A stretch of DNA of 57,394 nucleotides from Acidobacteriota bacterium (lineage in GTDB: Bacteria > Acidobacteriota > Terriglobia > Bryobacterales > UBA6623): the NCBI GenBank assembly GCA_016125275.1, contig WGMB01000014.1, positions 1-57,394 on the forward strand. Direction: 5' to 3'. The position numbers were made by a program, and so were the translations under genes. The notes beneath the pieces were generated by a model. That model was not told where the DNA came from. It saw nothing but the letters and a program-made list of their open reading frames with translations, and searched no databases. Below, piece after piece: positions 1 to 57,394 of the stretch. Position 1 is the first letter of the stretch; each line of letters begins with the position of its first letter.

Positions 1-135
1 CACCTTGTTCGACGGATCGTGCTTCGACAGCACCTTCGTGATCGCCGCCGTCAACGTCGTCTTCCCATGGTCAATGTGACCAATCGTCCCGACGTTTACG
101 TGCGGCTTCGACCGCTCGAATTTCTCCTTCGCCAT
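1..135 (-). CDS. tuf: Elongation factor Tu, N-terminal fragment (runs off left edge)
   Basis: The first 45 codons of EF-Tu are present; the rest lies outside the window. The translation starts [20 protein letters not shown] and contains the P-loop region [14 protein letters not shown] (about residues 19-32). EF-Tu is the GTPase that delivers aminoacyl-tRNA to the ribosome. A purine-rich GGAGAAGG sequence lies about 10 bases before the ATG. The gene sits directly downstream of four tRNA genes on the same strand, the arrangement of the enterobacterial tRNA-tufB operon, so co-transcription is likely. Confidence 0.97.
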
Positions 136-187
136 GTCGCTACTGCCTTCTCCGGTCGCGCCCGTTTGTCGCGTGCTCTTGAAAAAA

Positions 188-274
188 TGGTGGACGGGAT
201 AGGATTCGAACCTATGTAGGGCGAAGCCCAACAGATTTACAGTCTGCCGCCTTTAACCACTCGGCCACCCGTCC
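188..274 (-). tRNA. tRNA-Tyr (anticodon GTA)
   Basis: The minus strand folds as a class II tRNA with acceptor stem GGACGGG/CCCGTCC, a long variable arm, T-arm GGTTCGAATCC and an encoded CCA at 188-190. The anticodon loop reads CTGTAAA, giving GTA. A run of six T follows the CCA on the transcribed strand, before tuf; whether it causes any attenuation cannot be told from sequence alone. Confidence 0.97.
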
Positions 275-362
275 AGAAACTCGTATTTCGCCTTCTACCC
301 AAAAGCAGGGCGTGGTCGCCCACGCCCCACCGCAATCTCCTTGTCCGCCTGCGTCGCAGCAC

Positions 363-438
<76 letters not shown>

Positions 439-495
439 GCGAGCATTCCGCCAGAGATCGCCCTCCGGCGGTCTTGCAACACGACTCACAACCTT

Positions 496-570
496 TGGAG
501 CGGGAGACGGGACTCGAACCCGCAACCAACAGCTTGGAAGGCTGTGACTCTACCTTTGAGTTACTCCCGC
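496..570 (-). tRNA. tRNA-Gly (anticodon TCC)
   Basis: Cloverleaf on the minus strand with acceptor GCGGGAG/CTCCCGC, anticodon stem ACAGC/GCTGT with loop CTTCCAA (anticodon TCC), T-arm GGGTTCGAGTCCC and encoded CCA at 496-498. Second tRNA of the array. Confidence 0.97.
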
Positions 571-611
571 GAAACCCACCGCCTGCCGGACGCCATCCGC
601 TCGGCTGGCCG

Positions 612-687
<76 letters not shown>

Positions 688-701
688 GCGCAGACCCAAT
701 C

Positions 702-730
702 AGAATATCGCAGTCCGGGGGCGAGAGCAA
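702..730 (-). promoter_or_regulatory. Sigma-70 type promoter of the tRNA-tuf operon
   Basis: Reading the minus strand there is TTGCTC (725-730), a 17-base spacer and TATTCT (702-707), ending 14 bases before the 5' end of tRNA-Thr(TGT). Spacing and hexamers match a housekeeping promoter and no other gene lies between. Confidence 0.8.
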
Positions 731-774
731 CCTCGTTCCGGCGATGTGCCGCAAAGGCGTCGAATCCCTCCATT

Positions 775-2100
775 CTAGACGGCGTCGGACAGCGACGTAA
801 ACCGGAACGAGGACGTCTTCAGAGCCGGAACCAGCAAGTTTTCGATCCGCCGCTGCTGGGCCAAGCCTTCCGCCAACCCCAGCACGCGCACCATGCTCTC
901 GTTGAAGCGGAAGTTCTTGACCGGGTGGCGAATCTCGCCGTCCTCCACCCAGAACGTACCGTCGCGGGTGAGCCCGGTCATCAGAGCCTGCTGGGAATCG
1001 ACGGTGCGGATGTACCAGAAGCGCGTGACCAGCACCCCGCGCTGGGTCGCCCGGACCAGATCGGCCAGCGAGCGGTCGCTGCCGCCCAGGATCAGGTTGA
1101 CGGCGAAAGGCCCCGGGACGCGCTTGGTCTTGTCGGCCCAGTAGCGCGAAGAGCTGAGCTGCACCAGCTTGCCGTCGCGGATGAAGTCGGCCTTGCGGGC
1201 CGGCAGCCCGCCCGGGCCGAGCGGCGGCGCCGGCGCGTAGGGATGCGCCGGATCCACGCGCAACTGCACCGATTCAGAGAACATCCGCTCGCCCAGCCGC
1301 GTCTTACCCTCCGGGGCGGCGAAGACGCTGCGACCTTCCTCGGCCGAGCGCATGTCCCACGAGATGGTGTCGAGCAGGTCCGCCACCGCCTGCGGCTCGA
1401 GGATCGCGGGGTAGTCGCCCGGCGCCAGCTCCGCCGGGTTGCGGGACGCCACGGCCTTGTTGGTCGCCAGCGTCGTGGCCTCCCGCAAGTCCATGCCCGC
1501 CAATCGGTTGGACGAACTCGCGTGGTAGCCCGAGCCGGTGCCGTCCGGGGTCCGGGCGGTGACCGAGTAGGAGATGTTGGTGGACGGAAAGTAGCCGAAC
1601 AGCTCGGCGGAGTTGGCGATCACCGAGACGCCGGCGCGCTGGTCGAGAAAGCCCGCCGCCGAGACCTTCTTCTCGCGGGCGTAGGCGATGGCGTCCTTGA
1701 TCTTGCGCGCCCTCTCGAGCGGGCCGGCGGCGGCGGTGGCTTCGTCGAAGGCGTCGACCTCGGGGTACTCCTGCGGGCCGGGCAGAGGCATGTACTCGCG
1801 GTCTTCGGGCGAGATCGCCGCCAGCTCCTCGGCGTCGGCCACGAGCTTCTGCAGACCGGCCTTGTCGAGGTTCTCGGCCAAGTCGAAGCCGCCCGAGACC
1901 GTCGCCCGGCGCTTGCCCTTCCAGGCCGTGACGGCAACCTCGGTCTCGGTGGTATCGCCGGCCGTGGTCGCCTCGTTGCGCGCAAAGCGCAAAAACCCGT
2001 GATCAAACTGCCGAATGCGGACCTCGACCTCGGGAACCTCGGCAAACCCCAGGATCGTCTTGCTCAGCTCGCGGGCTCGTTTTTCGCTCAGAACCGCCAT
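775..2100 (-). CDS. pmbA: TldE/PmbA-type subunit of the TldD/TldE metalloprotease
   Basis: 441-residue protein of the TldD/PmbA (U62/M103-like) family. In E. coli TldE pairs with TldD to form a heterodimeric protease that trims modified or unfolded peptides such as microcin B17 and CcdA; TldE itself carries no zinc motif, and none is seen here. The family pattern is clear in the N-terminal beta-rich region (residues 20-75) and in the central region with RLAGMDLREATTLA. No signal peptide is visible. Its ATG overlaps the TGA of the upstream tldD by one base (TGATG), so the two are translationally coupled. Length is normal for the family. Confidence 0.93.
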   Translation of the reverse strand: MAVLSEKRARELSKTILGFAEVPEVEVRIRQFDHGFLRFARNEATTAGDTTETEVAVTAWKGKRRATVSGGFDLAENLDKAGLQKLVADAEELAAISPEDREYMPLPGPQEYPEVDAFDEATAAAGPLERARKIKDAIAYAREKKVSAAGFLDQRAGVSVIANSAELFGYFPSTNISYSVTARTPDGTGSGYHASSSNRLAGMDLREATTLATNKAVASRNPAELAPGDYPAILEPQAVADLLDTISWDMRSAEEGRSVFAAPEGKTRLGERMFSESVQLRVDPAHPYAPAPPLGPGGLPARKADFIRDGKLVQLSSSRYWADKTKRVPGPFAVNLILGGSDRSLADLVRATQRGVLVTRFWYIRTVDSQQALMTGLTRDGTFWVEDGEIRHPVKNFRFNESMVRVLGLAEGLAQQRRIENLLVPALKTSSFRFTSLSDAV

Positions 2101-3641
2101 CAGCTCGACCTCCCGGTGTTGATCACCGAGATCTTCCGGAACCGCGCCGGAGAGCAGCCGTGGCTCACCGCGTTGAGCTGGCCGGGCTGACCCTTGCCGT
2201 CGTAGAACGACCCGCCCAACTCGTACTCTTTCCTACTTGCGATGCCGTCGAGGGCGTTCCAGAAGTCCGGCGTGCGCGCCTGGTAGGCCACGTCACGTAA
2301 TAGGCCGACGACTTTGCCGTCCTTGATCTCTTCGAAGACCTGGCCGCCGAACTGGAAGTTGTAGCGCTGCTGGTCGATCGAGTAGCTGCCGCGACCGCGG
2401 ATGCGGACGCCCTTTTCGACGTCGGCAATCAGGTCCTCGCTCGACAGCTTGCTGTCGCCGGGGTCGAGCGAAACGTTGGGCATGCGCTGGAAGACCACGC
2501 TCGACCAGGAGTCGGCGTGGGCGCAGCCGCGGGCCTTCACGCCCTCGAGCCAGGCCTCCTGCTCGCGGGTCGTCTGGTACTCGACGAAGACGCCGTCCTT
2601 GACCAAGTGCCAGCGCTGGGCCGGCGCGCCGTCGTCGTCGTAGGCCACCGTCGCCAATGCGTGCGGCGTGGTACGGTCGGCGACCATGTTGACCAACTCG
2701 GAGCCGTAGCGGAATTTGCCGAGCTTGTCCGGCGTCAGAAAGCTCGTGCCGGCGTAGTTGGCCTCGAAGCCCAGCGCGCGATCGAGCTCGGTGGGGTGCC
2801 CGCAGCTTTCGTGAATCGTCAGGAACAGGTGGCTGGGGTCGAGCACCAGGTCGTACAGGCCCGGCTCGACCGGCTTGGCCTGGAGTTTCGCGACAGCGTC
2901 GAGGGCCGCCTGCTCGGCTTCGCCCAGAAAATCGTGCTCCTCGATGGCTTCCCAGCCGCGCAGGCTCGGCATCGCCAGCGAATCCCTCGACTGGGCGTCG
3001 CCGGCGGCGCGGTCCACGGCCGTCACCGAAAAGGTTCCCCAGCTTCGCACCAGGTCCTGCTCGATCACCGAGCCTTCGGTGGAGGCGTAGAACTTGTCCT
3101 CGCGCACGAAGGCCAGACGGCTCGACACGAAGCCGGCTCCCTTCACTCCCAGAGCCTTGTCATTGAGCCCCAGCAGCAGCGCGGTCTTCTGGTCCAGCGG
3201 GACCAGGAATGGGTCCTGGCGGTAGCCGGAGCTCCACTTCGCCTCGACGGGCTTGACGGGGCTGAGCTTCACCGGCCGCTGCTGCAAGATGGCGTTGGCC
3301 TTGGCGACGGCCACGGCGCGATCGACGGTCTCCGCCAAGGCCTTCTCAGTGAAGTCGTTGGAGGCGGCGAAGCCCCAGGATCCCTCATGCAGCGCCCGCA
3401 CGCCGTAGCCGAAGCTGGTGTCGCGGCTGACGGAGCTGATGCGGCGCTCGCGGGCCTCGATGGTCTCGTACTGGTAGCGGTTGAGCCGGATGTCCCCGTA
3501 GCTCACGCCGGCCTTCTTGAGGCGGTCGAGGGCCAGTTGGGCCAGCTTGGGGCGGTCGACGGAGGCGGCCGAGAGGTCGTCCCCGCCGAGCAGAGAAGCG
3601 GCGACGCCGGTCGCCAGAAACTCGCGACGTGTGAACGGCAT
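2100..3641 (-). CDS. tldD: TldD zinc metalloprotease with a Tat-like N-terminus
   Basis: 513-residue TldD, the catalytic partner of TldE. The HExxxH-type zinc motif is HESCGH (H277, E278, H282), and the C-terminal HGCSPA segment supplies the conserved cysteine expected as a further ligand (C496). The N-terminus MPFTRREFLATGVAASLLGG looks like a twin-arginine signal, which is unusual because enterobacterial TldD is cytoplasmic and the partner encoded next door has no signal. First gene of a two-gene operon with pmbA. A TAAGCT hexamer lies 5 bases before the start, a weak -10 candidate. Confidence 0.94.
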   Translation of the reverse strand: MPFTRREFLATGVAASLLGGDDLSAASVDRPKLAQLALDRLKKAGVSYGDIRLNRYQYETIEARERRISSVSRDTSFGYGVRALHEGSWGFAASNDFTEKALAETVDRAVAVAKANAILQQRPVKLSPVKPVEAKWSSGYRQDPFLVPLDQKTALLLGLNDKALGVKGAGFVSSRLAFVREDKFYASTEGSVIEQDLVRSWGTFSVTAVDRAAGDAQSRDSLAMPSLRGWEAIEEHDFLGEAEQAALDAVAKLQAKPVEPGLYDLVLDPSHLFLTIHESCGHPTELDRALGFEANYAGTSFLTPDKLGKFRYGSELVNMVADRTTPHALATVAYDDDGAPAQRWHLVKDGVFVEYQTTREQEAWLEGVKARGCAHADSWSSVVFQRMPNVSLDPGDSKLSSEDLIADVEKGVRIRGRGSYSIDQQRYNFQFGGQVFEEIKDGKVVGLLRDVAYQARTPDFWNALDGIASRKEYELGGSFYDGKGQPGQLNAVSHGCSPARFRKISVINTGRSS

Positions 3642-3678
3642 GCTCTAGCTTACCCTTCGCCCGGCGCGGGTCCAAGGC

Positions 3679-4698
3679 TCAAAACCAGTAGCCGCCGGAG
3701 GCGACGGCGAGCGACACCTGGGTCCGGAAGCGCTCGAAACGGCCGCCGGCGGCGAACCGCAGGATGTCGAAACGGTCGGACCGGCCGGGCCGGTTCAGGC
3801 CGCCGTAGAAGGAAAAGCCGGCGCGGTAGCCGGCCCTCTCCAGGGCCTGCTTGGTCTCGTGGGAGAAGCAATCCTGAGCGCCGACGGGATAGGCGAGGGC
3901 GTCCACGGTTTGGCCCAGCCCTTCCTCCAGCGCTTGGCGCGACCGCAATGCTTCGTCCTGCTGCTGCCCGGCGGTGAGCTTCGACAGGATCTGGTGCGAA
4001 GCCGTGTGGGAGCCGATGGCCATGCCGGCCGCGGCCATCTCGCGCGCTTCGTCCCAACTGAGAAAGGCGCGGGCGCCGGCCGGCAGCGGCGGCGGGTCGC
4101 AAGCCTGCTCGAGCTCTCGCAGAAAGCGCTCGAGGTCACGCATCTCCGGGCTGCGCAGAAAGGCCAGCACGGCCCGGATCTCCTGGTTGCGGCGGCCCGG
4201 CGGCAAGACGATCTCGAAATCGCTGGGGTAGCTCAGCCGCAGCCGCTGGACGCGGGCGTTGCGCACCCAGTAGGCGATGCGGTCCCACCAGGCCACGCCG
4301 GGGTCGTCGAGGTAGGAGGTCACCAGAAAGAACGTGCCCTGCACGCCGTGGCTGCGCAACACCGGAAAGGCCGCCTGGTAGTTGTCCAGGTAGCCGTCAT
4401 CAAAGGTGACCAGCACGGCCGGGCCGCGAAACCGACGGCTGCCTTCGATCAGCTCCAGGGCTTCGGCGAGCGTGACGATCGTGAACCGCCGCTTGAGGTA
4501 GGCGATCTGGCGGTCGAAGCCGTCGACGTCGACGGAGAAGACCTCTTCATCGAACGGCGTGGCGGAGGCGTCGCCGATGCGGTGGTAGTTGAGGACGATC
4601 AGGCAGTCCCGCCGCGCGGCCCACTCCAGGACCCGGGTCGCGCCGCCGCTGCAAGCCAGACCAGCCAGCCGGTCGCGCTTGGACAGCGGGCCGTTCAT
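3679..4698 (-). CDS. Polysaccharide deacetylase (NodB / carbohydrate esterase 4 family)
   Basis: 339 residues. The NodB fold motifs are present: TFDDGY (residues 98-103, metal-binding D101 and general base D100) and SHTASH (H231 and H235 as metal ligands), then DALAYPVG. Such enzymes remove N-acetyl groups from peptidoglycan, chitin-like or exported polysaccharides. No convincing signal peptide is seen, so a cytoplasmic or membrane-proximal role in exopolysaccharide synthesis is possible. The ATG is preceded by TATTCT with only seven bases between and no Shine-Dalgarno sequence, suggesting a leaderless mRNA. Confidence 0.92.
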   Translation of the reverse strand: MNGPLSKRDRLAGLACSGGATRVLEWAARRDCLIVLNYHRIGDASATPFDEEVFSVDVDGFDRQIAYLKRRFTIVTLAEALELIEGSRRFRGPAVLVTFDDGYLDNYQAAFPVLRSHGVQGTFFLVTSYLDDPGVAWWDRIAYWVRNARVQRLRLSYPSDFEIVLPPGRRNQEIRAVLAFLRSPEMRDLERFLRELEQACDPPPLPAGARAFLSWDEAREMAAAGMAIGSHTASHQILSKLTAGQQQDEALRSRQALEEGLGQTVDALAYPVGAQDCFSHETKQALERAGYRAGFSFYGGLNRPGRSDRFDILRFAAGGRFERFRTQVSLAVASGGYWF

Positions 4699-4705
4699 GC
4701 TTCAA

Positions 4706-4711
4706 AGAATA
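4706..4711 (-). promoter_or_regulatory. Putative -10 element (TATTCT) of the deacetylase gene
   Basis: TATTCT on the minus strand ends seven bases before the ATG at 4698. No ribosome binding site fits between. It lies just upstream of the stop codon region of the neighbouring cytochrome gene. Confidence 0.5.
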
Positions 4712-4718
4712 GCCCAAG

Positions 4719-7229
4719 CTAAGGGCCCAGCCGTTGCAGGGCGTCGCGGGCTGCTTGGCGCAGCGGCTCGTCAGCGGTGCGCTCCACGGTTTGGAGCTCG
4801 GCGCGGGCCCGCTCCGGCTCCCCTTGCGCGGCCAGGACCATGGCCAGGTTCAGGCGCGCCGGGTGATAGGAGGCGTCGAGGGCGAGCGCCTTCTCGAAGC
4901 AGGCGGCGGCTTCGTCGAGGCGGTTCCGCGAGGCCAGCGCGACGCCGAGGTTGAACTGGGCGTCGGCAAAGTCCGGGGCCAGCTGGACGGCCTTGCGGAA
5001 GGATTTCTCGGCCGCGGCCACGTCGCCGCCCTGGGCCAGCAGGCCGCCCAGGTTCATGTGCGCCGGCGCCAAACCGGGGTCGAAGCGGATCGCCTCGCGC
5101 AGCTCCCGCTGCGCCTCGCCGAGGCGGCCGCCGTCGATCAGCATCAGCGCATAGTTGTAGTGCGCCTCGGCGTAGCCGGGCTCGGCCTCCAGCGCCAGCC
5201 GAAAATGGCGCTCGGCCTCGGCGGCTTGCCCTTCGGCCAGTAGCAGGTTGGCCAAGTTGTTGTGCGCCGTGGAGAAAGCCGGTTCGCGGCGGATCGCCTC
5301 GCGGGCGGCCTCGATCGCGCGGGCGGGCTCGCCCAGGGCTCGCAGGGCGCGGGCCAGGTTGTTCCAGGCTTCGGGCGAGTCCGGGTCGCGTTCGAGGGCC
5401 TGTTCGAGCGCGCCACGCGCCTCCGCCGGACGTTCTTGCGCCAGGAGGCTCTCGCCCAGGTTCGTGAGCGCCTTGGGGTCGCCGGGGAAGGCTTCGAGCG
5501 CCTGGCGCAAGACCTGCTCGGCCTGCTCGGGGCGACCGACGCGTTCGAGCGCCACCGCATAGTTGCGCGCGGCGATCACGTGGCCGGGCTGCCGCTCCAG
5601 GGCCTGCTGGTACCAGGGCAGGGCGTCTTCGTAGCGGCGCAGGCTCCAGTAGGCCTCGGCCAGCTCGAAGTAGTAGCTCCCTTCGGACGGCTGATGCTTC
5701 TCGATCAGCGCTCGCAGCCGCGGCGTCCCGGCTTCGAGGTTGGTCTGCTCGTGGACCTGCGCCACGGCCAGCAGCAGCTCATCGTCGGTCGTCTGTGGCA
5801 GGCCCGGCGGGTAATCCACCGCAACCTCGCCGTGATAGAGGGTCTTCTCGTTTTCGACGAGCTCGGGCAGCGGGGCCAGGAGCTTGGCGGCCGGCGGCGG
5901 GCGGCGCTCGATCTTGTGATCGGTCATCACGACCTCGACCACGTCTTCGGTGCGACGCGGGGGCATGTGGCAGCCGACGCAGTCCGCCCGGGCGTAGTCG
6001 GCGTGGCCGGAGCCGGCCGGCGCGGCTTGATGGCAGTCTCGGCAGACGCCGTTGTAGGCGGCCCTCCCCGCCTCGCCCCGCCGGGCTTGGTGCGGGTCGT
6101 GGCAGGTGGTGCAGGTCATTCCCTCGCTTTCGCGAAAGCACTGCGATTGCAGGAAGCGGTAGCCATGCCCGGCGATCTCGAACTTGTCCGCGCGCACGCC
6201 TTCGGGGTGGTCGAAATGCAGCGCGAAGTCCCCTAGGGGCTCGCGGGGCTCGTAGGAAAACGCGCCGCGGTCGAAGCGCACCAGGGCGTACGGCAGCCGC
6301 CGGCTGGTGGATTCGAAGTGGCATTGCAGACAGACTTCGAGCCGTCTCGCGGGCGTCTCGCGCGCGGGGTTGAAGATGGCTGCGCGGACCGTGGCCTCCG
6401 ACTCGCCCGCGCCGGCCGCCTGCAGGTGCGCCTCTCCGGGCCCGTGGCAGCGCTGGCAGTCGATGCCTTCGGGCAGCGAACCGGGGAACAGGGGGTCTCG
6501 CCCGGCCGCGTCAGCGCCGGGCTCCACGCGCGGGTAGGCGTTATGGCAGAACAGACAGTCGAAGCTGATCTCGCGACGAAAGCCTCGGTGCCGAGGCTGG
6601 TCGAAGCCGGGGTTCATCGCCACGAAGCCGCCTTTCTCGGCGTACCAGCCCAGCGGCAACTCGATCAGCCGGCCGTCGGGATACTGGTGCAGGTAGGTGC
6701 GGGCGTGGTTGCCCGAGCCCATCACGTAGTCGATCCGCTTCTCGACGACGTTCGTCGGGGCGCCGTCCGGTCCCTCCTGCCAGCGCTTCTGAAAGAACCC
6801 TTCCGCACGCCGCTCGATCCGGTAGTAACGCTGCGAGGGCTGGTGAAAATACTCCGCCGGCTCCGCGCCCAGGTGCGCCATGGCTTCGGGCGTGGCGCGG
6901 ACGAAGGCGCGCCCCATGCCGGTCTGCTGGTAAGTCGCGGCGATCTCGGCATGGCAGCCGCTGCAGGCGGCGGGGTCCACGTAGCCGGGGCGGCCGGCGA
7001 TTGGGGGAGGGGCTTGGGCTCGCGAAGGGGCGCCGGACGACGGGGACCGGGAGGACCAGGACCACAGGCTCCAGGCGACCACGGCGAGGGCCGCTCCGGC
7101 CGCAAGCGCAGGGATGAGGCCGAGCTTCCGGCCGCCGGACTTGCCTTCCGCAACGGGAGCCTCACCGAAGGGGCCGAAGGGCGCCTCGCGGGCAGGCTTG
7201 CTGACGGGCTGGCGGCGGCGCTTGGCCAT
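4719..7229 (-). CDS. Membrane-anchored seven-heme cytochrome c with C-terminal TPR array
   Basis: 836 residues. A positively charged N-terminus precedes one membrane segment (about 36-58). Seven CxxCH heme sites follow at about C89, C225, C258, C300, C373, C396 and C417. From about residue 480 to the end the protein consists of tandem tetratricopeptide repeats, each with the A-x-x-x-P spacing. The topology suggests a periplasmic electron-transfer protein tethered to the inner membrane whose TPR domain docks a partner. The heme half resembles cytochrome c554/NrfB-like multiheme domains; the substrate is unknown. It stands alone with no oxidase or reductase neighbour. The TPR half is rich in GC-strong repeats at DNA level. 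Confidence 0.9.
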   Translation of the reverse strand: MAKRRRQPVSKPAREAPFGPFGEAPVAEGKSGGRKLGLIPALAAGAALAVVAWSLWSWSSRSPSSGAPSRAQAPPPIAGRPGYVDPAACSGCHAEIAATYQQTGMGRAFVRATPEAMAHLGAEPAEYFHQPSQRYYRIERRAEGFFQKRWQEGPDGAPTNVVEKRIDYVMGSGNHARTYLHQYPDGRLIELPLGWYAEKGGFVAMNPGFDQPRHRGFRREISFDCLFCHNAYPRVEPGADAAGRDPLFPGSLPEGIDCQRCHGPGEAHLQAAGAGESEATVRAAIFNPARETPARRLEVCLQCHFESTSRRLPYALVRFDRGAFSYEPREPLGDFALHFDHPEGVRADKFEIAGHGYRFLQSQCFRESEGMTCTTCHDPHQARRGEAGRAAYNGVCRDCHQAAPAGSGHADYARADCVGCHMPPRRTEDVVEVVMTDHKIERRPPPAAKLLAPLPELVENEKTLYHGEVAVDYPPGLPQTTDDELLLAVAQVHEQTNLEAGTPRLRALIEKHQPSEGSYYFELAEAYWSLRRYEDALPWYQQALERQPGHVIAARNYAVALERVGRPEQAEQVLRQALEAFPGDPKALTNLGESLLAQERPAEARGALEQALERDPDSPEAWNNLARALRALGEPARAIEAAREAIRREPAFSTAHNNLANLLLAEGQAAEAERHFRLALEAEPGYAEAHYNYALMLIDGGRLGEAQRELREAIRFDPGLAPAHMNLGGLLAQGGDVAAAEKSFRKAVQLAPDFADAQFNLGVALASRNRLDEAAACFEKALALDASYHPARLNLAMVLAAQGEPERARAELQTVERTADEPLRQAARDALQRLGP

Positions 7230-7364
7230 GGGCGCCGCTCATGATGCCACACCGCACCACGGAGCCGCCCGCGACGGCCGATATGAAGCTCAGAGCCCGG
7301 GCCGCAGGACGCTCCGCGGGCGTGTGCTACTTTGGAATTTCGGCGGGCGCAAAACGAGAAAGTC

Positions 7365-8279
7365 ATGGAGTCCTCCCCGCTCTACGCCGCCTTCGGACAC
7401 CACAAATGCGCCACGATGTGGGCGCACTCCATCTTCATCCGCGCCGCCTTGGACCTGGGTCTGCGATACGACGAGGTCTTTCTGCCGCGGGAGTTCGACG
7501 GACAATTGGGGCAGTTTGTCGAGCAGCGCCGGACGGAAATGCTGCTGCTCGGCAACGCGCATTTCGACCACGTGCGGCAGCTCGACCTCAGCCGCGTGCG
7601 GGGCTTCCACTATGTGCGGGACCCGCGCGACATCGTGGTGTCGGCGTACTTCTCGCACCGCAACTCGCACACCACTGACGCTTGGCCGGAGCTGATTCCG
7701 TACCGCGAGAAGCTCCAGAAAGTCTCCAAGGAAGAGGGCCTGTTCCTGGAGCTGGAGTTCCGCGCCGAGCAGTTCGAGGAGATGCGCAGTTGGAAGGACT
7801 TGCCGGAAGGCGTGCGCATCCGGCACGCCCGCATGGAGGAGCTCACCGCCGACCCCTACCGCCGCATTCTGGATGAGTTCGAGGCGATGGGACTGATCGA
7901 CGCCGACTACTACACGCCGGGCAAGCGCATCGCCTTCGTGGCCTCCAAGAGCGTGCGACGCGTGGAGCACCTGCTCGGCGTGAGGCTTGGGTTCCGGGCC
8001 AAGCGGCTGCCGGCCGAGCGGCTGCTCGGCATCTTGTGGGAGAACGAGTTCAAGCGCATCAGCGGCGGCCGCAAGCGCGGCCAGGAGAACGCCGCCAGCC
8101 ACTTCCGCAAAGGGGTCCAGGGCGACTGGATCAACCACCTCAACGCCGAGCACCTGCGCTTCTTCAAGGAGCGCTACAACGACGTGCTGCTGCAGTACGG
8201 CTACGAGACCGAGCCGGACTGGGAGCGGAACTACCTGGAGCGGATCGAGCAGCGGCAAGAGTCTTCGGTTCGCGGTTAA
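7365..8279 (+). CDS. PAPS-dependent sulfotransferase family protein
   Basis: 304 residues from the ATG at 7365; an in-frame TTG at 7332 is less likely because it would add residues before the first family motif. The 5'-phosphosulfate loop is FGHHKCATMW (K14), the 3'-phosphate site is YVRDPRDIVVSAYFSH (R85, S93), and near the C-terminus FRKGVQGDW matches the RKGxxGDWK signature of cytosolic sulfotransferases. The enzyme should transfer sulfate from PAPS to an alcohol or amine; the acceptor cannot be told. No PAPS synthesis genes are nearby. A sulfatase occurs 45 kb further on. Confidence 0.85.
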   Translation: MESSPLYAAFGHHKCATMWAHSIFIRAALDLGLRYDEVFLPREFDGQLGQFVEQRRTEMLLLGNAHFDHVRQLDLSRVRGFHYVRDPRDIVVSAYFSHRNSHTTDAWPELIPYREKLQKVSKEEGLFLELEFRAEQFEEMRSWKDLPEGVRIRHARMEELTADPYRRILDEFEAMGLIDADYYTPGKRIAFVASKSVRRVEHLLGVRLGFRAKRLPAERLLGILWENEFKRISGGRKRGQENAASHFRKGVQGDWINHLNAEHLRFFKERYNDVLLQYGYETEPDWERNYLERIEQRQESSVRG

Positions 8280-8298
8280 CGCCGGCCCGCGAGCAGTG

Positions 8299-8304
8299 TA
8301 CGAT
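8299..8304 (+). promoter_or_regulatory. Putative -10 element (TACGAT) of the acetamidase gene
   Basis: TACGAT lies 25 bases upstream of the ATG at 8330. The implied leader of about 18 bases contains the AGGAG ribosome binding site at 8318-8322. Confidence 0.4.
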
Positions 8305-8329
8305 GGGCGACATCCCCAGGAGCGTCGCT

Positions 8330-9358
8330 ATGTCCTTCCGCGTGCCGTCCTTCCGCCTGCCCATCCGCCCCCTCTTCGCCTTGACCTTGCTCGCCGCCGG
8401 CCTCGCGCCGGCCGAGACTCTCACGGTGATCCCAAAAGATCGCTACTACGACACGTTTTCGGCCGCCCATCCGCCGGCGGCCAAGATCAAACCCGGCGAC
8501 CACGTCATCACCAAGCTGCTCGATTCACGCGGCCACGACCATACCGGCAAGCTCATCATCTACGCCGACAACGTGCTCACCGGCCCGTTCTATGTGGAAG
8601 GCGCAGAGCCCGGCGACACGCTCGCCGTCAAGCTCAACAAGGTGCGCCTGAATCGCGACTGGGGCTGGAACGGCGTCCGCGTCGGACTCAACGCCCTCGA
8701 GCCTTCCATGGTCGACGGCATCTACTCCAACGAGTGCTGCGAGGAGTGGTTGCAGCCCAAGCGCCGCAACGCCTTGAAGTGGACGCTCGACCTCGAGAAA
8801 CAGACCGTGCGGCCTTCCCGGCCGCTGGGGGACAAGCTGACGCTCGAGTTCCCGGCGCACCCGGCCGTCGGCTGCATCGGCGTGGCCCCGGCGGGCAAGG
8901 AGGCCATCTCGTCGGGGCCGACCGGTCCGCATGGCGGCAACATCGACTACAACGGCACGGTGGAAGGCGTAACGGTCTACTTGCCGGTGTTCGAGCCCGG
9001 CGCCTTGCTGTTTCTGGGCGACGGCCATGCGGCGCACGGCGAGGGCGAGCTGTTGGGCAACGGCACCGAGACGTCCCTGGACGTCGAGTTCACCGTGGAC
9101 CTGATCAAGGGCCGTTCGGTCGGCTTTCCGCGGCAGGAGAGCGCGACCGATCTGGTGACCTTCGGCACGACGCCGCACGCCATGCAGGAGGGCTTTCAGG
9201 GCGCCATCTCGGAGATGATTCGCTGGCTGATCGCCGACTACGGCCTCTCCAACGAGGAGGCTCACGTGCTGTTGGGCATGGCGGCCGATCTCCGCATCGC
9301 CTCCTGGAACAACACCTACATCTGCCGCATCGACAAGAAGCATCTGCCGACGCGTTGA
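8330..9358 (+). CDS. Secreted acetamidase/formamidase family protein
   Basis: 342 residues. The start at 8330 is chosen because AGGAG lies seven bases before it and because it begins a good signal peptide (RLPIRPLFALTLLAAGLAPA, cleavage near residue 25). An upstream in-frame ATG at 8303 lacks these features. The FmdA/AmdA fold is recognised from PTGPHGGNIDYNG-like residues and the metal-associated LFLGDGHAAHGEGE segment near the middle. Family members hydrolyse formamide or acetamide to ammonia and the acid. The signal peptide puts this one in the periplasm or outside, unlike the classic cytoplasmic enzymes. Confidence 0.9.
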   Translation: MSFRVPSFRLPIRPLFALTLLAAGLAPAETLTVIPKDRYYDTFSAAHPPAAKIKPGDHVITKLLDSRGHDHTGKLIIYADNVLTGPFYVEGAEPGDTLAVKLNKVRLNRDWGWNGVRVGLNALEPSMVDGIYSNECCEEWLQPKRRNALKWTLDLEKQTVRPSRPLGDKLTLEFPAHPAVGCIGVAPAGKEAISSGPTGPHGGNIDYNGTVEGVTVYLPVFEPGALLFLGDGHAAHGEGELLGNGTETSLDVEFTVDLIKGRSVGFPRQESATDLVTFGTTPHAMQEGFQGAISEMIRWLIADYGLSNEEAHVLLGMAADLRIASWNNTYICRIDKKHLPTR

Positions 9359-9368
9359 GCGGGACGGC

Positions 9369-10949
9369 TCAGGGTTGGGTAAGCGCCGCGGCCAGCCGGT
9401 TGGAGGCGGCCGCGCCCGTCAAAGCCGCCACGGCGCCCGGGACGTCGAGGGTCTCGAACAGTCCGAGATCCGGGCTCCCGGTCACGCCCGGCGCCCAGTG
9501 GTATCCGACTCCCAGCCCGCCGGTGTGGCCGCCGGTGCGGCGGCAGGGGGCGGGGCCGATGCGCCCCAGAGAGGGGTGGTCAAAGGCGTAGTAGTCCTTG
9601 CGGAAGCGCACCACCAGGTCGGCGTCGGTCGAGTCGCGGTCCATGGGGTCGCCCTGCAGACGGCGTTCGATGTCGATCTCCAGGGGTTCGCCGCTGCGCG
9701 GGTCGCGGCAGCTCTCGAGCAAGGCGGCGACTTCGTCGAGCGCTTCGCGGTAGCGCCCGTGCGGCACGATGCCGCGGCCTTCGCGGCCTTCCAGGTTCAC
9801 GCGCACGCGGGCGTCGTAGTACGACGGCAAGGCGAAAGCCTTCATCGCCGGCCAGGCCTCTCGGTAGCGGGTGGCGGGCATCCAGTGCAGTCCGTAGTCG
9901 CTGGGCTGCGCCAGCGGGGCCTCCGGCTGAGCCCAGAAGCGCCACCAGGGCGCGGCCTGCACGGAACCCTCGATGTGCAGCCGCGGCAGGACGGCTTCGG
10001 ACCAGTTGCCGGCTTCGGCGACGCCGGGACCGCCGGAGCCGTCGAGCGGCCAGCGCGGATCGGGCGTGAAGCCTTGCTTTCCTGTTGAATTCCGATAGAG
10101 CAGCTCCGGCAGCAGCAGCATGGCCGGCACATCGGCCAAGTTGCGCCCCATGCCGTGAGGGGTAAAGGCCAGCAGCGGCGTGTCGCCGAGCTCGTCGAGC
10201 AGCCGCCCCAGCATGCGGTCCAGCGCTTCGTACACGGCGACGAGGCCTTGCCGGGCGGGTTCGGCCGAAGGCAGCCCGTGCAGCGGGTGCGACTCCTCCC
10301 AGCCGTGCCAGAAGGCCTCGGTGGCGCTATGGTATTCGCCGACCACGGCCATGGCGAGATCCCAACCGGGCAGCCGCTGGGTCAGCAGCCAGCTCGTGAT
10401 CTCGGCGCGTCTCTCGACGGCGGCGACCATGGCGGCGGCCATCGCGCGGGTCGCCTCCGCGTCCGGCCAGACGTGGCCGTAGACGTAATCGCTCGCCGGG
10501 TAGGGCCCGAACTTCTCGAGGATCTCGTCGGCCAGGCCCGTCGGACGGCTGGCCGGCTCCACGCCCGGATCGTGAGCGCCCCAACTGACCATGCCGCCGG
10601 CGGCGGCCTCCCGCAGGTCGAAATACGGGACGTCGAAGACGACCGTGCGGGTGTCGAGCCGCTCGGTGAACGGCTGGGAGCGCGTGGTCGGTTGCGAAAT
10701 CTGATACTCGGCGGGCTCGAACGACACCGCCGACCAGCGCCGAGACTCCTCGGGCCGCAGCCCGGAGGAGAAGTGATCCCACGCCAAGCCGGTGTAGCGG
10801 TCCGGCCCAGGGTCCAGAGAGAACCGTCGGGAGCGGCTCTCCAGGCGCTCCAGCGCCGGCAGCCTCCCCTCAGCCTTCAAGCGCGACGCCACGGCGGGGT
10901 CAAACGCGTCCAGGCCGAGGACCAGCAATCGGGGTCGGTTCCGGTTCAT
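9369..10949 (-). CDS. Type I phosphodiesterase / nucleotide pyrophosphatase-like protein
   Basis: 526 residues of the alkaline-phosphatase superfamily. The N-terminus RLLVLGLDAFDP carries the first metal-binding aspartate (D14), and YTGLAWDHFSSGL corresponds to the nucleophile loop (Thr) of family members that cleave phosphodiesters or nucleotide sugars. Later HGMG and the GGHTGG segment near the C-terminus fit the second metal site. It starts seven bases after the stop of the glycosyltransferase gene, with GAGAG just before the ATG, so the two form an operon. The partner suggests glycoconjugate processing; the true substrate is unknown. Confidence 0.8.
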   Translation of the reverse strand: MNRNRPRLLVLGLDAFDPAVASRLKAEGRLPALERLESRSRRFSLDPGPDRYTGLAWDHFSSGLRPEESRRWSAVSFEPAEYQISQPTTRSQPFTERLDTRTVVFDVPYFDLREAAAGGMVSWGAHDPGVEPASRPTGLADEILEKFGPYPASDYVYGHVWPDAEATRAMAAAMVAAVERRAEITSWLLTQRLPGWDLAMAVVGEYHSATEAFWHGWEESHPLHGLPSAEPARQGLVAVYEALDRMLGRLLDELGDTPLLAFTPHGMGRNLADVPAMLLLPELLYRNSTGKQGFTPDPRWPLDGSGGPGVAEAGNWSEAVLPRLHIEGSVQAAPWWRFWAQPEAPLAQPSDYGLHWMPATRYREAWPAMKAFALPSYYDARVRVNLEGREGRGIVPHGRYREALDEVAALLESCRDPRSGEPLEIDIERRLQGDPMDRDSTDADLVVRFRKDYYAFDHPSLGRIGPAPCRRTGGHTGGLGVGYHWAPGVTGSPDLGLFETLDVPGAVAALTGAAASNRLAAALTQP

Positions 10950-10956
10950 CTCTCGG

Positions 10957-11898
10957 TCAGCGCGGTCCCGCCGGACTCGAAGCCTCCCGATAGCCTGCGA
11001 GAAACCCTTGTAGGTGCGTCAGGTCTCGGAGAGCGGCCCACCGGCGGGCCAGTGGCGCCCAGGGCGGAGTCTTCCAGTATCGCATCCGAAAGGCCCGGAC
11101 CTTGGCGACGAGCTGAGGCTCCAATTCGGCCGGATCGCGCTCCCTCAGCAGGGCGAGCTCGCGGCCTTGGGCCCAGCCGACGTTGCGGCAGAACGAAACG
11201 AAGGTGCGGCGCGTGGCCCTCCGCCCGTCCACGTGATGGTCCAGCACGGCCCGCGGCAGCCAGACGCCATGGTGGCCGGCGCGCAGCAGGTCACGCAGGA
11301 AGCAGGTCTCCTCGCCTGCCCCGGCCGGATTCGAGGGCCGCCTGCCCAGCTCCGGGTCGAAGCGGAAGCCGTCAAACGCGCTCCGGCGCACGGCCATGTT
11401 GGCGCCCCACGGCAGCGGCGCGTCGCCCAGTTGGAGCGTGACTTCGCCGCGGTTGGGCTCGAGCGAGCCGAACAGCCCGGGCATGGCTTGGCGGGCGGCC
11501 TCCACCTGACGCGGCGAGCCGCCCGTGATGCGGGCCACGATCGGACCTCCGAAGAAGGCTGCCTCGGAATGGCGCCGAGAGCCGTCGACGTAGGCCGCCA
11601 GCCAACCGGGCCGGACCGTCGCGTCATCGTCGACGAAGATCACGACCTCGCCGCGGGCCAGGCCGATGGCGGTGTTGCGGGCGAGCGAGAGGCCCCCGCG
11701 CGGCTCCTGCGCAACGCGCAGCGGCAGCCGCGCCGAGAAGCCGCTGATCCCCTCGGCGACGGGGCGGGCCGAGCCATTGTCGATCACCAGGACCTCCCAC
11801 TCGAGCCCCGGGGAGGGTTCGACGGCGGTCAGGCTCTCGAGCGCCCGGGCCAAGGGCGCCTCGCGGTCCCGCGTACAGATGCAGACGGTCACTTCCAT
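10957..11898 (-). CDS. Family 2 glycosyltransferase
   Basis: 313 residues from the ATG at 11898; a TTG at 11913 is an alternative start with AGGG close by. The GT-A fold is clear: VTVCICTRDREAPLARALES at the N-terminus, VLVIDNGS, the metal-binding FVDDDATVRPGW and the acceptor-site region around AGEETCFLRDLLRAGH (the ED-like motif of GT2 enzymes). It transfers a sugar from a nucleotide donor to an unknown acceptor, probably an envelope polysaccharide or glycan. Downstream, seven bases away, lies the phosphodiesterase gene. Confidence 0.92.
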   Translation of the reverse strand: MEVTVCICTRDREAPLARALESLTAVEPSPGLEWEVLVIDNGSARPVAEGISGFSARLPLRVAQEPRGGLSLARNTAIGLARGEVVIFVDDDATVRPGWLAAYVDGSRRHSEAAFFGGPIVARITGGSPRQVEAARQAMPGLFGSLEPNRGEVTLQLGDAPLPWGANMAVRRSAFDGFRFDPELGRRPSNPAGAGEETCFLRDLLRAGHHGVWLPRAVLDHHVDGRRATRRTFVSFCRNVGWAQGRELALLRERDPAELEPQLVAKVRAFRMRYWKTPPWAPLARRWAALRDLTHLQGFLAGYREASSPAGPR

Positions 11899-12020
11899 GG
11901 AAGCGGCGCGCAATCCCTCATCATGATCGGATCGAGGCCCCGAGGGGAACGGCTCCGTGCGGGGAGCTCTTCGCCCCGGAAGCCGCCCTCCGGGTCCGGC
12001 TGATAGACTGAGTAGCTTCG

Positions 12021-12962
12021 ATGGCTGGTTTTGTCGACATTCGGGAGTTGCGCGTCAAACCGATCGTGCCGCCGTATGAGGGGCCTTATCCGGGCCCGGC
12101 GGGCAAGCGTCCGGACTGGCTGCGGGCGCCCGCCGCGGTGGGGCGGAACTTCCGCGAGCTCAAGCAGCTCGTCACCGATCTCGAGCTGCACACGGTGTGC
12201 GAGAGCGCGGCCTGCCCCAACCTAGGCGAGTGCTGGAACCGCCGCACGGCGACGTTCATGATCCTGGGCAACGTTTGCACCCGCCGCTGCGGCTTTTGCG
12301 CGGTGCAGAAAGGCGCTCCCGAGCCGGTGGACTACGACGAGCCGCGGCGGGTAGCCGAAGCCTCCGCCGCCATGGGCCTGCGCTACGCGGTGGTCACCAG
12401 CGTCAACCGCGACGACCGCAAGGACGGCGGCGCGGAGCTGTTCGCGCTGACCATCCAGGCGATCCGCGAGCGGGTGCCCGGCTGCAAGGTCGAGGTGCTG
12501 GTGCCGGACTTCCAGGGCTCTCACGCCGCCATGGACATCGTGCTCGCGGCTCGTCCGGACGTGCTCAACCACAACACCGAGACCGTGCCGCGGCTGTACC
12601 GCTCGGCGCGCATCGGCTCGCGCTACGAGCGCTCGCTGGACATGCTGGCCTACGCCAAGTCCGCCGCGCCCTCGATCCCCACCAAGTCCGGCATCATGCT
12701 GGGGTTGGGCGAGACCGAAGAGGAGATCGAGCAGGTGATGCGGGATCTGCACGCGACCGGCCTGGACATCTTTACGATGGGGCAGTATCTGCGGCCCTCG
12801 CGCGACCACTTGCCGATCGTGCGCTATTATTCCCCTGCGGAGTTCGACGCGCTGCGGCGGACGGCCGTGGAGATCGGCTTCGAGCACGTGGAGGCCGGGC
12901 CGCTGGTGCGCAGCTCCTACCACGCCGACGACGCCGGCGAGAAGGCGACGGCGGCGGTTTAG
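12021..12962 (+). CDS. lipA: Lipoyl synthase
   Basis: 313 residues, normal length. LipA inserts two sulfur atoms into octanoyl groups on lipoyl carrier domains by radical SAM chemistry. Both iron-sulfur clusters are visible: the auxiliary CX4CX5C site (C60, C65, C71) and the radical SAM CX3CX2C site (C86, C90, C93). A C-terminal serine-rich LVRSSYHA segment provides the conserved serine ligand of the auxiliary cluster. lipB is not next to it. TAGACT at 12004-12009 ends eleven bases before the ATG and no Shine-Dalgarno sequence is seen, so the mRNA leader may be only a few bases. Confidence 0.98.
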   Translation: MAGFVDIRELRVKPIVPPYEGPYPGPAGKRPDWLRAPAAVGRNFRELKQLVTDLELHTVCESAACPNLGECWNRRTATFMILGNVCTRRCGFCAVQKGAPEPVDYDEPRRVAEASAAMGLRYAVVTSVNRDDRKDGGAELFALTIQAIRERVPGCKVEVLVPDFQGSHAAMDIVLAARPDVLNHNTETVPRLYRSARIGSRYERSLDMLAYAKSAAPSIPTKSGIMLGLGETEEEIEQVMRDLHATGLDIFTMGQYLRPSRDHLPIVRYYSPAEFDALRRTAVEIGFEHVEAGPLVRSSYHADDAGEKATAAV

Positions 12963-13025
12963 AGCCGGCCGCGCCGCGGTATGCGAAACTGACAACGGTC
13001 GAAATGGAAACGGCTAGGAAACGAG

Positions 13026-13577
13026 ATGAAGCGTAGAGACCTGTTCAAGACCGCCACCCTGGGATTCGGCGCCGCTGCGGCGGCCAGCGCACAGCAGCAC
13101 GTCCACGTCACCGAGATCGCTCCGGCGCCGGCGGCGACGACGAGCGAACCCTGGGCGCCCCAGGTGCTCGACGCCCACCAGAACGAGACCGTCATCCAGC
13201 TCAGCGAGCTGATCATCCCCACCACCGACACGCCGGGCGGAAAGGCCGCCAAGGTCAACGAGTGGGTCGATCTGTACCTGCACGACTTGGCAGAAGACAA
13301 GGGACACAGCTTTCTGATGGGGCTGGGCTGGCTGGACGGCTACGCCCTGCAGTTGCACAAGGAGCCCTTCATCAAGCTCAGCGAGGCGCAGCAGGTGAAG
13401 ATTCTCGAGACGCTCGACGGCGCCAAGGACGAAGACCTGGCCCCCGGCGCGGCCTTCTTCAAGGACATGAAGCGGTTGACGGTGCAGGGCTACTACACCT
13501 CGAAGATCGGCATCGCGGAGCTCAACAAGGGCGGCGTGCCGGAGACCTTCGCCTGCACCCACGGTTCGCACGCCTGA
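13026..13577 (+). CDS. Gluconate 2-dehydrogenase subunit 3 (gamma) family protein, Tat-type signal
   Basis: 183 residues. MKRRDLFKTATLGFGAAAAA is a twin-arginine type signal, so the protein is likely exported folded. The mature part has the subunit 3 pattern LSELIIPTTDTPGGKAAKVNEWVD and helical LSEAQQVKILETL. In known complexes this small subunit works with a GMC-family flavoprotein and a cytochrome c in periplasmic sugar or alcohol oxidation. Neither partner is encoded nearby. AGGA lies eight bases before the start. A strong terminator follows. Confidence 0.85.
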   Translation: MKRRDLFKTATLGFGAAAAASAQQHVHVTEIAPAPAATTSEPWAPQVLDAHQNETVIQLSELIIPTTDTPGGKAAKVNEWVDLYLHDLAEDKGHSFLMGLGWLDGYALQLHKEPFIKLSEAQQVKILETLDGAKDEDLAPGAAFFKDMKRLTVQGYYTSKIGIAELNKGGVPETFACTHGSHA

Positions 13578-13605
13578 GCCTTCGCTAGCGGCAACACGAG
13601 ATGGG

Positions 13606-13641
13606 AAGAGGCCGGACGCAGAGCGCGTCCGGCCTCTTGGC
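13606..13641. terminator. Strong hairpin terminator between convergent genes
   Basis: A perfect 14-base-pair stem (13606-13619 with 13625-13638) with a five-base loop lies between the stops of the gamma-subunit gene and the cupin gene. There is a short T-rich tail on the plus side (CGTTT), and the purine-rich GGGAAGAG start gives C/T-rich sequence on the other. It probably serves both directions. Confidence 0.85.
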
Positions 13642-13655
13642 GTTTCCAGGCCCGC

Positions 13656-14129
13656 TCAGGCCTGTTGAGCGGCCTTGAGCTTGTCGAGCCCCTCGCCGGT
13701 CGGCACGTTGATGAACAGCACGCCGAGAAAGTCGTCGCTGTCGTTGCGCACCTCGTGTTCGCCCATCGGCGGCACGTAGATCACGTCGCCGGCGGTCACC
13801 GAGCGCTCTTCGCCGTCGAGGATGGCGAGCCCTTGGCCCGAGGTCACCACCACGATCTCCTCGGCGTCCGGATGGACGTGCAGCTCCGCCACATGGCGTC
13901 CGCCGGGGGGAATCATCATGTGATGGACGAACTGTATCGTCTGCAGGCAGGTGCGGTCCGAGCCGGCTTCCCGCTCGTAGAGCCGCACGACCGGCGCGGG
14001 GTCGTCGGCGCGGTTGCGCCAGTTCCCGTCGGCGTCCTTGACGTCGTAGCGAATCACGCGGTGCGGGTTGTTGTAGAGCAGGCTCTGGATGACGTTGTAG
14101 GCCTGTGTTTTCCAGTTGGCGATGGGCAA
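13656..14129 (-). CDS. Cupin domain protein
   Basis: 157 residues from a TTG start at 14129. This start is chosen because GGAGG (14137-14141 on the minus strand) lies seven bases upstream; a longer open frame reaches beyond the divergent promoter. The double-stranded beta-helix motifs are ELHVHPDAEEIVVVTSGQG and VIYVPPMGEHEVRNDSD, giving the usual three His and one Glu metal ligands. The role could be a small dioxygenase, isomerase or sensor; nothing narrows it. It is divergent from the receiver/CheX gene with 82 bases between starts. Confidence 0.85.
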   Translation of the reverse strand: MPIANWKTQAYNVIQSLLYNNPHRVIRYDVKDADGNWRNRADDPAPVVRLYEREAGSDRTCLQTIQFVHHMMIPPGGRHVAELHVHPDAEEIVVVTSGQGLAILDGEERSVTAGDVIYVPPMGEHEVRNDSDDFLGVLFINVPTGEGLDKLKAAQQA

Positions 14130-14163
14130 TCGGGGTCCTCCGCCGATCGAGTCGGCTTGGCCT

Positions 14164-14169
14164 ATTCTA
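14164..14169 (-). promoter_or_regulatory. Divergent -10 elements shared by cupin and receiver genes
   Basis: The minus strand reads TAGAAT here, 34 bases before the cupin TTG start. The overlapping plus-strand hexamer TATTCT (14163-14168) could serve the receiver/CheX gene starting at 14212. The two putative promoters overlap almost completely, so transcription of the two genes may be mutually exclusive. Confidence 0.45.
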
Positions 14170-14211
14170 AACGCCGACGTCAGCCCTGCCGATGAGACCA
14201 AGGAGAATCCG

Positions 14212-15507
14212 GTGAGCAGCGCGGCGGCCATCACGGACCTATCGAGTCCGATCGAGATCCTCTTGGTCGACGACGAACCGTCGATCCGGCTGCTGTTGCG
14301 TCGCTGGATCGAGAGGTCTCTGGACGCCAAGATCACCGAGGTCAGCGACGGGCTTCAGGCGCTGGAGGAGATCGCCAACGGCCACACCGAGCTGATGATC
14401 CTTGACCTCAACATGCCGGTGCTCAACGGCATCGACACGTTGCGGCTGCTGCAGGCCGACTCGGCCCGGGACCGCATCGAGGTGGTGATCGCTTCCGAGG
14501 TCGCCGCCGAGGAGCGCATCCGCGAGGTCATCAGCCTCGGCGTCTCGGACTATTTGCTCAAGCCTCTGCAGTTCGACTGGGTGACTCAGCGGCTCAAGCT
14601 CGCCTCGGAGCGGATCCATCGCCGCCGGCAAGCGACCGGGACACAGATCGACCGCAGCCGGACGCGGCTGCTGATCGCCGACCCCGACCCGAACTACTGC
14701 CAGTTCGCCGAATCCACGCTGTCGGCGAGCTTCTCGGTAGCCTTCGCCCACACGGTGGCGGAGACTCTGGTGAAGACGCTGCGGTTCCAGCCGGACGCCA
14801 TTCTGCTGAGCCCTACCATCCCGGGGCTGCGCATGGACTTTCTGGCCGATCGCCTGAAAGCGCTGCCGGGCGCCGGCGAGCCTCCTCTGTACGAGATCGT
14901 CGCGCCGGGAGTGACGGAGCCCTCGAACGCCGCCGCCAAGGGCGTCATCCCCCGCTCGTTCGTCCCTGAAACGCTGCGGGCGGAGCTGCTTTCCCTGCTG
15001 CGGGGCGGTCCGGCGCCGGAGCGGGGCGTGCTGGGCTGGGCGTCGGGGCTGGCCGGCGAGCTGACGACGGCATTATTCCAGGCCTTGGGCATGATGACCG
15101 GCGCCGAGCCGCTGGAGCTCAAGACTCCGCCGCCGGACCTCAAGCCGGTCGTCTTCGGGCGGATCGACATCATCCCCGAGGACGGATCCTTTGAAATGGA
15201 GCTGCGCCTGGAGTCCCAGGGCCCCTTCGCCGGAGCGCTGCTGGCGGCGATGCTGGGCGAGGAGGAGAGCGCCGACACCGAGGAAGCTCCGCCGCTCGAC
15301 GCCGTGCAGGAGATCCTCAACGTGGTGGCGGGCCGCGTCAAGAACTCCTGCCTGGAGCGGAAGGTGGCGGTCAACATCGGCCTGCCCGAGGTGGGAATGA
15401 CGCCCCTGCCCAGCGCCAAGGCGCACTGTGAGATCGACCGCTATTTCCGCTGGAAGGGCTCGCACGAGTTCCGGCTGATGCTGCTGGCCAGTCCCACCAA
15501 CGTCTGA
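14212..15507 (+). CDS. Response regulator with second degenerate receiver and CheX-type phosphatase domain
   Basis: 431 residues from GTG at 14212, with AAGGAGAA four to five bases before it. Domain 1 (about 13-135) is a receiver with acidic pair D20/D21, phospho-acceptor D65, S95 and K117. Domain 2 (about 150-260) looks like a second receiver, LLIADPDPNYCQF, but the acceptor position is S200, so it should not be phosphorylated. Domain 3 (about 285-431) resembles CheX/CheC and keeps the catalytic E-x-x-N motif (E367, N370) used to strip phosphate from CheY-like proteins. No kinase gene is adjacent. The protein may dephosphorylate its own receiver or a partner CheY. Confidence 0.85.
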   Translation: MSSAAAITDLSSPIEILLVDDEPSIRLLLRRWIERSLDAKITEVSDGLQALEEIANGHTELMILDLNMPVLNGIDTLRLLQADSARDRIEVVIASEVAAEERIREVISLGVSDYLLKPLQFDWVTQRLKLASERIHRRRQATGTQIDRSRTRLLIADPDPNYCQFAESTLSASFSVAFAHTVAETLVKTLRFQPDAILLSPTIPGLRMDFLADRLKALPGAGEPPLYEIVAPGVTEPSNAAAKGVIPRSFVPETLRAELLSLLRGGPAPERGVLGWASGLAGELTTALFQALGMMTGAEPLELKTPPPDLKPVVFGRIDIIPEDGSFEMELRLESQGPFAGALLAAMLGEEESADTEEAPPLDAVQEILNVVAGRVKNSCLERKVAVNIGLPEVGMTPLPSAKAHCEIDRYFRWKGSHEFRLMLLASPTNV

Positions 15508-15521
15508 TCCCTTCGCCCCGG

Positions 15522-17141
15522 CTACCAGCCGCGCTCGATTCCGACGACTTCGAACGATCCGCCCTGGTTGCGGAGGTAGACCGTCACAGCGCGGGCCGCA
15601 TCGTCGCCGACCAGCTTGGCGGCAAAGTAGTCGCCCCTCCGTGAGTCGCGCACCGCGGCGGGAAGCTCGGGGCCGGAGCCCTCCAGAGGCTGATGGGTTC
15701 CAGCCTGATTGTCGAACCGCGACCAGCTCGCCCGGATCGCCGAGGCCTTCGAGAAGCCGTACTTCTCTCCCAAGTGCGTCCAGCGGAGGCGGCCGTCGGA
15801 GACCTCAAAGCCGTCGAGCGGCAGCACGCGGCCGAAGTACTCGCGGCCGACCTTGTCCCGGCGCTCGATCAGGCAGCGGATCAGCCACTCGGCGGCGTCC
15901 GGGTTGGAGTAGCGCGCCGCCGCCACCAGCGCCCGAATCGCTTCGTCGCTGAAGGCCATCACCTTCTTGGCGGCCCAGAACGTATCGTCCGGCAAGCGAT
16001 TCGCGAAGGCCGGGTTCTTGTACTCCGGCGTCCAGCGATCCGGCTGGTAGAAGGCATGCTCGAAGCGGCCGATCGAGGGGTAGTTCTTGTAGTCCCAGCG
16101 ATACCACTTGGGGGTGTAGAGCCCCAGGCTGACGATCTGCACCAAGGCGTCGTCGATGGCGTACAGGTACTGGTTGCCGCCCCGCGGGCTGTTCGCCTCC
16201 TCGCTCGCGCTGCCCAGGATCGACCCGAAGTCGATCAGGTGGTGGCGGATGAACTGCTTGCCGCTCTCGTCGACGAGCATGTCGAGGGTGTTGATGCTGC
16301 GCGAGTCGTCGTGGCCCAGCCAGGAGCAGAACACATAGAGGCCGCGGAGGTCGCGGCGCCGCTCGTGCGGCACGAGGTCGTTGGGGTCGTCGCTGCGGGT
16401 ACCGTGGTAGCGAAACCCGCCGACGGGCTTGCCCGGCAGCAAGCGGCTGGCGAGGGCTCGGATGGAGCCGTCGGCGCCTTGGGGGACCTTCTCGAGGACC
16501 TTGACCACGTCGTAGCGGACCATCTGGCGATGGCGTCCGCCGGCGTCCAGCATGGTGACGCCCTCGCCGATCTCGAGCCGGTCGCTCTGGAAGTCGACGA
16601 TGTAGTTCTGCGGCGTGTTGTAGCCCAGGGCATGGAAGAAGCGAGACCCCAGAAAGTCCGCCGCGGAGGCCATCTCCGGGTTCTTCTTAGGGTCGAACTT
16701 GAGCAGGTAGCGCTCGCCGGTGCGGTCCTTGATCATGAAGCCCGGCGTCAAGCCTTCGGTCTTGGCCGAGACGATCGTCCAGGGGCCCTCGGCCGGCGGA
16801 CGGTCGTCGCCCGGTCCACGCACCAGCTCCTCGATCGACATCTCCCGCGAACCGATGCGGTTGGTAAACCATTCGCTGTCGGGGACCTCGCCCAAGGTGT
16901 TCACTCCCTCGGCGGGGATGAAGCCGCCGGGCGCGTCCTTGTTCTGCTCGGCCGGGTTGGCGAAGGTGTAGAGGAAGTAGTCGTAGAAGTCGCTGAGGTC
17001 CCGCTTGACGGCCTCAGTGACCGGCAACGGCTCGGGCAGCTTCCACAGCGGGTCGTCGGGATAGAACTTCGGCGCGCCGGAGAGCAGCGGCGAAGCCGCC
17101 AGGACGGCGAGCAAGAGCTTTTGGAATCCGTGGAGGCGCAT
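15522..17141 (-). CDS. Secreted protein with PI3/4-kinase or HipA-like active-site motifs, function unknown
   Basis: 539 residues from the ATG at 17141, which has GGGAG nine bases upstream; an ATG at 17150 has that sequence touching it. A signal peptide covers about residues 1-22. Residues 134-175 look like a kinase N-lobe: a glycine turn and YLLKFD with K148. Residues 277-310 look like a catalytic and metal-binding loop: HDDSRSIN (D279, N284 in D-x4-N spacing) and HLIDFGSILG (D304). This resembles the DRHxxN and DFG elements of phosphatidylinositol and HipA-like kinases. I do not recognise a named family. It starts 19 bases after the stop of the Omp85-type barrel gene, so it is in its operon. 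The kinase reading is inference from motifs. Confidence 0.6.
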   Translation of the reverse strand: MRLHGFQKLLLAVLAASPLLSGAPKFYPDDPLWKLPEPLPVTEAVKRDLSDFYDYFLYTFANPAEQNKDAPGGFIPAEGVNTLGEVPDSEWFTNRIGSREMSIEELVRGPGDDRPPAEGPWTIVSAKTEGLTPGFMIKDRTGERYLLKFDPKKNPEMASAADFLGSRFFHALGYNTPQNYIVDFQSDRLEIGEGVTMLDAGGRHRQMVRYDVVKVLEKVPQGADGSIRALASRLLPGKPVGGFRYHGTRSDDPNDLVPHERRRDLRGLYVFCSWLGHDDSRSINTLDMLVDESGKQFIRHHLIDFGSILGSASEEANSPRGGNQYLYAIDDALVQIVSLGLYTPKWYRWDYKNYPSIGRFEHAFYQPDRWTPEYKNPAFANRLPDDTFWAAKKVMAFSDEAIRALVAAARYSNPDAAEWLIRCLIERRDKVGREYFGRVLPLDGFEVSDGRLRWTHLGEKYGFSKASAIRASWSRFDNQAGTHQPLEGSGPELPAAVRDSRRGDYFAAKLVGDDAARAVTVYLRNQGGSFEVVGIERGW

Positions 17142-17160
17142 CGTCGTCATCTCCCTCGAC

Positions 17161-18408
17161 CTAGAACGGATTGCCGAACCGGAACCACATCCGCATCCCT
17201 TCGTGGCTGAAGGCGAAATCCAGGCGCAGGAAGGTGGCGTTGCGGATGTTGAACCGGAAGCCGAAGCCGGCGTTGGTCTGCATCTGCTGGAGCTGGAAAA
17301 GTCGACGCTGCGGAGCGACCTGGCCGGCGTCGAAGAACAGCGCCATATCGAGCCCGGAGAACGCCTCCCAGCGGTACTCGGCGTTCATCACCAGTACGTT
17401 GTCGTCGTAGAAGCGGTAGTTGCGAAAGCCTCGCAGCTCGCCGGGGCCGCCGATCCAGGGCTTGAGGTAGAACGGCACGCTCTGGTCGCCGTCGGCGTAG
17501 GAGAACAAGCTGCGCGCCCGCAGCACAATCACGCGCTTCTTGTTGAAGAAGGGGAGGTACTGCTGGCCTTCGAGCTCGAGCTGCCGAAAGTCGTGGCGGC
17601 CGAGCTGCCGATCGTCGAAGTAGTTGAGCTTGGCCGCCAGGTAGGAGCCGGCGCGCGGACCCCTGGGGTTGTCGCGCAGATCGAGCTCCACGAACGGCCC
17701 GCCCCGCACGAAGCTCGTCTGGTCCGCCAAGCCCGGAACCGCGGCCGGCGAGAACAGTTGCTCGGTCGAGGGGAACTCCGTGCGGCCGCCCGGTCCGGTG
17801 TTGACGTTGAGCGAGCCGCCGGTGAGGCCCATGCGCAGGTAGCGCCCGAACGGCTTGTACGCCACGGTTCCGGTGAAGCTGGTGTCCTCCAGGCGGAACG
17901 AGGTCCGGTCGGCGAGCAAGGTCTCCGGCCCGAGGCCGTAAAAGTCCACCCGCGCCAGGTTGCGCTGCTCGGCCAGAAAGTCCAGCTCCAGGCGGCCGTC
18001 GGCCAGACGAGGCGCGCTGATCCTCAAGTCGTACTTCTGGGAACGGCTGGTGGAGACCACGCCGCTGGTGAAGAAGTCGACGCGGCCGCCGGCCAGACCC
18101 TTCTTGAAGTACTGCGCGCCCAAGGCGAACCCTTGGCCGGTGGCCAAGCCGCCGAGCTTGGGGAAGACGCCTTCGGAGACCGAACCGAACCGCTGGAGGA
18201 CTTGGTGATCCTTGAGGGCCAGCAGCTTCCGCTCGATGCCGGTCGGCTCCTCGGGCTTGGCGCCGGCCGCCTTTTCCTTTCTCTCTTCGAGGATCTTCTC
18301 GGCCCGGGTCGACGGCTCGGCTCCCTCTTGCGCTGCCGCGGCGGAAGCCAAGAAGAGGATCGCCAACGCCTGTGCGGCCCTGCCGCAGCGAGGTACGCGG
18401 AGTTGCAT
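17161..18408 (-). CDS. Omp85/BamA-superfamily outer-membrane barrel (bacterial surface antigen type) without POTRA domains
   Basis: 415 residues: signal peptide (about 1-26), a short charged linker (about 27-60) and then alternating amphipathic strands to a C-terminal phenylalanine, typical of an outer-membrane beta-barrel. The segment IGGPGELRGFRNYRF holds the conserved RGF loop motif of the Omp85 superfamily. At this length there is no room for POTRA repeats, so it is unlike BamA or TamA and closer to stand-alone D15-like barrels. Transcribed with the kinase-motif protein downstream. Confidence 0.82.
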   Translation of the reverse strand: MQLRVPRCGRAAQALAILFLASAAAAQEGAEPSTRAEKILEERKEKAAGAKPEEPTGIERKLLALKDHQVLQRFGSVSEGVFPKLGGLATGQGFALGAQYFKKGLAGGRVDFFTSGVVSTSRSQKYDLRISAPRLADGRLELDFLAEQRNLARVDFYGLGPETLLADRTSFRLEDTSFTGTVAYKPFGRYLRMGLTGGSLNVNTGPGGRTEFPSTEQLFSPAAVPGLADQTSFVRGGPFVELDLRDNPRGPRAGSYLAAKLNYFDDRQLGRHDFRQLELEGQQYLPFFNKKRVIVLRARSLFSYADGDQSVPFYLKPWIGGPGELRGFRNYRFYDDNVLVMNAEYRWEAFSGLDMALFFDAGQVAPQRRLFQLQQMQTNAGFGFRFNIRNATFLRLDFAFSHEGMRMWFRFGNPF

Positions 18409-18486
18409 TCTGCGTTGTCTCTCAGCCCGCCGGCCGGCGGGATATGAACCCCAAACTCGATTCAGCCTCTCGGGATTCGACCGGCG

Positions 18487-19563
18487 CTAGGCGCCGACCG
18501 GGGTCCAAGCGCCGCTGGCGGCCGAAGCCAAGGCGGCGTCCAGAACGCGCTGGGTCCGCAGGCCCGCCTCAAAGGACGGCTCCGGGGCCGCCCCTTCCCG
18601 AATCGCACTCACGAACCGCCAAGCCTGATCGAAGCGATAGCTCCAGCGCGGATCGCCCTCAGAGACGTGGCGCGGCGCGCCCGGCAGCTTCCACCAGTCC
18701 TGCGGAATCTGCACGCGCTCGAGCTGATTGGCGGGCTCGTCGGCGCGCGCGCCGAGGCACACCTGCAGGGCCCTGGGCTCCTGCATCGAGAAGACCGCGC
18801 CGCCCTTGGTCCCGTAGATCTCGATGAACATGTCCTCGGTTACGTCGGCCCCGCGTCCCGGGCACACCCGAGAGATCTCGAAGGTGCCGCAAGCGCCATT
18901 CTCGAACTCGGCCAGGAAGGCGATCCAGTCCTCTACGTCCGACGTAGGGTCCTTGCGAAAATCCTTCTGCCGGGCCGACAGCGTTTTGATGTCGCCGGCT
19001 AGCTCGAGAACGATGTGGATCAGGTGGCTGCCGATGTCGCCCAGCACGCCCGAGCCGGCCAGCTCGCGCCGTGACCGCCAGCCCAGAAGGTGCTTGGAGA
19101 GAGCCATCAGGTAGGCCGCGCGCACGGACCGAATCTCGCCGAGCTCGCCTTGCCGCACCAAATGCGTCAGATAGCGCGCCGAGGGTGTGAAGCCGTAGGT
19201 GAAGGCCGTCATGTGGATGACTCCGGATTTCTGCGCCGCCTCCAGCATCTCCTCGGCCTCGGCCGCATTCATCGCCAACGGCTTCTCGCACAGGGTGTGC
19301 TTGCCCGCGGCCAGGGCGGCCAGGGCAATCTCGCGGTGCTGGTTGTTGGGGACGGCGATCACCACGGCGTCCACGTCCGGCCGGGCCAGCAGCTCGCGGT
19401 AGTCGGCATGGATCTCCGGGGCCTTGAGCGAGGCCGCGGCCTCGGCGTCCGGATCGGCGACCGCGACGATCTTGACGTCCTCGCACAGCCGCAAGCCGGG
19501 CGCGTGGATGCGCCGAGCGACCGAGCCCGCGCCGATTATTCCAATCCGAAGCGTATTCCCCAT
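18487..19563 (-). CDS. Gfo/Idh/MocA family NAD(P)-dependent oxidoreductase
   Basis: 358 residues from the ATG at 19563, with AAGGA six bases upstream. The Rossmann motif is GIIGAGSVARRIHAPGL, and the family signature CEKPLAMN contains the catalytic-region EKP. The C-terminal half is the alpha/beta substrate domain with DIGSHLIHIVLEL. Such enzymes oxidise or reduce sugars, inositols and related compounds; the substrate is not evident. Its open frame extends further upstream without a good start. A TACAAT hexamer (19577-19582) precedes it. Confidence 0.92.
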   Translation of the reverse strand: MGNTLRIGIIGAGSVARRIHAPGLRLCEDVKIVAVADPDAEAAASLKAPEIHADYRELLARPDVDAVVIAVPNNQHREIALAALAAGKHTLCEKPLAMNAAEAEEMLEAAQKSGVIHMTAFTYGFTPSARYLTHLVRQGELGEIRSVRAAYLMALSKHLLGWRSRRELAGSGVLGDIGSHLIHIVLELAGDIKTLSARQKDFRKDPTSDVEDWIAFLAEFENGACGTFEISRVCPGRGADVTEDMFIEIYGTKGGAVFSMQEPRALQVCLGARADEPANQLERVQIPQDWWKLPGAPRHVSEGDPRWSYRFDQAWRFVSAIREGAAPEPSFEAGLRTQRVLDAALASAASGAWTPVGA

Positions 19564-19576
19564 AGAGATTCCTTCG

Positions 19577-19582
19577 ATTGTA
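19577..19582 (-). promoter_or_regulatory. Putative -10 element (TACAAT) of the oxidoreductase gene
   Basis: Minus-strand TACAAT ends 13 bases before the ATG at 19563; the transcript would have a very short leader. Confidence 0.5.
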
Positions 19583-19668
19583 TCGGCTCCCCGGCCGCTG
19601 ATTTCGGCCCTTCGTCGGCGCCCCTCCCAAAAAGCGCCGGGGAACCGCAAGAATCAAAGGGTTAGGAA

Positions 19669-20571
19669 ATGGGAGCCCCTTCGCCGCCGGTAACGCGCTA
19701 TGCGCCCAGCCCCACGGGACCGTTACACCTGGGTCACGTGGCGCACATGCTCTACGTCTGGGGCCTGGCCCGGCGCTTCGGCGCACGCATCCTGTTGCGC
19801 ATCGAAGATCACGACAGCGGGCGCTGCCGTCCGGAGTACGAGGCCGGCGCCGTGGAGGACCTCGACTGGCTGGGGTTCCACTACGACAACGTCCTCCATC
19901 ACCCGAGCCCCTATCGGCAGAGCGACTCCGCCGCGGCCTATTACGAAGCTCTCGAGAAACTGTCCCGGGCGGGCCTGGTCTATCGCTGCGACTGCTCGCG
20001 CAAGCGCATCGCCGAGACCGCGCCGCTAGGCCCGGGCGGCGAGCGGCGCTACAGCGGGTTCTGCCGCGATCGACAGGTCCCGGCGGATCGGCCGCACGGG
20101 CTGAGGGTCCGGCTGGAGCCGGGCGAGGAGCGCTTCGTGGACGGCTTTCTCGGGCCGCAGTCGCAGGACCCAGAGAGCCAATGCGGGGACCTGCTGATTC
20201 GGGATCGCGCCGAGGACTGGACTTACCAGTTCGCGGTGGTCGTCGACGACCTGCGCCACGGCGTCGACCTGATCGTGCGCGGCGAGGACCTGCTGCCCTC
20301 CACCGGCCGGCAGATCAGGCTGGCGCGGCTGCTGGGCCGTCCGGACCCGCCGCGCTTCTTTCATCACCCCTTGATCGTGGACGAGCGAGGTATGAAGCTG
20401 AGCAAGAAGACCGCCGCCGGACCGCTGGCCGACGAGCGAAAACGCGGCCGGAGCCCGCAGGAGATTCTGGGCGAAGCAGCCTTCCGGGTGGGGCTCGCGC
20501 CCACGGCCGCGCCGCTGGAGCTCGACGCGGCCCTGGCGCTGGTGGAGCTCAGCCGTGCGGATGCTCGATGA
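19669..20571 (+). CDS. gluQ: Glutamyl-Q tRNA(Asp) synthetase
   Basis: 300 residues, matching the short GluRS paralogue YadB that attaches glutamate to queuosine at position 34 of tRNA-Asp rather than charging tRNA-Glu. The HIGH motif is HLGH (20-23), the KMSKS-like motif is MKLSKK, and the YadB-type zinc site is present as C107-x-C109, Y128 and C132. The anticodon-binding domain of true GluRS is absent. AGGAA lies just before the ATG. The last 23 bases overlap the 3' end of the convergent SAM hydrolase gene. Confidence 0.93.
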   Translation: MGAPSPPVTRYAPSPTGPLHLGHVAHMLYVWGLARRFGARILLRIEDHDSGRCRPEYEAGAVEDLDWLGFHYDNVLHHPSPYRQSDSAAAYYEALEKLSRAGLVYRCDCSRKRIAETAPLGPGGERRYSGFCRDRQVPADRPHGLRVRLEPGEERFVDGFLGPQSQDPESQCGDLLIRDRAEDWTYQFAVVVDDLRHGVDLIVRGEDLLPSTGRQIRLARLLGRPDPPRFFHHPLIVDERGMKLSKKTAAGPLADERKRGRSPQEILGEAAFRVGLAPTAAPLELDAALALVELSRADAR

Positions 20572-21346
20572 GCGTGTGCACCAAGACGGCGTCGCCGATG
20601 TGCAGCCCGGCCCGCGCGGCGGCTGATTCCTGCCGCATGGAGATCTCGACCAGCCCGGCGCTGCCGACGATCGCAAACGCCTCCCCCGCCGGAGCGGCCT
20701 CATAGCTGGGGCACAGCCGACGGGTGGCCAGCGTGCCGACTTGGAGCTCGAAGTGCGCCGGAAGCTCCTGCGGTTGCAGGCTCGTGACGATGTTGCCGAA
20801 GCGGTCGATGTTGAGCACGTGCCCGGCCTTGACGCCGGGTTCGGCAGCCGGAGGCGGCAACCGGATCCAGTCCTCCACCGGCGGCCCGATCTCCTGCAAC
20901 GGCTTGCCGCTGGCCAGCCAGGCCGCGGCCGGCGCGAACACGTCCCGGCCGTGAAAGGTGGAGCTGCGGTGCTGCAAGCCCCAGCGCTCGGCGTCGATCG
21001 CCACGGCCTCGGCCTGCACGCCGTCCAGCGCCAGCGGCAGCAGCCCGTTGTCGAGAGCGATGAAGTAGTGGCCGTCGGCCATCGCTGCCAGCGGCCGCCG
21101 AGCCGTTCCCACGCCCGGGTCCACCACGGCCAAGTGGACCGTGCCGGAAGGGAAGTAGCGGAAGCTCTCCCGCACGAAAAACGCCCCTTGGCCGATGGCG
21201 AACGACTGCACGCCGTGCGAGAGGTCGACCAGCCGGGCCTGGGGAAAGATCGATAGCATCACGCCTTTCATGGCGCCAACGTAGTGATCCTGCAGGCCGA
21301 AGTCAGTGGTCAGCGTGATCACGCCGGAGGGAGCTGGAGACGGCAC
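20549..21346 (-). CDS. SAM hydrolase / SAM-hydroxide adenosyltransferase (DUF62 family)
   Basis: 265 residues from a GTG start. The family converts S-adenosylmethionine and water (hydroxide) to adenosine and methionine and is related to the fluorinase and chlorinase. Diagnostic segments are TLTTDFGLQDHYVGAMKGVM near the N-terminus, VDPGVGT, LDNGLL, HGRDVFAPAAAWLA and NIDRFGNIVTSL. It is divergent from the cysteine desulfurase gene with only 26 bases between start codons, and convergent with gluQ by overlap. Confidence 0.92.
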   Translation of the reverse strand: MPSPAPSGVITLTTDFGLQDHYVGAMKGVMLSIFPQARLVDLSHGVQSFAIGQGAFFVRESFRYFPSGTVHLAVVDPGVGTARRPLAAMADGHYFIALDNGLLPLALDGVQAEAVAIDAERWGLQHRSSTFHGRDVFAPAAAWLASGKPLQEIGPPVEDWIRLPPPAAEPGVKAGHVLNIDRFGNIVTSLQPQELPAHFELQVGTLATRRLCPSYEAAPAGEAFAIVGSAGLVEISMRQESAAARAGLHIGDAVLVHTLIEHPHG

Positions 21347-21348
21347 GA

Positions 21349-21354
21349 TAGAAT
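21349..21354 (+). promoter_or_regulatory. Putative -10 element (TAGAAT) of the desulfurase-mnmA operon
   Basis: TAGAAT ends 18 bases before the ATG at 21373. No Shine-Dalgarno sequence occurs in the short implied leader. Confidence 0.5.
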
Positions 21355-21372
21355 CAAGTCTGGCAACCCGCG

Positions 21373-22539
21373 ATGGCCGAGCGCTACTACTTTGACCACA
21401 ATGCCACGACGCCCGTCGCCGACGAAGTGTTCGCCGCGATGGTTGCGTGCCTGCGCGAAACCTTCGGCAACGCCTCGAGCATCCATGGCTTCGGCCAGGA
21501 CGCCCGGGCCCTGGTCGAGAAGGCCCGCGCCCAGGTGGGAGCGCTGTTGGGCTGCTCCGCCAACGACATCGTCTTTACCAGCGGCGGCACCGAGAGCGAC
21601 AACCTCGCCATCCTGGGCTCGCTGCGGGGCAAGAGCGGCGCGCGGCACCTGATCACCACCACGATCGAGCATCCGGCCGTACTCAACGTCGCGCAGCAGC
21701 TCGAACGGGAAGGCGTGGACGTGACGTGGCTGGCGGTGGGCGCCGACGGCGTGGTCTCGCCCGACGACGTCCGCGGCGCTTTGCGACCGGAGACGCTCAT
21801 GATCTCGATCATGGCGGCCAACAACGAGCTCGGCACGCTGCAACCGATCGACGCAATCGGGGCCATTGCGCGCGAAGCCGGCGTGCTGTTCCACACCGAC
21901 GGCGTGCAGGCCGCCGGCAAGATTCCGCTCGACGTGGAGGCTCTGGGGCTCGACTTTCTGGCGCTCAGCGCCCACAAGCTCTACGGCCCCAAGGGCGTGG
22001 GCGCTCTCTACATCCGCAAGGGCCGCGACGTGGAACCGATCCAGTATGGCGGCACGCACGAGCGCCGCCGCCGTCCCGGCACCGAGAACGTACCGGGCAT
22101 CGTCGGGCTGGGAGCGGCGGCAAAGCTGGCGCTCGGCACGCTGCCGGAGGAGTCCGCCCGGCTGTCCGGCCTCCGCGATCGGTTGCAGCAGGGGGCTTTG
22201 GAGAGGATTCCCGGCTGTTGGGCCAACGCCGGCGGCAGCCCACGCACTCCCAACACGGCCAACTTGGGCTTCGAAGGCGTGGAGGGCGAGGCGCTGGTCA
22301 TCGCGCTGGACCTGAAGGGCTTTGCGGTCTCGAGCGGCGCGGCCTGCTCGAGCGGCGCCATCGAGCCGTCGCACGTGCTCACGGCTATCGGGCTGTCGAG
22401 GGAGCGAGCCAAGTCATGCTTGCGGTTCTCCCTGGGCAAGAAGACGACCGCCGAGCAGGTGGACCGGTTGCTGGAAACGCTCGCCGCCGTGGTGGAACGC
22501 CTGCGCAAGCTCGCGCCGGCGACGCCGTCACACGCCTGA
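21373..22539 (+). CDS. Cysteine desulfurase (NifS/IscS type)
   Basis: 388 residues. A PLP enzyme that takes sulfur from cysteine and passes it on as persulfide. PLP lysine K202 lies in SAHKLYGPKG, the His of FTSGGTESDN and TIEHPAV regions fits the family, and the mobile loop SSGAACSSG contains the catalytic C325. The gene ends two bases before mnmA, so it is probably the dedicated sulfur donor for tRNA 2-thiouridine formation, as seen with the YrvO-MnmA pair in Bacillus. No iscU or other cluster-assembly gene is adjacent. Confidence 0.94.
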   Translation: MAERYYFDHNATTPVADEVFAAMVACLRETFGNASSIHGFGQDARALVEKARAQVGALLGCSANDIVFTSGGTESDNLAILGSLRGKSGARHLITTTIEHPAVLNVAQQLEREGVDVTWLAVGADGVVSPDDVRGALRPETLMISIMAANNELGTLQPIDAIGAIAREAGVLFHTDGVQAAGKIPLDVEALGLDFLALSAHKLYGPKGVGALYIRKGRDVEPIQYGGTHERRRRPGTENVPGIVGLGAAAKLALGTLPEESARLSGLRDRLQQGALERIPGCWANAGGSPRTPNTANLGFEGVEGEALVIALDLKGFAVSSGAACSSGAIEPSHVLTAIGLSRERAKSCLRFSLGKKTTAEQVDRLLETLAAVVERLRKLAPATPSHA

Positions 22540-22541
22540 CC

Positions 22542-23681
22542 ATGCACGACGACCTCATCGCAGTCGCCATGAGCGGCGGAGTCGACAGCTCCGCCGTGGC
22601 GGCCATGCTGCACGCCGAAGGCCGCCCGGTGGTCGGGATGACCATGCAGCTCTGGAACCAGCGGCGCATGCCGGAGCTGATTCCGGAGGGCGGCGCGACG
22701 GGTCGCTGCTGCTCGCTCGACGATGTCTACGACGCACGCGCCGTGGCCGCCGCTATCGGCATTCCGTTCTACGTGGTGAACTTCGAGGAGCAGTTCGAGC
22801 GCGACGTAGTGCGCCCCTTCGTCGAGGACTACGTGGCCGGCCGCACGCCGATCCCGTGCACGCTGTGCAACAACTCGGTGAAGTTCGAGCCGTTCCTCGA
22901 GATGGCTCGGCAGGTGGGCTCGGAGACCGTCGCCACGGGTCACTACGCGCGCATCGAGCGCGACGAGCGAACGGGCCGTTGGCTGCTGCTGCGGGGCGTG
23001 GACCACAGCCGCGACCAGTCCTACTTTCTGTGGGGACTCACGCAGCGGCAGCTCAGCCACAGCTTGTTTCCGCTGGGCGGGCTGCAGAAGAGCGAAGTCC
23101 GGGCGATCGCCCGGCGGCTCAACGTGCCGGTGGCGGACAAAGGCGAGAGCCGCGAAATCTGCTTTGTGCCCAACGGCGACTACGGTCGCTTCGTCGAGCG
23201 CTACCTGGAAGAGAACCGGATCGACCGGCGCGACTTGGCCGGCGAGGTGGTAGACGAGCGGGGGCGGGCGCTGGCCGAGCACCAGGGCGTTCACCGCTTC
23301 ACGGTGGGACAGCGCAAGGGCCTGGGCGTGGCGGTGGGGAGCCCGTTGTACGTCACCGAGATCCTGCCGGCCGAGCGCAAAGTGGTGGTCGGCCCGCGAG
23401 AGGCGCTGGAACGCAAGCGCTTCCTGGTCGAGCGGCCGAACTGGATCGCCTTCGAAGCGCTGACCGAGCCGGTGCGCGTGGAAGCGAAGATCCGCCACCA
23501 GTTCCGGCCGGCGCCGGCCGAAGTGCGGCCCGGGGCCGAGCCCGGGTTCTGCGAGGTCGAGTTCGACCAGCCCCAACTCGCCATCACGCCGGGCCAGGCC
23601 GCGGTGTTCTACCAGGAAGAGCTGGTCGTCGGCGGCGCCTGGATCGCAGCCCCGGGCGGACATCAAAGCCAGGTAGGGTAG
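22542..23681 (+). CDS. mnmA: tRNA-specific 2-thiouridylase
   Basis: 379 residues, starting two bases after the desulfurase stop. MnmA adenylates and thiolates U34 of tRNAs for Lys, Glu and Gln. The PP-loop is AVAMSGGVDSSAVA (residues 7-20), the nucleophile C106 is in PIPCTLCN and the second catalytic cysteine C207 is in GESREICFVP. The C-terminal beta-barrel domains are intact. The frame stays open far upstream but only the ATG at 22542 fits the family start. Its TAG stop overlaps the putative promoter of the next tRNA. Confidence 0.97.
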   Translation: MHDDLIAVAMSGGVDSSAVAAMLHAEGRPVVGMTMQLWNQRRMPELIPEGGATGRCCSLDDVYDARAVAAAIGIPFYVVNFEEQFERDVVRPFVEDYVAGRTPIPCTLCNNSVKFEPFLEMARQVGSETVATGHYARIERDERTGRWLLLRGVDHSRDQSYFLWGLTQRQLSHSLFPLGGLQKSEVRAIARRLNVPVADKGESREICFVPNGDYGRFVERYLEENRIDRRDLAGEVVDERGRALAEHQGVHRFTVGQRKGLGVAVGSPLYVTEILPAERKVVVGPREALERKRFLVERPNWIAFEALTEPVRVEAKIRHQFRPAPAEVRPGAEPGFCEVEFDQPQLAITPGQAAVFYQEELVVGGAWIAAPGGHQSQVG

Positions 23682-23684
23682 ACT
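23679..23684 (+). promoter_or_regulatory. Putative -10 element (TAGACT) of tRNA-Ile2
   Basis: TAGACT overlaps the mnmA stop codon and ends ten bases before the tRNA 5' end, the expected distance for a tRNA promoter. Read-through from mnmA is also possible. Confidence 0.4.
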
Positions 23685-23694
23685 GGCGCTCTGG

Positions 23695-23770
23695 GGGCCC
23701 TTAGCTCAGCGGTTAGAGCTGCGGACTCATAATCCGTTGGTCGCTGGTTCGAATCCAGCAGGGCCCACCA
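23695..23770 (+). tRNA. tRNA-Ile2 (anticodon CAT, lysidine type)
   Basis: Cloverleaf with acceptor GGGCCCT/AGGGCCC, D-arm TAGCTCAGCGGTTAGAGC, anticodon loop CTCATAA, T-arm GCTGGTTCGAATCCAGC and encoded CCA. The CAT anticodon could mean Met, but the body closely resembles E. coli ileX-type tRNA-Ile2, including the TTGGTCGCTGG variable/T region. Decoding AUA would need lysidine formation by TilS. Confidence 0.9.
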
Positions 23771-23795
23771 CTACGCGGCGCCGGAGCTAAGGAAC

Positions 23796-24623
23796 TCACA
23801 GTGCGCGCGCCGGCTCGGACGGGGGGTTGACCACCGCTTCGAACTGCTGGATGTACCAGCGCATGTACCACTTGATCGACCACGGCGCGGTCACGATAAG
23901 AAGGATTCCCAGCGCGTAGACCAGCGTACGCCAGAGGATCTCGTGGCCCCGGCCGCAGAACTCGTAGTGCAGCCCGGAGCCGCGGCTGTTGCGGCCCAGC
24001 CAGTCCGAGTAGCCGGCCAGCGCCCAGGCCCAGCCGATGATGGTCAAGACTGACACATAGATCAGCAGCGTCCAGCCCAGGTAGCCCCAGATCGAGCCCT
24101 CGAATCGCAGGCGGCGGCCCAGCGCCTCGCTCGAGCCCGCCGCCCACCGCAGGAAGAACCAGCCCAAGATGAGGTTGATCGGAACGATCACCAACGGCGC
24201 CAGGCCCAGCGCTGGAATCTCCTCGCTTTTCGCCGAGGCGAGGATGTTGACGATCTGCACCACCCCGTAGAGCGTCGTCAGAATCCAGACGCCGCCAGCC
24301 GCTCCGTGGAAGCGGTACGAGGAACCGTCCTCGAACCGGCATTTGCCGAGGAACCAGCGCGCGAACTCCACCAAGACAAACGGAGCCGGAATGATGAATA
24401 GCATGCCGATCGCGACGAAGATCGTCCATCCGAATAGGGCCAGCGCCCCTCCGGTGAAGTCCTGTCGCAGCCTTTGCGGCCCGACCGGCGTCTCCGGCGC
24501 CTGGACAGCGGGCGTGGCCCCGGCCCGCGAAACCGTCGCGCCGGTGACCAGCGGGGCGCCGCAGATCTGACAAAAAGCCTGTTCGTCGGAGATGGTCTCC
24601 GCTCCGCACTCGTGACAATGCAT
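23796..24623 (-). CDS. Zinc-ribbon polytopic membrane protein, possibly DUF898-like
   Basis: 275 residues from the ATG at 24623 with GGGAG upstream; a TTG at 24638 is an alternative. The N-terminus has two CxxC pairs (C3/C6 and C18/C21), a zinc ribbon of the rubredoxin-like type. After a proline-rich linker there are about six hydrophobic segments. Two repeats begin with YRFHG/LRFEG and LHYEF-like strands followed by helices and end in WYMRWY-type aromatic motifs, reminiscent of DUF898/YjgN membrane proteins. Function unknown. Convergent with the tRNA. Confidence 0.7.
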   Translation of the reverse strand: MHCHECGAETISDEQAFCQICGAPLVTGATVSRAGATPAVQAPETPVGPQRLRQDFTGGALALFGWTIFVAIGMLFIIPAPFVLVEFARWFLGKCRFEDGSSYRFHGAAGGVWILTTLYGVVQIVNILASAKSEEIPALGLAPLVIVPINLILGWFFLRWAAGSSEALGRRLRFEGSIWGYLGWTLLIYVSVLTIIGWAWALAGYSDWLGRNSRGSGLHYEFCGRGHEILWRTLVYALGILLIVTAPWSIKWYMRWYIQQFEAVVNPPSEPARAL

Positions 24624-24673
24624 CTTGGAATCTCCCAATCCCTAAAAACAATCGCGCCCGACCGGGGCCTTGC

Positions 24674-26167
24674 TCATCCCTCGACCCAGATCGGACTGGC
24701 CCACGCTTGCTGGCCGTTCGTCTGGGTGACTCTGACGTAGTAGTAGTCCGTACGGCCTTGCCGGCCGCGATCCCGGAAGGTCGTCCGCACGCGCGAAAGC
24801 GTCGGCGGCACCAGGCGGTGAACGAGGAAGGATTCAGCCGTGAATCGGCCGGTAATCTCCACCTCGTTGTTCTCGGCGAGCGCGCCGAGCGAGCGCTGGA
24901 AGCCCACCGGCGCCGGCGATTCGAGCTCGAGCGAGAGCTTGGCCGACGGCGGACCGGTCAAGCGCAGCACGACGCTCTTGGTGGGCAGCTCCTCGAAGGC
25001 TTCCTTACGGGAGGTGTGCAGCTCGAAGGCGACTTCGCTTTGCTTGCGATCGGTGATACGGTCCCGGCGGGTTTCGTCGTAGGGGCCGGACTGGAAGCAG
25101 GGGACGACGGCGAGAATCTTGCCGCCGTCGAGCTTGGCGCGGACCTTCCAGTCGGCGATGCGCGCCATGTTCAGGTCGCCCCAAGGCCCCCAGCCGAACT
25201 CCAGGCGGCACAGGTGCTCGCCGGGCCACTGCTTCTCCGGTTGCAGGTGATCTTCGGGGAAGTAGCGGCCGATCACGCGGTTGTTGCGCAGCAAGTCCAC
25301 GCGGTCGATCTCGTCCATGCCGAGGGCCTCGACGGCGATCTCGCGCTCATCGACAAAGGGCAGCGCGGAGCCCATCCAATGGTCGTTGAGCCGCACGGCG
25401 AGGCGGATGCGGTCGCCGGTGACCGCGGTCGTGCGGCGTTTCCAGAGAGCGTCCAGTATGGAGGCTCGGGAGAGATCCTCGGCCCAGATGCCGGCCAGGC
25501 CTTCGCCCCAGGCGCCGGGGTAGCCCAGGTGATCGTCGGAGCTGGCGATGAAGCCCGCACGCACGCCGCTCTCCAGGGCTCGCTGCACGGTGTTGCGCGT
25601 CCAGCGCCCGCCCATCGAGTGCCGGATGTAGCGGCCGCGGCCGCGATCGGATTCCGAAAGCCCGTGCTCGGAGAAGATCTCTATGATTGGGCTGACCGTC
25701 GTGTCGACATGCTCCCAGTTCGCCCCGCGCCAACCCTGTTTGTAGCCCAAATGGTGCGGCGCCATGATGGCGCCATCCACTCCACGGACGGCCTCCTGCA
25801 GCTCCTGCACGTGATTGTGATAAGCCATCTCGCGGTCGTCGTCGGGAAAGTATACGCAATAGTCGCCGAAGTAGCTGGAATGCCACTCATAGGCCAGGAT
25901 CGAAACGAACTTACCGGCCCGGTTGGATTCCTTGGCCATGCGCTGAACCTTCGGCCAGTTCTCACGCAGCACGCGGAAGCCGTTCACCCATTTCATATGG
26001 GCGTCGTTGGGCATCTCGGGCATGTCGTGCCACTGCGAATGCGGCGTAAAGGCTAGAAAGTCAAGGTGTTCGCGAGCGATCTCATAGGTGCGCTCCAGAG
26101 TCCCTTTGGCATAGCCGACGGCGTTGTGATTGTGCAGGTCGCCCCAGAAGATCGAATAGTCCGGCAT
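24674..26167 (-). CDS. PHP-domain metallohydrolase of the DUF3604 type
   Basis: 497 residues, no signal peptide. The N-terminal PHP motif is FWGDLHNHN (H12, H14), followed by LDFLAFTPHS, then MAPHHLGY and ASSDDHLGYPG, which supply further His/Asp metal ligands typical of PHP phosphoesterase-like enzymes. The C-terminal part (about 330-497) is beta-rich. DUF3604 proteins are common in soil bacteria but uncharacterised. TATGCT ends eight bases before the ATG and no Shine-Dalgarno sequence is present. Confidence 0.85.
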   Translation of the reverse strand: MPDYSIFWGDLHNHNAVGYAKGTLERTYEIAREHLDFLAFTPHSQWHDMPEMPNDAHMKWVNGFRVLRENWPKVQRMAKESNRAGKFVSILAYEWHSSYFGDYCVYFPDDDREMAYHNHVQELQEAVRGVDGAIMAPHHLGYKQGWRGANWEHVDTTVSPIIEIFSEHGLSESDRGRGRYIRHSMGGRWTRNTVQRALESGVRAGFIASSDDHLGYPGAWGEGLAGIWAEDLSRASILDALWKRRTTAVTGDRIRLAVRLNDHWMGSALPFVDEREIAVEALGMDEIDRVDLLRNNRVIGRYFPEDHLQPEKQWPGEHLCRLEFGWGPWGDLNMARIADWKVRAKLDGGKILAVVPCFQSGPYDETRRDRITDRKQSEVAFELHTSRKEAFEELPTKSVVLRLTGPPSAKLSLELESPAPVGFQRSLGALAENNEVEITGRFTAESFLVHRLVPPTLSRVRTTFRDRGRQGRTDYYYVRVTQTNGQQAWASPIWVEG

Positions 26168-26175
26168 GCGCTGAC

Positions 26176-26181
26176 AGCATA
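26176..26181 (-). promoter_or_regulatory. Putative -10 element (TATGCT) of the PHP gene
   Basis: Minus-strand TATGCT ends eight bases before the ATG at 26167, the same geometry as at 48924-48929. Confidence 0.5.
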
Positions 26182-26216
26182 GCCCAAAGAGGCTGCAACG
26201 GAAGCTTGATCAGGTC

Positions 26217-26341
26217 GTGACGGGATTGTCACTTCCTCTCACTAAGCTGAATGGAGATCGACCTACTCAAGGCGTCGATCGCAATCTTTCCGACGGCCCC
26301 TGGCCGGCCCGCGCCCGAACGCTTCCGGGAGCGGGCTTTTT
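26217..26341 (+). ncRNA. Candidate small RNA ending in an orphan intrinsic terminator
   Basis: The gap between two minus-strand genes holds three consecutive stem-loops on the plus strand. They are GTGAC/GTCAC (26217-26232), GATCGAC/GTCGATC (26256-26262 with 26274-26280) and a terminator hairpin (26307-26336) followed by five T. No plus-strand protein gene lies upstream and no open frame of note fits. The architecture is that of a short regulatory RNA of about 125 bases. The exact 5' end and promoter are not clear. Confidence 0.4.
26307..26341 (+). terminator. Intrinsic terminator on the plus strand without an upstream plus-strand gene
   Basis: The stem pairs GCCCGC (26307-26312) with GCGGGC (26331-26336), continues with CCC/GGG and GAA/TTC around a small loop, and is followed by TTTTTG. 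The T tract occurs only on the plus strand, while both flanking genes are on the minus strand. Confidence 0.7.
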
Positions 26342-26348
26342 GTTGCGC

Positions 26349-28469
26349 TCAAAGCCGGTCGCGCGAGATCAGGTAGGCGCGGATCCCCTCGATCTGCTCG
26401 TTCGACAGCAAGGAGCCGAACGAGGGCATGACCGTGCCGGCCCGGCCGTTGCGGACCACTTCGAGGAAGGCTTCCGGCCGCAGGGGCGTGCGGAAGACGT
26501 TCGGGCCGCTGCCGCCGTTCGACTTGTGGCAGCCGAAGCAGCGCGCGCGGTAGATCGATTCGCCTTCGGCGGCATCGGCGGAAGGCGCGGGCGCGGTCTG
26601 CGTGGAGGCGCTGGTAGGCTGGGGCGCGGCGGCGCCGCGGATCGGTTCGCCGCCTTCGGTGGCTGGAAAGCCGTAGCCGGGCAGGACGCGTCCGCCCAAG
26701 GTATGGCCGGGCTCGCCGACCTTCGGCAGTCCGCCGGTCAGCGTCACTAGGTTCGACCCCGGCGAGACGCGCGCGGGCCCCCCGCCGTCGAGCGCGAAGA
26801 CGAACAGGTTTCCGGCCTTCGGCTCCGTGTAGTAGAAGGTCATGTCGCCGCCGATGCCGCCGGAGGGCACGGCCACGTACTGCACGCCGTCGAGCTCATA
26901 GGTGATCGGGCTGCCGATGATACCCGAGCCGGTTTGGAACTGCCACAGCAACGTGCCCGTCCGGGCGTCGAAGGCCATAAAGTAGCCGCGCATGTCGCCG
27001 GTGAAGACCAGTCCGGACGAAGTGGCCACGGCCCCGGCCCAGAACGGCGCCGGACTGACCGCCCGCCATACGACTTTCCGCTTCACGACGTCGAAGGCCA
27101 CGAAGTTGCCGGGCGTCTCGCTGGTCAAGTACTGCTGGTAGTCCGCGCCGAGGTACCACTCGCCCTCGGTCGGCTTCTCGATCTTGGCCTCTTCCCAGAA
27201 CTTGTAGCCCATGGCCCACTGGTTTGACATGAAGTACAGCCATTTGAGCTCGGGATTGTAGGCCAGGGGCTGCCAGTCGATGCCGCCTTCCAGGCTCGGG
27301 ATGATGGGGCCGACCTCGGGGCCGCCCGACTCGGCCACCATGGCGGGGTTCACGTCGGGCCGGCCGGTCTCCGGGTCGAGCCCGAACGCCCAGTTGATGC
27401 CCGGAACGATCGCCTCGCCGTAGAGGAACTTGCCGTTGGTGCGGTCGAGGGCGTAGAAGAAGCCGTTCTTGTCATGGTGAAACAGCGCCTTCACCGGGCC
27501 GAGCTCGCCCAGGTCGACGTCCGCCAGCAAGGGCGTGCTGACGGCGTCGTAGTCCCAGCAGTCCCAAGGCGTGTACTGGTAGCCCCACTCGATTCGGCCG
27601 GTCTTGGCGTCGAGGGCGATGGTGGACGCCGTCCACTGGTTGTCTCCCTTGCGGACTTGGCAGTTCCAGGGGGCCGCGTTGCCGGTGTTCCAGTAGACGA
27701 GCCCGAGCGCCGGGTCGTAGGCGCCGGTGGTCCAGGTCGGTCCGCCGCCGTGCTTCCAGGTGTCGCCGGGCCAGGTCTCGTTGCCGGGCTCCCCGGGGCC
27801 GGGAATCGTGTAGGCCGTCCAGCGCAACTCGCCGGTCCGTGCATCGTAGGCCTTCACGAACCCACGAATGCCGAACTCGCCGCCGGCCACGCCGGTCAAA
27901 ACCAGGTCCTCGAGGGCCAAGGGCGCGCCGGTGATGCTGTAGCCCTGCCGCCAGTCGGCGACCTCCGCCTCCCAGGCCACTTCGCCGGAGTCCCTGTGCA
28001 GGGCGACCAAGCGGGAGTCCATCGTGCCGACGTAGACGTAGTCGCCCAGCAGCGCCACGCCGCGGTTGATCGAGCCGCAGCAGTAGACCCTCTCGGCGTC
28101 GTCGGAGATCGTGGGCGCGTAACTCCAGATCTTGGCCCCAGTGCGGGCATCCAGTGCAAACACGCGGGAGTCGTCGGCGGAAAGATACAAGACGCCGTTG
28201 TGGAGCAGCGGAGTGGCCTGCAGCCCCTGGTTGTCGCCGCCGGTGGCGAAGACCCAAGCCGGATGCAGCCGGTTCACGTTGGCGGGGGTGATCTGCTCGA
28301 GCTCGACGTAGCGCTGGCCGAAGTAGTCGCGTCCGTAGGTCAGCCAGGAGGAGGTGTCACTGGCGGCGGCCTCCAGTTGCTCGCTAGTGACCGGTTGGGC
28401 GGGCAGAATCGGCGCTGCGAGCAGCGCCAGCCACGGAACGGCCGATCGAAGGGAGTCGCGAAGGCGCAT
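26349..28469 (-). CDS. Quinohemoprotein (PQQ-dependent) dehydrogenase with C-terminal cytochrome c
   Basis: 706 residues with a signal peptide (about 1-24). Residues 30-590 form the eight-bladed PQQ propeller, with W-docking style repeats such as VFALDARTGAKIWSY, the vicinal disulfide C130-C131 that packs on PQQ, and WDCWDYDAVS in the active-site region. A proline/alanine-rich linker (about 600-630) leads to a cytochrome c domain with heme site C644, C647, H648 and axial M681. Such periplasmic enzymes oxidise alcohols and pass electrons to external cytochromes. No pqq biosynthesis genes are in the window. Confidence 0.93.
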   Translation of the reverse strand: MRLRDSLRSAVPWLALLAAPILPAQPVTSEQLEAAASDTSSWLTYGRDYFGQRYVELEQITPANVNRLHPAWVFATGGDNQGLQATPLLHNGVLYLSADDSRVFALDARTGAKIWSYAPTISDDAERVYCCGSINRGVALLGDYVYVGTMDSRLVALHRDSGEVAWEAEVADWRQGYSITGAPLALEDLVLTGVAGGEFGIRGFVKAYDARTGELRWTAYTIPGPGEPGNETWPGDTWKHGGGPTWTTGAYDPALGLVYWNTGNAAPWNCQVRKGDNQWTASTIALDAKTGRIEWGYQYTPWDCWDYDAVSTPLLADVDLGELGPVKALFHHDKNGFFYALDRTNGKFLYGEAIVPGINWAFGLDPETGRPDVNPAMVAESGGPEVGPIIPSLEGGIDWQPLAYNPELKWLYFMSNQWAMGYKFWEEAKIEKPTEGEWYLGADYQQYLTSETPGNFVAFDVVKRKVVWRAVSPAPFWAGAVATSSGLVFTGDMRGYFMAFDARTGTLLWQFQTGSGIIGSPITYELDGVQYVAVPSGGIGGDMTFYYTEPKAGNLFVFALDGGGPARVSPGSNLVTLTGGLPKVGEPGHTLGGRVLPGYGFPATEGGEPIRGAAAPQPTSASTQTAPAPSADAAEGESIYRARCFGCHKSNGGSGPNVFRTPLRPEAFLEVVRNGRAGTVMPSFGSLLSNEQIEGIRAYLISRDRL

Positions 28470-28496
28470 GCGTACTCAAGTAGCACAGTTCCGCGA

Positions 28497-28502
28497 AATA
28501 AT
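28497..28502 (+). promoter_or_regulatory. Putative -10 element (AATAAT) of the dimethylformamidase-like gene
   Basis: AATAAT ends eight bases before the ATG at 28511; the intervening bases lack a ribosome binding site. Confidence 0.4.
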
Positions 28503-28510
28503 GGGGCAGC

Positions 28511-30829
28511 ATGTGGAAGCTGGCGATTCTGGCGCTGGGGCTGGCGGCGACGACGGCCGCGCAAGAGCCCCGCAATTTTCTGCAGGAAGTCCTTGGCTCG
28601 AGCGGCGGCGAGAGCGAGCCGTTGTTAGGCCCCTCGGCGCCGCGATTCGCGCTGCTGCTGGCGAATCTGCCGCTCGAACCGGTTCCGGGCTCCGATGAGC
28701 TGCGCTCGCCGGCCACGGGGCTTCGGTTCCAACTGCTGGGCGAACGGCGCGGCGCGCTCGACTTCTATCGCCTAAAACGCCACCCGGACTCCCCGTTGCG
28801 GGGCGATCAGGTCAAGCTGACGTTCTACTTCGACCAGGGCTTCGAGGAGTCCATGACGCTCGATGCGGGCGCCTTGCAGGGCCTGCCGCGCCGGCTGCCG
28901 AACGGCCGCGCGCCGGACAACCTGTTCACCAATTGGGGCTCGATGTTCTATGACCGGGAGAAGAACCTGGCCGTCGGAGTGGACCTGCGCGGGCAGGAGG
29001 TCGCCCGCCACGCCCGGCGGCTCTATTCTCGGTTCACCGACCAGACGGCTCTGCAGCTCAATACACTGACCGGGCCGCCGGATTTCGAGATCGTCTGGTT
29101 CGCCTGGAGGCCCGCCGACGCCGAGTTCTGGTGGGTGGAGGCCTTCCAGCAGCGGCGTGCTGACGGCGACCCGAGGATTCCCGACAACTTCTTCCCGATC
29201 CTGGCGCCCCAGGGGCTGAGCCACGCGCCGGGCGAGACGGCGACCGTCGCCGTGATTCCCGATCCCGCCCAGGCCGGCCAAGCCATGGAGCTGGCCGTGA
29301 TCGACGACGTGGCGCAGAAGCTGGTCGCGCGCGTTCCGGTGCGCTACGAGCTCCCGCTGACGCGCGCCCAGGTTGCGATCGGCGACTGGGCGTCCAGCCT
29401 GTATCGGCTGATCCTGGTCGAGCCCGGGCAGCCCGTCGACGCCGCCGCCAACGATCTCAACAACAAGCTCACGAACATCTTCGTCCGCCCCAAATCGTCC
29501 ACCGGCGATGTGCTGTTCGTGGCTCCCACGGACATGTGGTACGCCTACTCCACCAACGGCGGCCACGACTACCACGGCTGGCGGACCGGCTACGACGACA
29601 GCGTGGGCTACTCGCCGACCGTGATGAGCGGCCGCCGCCGCCGGCTGAATCACTTCTACTACTCGCTCTACGAGCGCTTCAACGACGTCCGCCACCTGCG
29701 CTTTCTGAGTGAGCTGGCCGCGCAGAAGGGCTGGCGGCTCGACTTTGCCACGCAACACGACGTGGCGCTGGGTAACGTCCGGCTCGATGATTACTCGCTG
29801 GTTCTGGTGGGCAACCACTGCGAGTTCACCACCGCGGAGAGCTATCGCCGGTTCACCGAATACATGGGCCGAGGCGGCGCGGTGGCGGTCCACGGCGGAG
29901 ACTCCTTCAACGTGCTGGTGGAGTATCTGCCGAGTCTGGCCGAGCCTCGCTACATCTGGCAGCGCGGGCACTTGTGGATCCACATGGCCGATCAACCCAG
30001 CGACTTCCGGGCGCCGCAACTGCTGCCGCCAGGCGCCGCGCCGGACGCGCCGATCGTCGCCCCGCAAACCGGCGACGCGGTGGACTACCTCAATCCTTTC
30101 CACAACACGGTGGGCGGCTGGATCGGCGGCAGCAAGGCGGTCATCGCCGATGTGACGCATCCGGCGACGGCCGGAATGGGGCTCTCATTGGGCGATGAGG
30201 TTCCGGGGCCCTGGGGGAGCGAGGTGGACTACCCCTACGAGCCCTTGGCCTGGGACGTCTTGATCCGCTCCGACCAAGCCGCGCCGGAAAGCCGCGAGAA
30301 CGACGTGGACGCCAACGATCCGACGCCGCTCTACCGCACCGGGCTGGCCGTCCACCGCAACCTCCAGTTGGGGATGCTGACGGGCGAGAACTTTCCGAAC
30401 ATCCTCGGCGACCCTCAGTACGAGCGGCTACGCGAGCTCTACGGGCGCATGCTGGACTACCTGCGGGAACGCTCGCAGGGCATCCGGGCGGCGCGGGCGG
30501 CGGCTCCGGCGCGAGCGATCGGCGCTTCGACCTTCGCCTGGGACGCGCCGGTCCGGCTGCACGGCCTGCGCTACGCCCTGCCTGTGGGCGTCGACTTCGA
30601 GCAGCCGGAGTGGCACAAGAAGCCGGCGCCTTATGCGCACTACCGGGTGCAAGGATCGCTCGACGGCGAGACCTGGTTCGAGCTGACCGACCGGCTCCAC
30701 GGACCCTGGCGACGGCAGCAGACCGATTGGTTCGAAGAGCGCGAAGTACGCTTCGTGCGCTTCGATGGCGAGCTCTCCACCGGAGAGCCGTTCTCGGTGA
30801 GCGGCCTGGAAGGCTTGGCGGCGCGATAG
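28511..30829 (+). CDS. Secreted protein with N,N-dimethylformamidase large-subunit-like core and C-terminal discoidin-like domain
   Basis: 772 residues with a signal peptide (about 1-17). Residues 330-650 resemble the catalytic half of the dimethylformamidase beta subunit: LFVAPTDMWYAYSTNGG and SLVLVGNHCEF, with H436 and E438 in the H-x-E position of the mononuclear iron site and nearby tyrosines (Y344, Y346). A glutamine-amidotransferase-like GGAVAVHGGDSF loop follows. The last 100 residues (about 675-772) look like an F5/8 or discoidin-type carbohydrate-binding beta sandwich, with YRVQGSLDGETWFEL. No DMFase small-subunit gene is seen. Actual amide substrate unknown. Divergent from the PQQ dehydrogenase. 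Confidence 0.7.
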   Translation: MWKLAILALGLAATTAAQEPRNFLQEVLGSSGGESEPLLGPSAPRFALLLANLPLEPVPGSDELRSPATGLRFQLLGERRGALDFYRLKRHPDSPLRGDQVKLTFYFDQGFEESMTLDAGALQGLPRRLPNGRAPDNLFTNWGSMFYDREKNLAVGVDLRGQEVARHARRLYSRFTDQTALQLNTLTGPPDFEIVWFAWRPADAEFWWVEAFQQRRADGDPRIPDNFFPILAPQGLSHAPGETATVAVIPDPAQAGQAMELAVIDDVAQKLVARVPVRYELPLTRAQVAIGDWASSLYRLILVEPGQPVDAAANDLNNKLTNIFVRPKSSTGDVLFVAPTDMWYAYSTNGGHDYHGWRTGYDDSVGYSPTVMSGRRRRLNHFYYSLYERFNDVRHLRFLSELAAQKGWRLDFATQHDVALGNVRLDDYSLVLVGNHCEFTTAESYRRFTEYMGRGGAVAVHGGDSFNVLVEYLPSLAEPRYIWQRGHLWIHMADQPSDFRAPQLLPPGAAPDAPIVAPQTGDAVDYLNPFHNTVGGWIGGSKAVIADVTHPATAGMGLSLGDEVPGPWGSEVDYPYEPLAWDVLIRSDQAAPESRENDVDANDPTPLYRTGLAVHRNLQLGMLTGENFPNILGDPQYERLRELYGRMLDYLRERSQGIRAARAAAPARAIGASTFAWDAPVRLHGLRYALPVGVDFEQPEWHKKPAPYAHYRVQGSLDGETWFELTDRLHGPWRRQQTDWFEEREVRFVRFDGELSTGEPFSVSGLEGLAAR

Positions 30830-30872
30830 CAGCCGTGTATCATTCGCGCCTCTTCGCGTATCAAGCGAAGGG

Positions 30873-31979
30873 ATGCAACTTCGTTTTCGCGCCTTGGACA
30901 TCGAGAAGCCGGACTCCCGCTGGCAGAGCCTGTTTGGGGAGTATTGGCCGGCCTACCGGGCCTGGTTCCTGAAGGAGGGCGACGGCGCGCGCCCGGGCCT
31001 GGGGGAGTGCCGCGAGGCTCTCGAAGCGCACATGCCGGAGCTGGTCCCCGTGTGGCGAGAGCTGGCGAGGCTGGCCGGCGGCGACGAGGTCGCGGCTCGA
31101 ATGCTGAGCCTGTATCGTCCTCCGGCCTACATTTTCGGCTGCTCTCAGGCCGTTTGGTCCCGGGACGAGCCCTTCTTGATCCGCAACTACGACTACAGCC
31201 CCAAGCTGAGCGAAGGGGTGATCCTGCGTTCGAACTGGAACGGCACGACGCTGATGGGCATGAACGACTGCCTGTGGGGCCTGGTCGACGGCATGAACGA
31301 GCACGGGCTGGCGCTTTCGCTCACCTACGGCGGCCGCGAAGCCTCCGGCGACGGCTTCGGCATCCCCTTGATCCTGCGCTACGCCCTGGAGCGCGCTCGA
31401 ACAGCGGAGGAAGCGGCCGAAGTGCTGCGAAAGGTTCCGTCCCACATGGCCTACAACCTGATTGCGCTCGACGAGGAGGGCCGCCACCTGCGCATCGAGC
31501 TCGCTCCGGACCGCGAAGCCTTGGTCAGCGACGAGCCGGTCTCGACCAATCACCAAGCCGGCCCGCCGAACGCCGAATACGCGGCCCAGGTGCGAACCGT
31601 CGAACGCTCCGAGCTGCTGATGCGGAGGCTCGGCGACGGCGCCGAGACGGCGGACGCCTTCATCGAGCGGTTCTCCCGAGACCCCTTGTTCGCCACCGGT
31701 TACGAGCGCTCGTTCGGCACCATCTACACCGCGATCTATCGGCCCCGGGCGCGGCGGGTCGAGTACATCTGGCCGGGCTTCATCTGCCGTCAAGGGCTGT
31801 TCGCCTTCCGCGAAGGCGAAGCGCTGATCCTTTACGGAGACGACGCCAAGCTGGAGCTCGGGCAGCAGGACTGGGCCTGGCAGGCCCCGGCCGGAACCCA
31901 GGCGCAGGACTGGCAACGGCTGGTCCCGCCGGAAGCCGGCGATTGGCGAAAGTACCTGCCGGGCTTCCTGACGGAGTAG
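30873..31979 (+). CDS. Peptidase C45 / acyl-CoA:6-aminopenicillanate acyltransferase-like Ntn hydrolase
   Basis: 368 residues. The family matures by autocleavage before a cysteine that then becomes the N-terminal nucleophile; here FGCSQAVW gives C90 as the probable nucleophile. The downstream FLIRNYDYSP, LWGLVDGMNEHGLALSLTYGG and PVSTNHQ segments are characteristic of C45 and related choloylglycine-hydrolase folds. The enzyme probably hydrolyses or transfers an amide-linked acyl group. GAAGGG sits just before the ATG, and a TATCAT -10 candidate lies at 30838-30843. It follows the dimethylformamidase-like gene by 43 bases. Confidence 0.82.
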   Translation: MQLRFRALDIEKPDSRWQSLFGEYWPAYRAWFLKEGDGARPGLGECREALEAHMPELVPVWRELARLAGGDEVAARMLSLYRPPAYIFGCSQAVWSRDEPFLIRNYDYSPKLSEGVILRSNWNGTTLMGMNDCLWGLVDGMNEHGLALSLTYGGREASGDGFGIPLILRYALERARTAEEAAEVLRKVPSHMAYNLIALDEEGRHLRIELAPDREALVSDEPVSTNHQAGPPNAEYAAQVRTVERSELLMRRLGDGAETADAFIERFSRDPLFATGYERSFGTIYTAIYRPRARRVEYIWPGFICRQGLFAFREGEALILYGDDAKLELGQQDWAWQAPAGTQAQDWQRLVPPEAGDWRKYLPGFLTE

Positions 31980-31985
31980 CAGCGA

Positions 31986-34064
31986 TCAGGCCGCTGCGCC
32001 GGAGACGATCTCCGAGAAGTCGGCGATGGTCGACAGCTCGCGGAGCAGCTTGGCCAGAAATGCCAGCCGGTTCTCGCGGATTGCGTCGTCCTTGGCCATC
32101 ACCAGCACGTCCTCGAAGAAGCGGTCGAGCGCCGGCCGGAGCGAGGCGATCCGCTCGAGCGCGCCGGGATAGTCGCCGCCGCTGCGGGCGGAAGCTGCGT
32201 CCTGCTGGACGGTCTGGAAGGCGGCGTAGAGATCGCCCTCGGCGCCCGCTTCCAGCAGAGACTCGTCCAGTGGCTTGGCGGCATAGGCTTCCACGCCGCC
32301 GGCCTTCTCCAGGATGTTGCGCACGCGCTTGAAGCTCACCGCCAGCGGCTCGAAGTTCTCCGTCGGGCGGACCTTGGCGATCGCCGCGCAACGGGTCGCG
32401 GCGTCCAGAGGCTCCTTGTCGTCGGCGGCCAGTACGGCGTTGATCTCGTCGTACTGATAGCCGGCCTCGGTGAGGAAGAAGCGCAGCCGCTCCACCAGGA
32501 ACTCGCGCAGGGCCGCGGCGTGCTCGCCGGCTTCCGCCATGGCGACCAACTCGTCGATCGAGACCCGCATCCGGCCTTCGACCAGGATGCGGATGATTCC
32601 GTAGGCGCTACGGCGGAGCGCGAAGGGATCGCGGGAGCCGGTCGGCAGCATGCCGAGCCGGAACAGGCCGCCCAGGGTGTCGAGCTTGTCGGCGATCGCC
32701 ACCACGCGGCCTTCGGGCGTGCGCGGAATGGAGTCGCCGGCGCCGGCCGGCTTGTAGTGGTCGTAGATCGCGTCGGCCACTTCGGCCGGCTCGCCCTGCT
32801 CGGCGGCATAGAGGCCGCCCATCACGCCCTGCAGCTCGGGGAACTCCCCGACCATGCCGGTGGTCAGGTCGGTCTTGGCGAGCTCGGCGGCGCGATCGGC
32901 TCGCTGGGCCACCGCGGCCTCCACACCGGCGGCGGCGCAAAGCGCCGCGGCGATCTTGCGCATCCGCTCGCTCTTGTCGAAGTAGCTGCCGAGCTGGGCC
33001 TGGAAGGTCACCTTCTCGAGGTCGCTGACGCGCGCCGACAGAGGCTTTTCGAGGTCGGCGTTCCAGAAGAACTCCGCGTCATTGAAGCGGGCCCGCAGCA
33101 CGCGCACGGCGCCCCGCCGGATCTCGCCGTCGGGATCGCCGTCGAGGTTCGCCACCGCCAAGAAGCCGTTGACCAGCTTGCCGGTCGCCTCGCTGGCGAC
33201 GGCGAAGTACTTCTGGTGCACCAGCATCACGGTCTCGAGGACTTCGTCGGGCAGCGCCAGATAGCGCTCCTCGAACTCGCCATAGATGACGCTGGGATAC
33301 TCGGTGAGGTAGGTCAGCGTTTCGAGCAGCTTGGGGTTATCGCGCACGACCAGCCCGGCGCCGGCGGGTAGAGCTGCGCGGCTGCCTTCCACGATGCGGC
33401 GGCGGCGCTCGTCCGCCGACAGCACCACGAAGTTGCCGGCCAGCTTGGCTTCGTAGGCCGCAATGGAGCCGACCTCCAGCGCGCCCTGGCCCAGCCGGCG
33501 GTGCCCGTAGGTCGTCCGGCCGGCCTTCACGCCGGCGATCTCGAACTCCACGACCGCGCCGCCCAGCAGCGCCACGAGCCAACGGATGGGCCGGATGAAG
33601 CGCGGCCCGCCCTTGCCGGTCCACACCATGTTCTTGGGGAAGTAGATCCCCAGAATGATCTCCGGCAAAGCCTCGGCCAAGATCTCGCCCGTGGGCCGTC
33701 CGGCGATCGAGCGCACCACCGTCAGCTTGCCGTCCGAGCCGACCTTCAGTGCCGAAGCCTCCACCCCGGCGCGCTTGGCGAAGCCGAGCCCGGCCTTGGT
33801 CAGGTTGCCCTCATCGTCGTAGGCGATGCTGGCCGGCGGCCCCGACAGCGTTTCGCTCTTGTCGGCCTGACCGGCCGGCAGCCCGTCGACCAGCAGCGTC
33901 AGCCGGCGCGAGGTCGCCTCGGCCCGCACCTGAACGCCCGCGGCCAACCCGGCCTTGTCCAGAGCTTCGCGGAAGCGCTGGTGGAAGCTCTCCAGGGCCC
34001 GCGGGATCATCCAATCCGGAATCTCTTCGACGCCGATTTCCAGCAGGAATTCCAGGGTCTGCAT
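31986..34064 (-). CDS. glyS: Glycyl-tRNA synthetase beta subunit
   Basis: 692 residues, normal for the beta subunit of the heterotetrameric bacterial GlyRS. The N-terminus LEFLLEIGVEEIPDWMIPRA and the KNMVWTGKGGPRFIRPIRWL segment are family signatures, as is IADKLDTLGGLF in the HD-like region; the C-terminal half carries the anticodon-recognition part. It begins one base after the glyQ stop, so the two subunits are co-translated. Convergent with the C45 gene by six bases. Confidence 0.97.
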   Translation of the reverse strand: MQTLEFLLEIGVEEIPDWMIPRALESFHQRFREALDKAGLAAGVQVRAEATSRRLTLLVDGLPAGQADKSETLSGPPASIAYDDEGNLTKAGLGFAKRAGVEASALKVGSDGKLTVVRSIAGRPTGEILAEALPEIILGIYFPKNMVWTGKGGPRFIRPIRWLVALLGGAVVEFEIAGVKAGRTTYGHRRLGQGALEVGSIAAYEAKLAGNFVVLSADERRRRIVEGSRAALPAGAGLVVRDNPKLLETLTYLTEYPSVIYGEFEERYLALPDEVLETVMLVHQKYFAVASEATGKLVNGFLAVANLDGDPDGEIRRGAVRVLRARFNDAEFFWNADLEKPLSARVSDLEKVTFQAQLGSYFDKSERMRKIAAALCAAAGVEAAVAQRADRAAELAKTDLTTGMVGEFPELQGVMGGLYAAEQGEPAEVADAIYDHYKPAGAGDSIPRTPEGRVVAIADKLDTLGGLFRLGMLPTGSRDPFALRRSAYGIIRILVEGRMRVSIDELVAMAEAGEHAAALREFLVERLRFFLTEAGYQYDEINAVLAADDKEPLDAATRCAAIAKVRPTENFEPLAVSFKRVRNILEKAGGVEAYAAKPLDESLLEAGAEGDLYAAFQTVQQDAASARSGGDYPGALERIASLRPALDRFFEDVLVMAKDDAIRENRLAFLAKLLRELSTIADFSEIVSGAAA

Positions 34065-34065
34065 C

Positions 34066-34968
34066 TCAGGCGGCCTCCTGCTGCGCGCCGTGCTGCTGGC
34101 GCATCCAAGCCTTGGCGACGCCCACGGCGAGGTTTCGCACGCGCTGGATAACGCCGACGCGCTCGGTGACCGAGATGGCCCCGCGGGCGTCGAGGATGTT
34201 GAACAGGTGCGAGCACTTCAAGGTCTGGTCATGCGCGGCCAGCAGCGGAAAGCGCGCGACCTGCTCGGCGTCCTCCAGGCCTGCGAAGAGGTCGATCAGC
34301 CGCTGCGCTTCTTTCTCGTGCAGCTCGAACTCCTTCCAGACCATCTCGACGTCGGCGATCTCGAAGTTGTAGACCGAATACTGGCGCTCGTCGAGGAAGC
34401 GTACGTCGCGATAGGTCCAGCGGTCGTTCCACTGGATGTCGTAGATCGAGTCGACGTTCTGGATGAAGGCCGCCAGCCGCTCCAGACCGTAGGTCAGCTC
34501 CACCGGGATCATCTCCAGGTCGACGCCGCCGCACTGCTGGAAGTAGGTGAACTGGGTGATCTCGAGCCCGTCGAGCATCACCTGCCAGCCCATGCCCCAG
34601 GCGCCGAGCGTGGGAGATTCCCAGTTGTCTTCTTCGAGCTTGAAGTCATGCCGCGTCAAGTCGATGCCGATGGCTTCGAGACTCCGCATGTAGAGCTCGA
34701 TCACGTCGGCCGGAGCGGGCTTCAGAATCACCTGCAGTTGCATGTGCTTGTAAAGCCGGTTGGGATTGTCGCCGTAGCGGCCGTCGGCCGGCCGCCGGCT
34801 GGGCTGCACGTAGGCGACGTTGTAGGGCTCCGGACCCAGCACGCGCAGAAAGGTTTCCGGACACATCGTCCCGGCGCCGACCTCCACATCGAGAGGCTCC
34901 TGGACGATGGCTCCTTTCTCGGCCCAATAGCGTTTGAGCGCGAAGATGATCTCCTGATAGGTCTGCAT
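34066..34968 (-). CDS. glyQ: Glycyl-tRNA synthetase alpha subunit
   Basis: 300 residues, normal length. This catalytic subunit makes glycyl-adenylate and, with GlyS, charges tRNA-Gly. Signatures: [11 protein letters not shown] at the N-terminus, [39 protein letters not shown] (class II motif region) and QFTYFQQ. First gene of the glyQ-glyS pair. No obvious Shine-Dalgarno sequence just before the ATG. Confidence 0.98.
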
Positions 34969-34995
34969 GGACTTGAAAGCAGGTGAATTTCCAGG

Positions 34996-36036
34996 CTAGC
35001 AAAGCCGGAGTGGCGAGAACCGAATCCGACAGGCGTCCCGGTCGAAGGCGAAGCGTTCGACGTTGGCCAAGGCGTCGCCCAGGGCCTGCTCCGAGATTCC
35101 CAACGAGCGCGCGGCCTCGAACTCCCCGGCCAGCGTGGTCGCAAAGAACGTCGGGTCGTCGGTATTCAAGGTGAAGGCGACCCCGGCGGCGTCTAGTTGC
35201 GGCAGGGAGTGCGCGGCCAGGGAGGGAAAGACGCCCGTCTTGACGTTGCCCGTGAGGCAAACCTCGAGCGGGATTCCGCGCTCTGCCAGGTGTTCCACCA
35301 GACGAGGGTCTTCCACCGCGCGGACGCCGTGGCCGATCCGGTCGACCCGCAGCTCTCGCAAGGCCTCCCAAACGCTCTCCGGGCCGGCCGCCTCGCCGGC
35401 ATGCACCGTCAGGCCGAGCCCGTGCGCCCGAGCCAGCTCGAAGCTCTCGCGGAAAGGCCCCGGCGGGAACTCGGCTTCCGAACCGCCCAGCGTCACGCCC
35501 ACCCAGCCGGCCGGCGGCCGGGCGAGCAGCCGCCGCAGCAGGTCCAGCGCGGCGTCGTGCCCGAAGTTGCGCACCAGATCGACGATCCAGCGCAGGCGGA
35601 TGTCGGGCCGCCGCGAGGCTTCCGAGAGAGCTTCGCAGACGGCTTCGAGCGGGATGCCCTGCATCAAGTACTCCGGCACGGACACGGTGACCTCGGCGTA
35701 GCGCAGCCCTTGCGCGACGAAGTCCGTCGCCACAGCGTCGAGCAGGCCGCGGAAGTCCGCCGGGGTGCGCACGAAGTAGCCGCTGAGCAGATAGGAGGCG
35801 AGAAAGCCGGGAAACGTGGAGAAGCCGAACAAGTCGGCCCCGGCCGGAGCGTCCGGCGCCAGGAAGCCCGCCAGGTGCGGCCAGCGCCGGAAGAAGGCCA
35901 GGTGGCGCTCCGGCGCTTGGGCGAGCGCTCGGGCCGGGGGGTGGCGCTCCAGAAGCTGGGCGAAGTAGGCCGGCGGCATCGCTCCGCGCAGGTGGACGTG
36001 CAGCTCGGCGGCGGGCCGGAGAGTCGCTGGCTCCAT
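34996..36036 (-). CDS. Adenosine deaminase family protein
   Basis: 346 residues of the adenosine/AMP deaminase TIM-barrel family. Zinc ligands and catalytic residues are visible: HVH (H13, H15), VHAGEA with H212 and the proton shuttle E215, RIGHG with H236, and NTDDP with D293 and D294. The first motif reads HVHLRG where classic adenosine deaminases have HLDG, so the substrate could be adenosine or a related nucleoside such as aminodeoxyfutalosine. AGGAG precedes the ATG by six bases. It lies upstream of glyQ on the same strand. Confidence 0.9.
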   Translation of the reverse strand: MEPATLRPAAELHVHLRGAMPPAYFAQLLERHPPARALAQAPERHLAFFRRWPHLAGFLAPDAPAGADLFGFSTFPGFLASYLLSGYFVRTPADFRGLLDAVATDFVAQGLRYAEVTVSVPEYLMQGIPLEAVCEALSEASRRPDIRLRWIVDLVRNFGHDAALDLLRRLLARPPAGWVGVTLGGSEAEFPPGPFRESFELARAHGLGLTVHAGEAAGPESVWEALRELRVDRIGHGVRAVEDPRLVEHLAERGIPLEVCLTGNVKTGVFPSLAAHSLPQLDAAGVAFTLNTDDPTFFATTLAGEFEAARSLGISEQALGDALANVERFAFDRDACRIRFSPLRLC

Positions 36037-36076
36037 GCGCTCCTATTGTCGCCGGGCCCGCGGCCGCCGGGTCGGC

Positions 36077-36082
36077 TAGAAT
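36077..36082 (+). promoter_or_regulatory. Putative -10 element (TAGAAT) of the beta-propeller gene
   Basis: TAGAAT ends seven bases before the GTG start at 36090, placing the predicted transcription start at or next to the start codon. Confidence 0.55.
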
Positions 36083-36089
36083 AGCGCCC

Positions 36090-37325
36090 GTGCCGATCAC
36101 TCGTCGACAAGCCCTGGCCCGTCTGACCGCCGCCGCGCTCGGAACCTCTACGCTGCGGGCCGAGAGTCTGCCGCCGATCCGAGCGCTCACCCGCGGCCCC
36201 AAGCATCACTGGTTCGGTTACTACGACAAGTGGGAGTTCGATCCGACCAGCCGCTACGTCCTCGGCATGGAAGTGGACTTCGAGCACCGCTCGCCGAAGC
36301 CGGACGACGTGATCCGCGTGGGGATGGTGGACACCGACGACGGCGACCGCTGGACGGAGCTGGGCAAGACCTCTGCCTGGTGCTGGCAGCAGGGCTGCAT
36401 GCTGCAGTGGGTTCCGGGCTCGAAGTCCGAGGTGATTTGGAACGACCGGGAGGACGGCGACTACGTCAGCCGCATTCTCGACATGAACAGCGGCAAGACC
36501 CGCACGCTGCCGCACGCCGTCTACGCCCTGGCGCCGTCGGGACGCTGGGCCGTGACCACAGACTTTCGGCGCCTGAACGACACGCGGCCCGGCTACGGCT
36601 ACGCCGGCATCCCCGACCCCAACGCAGGGACGCTGGAGCCCGACGACGTGGGCGTGTGGAAGATGGACCTGTCCAGCGGCAAAACTGAGCTGATTTTTTC
36701 GGTGGCGCAAGCGGCGGCCGTGCCCAACCCTCACAACGACACCAAGGGGCTGAAGCACTACTTCAACCACCTGCTGGTCTCGCCGGACGAGAAGCGGCTG
36801 ATCTTTCTGCACCGCTGGCGCTATCCGGCCGATTCCGGCCGCACCTTCGGCACGCGCATGTTCACGGTCGGCTCGGACGGCAAGGCCCCGTTTGTACTCG
36901 ATCCCTACGGAAAGACGTCTCATTTCATATGGCGTGATCCCGAGCACGTGCTGGCGTGGGCCTGGCATCCGAGCCACGAAGACGCCTTCTACCTCTATCG
37001 CGACCAGAGCGACGAGGTGGAGGTGGTCGGCAAAGACGTGATGCCCGTCAACGGCCACTGCACCTACTTGCCGGACGGGAAGTGGATTCTCAACGACACT
37101 TACCCCGACAAACAGCGGTTGCAGCACCCTTACTTGTTTGAGATCGCGACCGGACGACGGGTCCCGTTGGCGCACCTGTCCTCGCCGCCCGAGTATGTCG
37201 GCGAGTGGCGCTGCGACAACCATCCGCGCTATAGCCCGGATGGGCGAAAGGTGGTGGTGGATTCACCCCACGGCGGCGCCGGGCGGCAGTTGTATCTCAT
37301 TGATATCAGTGAGATCACAGGGTAG
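36090..37325 (+). CDS. Exported beta-propeller protein (TolB/oligogalacturonate-lyase-like), function unknown
   Basis: 411 residues from a GTG start. The N-terminus MPITRRQALARLTAAALG is a Tat-like signal with a twin arginine. The mature protein has propeller-type repeats such as YALAPSGRWAVTTD, LLVSPDEKRLIFLH, CTYLPDGKWILND and PRYSPDGRKVVVDSP, which match the PDG turn of TolB-like or PL22-like propellers. Conserved-looking histidines (GPKHHWFGYYDKWEFD, NGHCTY) might bind metal or substrate. No clear enzymatic assignment. Divergent from the adenosine deaminase gene by 53 bases. Confidence 0.7.
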   Translation: MPITRRQALARLTAAALGTSTLRAESLPPIRALTRGPKHHWFGYYDKWEFDPTSRYVLGMEVDFEHRSPKPDDVIRVGMVDTDDGDRWTELGKTSAWCWQQGCMLQWVPGSKSEVIWNDREDGDYVSRILDMNSGKTRTLPHAVYALAPSGRWAVTTDFRRLNDTRPGYGYAGIPDPNAGTLEPDDVGVWKMDLSSGKTELIFSVAQAAAVPNPHNDTKGLKHYFNHLLVSPDEKRLIFLHRWRYPADSGRTFGTRMFTVGSDGKAPFVLDPYGKTSHFIWRDPEHVLAWAWHPSHEDAFYLYRDQSDEVEVVGKDVMPVNGHCTYLPDGKWILNDTYPDKQRLQHPYLFEIATGRRVPLAHLSSPPEYVGEWRCDNHPRYSPDGRKVVVDSPHGGAGRQLYLIDISEITG

Positions 37326-37430
37326 CGGCAGTGAATTGCCGAGACCGGGAAACCTTCGAGCGGAGTCGTCGTCTTTACTTTCGCGCCTGTCTTCGACCGC
37401 GATGCGGTTGATCGGGCGCAGGGGCTTCCG

Positions 37431-38903
37431 ATGAACGCATCGCTGATGGACCAATTGAGGTGGGGACGCTGGTTGGCGGCCCCGGCTGCGTCCGCCATGC
37501 CGGAACCGGCGCCGCGGCGTCCCGGCCCGGAGCTCGTCCCCGAGCCGGAGTGGGAACCCGACCCGCCGCCTCCGCCGCGGCGCAACAACGGCTTCTGGGC
37601 CTTGGCGATGTTCGGCCTCGGCGCCGCCGCGGGAGCTTGGGTGTACCTGCAGCAGAGCCCGATCGCCGATGGCGGCGGAGGCGGCGGTTCGGCCTCCTTC
37701 TTCCAGACGGTGCAGGCGACGAAAGGCGACATGGAAGAGTCCCTGCGCGTCGGCGGCAGCATTCGCGCCCAGGATTTCGCCGCCATTCGGGCGCCGCAGA
37801 TCCGGACCGGACGCCGCGGCGGAGGCGGCTCCGGCGGAGGCGGCGGGCTGACGCTGATCCAGATGGCCGAGCCGGGCAGCTTTGTGAGGAAGGGCGACGT
37901 CGTCGCGGAGTTCGACCGCCAGGGCCAGCAGCAGATGATCGACGACCAGCAGGCCGGCGTGGCGCAGGCGGCCGCGGCCGTCAAGGTGCGGCAGGCCAAC
38001 CTGATGATCGAGCTCGAGACCAAGCGCCAGGAGTTGGTGACGGCGAAGGCCGAGTACGAGAAGGCCAAGCTCGACGTGAAAACCTCCGAGGTGAAGTCCG
38101 CGATCGAAGCCGAGGTCCTCAAGAACGTGATGGACGAAGCCGAGGCGACCTTCAAGCAGCTCGACAAGGAGGTCCAGTTGTTGGCGGCGTCCCACGCCGC
38201 GGCGGTGCGGCAGGTGGAGATCGACCTGGAGCAGGAGCAAGTGGACCTCAAGCGCGCTGAGCTCAATACGCGCTACATGCTCATCAAGAGCCCGATCGAC
38301 GGTATCGTAGTGCTCGAGACGATTTTTCGCGGCGGCTCGTTCGCGCAGGTCGCCAACGGGGATGAGGTTTACCCCGGCTCGCTGTTCATGCAGATCGTCA
38401 ACCCGGCTTCGATGATCCTCGAAGCCCGCGTCAACCAAGCCGACAGCCAGAAGGTACGGGTCGGGCAAACGGCGCGGGTGCGCCTGGACGCCTATCCGGA
38501 GCAAGCCTGGGAAGGGGTCGTGCGCTCGGTTTCGGCGATGACCGACAGCGGCGGCAGCGGCGGCGGCCGGTTTCGCGCCGGCTCCGGCGACTATGTCCGC
38601 CAGATTGCCGTGACGATCGACATCGCGGGCCAGGACGCTCGCATCATTCCCGATCTCTCGGCCAGCGCCGACATCCTGCTCGGCGAGCACCAGAACGTAG
38701 TGATTGCGCCGCGCGAGGCGCTCGAACAAGAGGGCGATTCGTTCTTCGTCCGCCTGCGGGAGACGGCTGAAAAGGCCGGTTTCGTGCGCAAACGGATCGA
38801 GGTGGGCCCGATGAACGATACGCAGGTCGTGGTGACCAACGGACTGGAAGGGAACGAGACCCTGGTGGTTCCCGCCGCGGAGACGGCGGAGCTGCTGCGA
38901 TAG
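37431..38903 (+). CDS. HlyD-family membrane fusion (adaptor) protein 1 of the exporter operon
   Basis: 490 residues. AGGGG lies six bases before the ATG. A proline-rich cytosolic stretch of about 50 residues precedes one membrane helix (about 55-73). Then come a glycine run, a biotinyl-lipoyl half motif, a coiled-coil hairpin (about 175-280), the second half motif LIKSPIDGIVVLETIF and a beta-barrel domain (LEARVNQADSQKVRVGQ). This layout is that of the MacA/HlyD adaptors that bridge an inner-membrane transporter to TolC. The unusually long N-terminal tail and the glycine-rich insert RTGRRGGGGSGGGGG are odd for the family. First gene of five. Confidence 0.88.
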   Translation: MNASLMDQLRWGRWLAAPAASAMPEPAPRRPGPELVPEPEWEPDPPPPPRRNNGFWALAMFGLGAAAGAWVYLQQSPIADGGGGGGSASFFQTVQATKGDMEESLRVGGSIRAQDFAAIRAPQIRTGRRGGGGSGGGGGLTLIQMAEPGSFVRKGDVVAEFDRQGQQQMIDDQQAGVAQAAAAVKVRQANLMIELETKRQELVTAKAEYEKAKLDVKTSEVKSAIEAEVLKNVMDEAEATFKQLDKEVQLLAASHAAAVRQVEIDLEQEQVDLKRAELNTRYMLIKSPIDGIVVLETIFRGGSFAQVANGDEVYPGSLFMQIVNPASMILEARVNQADSQKVRVGQTARVRLDAYPEQAWEGVVRSVSAMTDSGGSGGGRFRAGSGDYVRQIAVTIDIAGQDARIIPDLSASADILLGEHQNVVIAPREALEQEGDSFFVRLRETAEKAGFVRKRIEVGPMNDTQVVVTNGLEGNETLVVPAAETAELLR

Positions 38904-38957
38904 CCGACCGATCCCCCCTGGAGGATCGGAGCGGCGACGAAGACGGAAGTAGGGAAC

Positions 38958-40220
38958 ATGGCGAAACGCAAGAGTCGATGGAGAGTGCTGACGTGGCTGC
39001 TGCTGGCGGCCGCCGGAGCGGCGGGCAGCTACGCCGCGCTGGATTTCTATGAGCCCGCGGCGCCCGAGATTCCGACCGCTCGGGTGGAGCGCAGGGACTT
39101 CGTGACGACGGTGTCGAGCCGCGGCGAGCTCAAAAGCGCCCGCTCGGTGCAAATCACCGCGCCGCAGACGCCGGATCTGAAGATCGTACGGCTGGCCGAG
39201 ACCGGCAAGCCCATTCGGCGTGGCGAGGTCGTGGTGGCCTTCGACGCCGCCGCCCAGGAAGATCTCTACGTCGAGCGCGACACGTCGGTGCGGCAGGTCG
39301 AAAGCGAGATCCGCGAAGCCCAGGCCTTGAATTCGATCGCCGATGAGCGCAACGAGATGCTCATCATGCAGTCGAAGTACAACCTGGAGCGCGCCAACCT
39401 GGAGGCGAGCAAGCAGGAGATTCTGGCCGAGATCGAAGCCCAGAAGGCGAAGATCGACGTGAACATCATGGACGGCGAGCTCTCCAAGGCGGAGACCACC
39501 GCGAAGGCGACCGACATCAGCCAGGAGGCCGACCTCACTCGGCTCAACGAGCGGCTGCAGAAGGCCGTCCGCGACCGGGACCTGTCCAAGAGCTATCTGG
39601 GCAGCATGGAGCTGCGCTCGCCGGTCGACGGCGTGGTCCAGATCCTCGAGAACAATCGCGCCCAGGGCTCGTTCGGCACCAGCCGCCCGCCCTTCCAGGA
39701 AGGCGACACGGTCTGGACCGGCGCAGCCATCGCCGAGATCCCCGACCTGAGCTCCTTGCGCGCCGAGTTCCGCCTGGAGGAGATCGACCGCGGCCGGGTG
39801 GAGACGGGGCAGGAGACCCGCATCCGCGTGGACGCCGTGCCGGACGCCATCCTGACGGGCAAGGTCGATTGGCTGAGCCCGATCGCGACGCTGGTGTTCC
39901 GCCGGATTCCTCCGGAGAAGAACTTTCCGGCCTATGCCGCGATCGACAAGCTCGACCCGCGGCTGCGGCCCGGCATGAGCGCGACGGTGGAAGTGGTGGT
40001 CGAGCGCCGGCCCAATGAGTTGGTCATCCCGGCCAAGGCGAGCTTCCAGATCGACGGCCGGCCGACAGTTTTCATCAAGGACGGCAACAACTACCGCAAG
40101 CAGCCCATCACGGTCGCGGCGCGGAATTCGACGCAGATCGTGGTGACCGAAGGCCTCGAGGAAGGCCAAGAGATCACGCTGGTGAATCCCGAGATCGCAT
40201 TGCGGGCGGCGCGGCGCTGA
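38958..40220 (+). CDS. HlyD-family adaptor protein 2 of the exporter operon
   Basis: 420 residues. One N-terminal membrane helix (about 11-29), lipoyl half motifs around VRLAETGKPIRRGEVVVAFD and MELRSPVDGVVQILEN, a long coiled-coil hairpin (about 95-215) and a beta-barrel domain with LRAEFRLEEIDRGRVETGQ. Clearly paralogous to the genes on both sides but divergent in sequence. AGGGA precedes the ATG. It follows adaptor 1 by 54 bases. Confidence 0.9.
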   Translation: MAKRKSRWRVLTWLLLAAAGAAGSYAALDFYEPAAPEIPTARVERRDFVTTVSSRGELKSARSVQITAPQTPDLKIVRLAETGKPIRRGEVVVAFDAAAQEDLYVERDTSVRQVESEIREAQALNSIADERNEMLIMQSKYNLERANLEASKQEILAEIEAQKAKIDVNIMDGELSKAETTAKATDISQEADLTRLNERLQKAVRDRDLSKSYLGSMELRSPVDGVVQILENNRAQGSFGTSRPPFQEGDTVWTGAAIAEIPDLSSLRAEFRLEEIDRGRVETGQETRIRVDAVPDAILTGKVDWLSPIATLVFRRIPPEKNFPAYAAIDKLDPRLRPGMSATVEVVVERRPNELVIPAKASFQIDGRPTVFIKDGNNYRKQPITVAARNSTQIVVTEGLEEGQEITLVNPEIALRAARR

Positions 40221-40251
40221 GCCGGCGCGGGAATCCGAGGAAGGCAAAGGT

Positions 40252-42201
40252 ATGAAGAAGTTATTGGTGCGACTGGTGATCTTGCTGGCCGTGGCGGGGG
40301 CCGTGGCGGGCGCGTATTACCTCGTGCAACAGATTCCCGACGAGGAGAAGGGCGACGAGGTCGCGCTGATTCCGGTGGAACGGGGCGACTTGACGGTGCG
40401 CACGTACTTGCGCGGCGAGTTGCGCGCGGTGCGCTCGCTGACGCTGACGGCTCCGAACCTGGGCTCGCAGTCGCAGGTGATCCAACTGGCGCCCCCCGGG
40501 TCACTGGCCAAGCGCGGCGACCTGATCGTGGAGCTCGACGACTCCGAGCGTGTGGCGGCCTTGGAAGACGATCTGCTGTCGGTGGAGAAGATCCAGAAGC
40601 AGCTCGAGCAGGCTGAAACCGAGCTGGAGATCCAGAAGAGCCAGGACGACGTGGAGCTGACCAAGGCGAACTTTCAGGTGCGTCGCTGGGAGCTCGAGTC
40701 GCGCCGCAACGAGTTGCTGTCGTCGATTGACGCCCGCAAGAACGAGCTGAGCCTGGAAGAGGCCAAGCGGCGCAAGGAAAAGCTCGAAGAAGACATCAAG
40801 AACCGCCTGGCGCAACAGGAAGCGCAGTTGGCGGTGTTGCGCGAGCAGTTGAAGAAGGCGCAGCTCGACGTGGACCGTGAGCGTAAACGCATCGAAGAGG
40901 CTCGTACGCTGTCGCCGATTTCGGGTCTGGTGTCGATCCTCGAGAACCGCTCCGGCGGCCGCGGCGGCTTCGGCACGGCGACGCCGGCGATCCGCGAAGG
41001 CGACCAGATTCCGCCGGGGTTGGCGGTGGCGCAACTTCTCGACCTCTCCGAGATGGAGCTGGTGGCGAAGGTCGAGGAAGTCGAGCGCGCCAACCTGCGC
41101 GAAGGCCAGGAGGCGCTGATCCGCCTCGACGCCCTGCCGGGCAAGGTCGTCAAGGGCCAGATCAAGCGCTTGGGCACGACGGCCTCGATGAATATTTTTC
41201 GGGGCGAGGCGACCAAGAAGTTCGACTGCATCGTCTCGATTGACATGAAACAACTGCTCGAGAACGTCGGCGCCAGCCCCGAGCAGATTCGGCGCATTCT
41301 GGCGACGGCGGAGCAGAACGCGGCCCAAGGCTTCGGCCGGGCTCGCCCGTCCGGCGGCGCGGCGGGCGCGGGAGGCCCCGCCATGGGCGGCCCCGGAACC
41401 GGCGGCCCACGGCAGCGGCCGGGAGCGGGAGCAGGCGGCGGAGCACAAGGCGGCGGAGCCGGGGCCGGAGCGGCAGGCGGAGCGGGTGCAGCCGGAGCGG
41501 GCGGCGGCCGGCGGCAGATGACCCCGGAGATGCAGGAGAAGCTCAAGGAGCTCACCGGCGGCAAGGAGATCACCGAGCTCAGCCAGGAAGAGCGCCGCGA
41601 GGTCTTCCAAAAGCTGCGCGCCCAGATGGGCGGCGGCCAAGGCGGGGGCCAGGGTGGCGCGCGCGGCGGCCAAGGCGGTCCCGCAGGCGGCGGCGGTTTT
41701 GCCGGAGGCGGCGGCCCTGGCGGCGGCTTCCCGGGCGGAGGTGGAGCGCCGGCGGCCTCGATGGGTTCGGTCGCCGCGGCCGGCGCCTTCACCCCGGAGC
41801 AGCGCAAGGCGGCGACGCTGCCGGCCCCCCCCGAAAAGGGCTCCGATGTCGATATTTTGTTGCGTCCCGGCCTGTTGGCCGACGCCGAGGTCATTGTTCA
41901 GGAAATGAAGGATGTGCTGTACGTGCCGTATCAGGCCGTGTTCGACACCCCGCAGGGGTCGGTCGTGTACTTCTGGCGCAACGACCGTCTCGAGGCCCGG
42001 CCGGTAGAGATCGGCGCGCGCTCGGAGTCGCAGGTCGTGATCCTATCCGGCGTGGAAGAGGGCGACATGATTTCGCTCGAGCCGCCGGAAGGCTCGCGCC
42101 CGACGCGTGAGAAGAAGAAGAAGGGCGGCAACAACCCCGGCGGCCCGTCCCCGGGCTTGCCCGGCGCGGCCGGCGGCGGTCGTCGCGGCGGGGGATTCTA
42201 A
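40252..42201 (+). CDS. HlyD-family adaptor protein 3 with large glycine-rich insertion
   Basis: 649 residues, far longer than the other adaptors. N-terminal membrane helix (about 5-24), coiled-coil hairpin (about 105-220) and lipoyl/beta-barrel segments SPISGLVSILEN and LVAKVEEVERANLREGQ. From about residue 360 to 520 there is a low-complexity stretch of Gly, Ala, Pro and Gln interrupted by a short helical part (MTPEMQEKLKEL, LSQEERREVFQKLRAQM). The adaptor fold then resumes (VDILLRPGLLADAEVIVQ) and ends in a basic, glycine-rich tail. The insertion may be an extended flexible or surface module. AAAGG lies close to the ATG. Confidence 0.88.
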   Translation: MKKLLVRLVILLAVAGAVAGAYYLVQQIPDEEKGDEVALIPVERGDLTVRTYLRGELRAVRSLTLTAPNLGSQSQVIQLAPPGSLAKRGDLIVELDDSERVAALEDDLLSVEKIQKQLEQAETELEIQKSQDDVELTKANFQVRRWELESRRNELLSSIDARKNELSLEEAKRRKEKLEEDIKNRLAQQEAQLAVLREQLKKAQLDVDRERKRIEEARTLSPISGLVSILENRSGGRGGFGTATPAIREGDQIPPGLAVAQLLDLSEMELVAKVEEVERANLREGQEALIRLDALPGKVVKGQIKRLGTTASMNIFRGEATKKFDCIVSIDMKQLLENVGASPEQIRRILATAEQNAAQGFGRARPSGGAAGAGGPAMGGPGTGGPRQRPGAGAGGGAQGGGAGAGAAGGAGAAGAGGGRRQMTPEMQEKLKELTGGKEITELSQEERREVFQKLRAQMGGGQGGGQGGARGGQGGPAGGGGFAGGGGPGGGFPGGGGAPAASMGSVAAAGAFTPEQRKAATLPAPPEKGSDVDILLRPGLLADAEVIVQEMKDVLYVPYQAVFDTPQGSVVYFWRNDRLEARPVEIGARSESQVVILSGVEEGDMISLEPPEGSRPTREKKKKGGNNPGGPSPGLPGAAGGGRRGGGF

Positions 42202-42207
42202 GGGACC

Positions 42208-43461
42208 ATGCAGATTCCAAGCGTCCTCCCTGAGCTCTGGATGGGGCTGGCCAGTCTGCTGGCCCACAAGCTGCGCTCGCTGTTGACCATGCTGGGCATG
42301 ATCTTCGGCGTCGGCGCGGTGGTCGCGATGCTCTCGATCACCGCCGGCGCGCAGCAGGAGATGGTGCGATACATCGACCTGCTGGGCGTGAACAACATCA
42401 TCGTGGAGGCCAACGAAGCCGTCGACCGCGATCAACTGTTGGCCAATCGAGAGATTTCGCCGGGCCTGACTTTCCGCGACGCCCGCGCGATCGAGGCCAA
42501 CACGCCGAACATTGAGGCGATGTCGCCGCGCAAGAGCTTTTCGCCGACCAGCGTGCTGCCGCCGACCGAACAGGACGTCCCGAGCCTGATCGGCGTGCTG
42601 CCGAACTACATCGACATCTACTCGCTGCGGATGATCGAGGGCCGTTTCTTCGACGCCGACGAGAACCTGCACTCCGCGCCGGTGTGCGTACTGGGCGAGA
42701 CGGCCAAGGTGGCGCTGCTGGGCTACGGCTCGGCGGTAGGCAAGTACGTGAAGCTGAACGAGGTCTGGCTGCGCGTCGTCGGCGTGATGGCGCCGGCGGC
42801 GACCGCCGAAGCCGACATCGAAGGCCTCGACACTGACGACCGCAACAACATGGTGATCGCCCCGCTGAACACCGTGATGCGGCGCTTCGAGGACAACAAT
42901 AGCTACCTGCGCGACGAGATCGACGGCATCTTCATCCGCGTGAAGACCGGCGCCGACCCGATCGAGACCGCCGACGTGGTGCGGGCGATCCTGACGGCGA
43001 CGCACAATGACGCCGGCGACTTCGCGCTGACGGTTCCGGCAGGCCTGCTCGCGCAGCAGCGGCAGCAACAGTTCATCTTCAAGGTCGTGATGATCTGCAT
43101 CGCCGGCATCTCGCTGCTGGTGGGCGGCATCGGCATCATGAACATCATGCTGGCGACGGTGCTCGAGAGAACGCGCGAGATCGGCATTCGCCGCGCCATC
43201 GGCGCTCGCCAGCGGGATATCGTGCGGCAGTTCTTGATCGAAGCGGTGTTGATCTCCATCGTGGGCGGTTTGATCGGCATTGCAGCCGGCTTTGGAGGCT
43301 CCAAGGTGATCGCCCTGTTCGCGGGGTATCCGACGGTGGTGAGCGTGTCTTCGATCGTCGTGGCCTTCGGCGTTTCGGTCGCCGTGGGTCTATTGTTCGG
43401 CATCTACCCGGCCGTACAGGCGGCCAAGCTCGATCCGATCGAAGCGATCCGCTACGAGTGA
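42208..43461 (+). CDS. MacB-type ABC transporter permease (FtsX family), no ATPase domain
   Basis: 417 residues. First membrane helix (about 20-45) in LLAHKLRSLLTMLGMIFGVG, a periplasmic MacB-PCD domain (about 50-280), then three membrane helices from about 290 to 395 with the FtsX signature ISLLVGGIGIMNIMLATVLERTREIGIRRAIGA. In classic MacB the ATPase is fused to the permease N-terminus; here it is missing and no ATPase gene lies in the operon. MacB-type systems work as mechanotransmitters for peptides, lipoproteins or macrolides. It starts six bases after adaptor 3. Confidence 0.93.
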   Translation: MQIPSVLPELWMGLASLLAHKLRSLLTMLGMIFGVGAVVAMLSITAGAQQEMVRYIDLLGVNNIIVEANEAVDRDQLLANREISPGLTFRDARAIEANTPNIEAMSPRKSFSPTSVLPPTEQDVPSLIGVLPNYIDIYSLRMIEGRFFDADENLHSAPVCVLGETAKVALLGYGSAVGKYVKLNEVWLRVVGVMAPAATAEADIEGLDTDDRNNMVIAPLNTVMRRFEDNNSYLRDEIDGIFIRVKTGADPIETADVVRAILTATHNDAGDFALTVPAGLLAQQRQQQFIFKVVMICIAGISLLVGGIGIMNIMLATVLERTREIGIRRAIGARQRDIVRQFLIEAVLISIVGGLIGIAAGFGGSKVIALFAGYPTVVSVSSIVVAFGVSVAVGLLFGIYPAVQAAKLDPIEAIRYE

Positions 43462-43590
43462 TTCCGACGGACGAATTCAAGGATATGGGAGCGGCAAGCC
43501 GCGGCGCTCGAGAGAAGATCCCTGCGCCCCGGGCTGGTTCGCTGACGAGATGGGATGACTGACTCGGATGGACAACGGAAAGGCTCTGGA

Positions 43591-45240
43591 ATGTTGAAGC
43601 GATTTCTAGGACTAGTGCTCAGTGTTACGCTGCTGGCGGCTTCGTCGCCCGGCCAGATGGCGGTTTTCCCGGACAAGGCCTATTGGAAGTCACAGTGGCA
43701 GAAAGCGCCGCTGGGGGTGGAGATCGAGTCGGTCAGCCGGCTGGAAGACTACCTCGTTGACGGACGGTTGCAATTGTCGCTGCGGGCTTACCTGGAATTG
43801 GTGATGGCGAACAATCCCAACATCAACCTCCAAAAGCTCGCCTACTACCAACAGGAAAACGCGATCCAGCGCGCCTTGAGCCCGTTTGACCCCTCCCTCA
43901 CCGCCTCCTACAACACGAACCGGTCGGAGACGCCGTCGAACGACGTCCTGCAGGGCGCGGATGTTCGCTCCAACCTCAACCAGACAGGCCGCGCGACCTA
44001 CAACCAGACCTTCGACACCGGCACGCAACTCCAATCCACCTGGACGAGCCAGAAGGTGTCGAACAACTCGCAGTTCACGACTTTCAACCCGTCGATCACG
44101 CAAAGCTGGCTGGCTCAGCTCACCCAACCGCTGATCCGCGGACGGGGACGCAACATCCAGCGGATTCCGTTCATGATCGCCCAGTCGCGGCTGGACCAGA
44201 CCGAAGAGCAGGTGCGGCAGCAGGTCATCACGCTGATCTTCCAGGCCGAGAACGCCTACTGGGACGTGGTCCAGCAGCGGGAGCGGCTCCGCGTCCAGAA
44301 CAACAACTTGTCGATCGGCAAGGCCTTTCTGGATCGCTCGCGGCGGGAGCTCGAGCTGGGAGCCATCTCTCCGCTCGACATCTACCAGCCGGAGCAGCAG
44401 TACGCCACCGCGCAGGTGGGCGTCACACAAGCGCAGTACCGTCTGCAGCAGGCCGAGGACGCGGTGCGCCGTCAGATCGGCGCCGACCTCGACTCCGCTT
44501 TCCGCAACGTGCCCATCGAGCTGACCGAGGGCGTTGAGACGCCCGCGAATCCGCCGACCTTCGAGCCGGAAGCGACCGTGAGCGTCGCTCTCGCGAACCG
44601 GCCCGAAATCGAGCAGCGGCGCCGCTTGCTGCAGATCGACGACCTGCAGATCAAGCAGGCGACCAACAGCCTGCGGCCCGACTTGTCCCTCGTTGGCACC
44701 TACCAATCCACCGGCCGCGGCGGTAACTTTCTGGACCGCACCCTGCTCGACGCCAACGGCAACGGCATCGTGGTCCCGGGCGGCCTGACCGACGCATTGA
44801 GCCAGTTGCTCGACTTCCGCTATCCCACCTACTCGGTCGGATTGACCTTGAACCTGCCGCTCCGCAACCGGCGTGCGGCGGCCGACCTGGCGGACGCGGC
44901 CATCCAGAAGAAGCGGGACCTGTATCAGCTCCGGGCGAACGAGCAGGACATCCGGCTGGATGTGGTGCAAGCGATCGCCGGGCTGGAGCAGAGCAAGGCC
45001 GGTGTGCAGCAGGCGACGGTGGCCCGGGATTTCGCCCAGAAGCGCTTGGACGCCGAGCAGCAGAAGTATGACCTCGGCGTGACGACGACGTTCATCGTCC
45101 TGGACGCGCAGAGCCGGCTGTTGCAAAGCGAGTCGGATCTGCTCGATCAGGAAGTGGCCTACCGCCGGGCGCTGCTGACGCTCTACCGGGCCACCGGTGA
45201 GCTGCTGCGCGAGCGCGGCGTCTCGATCGACTACAACTAG
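43591..45240 (+). CDS. TolC-family outer-membrane efflux protein
   Basis: 549 residues from the ATG at 43591; an ATG at 43555 would put a polar stretch before the signal peptide (MLKRFLGLVLSVTLLAASS). The mature protein has two OEP repeats with long helices, as in LRAYLELVMANNPNINLQKL, VITLIFQAENAYWDVVQQRERL and the second-half counterpart LDVVQAIAGLEQSKAG. It should form the trimeric exit duct for the adaptor/permease operon upstream. A good terminator follows. Confidence 0.93.
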   Translation: MLKRFLGLVLSVTLLAASSPGQMAVFPDKAYWKSQWQKAPLGVEIESVSRLEDYLVDGRLQLSLRAYLELVMANNPNINLQKLAYYQQENAIQRALSPFDPSLTASYNTNRSETPSNDVLQGADVRSNLNQTGRATYNQTFDTGTQLQSTWTSQKVSNNSQFTTFNPSITQSWLAQLTQPLIRGRGRNIQRIPFMIAQSRLDQTEEQVRQQVITLIFQAENAYWDVVQQRERLRVQNNNLSIGKAFLDRSRRELELGAISPLDIYQPEQQYATAQVGVTQAQYRLQQAEDAVRRQIGADLDSAFRNVPIELTEGVETPANPPTFEPEATVSVALANRPEIEQRRRLLQIDDLQIKQATNSLRPDLSLVGTYQSTGRGGNFLDRTLLDANGNGIVVPGGLTDALSQLLDFRYPTYSVGLTLNLPLRNRRAAADLADAAIQKKRDLYQLRANEQDIRLDVVQAIAGLEQSKAGVQQATVARDFAQKRLDAEQQKYDLGVTTTFIVLDAQSRLLQSESDLLDQEVAYRRALLTLYRATGELLRERGVSIDYN

Positions 45241-45269
45241 CGCTTGGCGTCCTCCGGGGGCGCCTCTTG

Positions 45270-45304
45270 GGGCCGGACAGCTCGCTGTCCGGCCCTTCGC
45301 TGTT
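45270..45304. terminator. Hairpin terminator after the exporter operon
   Basis: An 11-base-pair perfect stem GGGCCGGACAG / CTGTCCGGCCC (45270-45280 with 45285-45295) with a CTCG loop, then TTCGCTGTTT. It lies between the convergent ends of the TolC gene and the zincin gene and may serve both. Confidence 0.8.
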
Positions 45305-47752
45305 TCAGGGCCCTTCGAAGAGCTGAATGCGGCGATTGCGCTGCCGGCTGGGAACGATCGTGCCGTAGGCCTTGATCTCCAGCGGCGGCCGGTCACTGCC
45401 CGGCGCTTCGATGCGCAGGGTGTTCGGCCCCGGCTCGCCCGCCAGCGTCCAGTCGAACAGCACGGTCCCGTACTCGTCGGTGACGGGGTTCGCCGGGCTC
45501 ACCGAGCCGTCGCCGCTGGCGGTGATCCGGAGCCGCACGTGCTCGTAGTAGAGGCCGTCCGGGTCGGTCACCTGCAGGAAGTAGGGCAACGGCATCGGCT
45601 GGCCCACACGACCGGTTTGGAGCCGCTCGCGGGCATCGCCGATGAGCTGCTCGAAGGGATAGAGGCGCTGCGCCGCCAGCGTTCTGGCATCGTCGAGAAC
45701 GCGGATCCAGGAGCGAGCCGTGTCGTACCCCTCGCCGATCTCGGCTTGCATCAGGTGGACGCCGGCCTGCCGACCCGTCAGCGGGAAGTACGCCGCCACC
45801 TGCCCTTTCGGAATCATTACGGACTCGGGCGTGAGCAAGTCGGCGCCGCCGTCGAGGCGGACCGTCAGGTCCTGCTCGGCCGGAGCGCCCAGAAAGACGG
45901 CCGCCTGCAGCGGGTCGCCCCTCAGGCGACCGAAGGCCGGCCAAGTGTCCAGCGTGAGAGCCTTCACCAGCTCCGTCTGGGCCTGCCACCCTCCGTCGGT
46001 CTGCTCGGCCATGTAGCCGCTGAAGGCTCCACGCACCCGCTCCATCTTGGCGATCGTTTCAGCCGAGGGTTCCCTGCCCTCCTCGGTCAGCAGGATGAAG
46101 GCGTAGCGATAGTGCTTCTGGGAGATCGCGGGGCCCGGCGCGCGCGGCCCCATCGTCTCCACGATGTCGTCGATCGAGATGTCCACGCGATCGCCGTTGA
46201 ACAACAAGCCCGCCAGAGGCTGGCGTGCGGGATTGAACGAGCCGCCTTCGATGTCCGGATTGCGGACGAAAAAGCTGGCCGGGACCTGTTCGGGCGGAAT
46301 CAGCCCCAACAAGTACAGATCCATCGGCCCGAAGCGCCGGAAGGCCTCGGTGCTCTCAAAGCGATACGGGGCCGCGCCCGGACCGTGGTCGACGATGCGC
46401 ATGCCCTCCATGAACGAGCCGTCGGAGTTGTAGAAGAAGCTCCAATGCGACCCCTGGCGGCCCAGCAGCTCCCCGGAGTAGAGCCCCGAGGGCTTGTCAA
46501 GGAACAGCGTCCGGGTGAGGAAGCGGTGGCCCGCCTCGTGCGCCAGGATCGACAAGGTCGTGTTGACGTAGACGCCTTCGTCGCGGTCGATGCGCGCGGC
46601 GGGGTCCGCTGGGTACTTGTCCAAGTCCCCCATGTAAATCAGCCCCTGCAAGCGGAAATCCGAGCCCAGATCTTGCCCGAAGTCGAACACGTTCTCGGAC
46701 TCGAAGCCGGCCGGATACGGGCCCACGCCCTGCACATAGTTCCGTATGCCCAAGTAGAAGGCGAATCCGGCGTTCTCGAGCGGAATCTCGAAGTCGTGAA
46801 AGATCACGACGAAGTCATAGGCGTCTTCGTGGGACAGGTAGAACTTCTGCAACAGCGGAACGAAGTTGATGTCCGGCGGCTGGAAGAGCTCGACGAAGGC
46901 CGCCGTGAAGGGCGCCGTCGGGGGCGTCGAGAAATCGACGGCGACGGACTGCTGGACGTCGCGCCCGGAGGCCAGGCCGATGATGCCGAGATTGATTCCA
47001 ATGTCGGCGTAGGCCACCCGGATGCGGCCGTCGCGAAACAGCGTCGCTTGGAACGTCAGCAGCCTTCCGCGCCCGCCGTCCACCCACTCGGGCGTATTGA
47101 TCCAGGAGATCGAGACGCTGTCGCTGGAGCTGAAGACGCGTATCGCCGCGTCGTCCTGAGTGGGATCGAGGTCGGTGAAGAAGGCGCAGATGCGGGGTGG
47201 ACCGCTGACCGCCCGGGTCGGATCCCGGGCCGTGCTGGCCGAGTCCGCCTCCCCGAAAGTTAGGTTGCCGTCTGAGTTCAGGTAGACGCTCTGGTAGGAC
47301 TCCCCGAAGAACGGAAAGGCGAAGGGGAGCTCGAGAACCTGGGAGTCGTCGTCGTCGAGCGCCACGGGCTTGCCCTGGGCCGCCGCGGCGCCGTCAAAAC
47401 CGCCGTCGGAAACTCGATAGAGATAGGCGGTAGCGGCGGCGTCCTGCGGCAGGTAGTCCAAGGCCCGGCCGCCCAAGTCGAACAGGAACGCCGGAAGAAC
47501 CACCCCCTCGGCGTCGTCGACGACCGCGATGTCGCCGCGGTCCGGGACGACGAGAGCGTTCTTGGGAGCCGCCGCCGCGGTCTTACCGGCTGACGGCGAC
47601 AGGTCCGACGACGGCGCCAAGCCCCGGGCCCGCGCCTGCTGGTGGAGCAAAACGGCGTTCAGGCCGGTCGAGACATCGTCGGGGCCCTCGGAGGCGGCGC
47701 TGAGCGAAAGCGCCACACCGAGGACGGCAGCGCTGAGACGGCCAATCCACAT
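45305..47752 (-). CDS. Secreted zincin-type metalloprotease with nidogen-like N-terminal domain and Ig-like C-terminus
   Basis: 815 residues with a signal peptide (about 1-20). Residues 138-275 resemble a nidogen-like domain (FPFFGESYQSVYLNSDGNLTFG). The catalytic part has LAHEAGHRFL (H405, E406, H409) and a likely third ligand H436 in GSHWSFF, followed by SFMEGM and FGPMDLYLLGL, a layout I recall from uncharacterised bacterial zincins. The C-terminal 120 residues look like an Ig/invasin-type sandwich. TAGAAT ends six bases before the ATG with no Shine-Dalgarno sequence. Substrate unknown; likely an extracellular protein. Confidence 0.75.
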   Translation of the reverse strand: MWIGRLSAAVLGVALSLSAASEGPDDVSTGLNAVLLHQQARARGLAPSSDLSPSAGKTAAAAPKNALVVPDRGDIAVVDDAEGVVLPAFLFDLGGRALDYLPQDAAATAYLYRVSDGGFDGAAAAQGKPVALDDDDSQVLELPFAFPFFGESYQSVYLNSDGNLTFGEADSASTARDPTRAVSGPPRICAFFTDLDPTQDDAAIRVFSSSDSVSISWINTPEWVDGGRGRLLTFQATLFRDGRIRVAYADIGINLGIIGLASGRDVQQSVAVDFSTPPTAPFTAAFVELFQPPDINFVPLLQKFYLSHEDAYDFVVIFHDFEIPLENAGFAFYLGIRNYVQGVGPYPAGFESENVFDFGQDLGSDFRLQGLIYMGDLDKYPADPAARIDRDEGVYVNTTLSILAHEAGHRFLTRTLFLDKPSGLYSGELLGRQGSHWSFFYNSDGSFMEGMRIVDHGPGAAPYRFESTEAFRRFGPMDLYLLGLIPPEQVPASFFVRNPDIEGGSFNPARQPLAGLLFNGDRVDISIDDIVETMGPRAPGPAISQKHYRYAFILLTEEGREPSAETIAKMERVRGAFSGYMAEQTDGGWQAQTELVKALTLDTWPAFGRLRGDPLQAAVFLGAPAEQDLTVRLDGGADLLTPESVMIPKGQVAAYFPLTGRQAGVHLMQAEIGEGYDTARSWIRVLDDARTLAAQRLYPFEQLIGDARERLQTGRVGQPMPLPYFLQVTDPDGLYYEHVRLRITASGDGSVSPANPVTDEYGTVLFDWTLAGEPGPNTLRIEAPGSDRPPLEIKAYGTIVPSRQRNRRIQLFEGP

Positions 47753-47758
47753 AGGCTG

Positions 47759-47764
47759 ATTCTA
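47759..47764 (-). promoter_or_regulatory. Putative -10 element (TAGAAT) of the zincin gene
   Basis: Minus-strand TAGAAT ends six bases before the ATG at 47752. Confidence 0.55.
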
Positions 47765-47787
47765 CCCCCGCCTCAGCGCGAGGCCGG

Positions 47788-48915
47788 TCAGGCTTTCGGC
47801 AGAGACTCGCGGAAAAAACGCATCCAGTTGCCGAAAAAGATGCCGTCGATATCCGCGGCCGAGTATCCCCGCGCCGCCAGAATGCCCTCCAGCTTGTGGA
47901 GGTCGTTGATCGAATTCAGGTCCGTCGGCGTCTGCTCGGTGCCGAATCCGCCGTCGAGATCGCTGCCGATGCCCACGTGCTGCGTCGAGCCGACGAGCTG
48001 GCACATGTGGTCGATGTGGTCGGCCAGGGTCTCGAGCGTCGGCCGGGCGCGGTCGGGGTTGTCCCAGTCGTAGTTGGGCAGAATCATCCAGGCGTCGCAG
48101 ACCGCCCCGAGCACGCCGCCGCGCTCGGCGATCCGCTTCACCTGGTCGTCGCTGATCTGGCGGTCGTGCGGAACGAGCGTGCGCGAGTTGCCGTGGCTGA
48201 CGAAGACCGGCCCGGAGAAGGCGTCCATCGTCTGATCCAGCGCCAGATCCGCCGTGTGAACCAGGTCGACGATCATCCCCAGCCGCTGGAACTCCTTGAG
48301 CAGCTCGCGCCCGGCGGCCGTGATCGGGCCGTCGCCGCCCGTCCCCATGCCGTAGGCGCTGGTCCCGTAGTGCGCCAGGCAGGCGGTGCGAAGCCCCTGC
48401 TCGAACCAGCGCTCGGCCTGCGCCGGCTCGACGATCGGGTCACAGCCTTCCATGGAGAGGATGTAGCCCAGCGGAGCGTCGGGCTCGTCGCCTTCCCACT
48501 GCGCCCAGATGCGATTGAGGTCGTCGACGGTCTTGATCATCGCCATGTGACCCTGCTCCTCGAGGAGCTTGTAGTACGCCAACTGCCCCTGCCCCTGGGA
48601 GTAGGCCACGGCCTGGTTGCAGTAGTCGAGATCCTCGCGCAGGATGATCTCGCCCCGCTTGCGATCGCCGGCCGGTCCCAGGTGCATGGCGCCTTCCGGG
48701 TGCCAGGTCGGAAAGGCTCGGCAAAGGATCGTAGCCAGACAGACGCCGATGCGCGCCTTACGCATCTCCGGCAGGCTGACCGTGCACAGACCGCGGCCCT
48801 TGCCGGTCATGTGGGCCTCCCGCGCGCGCATCTCGTCGAGGGGCAGCAACTGGTCCCGGTCGTAGTGGATGGCGTTCCAAGAGATGTCGAGATGGGCGTC
48901 GATGAGCAATCGCAT
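47788..48915 (-). CDS. Membrane-dipeptidase-type (M19) metallopeptidase
   Basis: 375 residues of the renal dipeptidase family. Binuclear zinc ligands can be matched: H8 and D10 in DAHLD, the bridging Glu in LSMEGCDP, the His of VDLVHTADLAL and the His of FVSHGNSR, and the Asp of GIGSDLDGGFG. The family cleaves dipeptides, often with tolerance for D-residues. No signal peptide is seen, so it is probably cytoplasmic. TATGCT ends eight bases before the ATG. Confidence 0.93.
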   Translation of the reverse strand: MRLLIDAHLDISWNAIHYDRDQLLPLDEMRAREAHMTGKGRGLCTVSLPEMRKARIGVCLATILCRAFPTWHPEGAMHLGPAGDRKRGEIILREDLDYCNQAVAYSQGQGQLAYYKLLEEQGHMAMIKTVDDLNRIWAQWEGDEPDAPLGYILSMEGCDPIVEPAQAERWFEQGLRTACLAHYGTSAYGMGTGGDGPITAAGRELLKEFQRLGMIVDLVHTADLALDQTMDAFSGPVFVSHGNSRTLVPHDRQISDDQVKRIAERGGVLGAVCDAWMILPNYDWDNPDRARPTLETLADHIDHMCQLVGSTQHVGIGSDLDGGFGTEQTPTDLNSINDLHKLEGILAARGYSAADIDGIFFGNWMRFFRESLPKA

Positions 48916-48923
48916 TTCGACCC

Positions 48924-48929
48924 AGCATA
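48924..48929 (-). promoter_or_regulatory. Putative -10 element (TATGCT) of the dipeptidase gene
   Basis: Minus-strand TATGCT ends eight bases before the ATG at 48915. An ATTGTA hexamer 16 bases further upstream could act as a -35 and is the reverse complement of the TACAAT used by the divergent gene. Confidence 0.5.
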
Positions 48930-48945
48930 GCGGTTTCTCGGGCCC

Positions 48946-48951
48946 TACAAT
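48946..48951 (+). promoter_or_regulatory. Putative -10 element (TACAAT) of the leucyl/arginyl transferase gene
   Basis: TACAAT ends eight bases before the ATG at 48960; no ribosome binding site fits a transcript starting at the expected place. Confidence 0.55.
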
Positions 48952-48959
48952 GAAGGCTC

Positions 48960-49742
48960 ATGCGCGAGCTCGTTCGGCTGCTCGAAGAACCGCGAGTCTG
49001 CTCGTACTTGCCCAACGAGGTGGCGTCGCTCGAGTACCGCATCGTCCAGGGGCTCGAGCCGGAGCGCTACGAGTATCTGCTCGAAAGGGGCTACCGGCGC
49101 TTCGGACGCCAACTGTTTCGGCCGCAGTGCCCAGGCTGCCGGCAATGCGTCAGCGTGCGCGTGCTGGTGGACGAGTTCGAGCCCTCGCGCGGCTTTCGCA
49201 GGGTGCTGCGGCGCAACGAACGCATCCGCGTGGTGCGGGCTCGGCCGAGCGTGACCAACGAGCACGTGGAGCTCTACAACCGCTACCACCAGATGATGCA
49301 TCGGCTGCGCGGTTGGCGCCGCGACCGCATCCTGCGAGGCGACTACATCGAGTCGTTCGTGGTCGGCGGAGGCGACTTCGCCTGGCAGTGGATGTACTAC
49401 GACGGCGACGAGCTGGTGGGCGTGGCCCTGATGGACGAGACGCCGAACTCCATCTCACTGGTCTACTTCTTCCACGACCCGGAGTGGCGCGGCTACAGCC
49501 CGGGAACCTTCTCCGTACTCACGCAACTCGACTACGCCAAGCAGGTCGGCAAGAAGCACGCCTACCCGGGGTACTGGATTCCCGCCAACCAATCGATGGC
49601 CTACAAGTCGCGGCTTCGGCCCTTCGAGAGGCTGGTGCGACACCCTGTGGACGACGAGAAGCCGCGCTGGGTGCGGTATCACACCGGCGACCCGATCGAG
49701 AGCGAGACCGCGCCGGTTGCCGGAGCCGTCCGCCTGCTGTAA
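48960..49742 (+). CDS. bpt: Aspartate/glutamate leucyl- or arginyl-tRNA-protein transferase
   Basis: 260 residues of the ATE/Bpt family, which adds Leu or Arg to the N-terminus of proteins starting with Asp or Glu as part of the N-degron pathway. The N-terminal cysteine cluster is C14, C57, C60 and C63 (CSYLP, CPGCRQC). The C-terminal acyltransferase half has SLVYFFHDPEWRGYSPG and GYWIPANQSMAYKSRLRPFE, typical of the family. The leucyl assignment follows bacterial homologues and is not proven here. Divergent from the M19 dipeptidase by 44 bases. Confidence 0.93.
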   Translation: MRELVRLLEEPRVCSYLPNEVASLEYRIVQGLEPERYEYLLERGYRRFGRQLFRPQCPGCRQCVSVRVLVDEFEPSRGFRRVLRRNERIRVVRARPSVTNEHVELYNRYHQMMHRLRGWRRDRILRGDYIESFVVGGGDFAWQWMYYDGDELVGVALMDETPNSISLVYFFHDPEWRGYSPGTFSVLTQLDYAKQVGKKHAYPGYWIPANQSMAYKSRLRPFERLVRHPVDDEKPRWVRYHTGDPIESETAPVAGAVRLL

Positions 49743-49783
49743 TCTCAACTCGACATTGGCGGCCGAGAGGGAGGGCTGCTGCG

Positions 49784-52390
49784 ATGCGCTGTTGGTGGGA
49801 ACGCTGGCGCGCCGCCGCTTGGCTTGCGGCTCTAACGGTCTGCGGATCGGCAACGACGTTCGCTCAGGGCCCGCCGACCGGGTTCCGTTGCGTGGCCTCC
49901 GCGACCACGCCCTCGATTCGAGCCGAAGGCCTCACTGAGTTGGTGGGAGACGTGGTCCTGCGGTGCTCGGGAGGGGCTCCCACAGCCGCCGGCGCTTCCA
50001 TTCCAACCTACGATGTGAAGCTCTCGCTCAATTTGCCCCTTTCGAACACCCCTCTGGGGTCACTGACGGTCAACGGGTCGTTCGCGCCCCTGTCCGCCGC
50101 GACCAACGCTCTACTGAGTGTGGACGAGCCTCCGATTCCGCGATTTGCGCCGCAGTGCTCCAAGCTCGAGGCGTCCGCGCTCGAAGCCTGCCGTGCCGGA
50201 CTGCTGTGGCCTGCGTTGGGCGACGGCGACGGCGTGGCCTACGGGGAGAACGGCACGGCCAACATCGGCTTCGGGACGCGTTCGGGCATCACGACCCTTT
50301 TGTGGCTGGGAGTGCCGATCGACGCGCGGGCCGCCGAGCAGGCGCGAGTTCTGCGAATCAGCAACGTGCGGGCGGACGCCTCCGCCGTACCGGTGGGAGG
50401 CGGCGCCGATCCCTCCGAGCCGTTCCAGATCCGCACATTCGTCTCGGTCTGCCCCTCCGCCGGCGGCGCCTGCCCGCTAGAGCCGACCAGTCTGACCTTG
50501 GGGACGGTCGACTCGCTGCCGCCGGCGGCAACGGTGGAGCAACCGACGAGCCGCCCGCACTGCCAGAGCCAGACCGTACAGGACGGCGTGGACTTCCGGC
50601 TGCGATTCCGGGAGGTCCACCCGACCGATTTCAGGATCCGCGCGCGGCAGACGCCCGGGCCGCTCGACGGCCCGCGGACGACGGAATCCGGCGTCTGGAG
50701 CGACGATCCGACCCTCGGGCAGGCCTTGCCGCGGGCGCCGTTCGGAATGCGGTTCGGCGCTACGTTCAGCAACGTCCCGGCCAACGCCAAGCTGTATATC
50801 TCGACGATCAACCTGCCGGCGACGGCGGGCGAGGCTCCACGCGGCGCTTTGACGCTGGACCCGCTGGGACCCTTCGATCCCCCCACGCCGGAGTTCTCGC
50901 AGACCGTGAACGGCGTGACGGTCCCCTTCATCCGCTTGACCGGCCCGAACCCGTCGGCCACGTTCGAGGTCGTCGGCGCCAATGCAGACGCCATCGAGGA
51001 CTTAGTCTTCGTGGGCGGTTTCGAGTATCAGTCCGGTGGAACGATCGCCACCAGCCCGCCCGAGGGGACGATCACGGTGGACCTGTCGACGGGCGTTGCG
51101 CCCGGTTGCTCCGTCGGCGCCGACCCGCCCGCCCTGTCCGGAGCGACCGCCCAGGACGTCGAGCGTTTTCGCGCGGCCGGTTGCGCCTATGCCTACTCCT
51201 ACGGGCTGAGTGCGGACGGCCCCTACCAGGGCTATCTGAGGCGGCCCGTGCAGGCTTCGAGCCTGCCCCCGAACCGCTTCGCCGTCGGGACCATCCACGG
51301 CTGCAGCGGCGCGGGTCCGCAGAACAGCTTTCTGGGGCTGCCCAACGATACCGAGCTGGTCTTCAACGTCCAGCAAGACGGCAACGTTCCCCCGTATGTG
51401 CAGTGGATCGAGCACTCTCCGCTGGCGCCGGCGACCGACATCACCCTGAGCGTGACGGCGGAGACCTTGGCCCAGCTCTCGCCGGAGACGCCTGCGGTGA
51501 CGGCCAACTGGCTCACTGCCGAGAGCAACGGCCGCTCCACGCCGATCACGACCAGCCTGGCGGTGGACCCGTCGCGCCTCACGCCGGGGACCTATCTAGG
51601 CCGCGTGACGGCCGCCTCGCCCAGCGGCGGCGACCTGCGCCTGAGCGTTCGCTTGAACCTGACGCCGCCAGGCCCCTACTTCGACCGCGCCGGCCTGGTG
51701 CACGCAGCCAGCTACCTGCGAGGGGCGGTCGCGCCCGGTGAGGCCATCGTGGTGTTCGGCTCGAACTTCGGTCCAGAGGCCTTGGCGGGGCTGGAGTTGG
51801 GCTCGGACGGGATGGTCTCGACGCGAATCGGGGAGACGCGCGTCCTGTTCGACGGCCAGCCCGCCCCGATGATCTATGCCGCCCGCGGGCAGGTCAGCGC
51901 TTTCGCGCCTTTCTCGCTGGCGGGGAAGATCAAGACCGTCGTCGAGGTGGAGTACCAGGACAAGAAGAGCAGGGCCGTGACCGTGGCCGTGCTGCCGGCG
52001 GCGCCCGTGATCTTCACCCAGAACCAAACCGGCGGCGGGCCGGGAGCGATCCTCAACCAGGACAGCTCCGTCAACTCCAGCGAACGACCCGCCCACGCCG
52101 GCGACATCGTGCAGATCTTCGGCTCCGGCGGGGGCCAGACGAATCCCGGCGGCGTGGACGGCCGCCTGGCCGGGGCGTCGCTGGCCCAATTCCTCGAGCC
52201 CGTAGCGGCTCTGGTGGACGGACGGACGGCGGAGGTTGTCTATGCCGGGCCGGCACCGGGGCTGGCCGAAGGGGTGTTTCAGGTGAACATCCGAGTTCCG
52301 CCGGAGACCGAGCCCGGCGCCACCGCCGAGGTCCTGCTGGCTTTTGGTTCTCGGACGACGCAACTCGGGGTGACGCTCGCGGTGGAGTGA
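49784..52390 (+). CDS. Large secreted protein with C-terminal TIGR03437 (Solibacter-type) domain
   Basis: 868 residues from the ATG at 49784, chosen because GGGAGG precedes it by about ten bases and it begins a signal peptide (ERWRAAAWLAALTVCGSATTFA). The frame is open far upstream but overlaps bpt. Residues 30-610 are beta-rich with Ala, Pro, Gly and many cysteines and are not recognisable. From about 640 to the end the sequence follows the TIGR03437 pattern: GLVHAASYLRGAVAPGEAIVVFGSNFGPE, ARGQVSAFAPF, GDIVQIFGSGGGQTNPGGVDG and VFQVNIRVPP. That domain is abundant in Bryobacterales and probably decorates exported proteins. Function unknown. Confidence 0.85.
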   Translation: MRCWWERWRAAAWLAALTVCGSATTFAQGPPTGFRCVASATTPSIRAEGLTELVGDVVLRCSGGAPTAAGASIPTYDVKLSLNLPLSNTPLGSLTVNGSFAPLSAATNALLSVDEPPIPRFAPQCSKLEASALEACRAGLLWPALGDGDGVAYGENGTANIGFGTRSGITTLLWLGVPIDARAAEQARVLRISNVRADASAVPVGGGADPSEPFQIRTFVSVCPSAGGACPLEPTSLTLGTVDSLPPAATVEQPTSRPHCQSQTVQDGVDFRLRFREVHPTDFRIRARQTPGPLDGPRTTESGVWSDDPTLGQALPRAPFGMRFGATFSNVPANAKLYISTINLPATAGEAPRGALTLDPLGPFDPPTPEFSQTVNGVTVPFIRLTGPNPSATFEVVGANADAIEDLVFVGGFEYQSGGTIATSPPEGTITVDLSTGVAPGCSVGADPPALSGATAQDVERFRAAGCAYAYSYGLSADGPYQGYLRRPVQASSLPPNRFAVGTIHGCSGAGPQNSFLGLPNDTELVFNVQQDGNVPPYVQWIEHSPLAPATDITLSVTAETLAQLSPETPAVTANWLTAESNGRSTPITTSLAVDPSRLTPGTYLGRVTAASPSGGDLRLSVRLNLTPPGPYFDRAGLVHAASYLRGAVAPGEAIVVFGSNFGPEALAGLELGSDGMVSTRIGETRVLFDGQPAPMIYAARGQVSAFAPFSLAGKIKTVVEVEYQDKKSRAVTVAVLPAAPVIFTQNQTGGGPGAILNQDSSVNSSERPAHAGDIVQIFGSGGGQTNPGGVDGRLAGASLAQFLEPVAALVDGRTAEVVYAGPAPGLAEGVFQVNIRVPPETEPGATAEVLLAFGSRTTQLGVTLAVE

Positions 52391-52395
52391 CTTGC

Positions 52396-52401
52396 TAGAA
52401 T
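52396..52401 (+). promoter_or_regulatory. Putative -10 element (TAGAAT) of the sulfatase gene
   Basis: TAGAAT ends seven bases before the GTG start at 52409, the same geometry as at 36077-36082. Confidence 0.55.
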
Positions 52402-52408
52402 TCGCCGC

Positions 52409-53854
52409 GTGAGATCAACGTCGACCCGCCGTGAATTCCTGACCGCCGCCGGCGCCGCAACTCTGACGGCCTGCGCCCCCGAAGCGCAAGTGGAGGCGGC
52501 GCGCCCGCCGAACATTCTGCTGGTGGTGCCGGACCAGCAGCGTCACGACTGGCTGGGCGCCGGCGGAGTGATCCCCGTTCGAACCCCGAACGTCGACGCT
52601 CTCGCCGCCCGCGGCGTGCGCTTTACCAATGCTGTGTGCGCCTCGCCGCTGTGCGCGCCGTCGAGGGCCTGCCTGGCCTCCGGCAAAGAGTACGACCGCT
52701 GCGGCGTGCCCAGCAACGGCTTCAACTATCCGCTCGACCAAACCACCTACTACCAACTGCTGCGCGACGCCGGCTATCACGTGATGGGCTGCGGCAAGTT
52801 CGACCTCCACAAGGCCACCGAGGACTGGGGCCTGGACGGCAAGCATCTGCTGCCGGAATGGGGGTTTTCCGACGGCATCGACAACGCCGGCAAGTGGGAC
52901 GCCATCCGGAGCGGCTCAAAACAGCCCGCCGAGCCTTACATGGGCTACCTACATGAGACCGGTCTGCTGGAGATGCATGTGGCGGACTTCGAGCGCCGCC
53001 GCGGCCTGGGAGGCTATTCGTTCACTGACCCCACGCCGCTGCCGGAGCACGCCTATTGCGACAACTGGATCGGCGCCCAGGCGAGTCGTCTGCTAGATGC
53101 CGCCCCGGCCGGCAAGCCCTGGCACCTACAGGTGAACTTCACCGGGCCGCACGATCCCCTCGACGCCACGGCTCGCATGGTGGACGGCTACCGGGGGGTC
53201 GAAAACTTCCCCCAACCCAACGGCAACACCCAGCTCTCGCCGGAAGTGCACGTGGCGGTGCGGCAGAACTATTCCGCCATGATCGAGAACATCGACCGCT
53301 GGCTGGGCCTCTTGCTCGAGAAGGTCGAGAGCCGAGGCGAGCTCGACAACACGCTCGTCGTGTTTACCAGCGACCACGGCGAAATGTTGGGCGACCACAA
53401 TTTTTGGAAGAAGCGCCTGCCCTATCAACCGTCCGTGGGCGTGCCGCTGGTGGCGGCCGGGCCCGGCGTGCGAGGCGGCCGCACCACCGATGCACTAGCC
53501 AGCGTGATGGACCTGGCCGCGACGTTCCTGGAAGCCGCCGGCGTAGCGGTCCCCGCAACGATGGACAGTCGCTCGCTGATGCCGTTGCTGCGTGGCGACG
53601 CCGAACAGCATCGCGAGATTCTGCACAGCGGCATGGACCCCTGGCGCATGGTCTTTGACGGACAGTACAAGCTGGTGCGCGGGTTCGACGATTCGATTTC
53701 GGAGTACTACTCCAGCCGCAATCTACCGACGTACGCCGAAATGCAGCAGTTCACGCTGCTGTTCGACCGTGACGCGGACCCCCTGGAGAACGTCAACCTA
53801 GCCGCCAAGGCCCCGGACGTCGTGAAGCGCCTGGAGGCCGCGCTGCCTGCCTGA
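52409..53854 (+). CDS. Type I (formylglycine) sulfatase, exported, probably a lipoprotein
   Basis: 481 residues from a GTG start. The N-terminus STRREFLTAAGAATLTAC combines a twin-arginine signal with a lipobox-like LTAC ending at C22, suggesting a Tat-exported lipoprotein. The sulfatase signature CAPSR places the residue to be converted to formylglycine at C82; FTSDHGEMLGDHNFWKK carries the second metal-site residues. It should remove sulfate esters from an organic substrate such as a polysaccharide. The activating enzyme gene is not in the window. Starts 18 bases after the TIGR03437 gene. Confidence 0.92.
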   Translation: MRSTSTRREFLTAAGAATLTACAPEAQVEAARPPNILLVVPDQQRHDWLGAGGVIPVRTPNVDALAARGVRFTNAVCASPLCAPSRACLASGKEYDRCGVPSNGFNYPLDQTTYYQLLRDAGYHVMGCGKFDLHKATEDWGLDGKHLLPEWGFSDGIDNAGKWDAIRSGSKQPAEPYMGYLHETGLLEMHVADFERRRGLGGYSFTDPTPLPEHAYCDNWIGAQASRLLDAAPAGKPWHLQVNFTGPHDPLDATARMVDGYRGVENFPQPNGNTQLSPEVHVAVRQNYSAMIENIDRWLGLLLEKVESRGELDNTLVVFTSDHGEMLGDHNFWKKRLPYQPSVGVPLVAAGPGVRGGRTTDALASVMDLAATFLEAAGVAVPATMDSRSLMPLLRGDAEQHREILHSGMDPWRMVFDGQYKLVRGFDDSISEYYSSRNLPTYAEMQQFTLLFDRDADPLENVNLAAKAPDVVKRLEAALPA

Positions 53855-53857
53855 TCG

Positions 53858-55348
53858 CTACTGGGCGGGCGTGCGAAAACAGCGCCCGAGGAAGGTGAAT
53901 TTCAGGTTCGGTTCGAGGGGAATCTTAAAGACTCCTCGATCCCTGGCGATCCGCCCCTGCCCTGCGGCGTCGTCATCCCAATGCGTTCCCGGCGGAGGGA
54001 CGGCGATTGCCGTTCCGTCGGCAGGCAGGGGAATCACAGCCGTTCCGCCGGGCGGCGCCGCCCGGCGAAGTCCTTGATAGAGAACCGGCCCGCCGGAACC
54101 GTCCAGCAGATCCACGATCGGCGTCTCGGGAAAGTAGTAGCCGAGATGGCGGCGGGTGATCAGGTAGGGGTCGGCGGCCAGCAGCACGATGCGTCCCTTC
54201 TCGGCGGCCTCTTCGATGGCCGTCAGCCCGTCCGCGGCGAAGCGCCGGTAGAGCTCGATCTGGTCAAAGTAGCCGGTCGAACGCTCCAGGCCCGGCCAAG
54301 GGTGGCGGAAACCCAGAAAGCTGATCCAACCGCTGGCCAGCAGAAGGCCGGCGACAGCCCAGTCGCGCGACGCAAACGGCGTCCGCCAATGCGTGAGGAC
54401 GTACGCTCCAGCCAAACAGACCGGCGGCGCGGCCTGCAGCGCCTGATCCGGGTGGTGGATGTGCGCCAGCGCCTGGAACAGGAAGCCCGGCGCCGTCCAG
54501 ACGGCGAGGAAAGGTAGCGCCTCCGGGGACGGCTTCCGTAGCCGGAAGCTCGGCAGGGCCCGCAGGCCCAGGGCCCACACCCAGCACAAGGCGCCTCCAA
54601 AGGTCCAAGCGGCGGCCAAACCAAGCTGCCGGAGTGTGAAGGCGTCGCCGCTGCGCTCGGCGAGGTAGCCCGCGTTGAGTCGCCAGAGCGGGACCGGCCC
54701 GCCTGCGGTCACAGCCAACGGCCCCAGCCAGGCCAGCAACCCGACGGCAAACAGCGCCAGCGTTCGCCGCACCGCCGTGGGAGTCCAGGCGACCTTCGAG
54801 GCGACGTAGATCCACAGGGGAGACAGATACAAGAGCAGCTCGGGCCGGAAGCCCGCCGCGACCGCCAAAGCCCCGGCGGCGACGGCGGCGTCGAGTCCCG
54901 ATCGGTTGCGCAGCGCTCGCCAGAGCAACAGCGCCGTCACGGCGCTGCCGGCCGCGAGGAAGGTGCGCACCGGATTGGCGACGCCCGCGTACCAGAGCGT
55001 CGGATGCACCAGGAGCAGGACGGCCACGGCCACGCCGGCCCATTCGCCGAACATTGCCCGGCCCAGCCTCCAGCAAGCTGCCACGGCAATCGCCGAGCCG
55101 ATTACGCCCGCCATGGCCAGCGCGTCCACCGGATGGACCAACGTCAGGTTGATCCAGCGAAGCAGCAGGACGAAGAGCGGGTAGCCGGGCGGCTGCGGTT
55201 GATGCGCTGCGGGGTCAAAGTGTTCGAGTGCCAGGGCGAAGTTGACGGAGTCGTAGGTGGGCAGGATCGGCGGCTCGAGGGCGAGCCTCGAAGTGGCGAC
55301 GAGCGTCAGGATGCAGAGGTCGCCGATCCAAGCCGTCTTCCCGCGCAT
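53858..55348 (-). CDS. Polytopic membrane protein, GT-C glycosyltransferase-like
   Basis: 496 residues with about ten hydrophobic helices in the first 370 residues and a soluble C-terminal part. An acidic YDSVNFALALEHFDP segment after the first helix and PPGYPLFVLLLRW in the next loop match the first-loop pattern of GT-C enzymes (PMT/ArnT-like) that use polyprenyl-linked sugars. The C-terminal 120 residues (ending PEPNLKFTF-like beta strands) are not recognised. Convergent with the sulfatase with a three-base gap. Function inferred only from topology and these motifs. Confidence 0.6.
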   Translation of the reverse strand: MRGKTAWIGDLCILTLVATSRLALEPPILPTYDSVNFALALEHFDPAAHQPQPPGYPLFVLLLRWINLTLVHPVDALAMAGVIGSAIAVAACWRLGRAMFGEWAGVAVAVLLLVHPTLWYAGVANPVRTFLAAGSAVTALLLWRALRNRSGLDAAVAAGALAVAAGFRPELLLYLSPLWIYVASKVAWTPTAVRRTLALFAVGLLAWLGPLAVTAGGPVPLWRLNAGYLAERSGDAFTLRQLGLAAAWTFGGALCWVWALGLRALPSFRLRKPSPEALPFLAVWTAPGFLFQALAHIHHPDQALQAAPPVCLAGAYVLTHWRTPFASRDWAVAGLLLASGWISFLGFRHPWPGLERSTGYFDQIELYRRFAADGLTAIEEAAEKGRIVLLAADPYLITRRHLGYYFPETPIVDLLDGSGGPVLYQGLRRAAPPGGTAVIPLPADGTAIAVPPPGTHWDDDAAGQGRIARDRGVFKIPLEPNLKFTFLGRCFRTPAQ

Positions 55349-55529
55349 GGCCGAGAGGGTTGCAGGCGCGGGACCGACGCTAAGTTCTTTGATTGCAGCG
55401 AGCCTCTGGCCGAGACGGGCCCCTCCGACCCGCCGGTGGATCAGCTTGACTCACCGAGACCGCCAAGCCGCCGGGGTGCACAAGGGCCCAAATCCCTGCT
55501 AAACTGGACATCGAGATCCACATATCGCG

Positions 55530-55970
55530 ATGTTTTCGCAAACTGCTGAATACGCCCTCCGCGCCGTCGTCTGTCTAGCCGACGCGGCCCCTGCCGCCCG
55601 CACGTCGCAGCAGATCGCGGAGCTCACCCAGGCGCCTCGCGACTATCTGTCAAAGATTCTGCAGGCGTTGGGCCGAGCCGACTTGGTGGCGGCACAGCGA
55701 GGCAAACGCGGCGGATTCTCGCTGACACGGGCTGCGGAAGAGATCACGCTCTACGACGTGCTGGAGGCCGTCGACCCCATCCCGCGCATCCGCCGCTGCC
55801 CGCTGGGACTGCGGGCGCACCGCACACAGCTCTGCCCGCTCCACCGGAGGCTCGACAGCGCCATGGAATCCGTCGAGAGGGAGCTACGGGGGGCCACCAT
55901 CGCGGAGATGATGCGGCCCGACGCGGGCGTGCGTCCGCTGTGCGAGATCGTGGAGGCGGCCCATGCTTAG
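55530..55970 (+). CDS. Rrf2-family transcriptional regulator with cluster-type cysteines
   Basis: 146 residues. The winged helix is MFSQTAEYALRAVVCLA to LSKILQALGRADLVAAQRGKRGGF, matching Rrf2 proteins such as IscR and NsrR. In the cluster region RRCPLGLRAHRTQLCPLH gives C90 and C102, with C138 near the C-terminus. The usual third closely spaced loop cysteine is not obvious, so iron-sulfur binding is possible but unproven. The stop overlaps the start of the monoheme gene by eight bases, so the two are co-transcribed. A TAAACT hexamer lies about 24 bases before the ATG. Confidence 0.9.
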   Translation: MFSQTAEYALRAVVCLADAAPAARTSQQIAELTQAPRDYLSKILQALGRADLVAAQRGKRGGFSLTRAAEEITLYDVLEAVDPIPRIRRCPLGLRAHRTQLCPLHRRLDSAMESVERELRGATIAEMMRPDAGVRPLCEIVEAAHA

Positions 55971-57237
55971 CCGCTGCATCGCCTGTGCGATCGTGCTGGT
56001 CGCCTGCGTCGGCTGGGCGCTCGACCGGCCCGCCAGCCTCATCGACGAGTCCCGCATCCTCCCTTCCGAGCACCCCGCCATCGACTACTGGCGGGCCGAC
56101 CCCAACGACGCCGTCGCCCGGCTGCAGCGCCGCCTGAGCGGGGGCGAAATCCAGCTCTCCTTCGACGAACGCTTCGGCTACCTGCCCGCCGTGCTCGACG
56201 CGCTGGACGTGCCGCGGTCGTCGCAAGTCCTGGTGTTCTCGAAGACCAGCTTCCAGGCGTCCCGCATCTTCCCGCGCGTTCCCCGGGCGCTCTATCACAA
56301 CGAAGAGGTTTCGGTGGGTTGGGTGGACGGTGGCGACGTTGTCGAGATCGCGTCGCTCGACCCGAAGCTCGGCGTCGTGTTCTACACGCTGCCTCAAGAA
56401 CAGACTCGGCGCCCGCAGTTCGCGCCGCGGACGACCGAGTGCATCTCTTGCCACGCCGGCTCTTATACGCTCGGCGTTCCAGGGCTGCTGGTGCGTTCGG
56501 TGCACCCGGACCAATCGGGGACGCCGCAACGCACGCCCAGCTTCATCACCGACCATCGTAGCCCTCTGTCGGAGCGCTGGGGCGGCTGGTATGTCTCGGG
56601 GCGGCACGGCTCGCAGCGGCACATGGGCAACGCCACCTACGAGCGGGACCAGTCGGCGCTGCCGTTGATCGGCTCCCAGACGCAGAACGTCGCCAAGCTC
56701 CAGCCCTACGTCAGCCCGTACAACTACCTGCGCTCCACCAGTGACATCGTCTCGCTGATGACGCTCGAGCACCAGACGCGCATGACGAACCTGATCACGC
56801 GCCTGGGCTACGTGGCGCGCATCGCCGAGCGCGATGGGGTGACGCCGGAGGCCCGCCGCGAGATCGAGAACACGGCCGAGGAGTTGCTGCGCTACCTGCT
56901 CTTCACCGACGAAGCCCCGCTGGAGGCGCCGGTCGAAGGCGACCCGGAGTACGCAGAGGCGTTCGAGGCGCGCGGCCCGCGGGACAGTCAGGGGCGCTCG
57001 CTGCATCAGCTCGACCTGCAAACGCGCCTGCTGCGGTATCCATGCAGCTACATGATCGACTCCGAGGCGATGGAGTCTCTGCCGGCTGTGGCGAAGGATC
57101 GCGTCTACCGGCGCCTGTGGGAAGTGCTGACGGGCCGGGACGAGTCGCCGGCGTTCGGCTCGCTGGGGAAAGAGGACCGGCGGGCGATCCATGAGATCTT
57201 GGCGGGCACGAAGAAGGATCTGCCGGAATATTGGTAG
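55963..57237 (+). CDS. Exported single-heme protein of an uncharacterised family
   Basis: 424 residues. A signal peptide (about 1-20) and one CxxCH heme site (C160, C163, H164) in ECISCHAGS. Conserved-looking segments on both sides are SSQVLVFSKTSFQASRIFPR, ALYHNEEVSVGW, LGVVFYTL and FITDHRSPLSERWGGWYVSG. I recall this pattern from uncharacterised planctomycete and acidobacterial proteins annotated only as hypothetical or cytochrome c-like. The size suggests a large enzyme-like domain around the heme. It overlaps the Rrf2 gene by eight bases and may be controlled by it. Confidence 0.75.
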   Translation: MLSRCIACAIVLVACVGWALDRPASLIDESRILPSEHPAIDYWRADPNDAVARLQRRLSGGEIQLSFDERFGYLPAVLDALDVPRSSQVLVFSKTSFQASRIFPRVPRALYHNEEVSVGWVDGGDVVEIASLDPKLGVVFYTLPQEQTRRPQFAPRTTECISCHAGSYTLGVPGLLVRSVHPDQSGTPQRTPSFITDHRSPLSERWGGWYVSGRHGSQRHMGNATYERDQSALPLIGSQTQNVAKLQPYVSPYNYLRSTSDIVSLMTLEHQTRMTNLITRLGYVARIAERDGVTPEARREIENTAEELLRYLLFTDEAPLEAPVEGDPEYAEAFEARGPRDSQGRSLHQLDLQTRLLRYPCSYMIDSEAMESLPAVAKDRVYRRLWEVLTGRDESPAFGSLGKEDRRAIHEILAGTKKDLPEYW

Positions 57238-57266
57238 CGACCGGGGCGAGACTCTAGTGTAGTGCC

Positions 57267-57394
57267 TCACACACTTTGAACATTATGGAGGGCCTTGCGG
57301 GCGCGCGTGACCTTGGCGAGGATGTCGGAGGCTTTCGCGGTCCAAATGAAGGGCTTGGGATCCTCGTTGTGCTTGTCGATGTAGGTCTCGACAG
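57267..57394 (-). mobile_element. IS630-family transposase, C-terminal fragment (element continues beyond right edge)
   Basis: The minus strand encodes the last 42 residues of a transposase: DKHNEDPKPFIWTAKASDIL then AKVTRARKALHNVQSV and a TGA stop. The DPKPFxWT segment is typical of the end of IS630-type DDE transposases. The IS end should lie in the next few dozen bases; a CTAG at 57254-57257 could mark the TA target site. No inverted repeat can be checked because the other end is outside. Confidence 0.8.

Follow-up and report, generated by a model that had tools for sequence, protein, structure and literature searches.

A kinase-fold protein with a signal-peptide-like N-terminus and its POTRA-less Omp85 barrel partner in Acidobacteriota: conserved pairing and association with ATP/ADP carrier and phosphatase genes

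In soil-dwelling Acidobacteriota, genes for exported proteins with a predicted kinase fold are nearly always found directly behind a gene for an outer-membrane barrel of the Omp85 superfamily that lacks POTRA domains. The association of this pair with genes for NTT/TLC-type ATP/ADP carriers and phosphatases is a new finding of this study. By a small margin we consider it probable that the pair is central to a module for phosphorylation outside the cytoplasm, with ATP supplied by the carrier and with balancing phosphatases. A search of one library of open-access literature returned no description of such a kinase-barrel module. The pair studied lies in a window of 57,394 nucleotides, the whole stretch of DNA analysed (contig WGMB01000014.1 of assembly GCA_016125275.1), with the following features:

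15522..17150 (-): exported protein of kinase fold, 542 codons when counted from the first ATG (ORF listing, family, fold and conservation)
15525..15824 (-): C-terminal beta domain, about residues 443-542 (DSSP of the model; weak Ig-like matches, Z at most 6.4)
15813..16841 (-): kinase-like domain, residues 104-446 (model pTM 0.68; fold search)
16224..16235 (-): IDFG segment with D307 (D in 107/109)
16290..16313 (-): catalytic-loop-like HDDSRSIN with D282 and N287 (D in 101/109, N in 103/109)
16344..16397 (-): family motif R252-x-DD-x-ND...H...R..R269 (eight positions, each 109/109)
16698..16700 (-): K151, candidate ATP-binding lysine (K in 87/109)
17067..17150 (-): signal-peptide-like N-terminus, residues 1-28, without lipobox (sequence; crude hydropathy test)
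17161..18408 (-): POTRA-less Omp85-superfamily outer-membrane barrel, 415 codons (PF01103, NCBIfam Omp85_fam)
17425..17436 (-): LRGF motif in loop 6 of the barrel (counted across 108 barrel ORFs)

Both ORFs, separated by 10 bases, were found where an earlier note on this DNA had placed them. An in-frame ATG at 17141 would start a 539-residue version of the kinase-fold protein, and this start may be the right one because a GAGGGAG sequence directly abuts the first ATG but precedes the second by 9 bases. Residues are numbered here in the 542-codon frame, so that K148, D279, N284 and D304 of the earlier note become K151, D282, N287 and D307. Export was assessed with a home-made, crude hydropathy test on 112 ORFs, 3 of which belong to a separate short family. 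A conserved DDP motif was located in 101 of them, and a hydrophobic stretch precedes it in 96. Lipoprotein anchoring was rejected, a lipobox-like pattern occurring in 1 of these 101 ORFs.

The structure model of the whole protein is of middling confidence (pLDDT 58), as is that of the kinase-like domain, in which the C-lobe is poorly predicted and the region near the catalytic loop worst. The top matches in the fold search were all kinases, with a maximal Z of 13.3 for the whole protein and 12.7 for the domain alone. With the whole protein CtkA (13.3), Fam20C (13.1), Fam20A (13.0), PI4KII (11.0), HipT (10.9) and CotH (10.8) were found, and PI3-kinases reached 6.6 at most. With the domain alone, PI4KII matched at 10.7, the lipid kinase MavQ at 8.9 and SidJ at 5.2. 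Foldseek ranked Fam20C first for the whole model (1.3e-4), while it gave no match below 0.001 for the domain alone. The predicted fold is protein-kinase-like, closest to CtkA/HipA, Fam20, CotH and PI4KII, and this bears out the kinase-like reading of the earlier note. The window protein had no match in Pfam, NCBIfam or PDB sequences, nor to HipA_2 (PF20613) at E ≤ 10. Among 58 aligned family members, HipA_2 gave weak matches in 19 at E ≤ 1 (best 7.8e-4), and none matched PF00454 (PI3/PI4 kinase), PF06702 (Fam20C) or PF08757 (CotH) at that threshold. Profile comparison gave 77.5 and 53.6% for HipA_2, confined to the N-lobe, 0.4 and 0.6% for the shorter exported relatives against HipA_2, and 0.6% for CotH. 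The 58-member profile found a single, weak match among PDB sequences, pyruvate carboxylase (E 0.52). The suggestion of a PI3/4-kinase or HipA-like protein holds for the kinase fold, but not for a phosphatidylinositol kinase specifically. A known defence system was rejected as an identity, since the kinase, the barrel and one carrier lacked PADLOC matches at E ≤ 0.01; the short relative had one match at 0.0013.

Conservation was analyzed in 109 homologues, comprising 35 of the 38 main-family matches in close relatives and 74 from a second search; fragments, weak matches and repeats were dropped, and three short-family ORFs from the same kinase search were kept out. The earlier note had proposed to check its four residues for conservation, which was found for D282 (101), N287 (103) and D307 (107) and less so for K151 (87). 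All four are intact in 85 homologues and D/N/D in 99, and the canonical D+5=N and DFG spacing is kept in most copies. K151 is replaced by E, R, Q or S (18 homologues) or by A, I or T (4 homologues), making this strand lysine the soft point of the catalytic set. In the 58 aligned sequences, which include the window protein and exclude its self-copy L001, the duplicate L031, the fragments L027, L029 and L053 and L030 of another family, K151 is kept in 53, D282 in 54, N287 in 56 and D307 in all 58. R252, D254, D255, N257, D258, H262, R266 and R269 are each invariant (109/109); this motif comprises none of the recognised catalytic residues, and 10 degenerate kinase copies retain it too. From fold and conservation, both computed, we infer catalysis: the exported acidobacterial protein looks like a working kinase.

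The barrel was described earlier as a stand-alone Omp85 barrel, which was confirmed. It matched PF01103 (2.9e-15; 57 bits, cut-off 24), the only domain that Pfam finds in its 415 residues, N-terminal POTRA or other domains being absent; NCBIfam Omp85_fam scored 99.5 bits, below its cut-off of 200. In the loop-6 motif of 108 barrel ORFs, two of which are gapped at this point, R is found in 106, G in 100 and F or Y in 105. Profile, loop-6 RG(F/Y) and F-x-D-x-G motifs together place the barrel in the Omp85 superfamily. Co-conservation of the pair across Acidobacteriota, which the earlier note had proposed to check, was also found. The barrel gene lies directly upstream of the kinase gene on the same strand in 107 of 109 loci, both misses being at contig ends, and it is kept beside the 10 degenerate kinase copies. 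Among 100 genomes of close relatives, omitting 5 in which only weak matches were found, falling on the short family, the barrel is present in 29/29 with the kinase vs 5/71 without it. A scan of contigs of 84,980 species by exact short peptides, an insensitive method, found 4 loci, all titled Acidobacteria or Terriglobia, and no relatives of the kinase-fold protein were found in viral contigs or in the plasmids searched. Fam20C had no match in 99 genomes of the phylum, which says little as the controls gave no match either.

Since the bacterial periplasm is usually considered to hold little ATP, one may ask where an exported kinase would obtain it. An NTT/TLC-type carrier gene is found nearby in 47 of 108 kinase-barrel loci, and in 23 of these the carrier frame follows the kinase immediately, in the same orientation. 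Six of seven neighbours scanned exceeded the PF03219 cut-off of 21 (22.7-67 bits; L161 had no match). TIGR00769, the NCBIfam profile for NTP/NDP exchangers, scored 35.5-57.9 bits in five of these six carriers, against a cut-off of 387, and gave no score in the sixth. By genome, PF03219 carriers occur in 26/29 close relatives with the kinase vs 10/71 without, and in a phylum sample in 56/61 vs 69/335 (G379 and G383 dropped as weak). Of the 38 kinase matches, 17 have a carrier at a distance of up to 5 kb, where 0.10 would be expected, and carrier presence at the locus has undergone at least 25 changes on the tree. Loss of K151 shows no link with the carrier, which stands beside 37/85 kinases with all four residues intact vs 10/24 non-canonical ones (p 1.0). 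In the genome studied here a carrier lies elsewhere than the window pair, adjoining an Omp85 frame of 1021 residues; this neighbourhood was not counted because the N-terminus of that frame reads like a POTRA-bearing BamA. The clustering of carriers with an exported kinase suggests that their job would be ATP export.

Phosphatase genes of three families are found near 24 of 108 loci; a carrier or phosphatase is present at 57 and neither in the stretch seen at 51. None of these kinds of carrier or phosphatase lies near the window pair or its paralogue. Gene calls and local profiles were home-made, with carriers and phosphatases called at E ≤ 1e-8. The scan covered 62 of the 63 close same-strand neighbours, the remaining one itself being a kinase ORF, and the 62 include 8 PAP2, 5 Metallophos and 2 dual-specificity-type members. 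Each of these families has at most one member among the controls (120 of 204 opposite-strand neighbours scanned), which also include one PP2C phosphatase and two Exo_endo_phos members. At the window itself, a fixed role was rejected for the upstream oxidoreductase, which shows no clustering with neighbours of 20 other pairs, and for the downstream response regulator, which groups with genes from 4 other loci, an effect probably due to the common receiver domain.

In the proposed mechanism the kinase-fold protein would be exported, fold in the periplasm and act at the outer membrane with the barrel, which may anchor the kinase, present its substrate or pass a product or protein outward. The inner-membrane carrier, whose gene belongs to the cluster in many genomes but lies apart from it in others, including this one, would supply ATP to the periplasm, and phosphatases encoded next to the pair would undo or counterbalance the modification. 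Against this mechanism stand the absence of carrier and phosphatase genes near the window pair and its paralogue, the 22 homologues lacking K151 and the missing link of this loss to the carrier, the TIGR00769 scores far under the cut-off, the middling confidence of the model and the 51 loci with neither gene. From the computed pairing and gene association we infer contact with the barrel, outward transport of ATP and a substrate that would be an envelope protein or lipid, the PAP2 neighbours leaning slightly to lipid. The fuller reading, dedicated phosphorylation in the periplasm and outer membrane with an outward carrier feeding a Fam20/HipA-fold kinase on the barrel and phosphatases as erasers, is advanced more tentatively, as plausible but somewhat short of probable.

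The protein may instead use ATP for another chemistry, such as AMPylation or glutamylation. The fold class is versatile: SelO AMPylates and SidJ, matched here, glutamylates. The matches to PI4KII and MavQ would fit phosphorylation of a small molecule, sugar or lipid in place of a protein, and so would the PAP2 neighbours, a family with many lipid phosphatases. This reading, another chemistry or another kind of substrate, is regarded as rather doubtful; the dual-specificity-type and Metallophos phosphatases among the neighbours and the canonical spacing of D, N and DFG in most copies speak against it. The near-absolute gene pairing would also suit a secretion pair, with the barrel as translocon in the two-partner or type Vd manner and the kinase as cargo that is displayed on or released from the cell and modifies extracellular targets; PlpD and TpsB, relatives within Omp85, move proteins outward (passages of PMC4104836). 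This is unlikely, since the barrel has no Pfam match to POTRA, the periplasmic domain that both TpsB and PlpD possess, and the inner-membrane carrier would be expected to supply the periplasm, not the outside. It is more improbable still that the protein is a pseudokinase scaffold, retaining its fold for barrel binding and not for catalysis. The lysine is indeed missing in 22/109, and the 10 degenerate copies retain both the barrel and the invariant, noncatalytic R252-R269 motif, but D/N/D is intact in 99/109. Moreover, a carrier or phosphatase stands beside 0/10 degenerate copies vs 57/98 other loci (p 3e-4, post hoc), a contrast that loses significance once relatedness on the tree is taken into account (median p 0.25).

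If the phosphorylation module is real, one gene cluster would join three puzzles, the ATP source of extracytoplasmic kinases, the NTT carriers and the POTRA-less Omp85 proteins, making each testable. In the fuller reading, the system would be the bacterial equivalent of the Golgi kinases. Fam20 secretory-pathway kinases act outside the cytoplasm and share their fold with the window protein, which differs by its 9-11% identity, the missing PF06702 match, its bacterial origin and its Omp85 partner. CtkA is the best structural match, but unlike HipA, HipT and CtkA the window-family protein is exported and barrel-paired. PI4KII is similar in fold and in D+5=N and DFG-like spacing, while the family lacks PF00454 matches. 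The CotH spore-coat kinases are alike in fold and in their site outside the bacterial cytoplasm; differences are the missing PF08757 match, the absence of spores and the Gram-negative envelope. Passages of PMC7821199 connect CotH with Fam20C and describe the origin of its ATP as an unanswered question. PlpD-type (type Vd) patatin-Omp85 fusions likewise combine an enzyme with an Omp85 barrel, whereas here the genes are separate, the enzyme has a kinase fold and the barrel lacks POTRA (PlpD features from passages of PMC4104836). The Omp85 'noNterm' subfamily resembles the barrel in domain content, as an Omp85 barrel without POTRA; the passages on it predict a role in assembly and name no kinase partner (Heinz and Lithgow 2014, PMC4104836). 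Free-living bacteria widely possess NTT carriers, but those characterised are from parasites and organelles only, as stated in passages of Major et al. (2017; PMC5381601). The carriers found here resemble those of free-living bacteria in exceeding the PF03219 cut-off and differ in being clustered with an exported kinase; on the fuller reading, the NTT carriers of free-living bacteria would gain a function.

The pair of genes studied here lies on the reverse strand of the window:

17161-18408, (-) strand: Omp85-superfamily barrel gene, 415 codons, 10 bases upstream of the kinase gene on the same strand
15522-17150, (-) strand: gene for the exported kinase-fold protein, 542 codons from the first ATG

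Residues K151, D282, N287 and D307 are counted from this first ATG. A second ATG (17141), for which the sequence GAGGGAG is better placed, is the start of the 539-residue protein of the earlier note. A response regulator gene (14116-15507, forward strand), whose C-terminal part is weakly CheX-like, is convergent with the kinase gene.

The kinase-fold protein of the window alone has no match in Pfam, NCBIfam or PDB sequences. A structure model was built from an alignment with four relatives (mean pLDDT 58, pTM 0.60). Prediction was good for the N-lobe, for the late helices and for the C-terminal beta domain, but poor for the first 71 residues and for the segment 211-362 (mature-chain numbering), the latter containing the catalytic loop; overall, confidence in this predicted structure is middling. 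Its top PDB structure matches are kinases of one branch. The full model matched CtkA (Z 13.3, 224 residues, rmsd 4.1), Fam20C (Z 13.1, 243 residues, rmsd 3.8), Fam20A (Z 13.0, 242 residues, rmsd 4.0), PI4KII-alpha (Z 11.0, 234 residues, rmsd 4.6), HipT (Z 10.9, 207 residues, rmsd 3.9), CotH (Z 10.8, 228 residues, rmsd 4.6) and PI3-kinases (Z 6.6), and Fam20C was first in Foldseek (1.3e-4). With the kinase-like domain modelled alone (residues 104-446, pTM 0.68), matches were found to CtkA (Z 12.7), Fam20C (11.9), CotH (10.7), PI4KII (10.7) and HipA (10.4), and lower ones to VPS34 (6.7) and RIO kinases (5.7). Foldseek returned nothing below 0.001 for this domain, the best being Fam20 (1.7e-3).

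Among 109 homologues of the main family, D282 is conserved in 101, N287 in 103, D307 in 107 and K151 in 87. All four residues are intact in 85, and the D/N/D set is intact in 99. The conserved mature start was found in 101 ORFs, and in 96 of them a hydrophobic stretch lies ahead of it. The predicted fold and the conservation of these residues bear out the claim that the exported protein has a kinase-like active site. The motif R252-x-DD-x-ND...H...R..R269 is unchanged in all 109, including the ten copies degenerate at D/N/D; its role is therefore probably in folding or with a partner, not in chemistry. Six long members (L213, L223, L226, L230, L266 and L276) carry 418-608 additional C-terminal residues; five are degenerate at D/N/D, and none has a carrier (see below) nearby. 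L223 and L226 are identical with the genes L043 and L046, whose tails have no Pfam family match. At L033:6304-6430 the frame is apparently out of register for ~40 residues, ahead of the kinase strand.

In profile comparisons the main family scored 98.5% over the domain against a shorter exported family, 77.5 and 53.6% against two HipA_2 sets (N-lobe only), 0.6% against CotH and 0.4% against the barrel. The shorter family scored 0.4 and 0.6% against HipA_2. At E <= 1, a HipA_2 match was obtained for 19 of 58 main-family members, with 7.8e-4 as the best value. Kinases of HipA_2 (PF20613) occur almost universally in these genomes, in 87 of 100 relatives (G000:C12 and most relatives). Proteins of the shorter family are kinase-like, with ~350 aa, WDLKDENN and SDLGS motifs and no adjoining barrel, as in this member:

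1348-2385 of locus L030, (+) strand: shorter-family gene, with relatives at L070-L082 and L088-L092

This family is present in 13 of 100 relatives (18 match, 5 of those via the main family). In L284, L285, L286 and L288 the surveyed stretch contains a gene of the DSP, PAP2 or Metallophos kind.

The proposed tie to an Omp85 barrel held up. The partner has the superfamily's loop-6 RG(F/Y) and F-x-D-x-G motifs, is without POTRA, and is encoded directly upstream on the same strand of 107 of 109 kinase ORFs; the other two (L245, L255) reach a contig end. Among the 100 close-relative genomes, the barrel occurs in 29/29 with the kinase and a relative of it in 5/71 without. Across the phylum, the kinase was matched at E <= 0.001 in 63 of 396 genomes, with weak or fragmentary hits among them. 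Tandem copies (barrel-kinase-barrel-kinase) occur at L252, and two barrels precede a single kinase at L032. Barrel relatives without an adjacent kinase hit were seen at G052:C7 (L289), G007:C102 and G081:C7 and in G037, G044, G050 and G072; some may be copies cut at contig ends.

The wider survey suggests that the pair belongs to a putative module for phosphorylation in the envelope that would have an ATP supply of its own. One gene that recurs among the neighbours of 20 pairs encodes a relative of TLC (PF03219) ATP/ADP carriers. It lies behind the kinase in L152-L155, with few-base gaps or overlaps (the L152 start is uncertain), and ahead of the barrel in L156 and L158. In the 100 relatives, a TLC match was found in 26/29 kinase genomes versus 10/71 others (p 9e-13), and within 5 kb of 17/38 kinase hits (0.10 expected); in the phylum sample the figures were 56/61 versus 69/335. 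Surveying 108 loci, roughly 5-9 kb each side of the pair and often cut by a contig end, placed a carrier at 47; by our own count its open frame directly follows the kinase on the same strand in 23. Carrier presence changes at least 25 times along the kinase tree, which means repeated gain or loss of the link. As the carriers' scores are far under the cut-off for NTP/NDP exchangers, ATP is their likely, not proven, cargo.

Phosphatases are further neighbours. Of the 62 genes scanned on the same strand no more than 250 bases from the pair, 8 were PAP2, 5 Metallophos and 2 of a dual-specificity type; none of these kinds has two members among 120 opposite-strand control neighbours, where other phosphatases do occur. 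With one control member assumed, the Fisher test gives p 9e-4 for PAP2 and p 0.018 for Metallophos. PAP2 itself is present in 98/100 genomes (0-10 matches per genome). The N-terminus was exported-protein-like in the one example examined of each kind. Over the 108 loci, PAP2 was found at 13, Metallophos at 9, the dual-specificity type at 3 and any of these at 24; a carrier or phosphatase was present at 57.

Against the module stands the window itself: neither its pair nor the paralogue of this pair (43% identical) has such a carrier or phosphatase nearby, and the two carrier genes of its genome lie elsewhere. Such neighbours accompany 0/10 degenerate copies versus 57/98 others (p 3e-4, a post hoc test), but on the kinase tree this test fails (7 pairs, none the same way, median p 0.25), and the state of K151 shows no link whatever with the presence of the carrier.

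No description of an exported kinase, barrel and carrier combined was found in searches of one open-access library, which includes few subscription papers and no bioRxiv preprints. The parts are of known kinds. The POTRA-less barrel resembles the 'noNterm' Omp85 group of Heinz and Lithgow (PMC4104836), and characterised NTTs, according to PMC5381601, all come from parasites or organelles.
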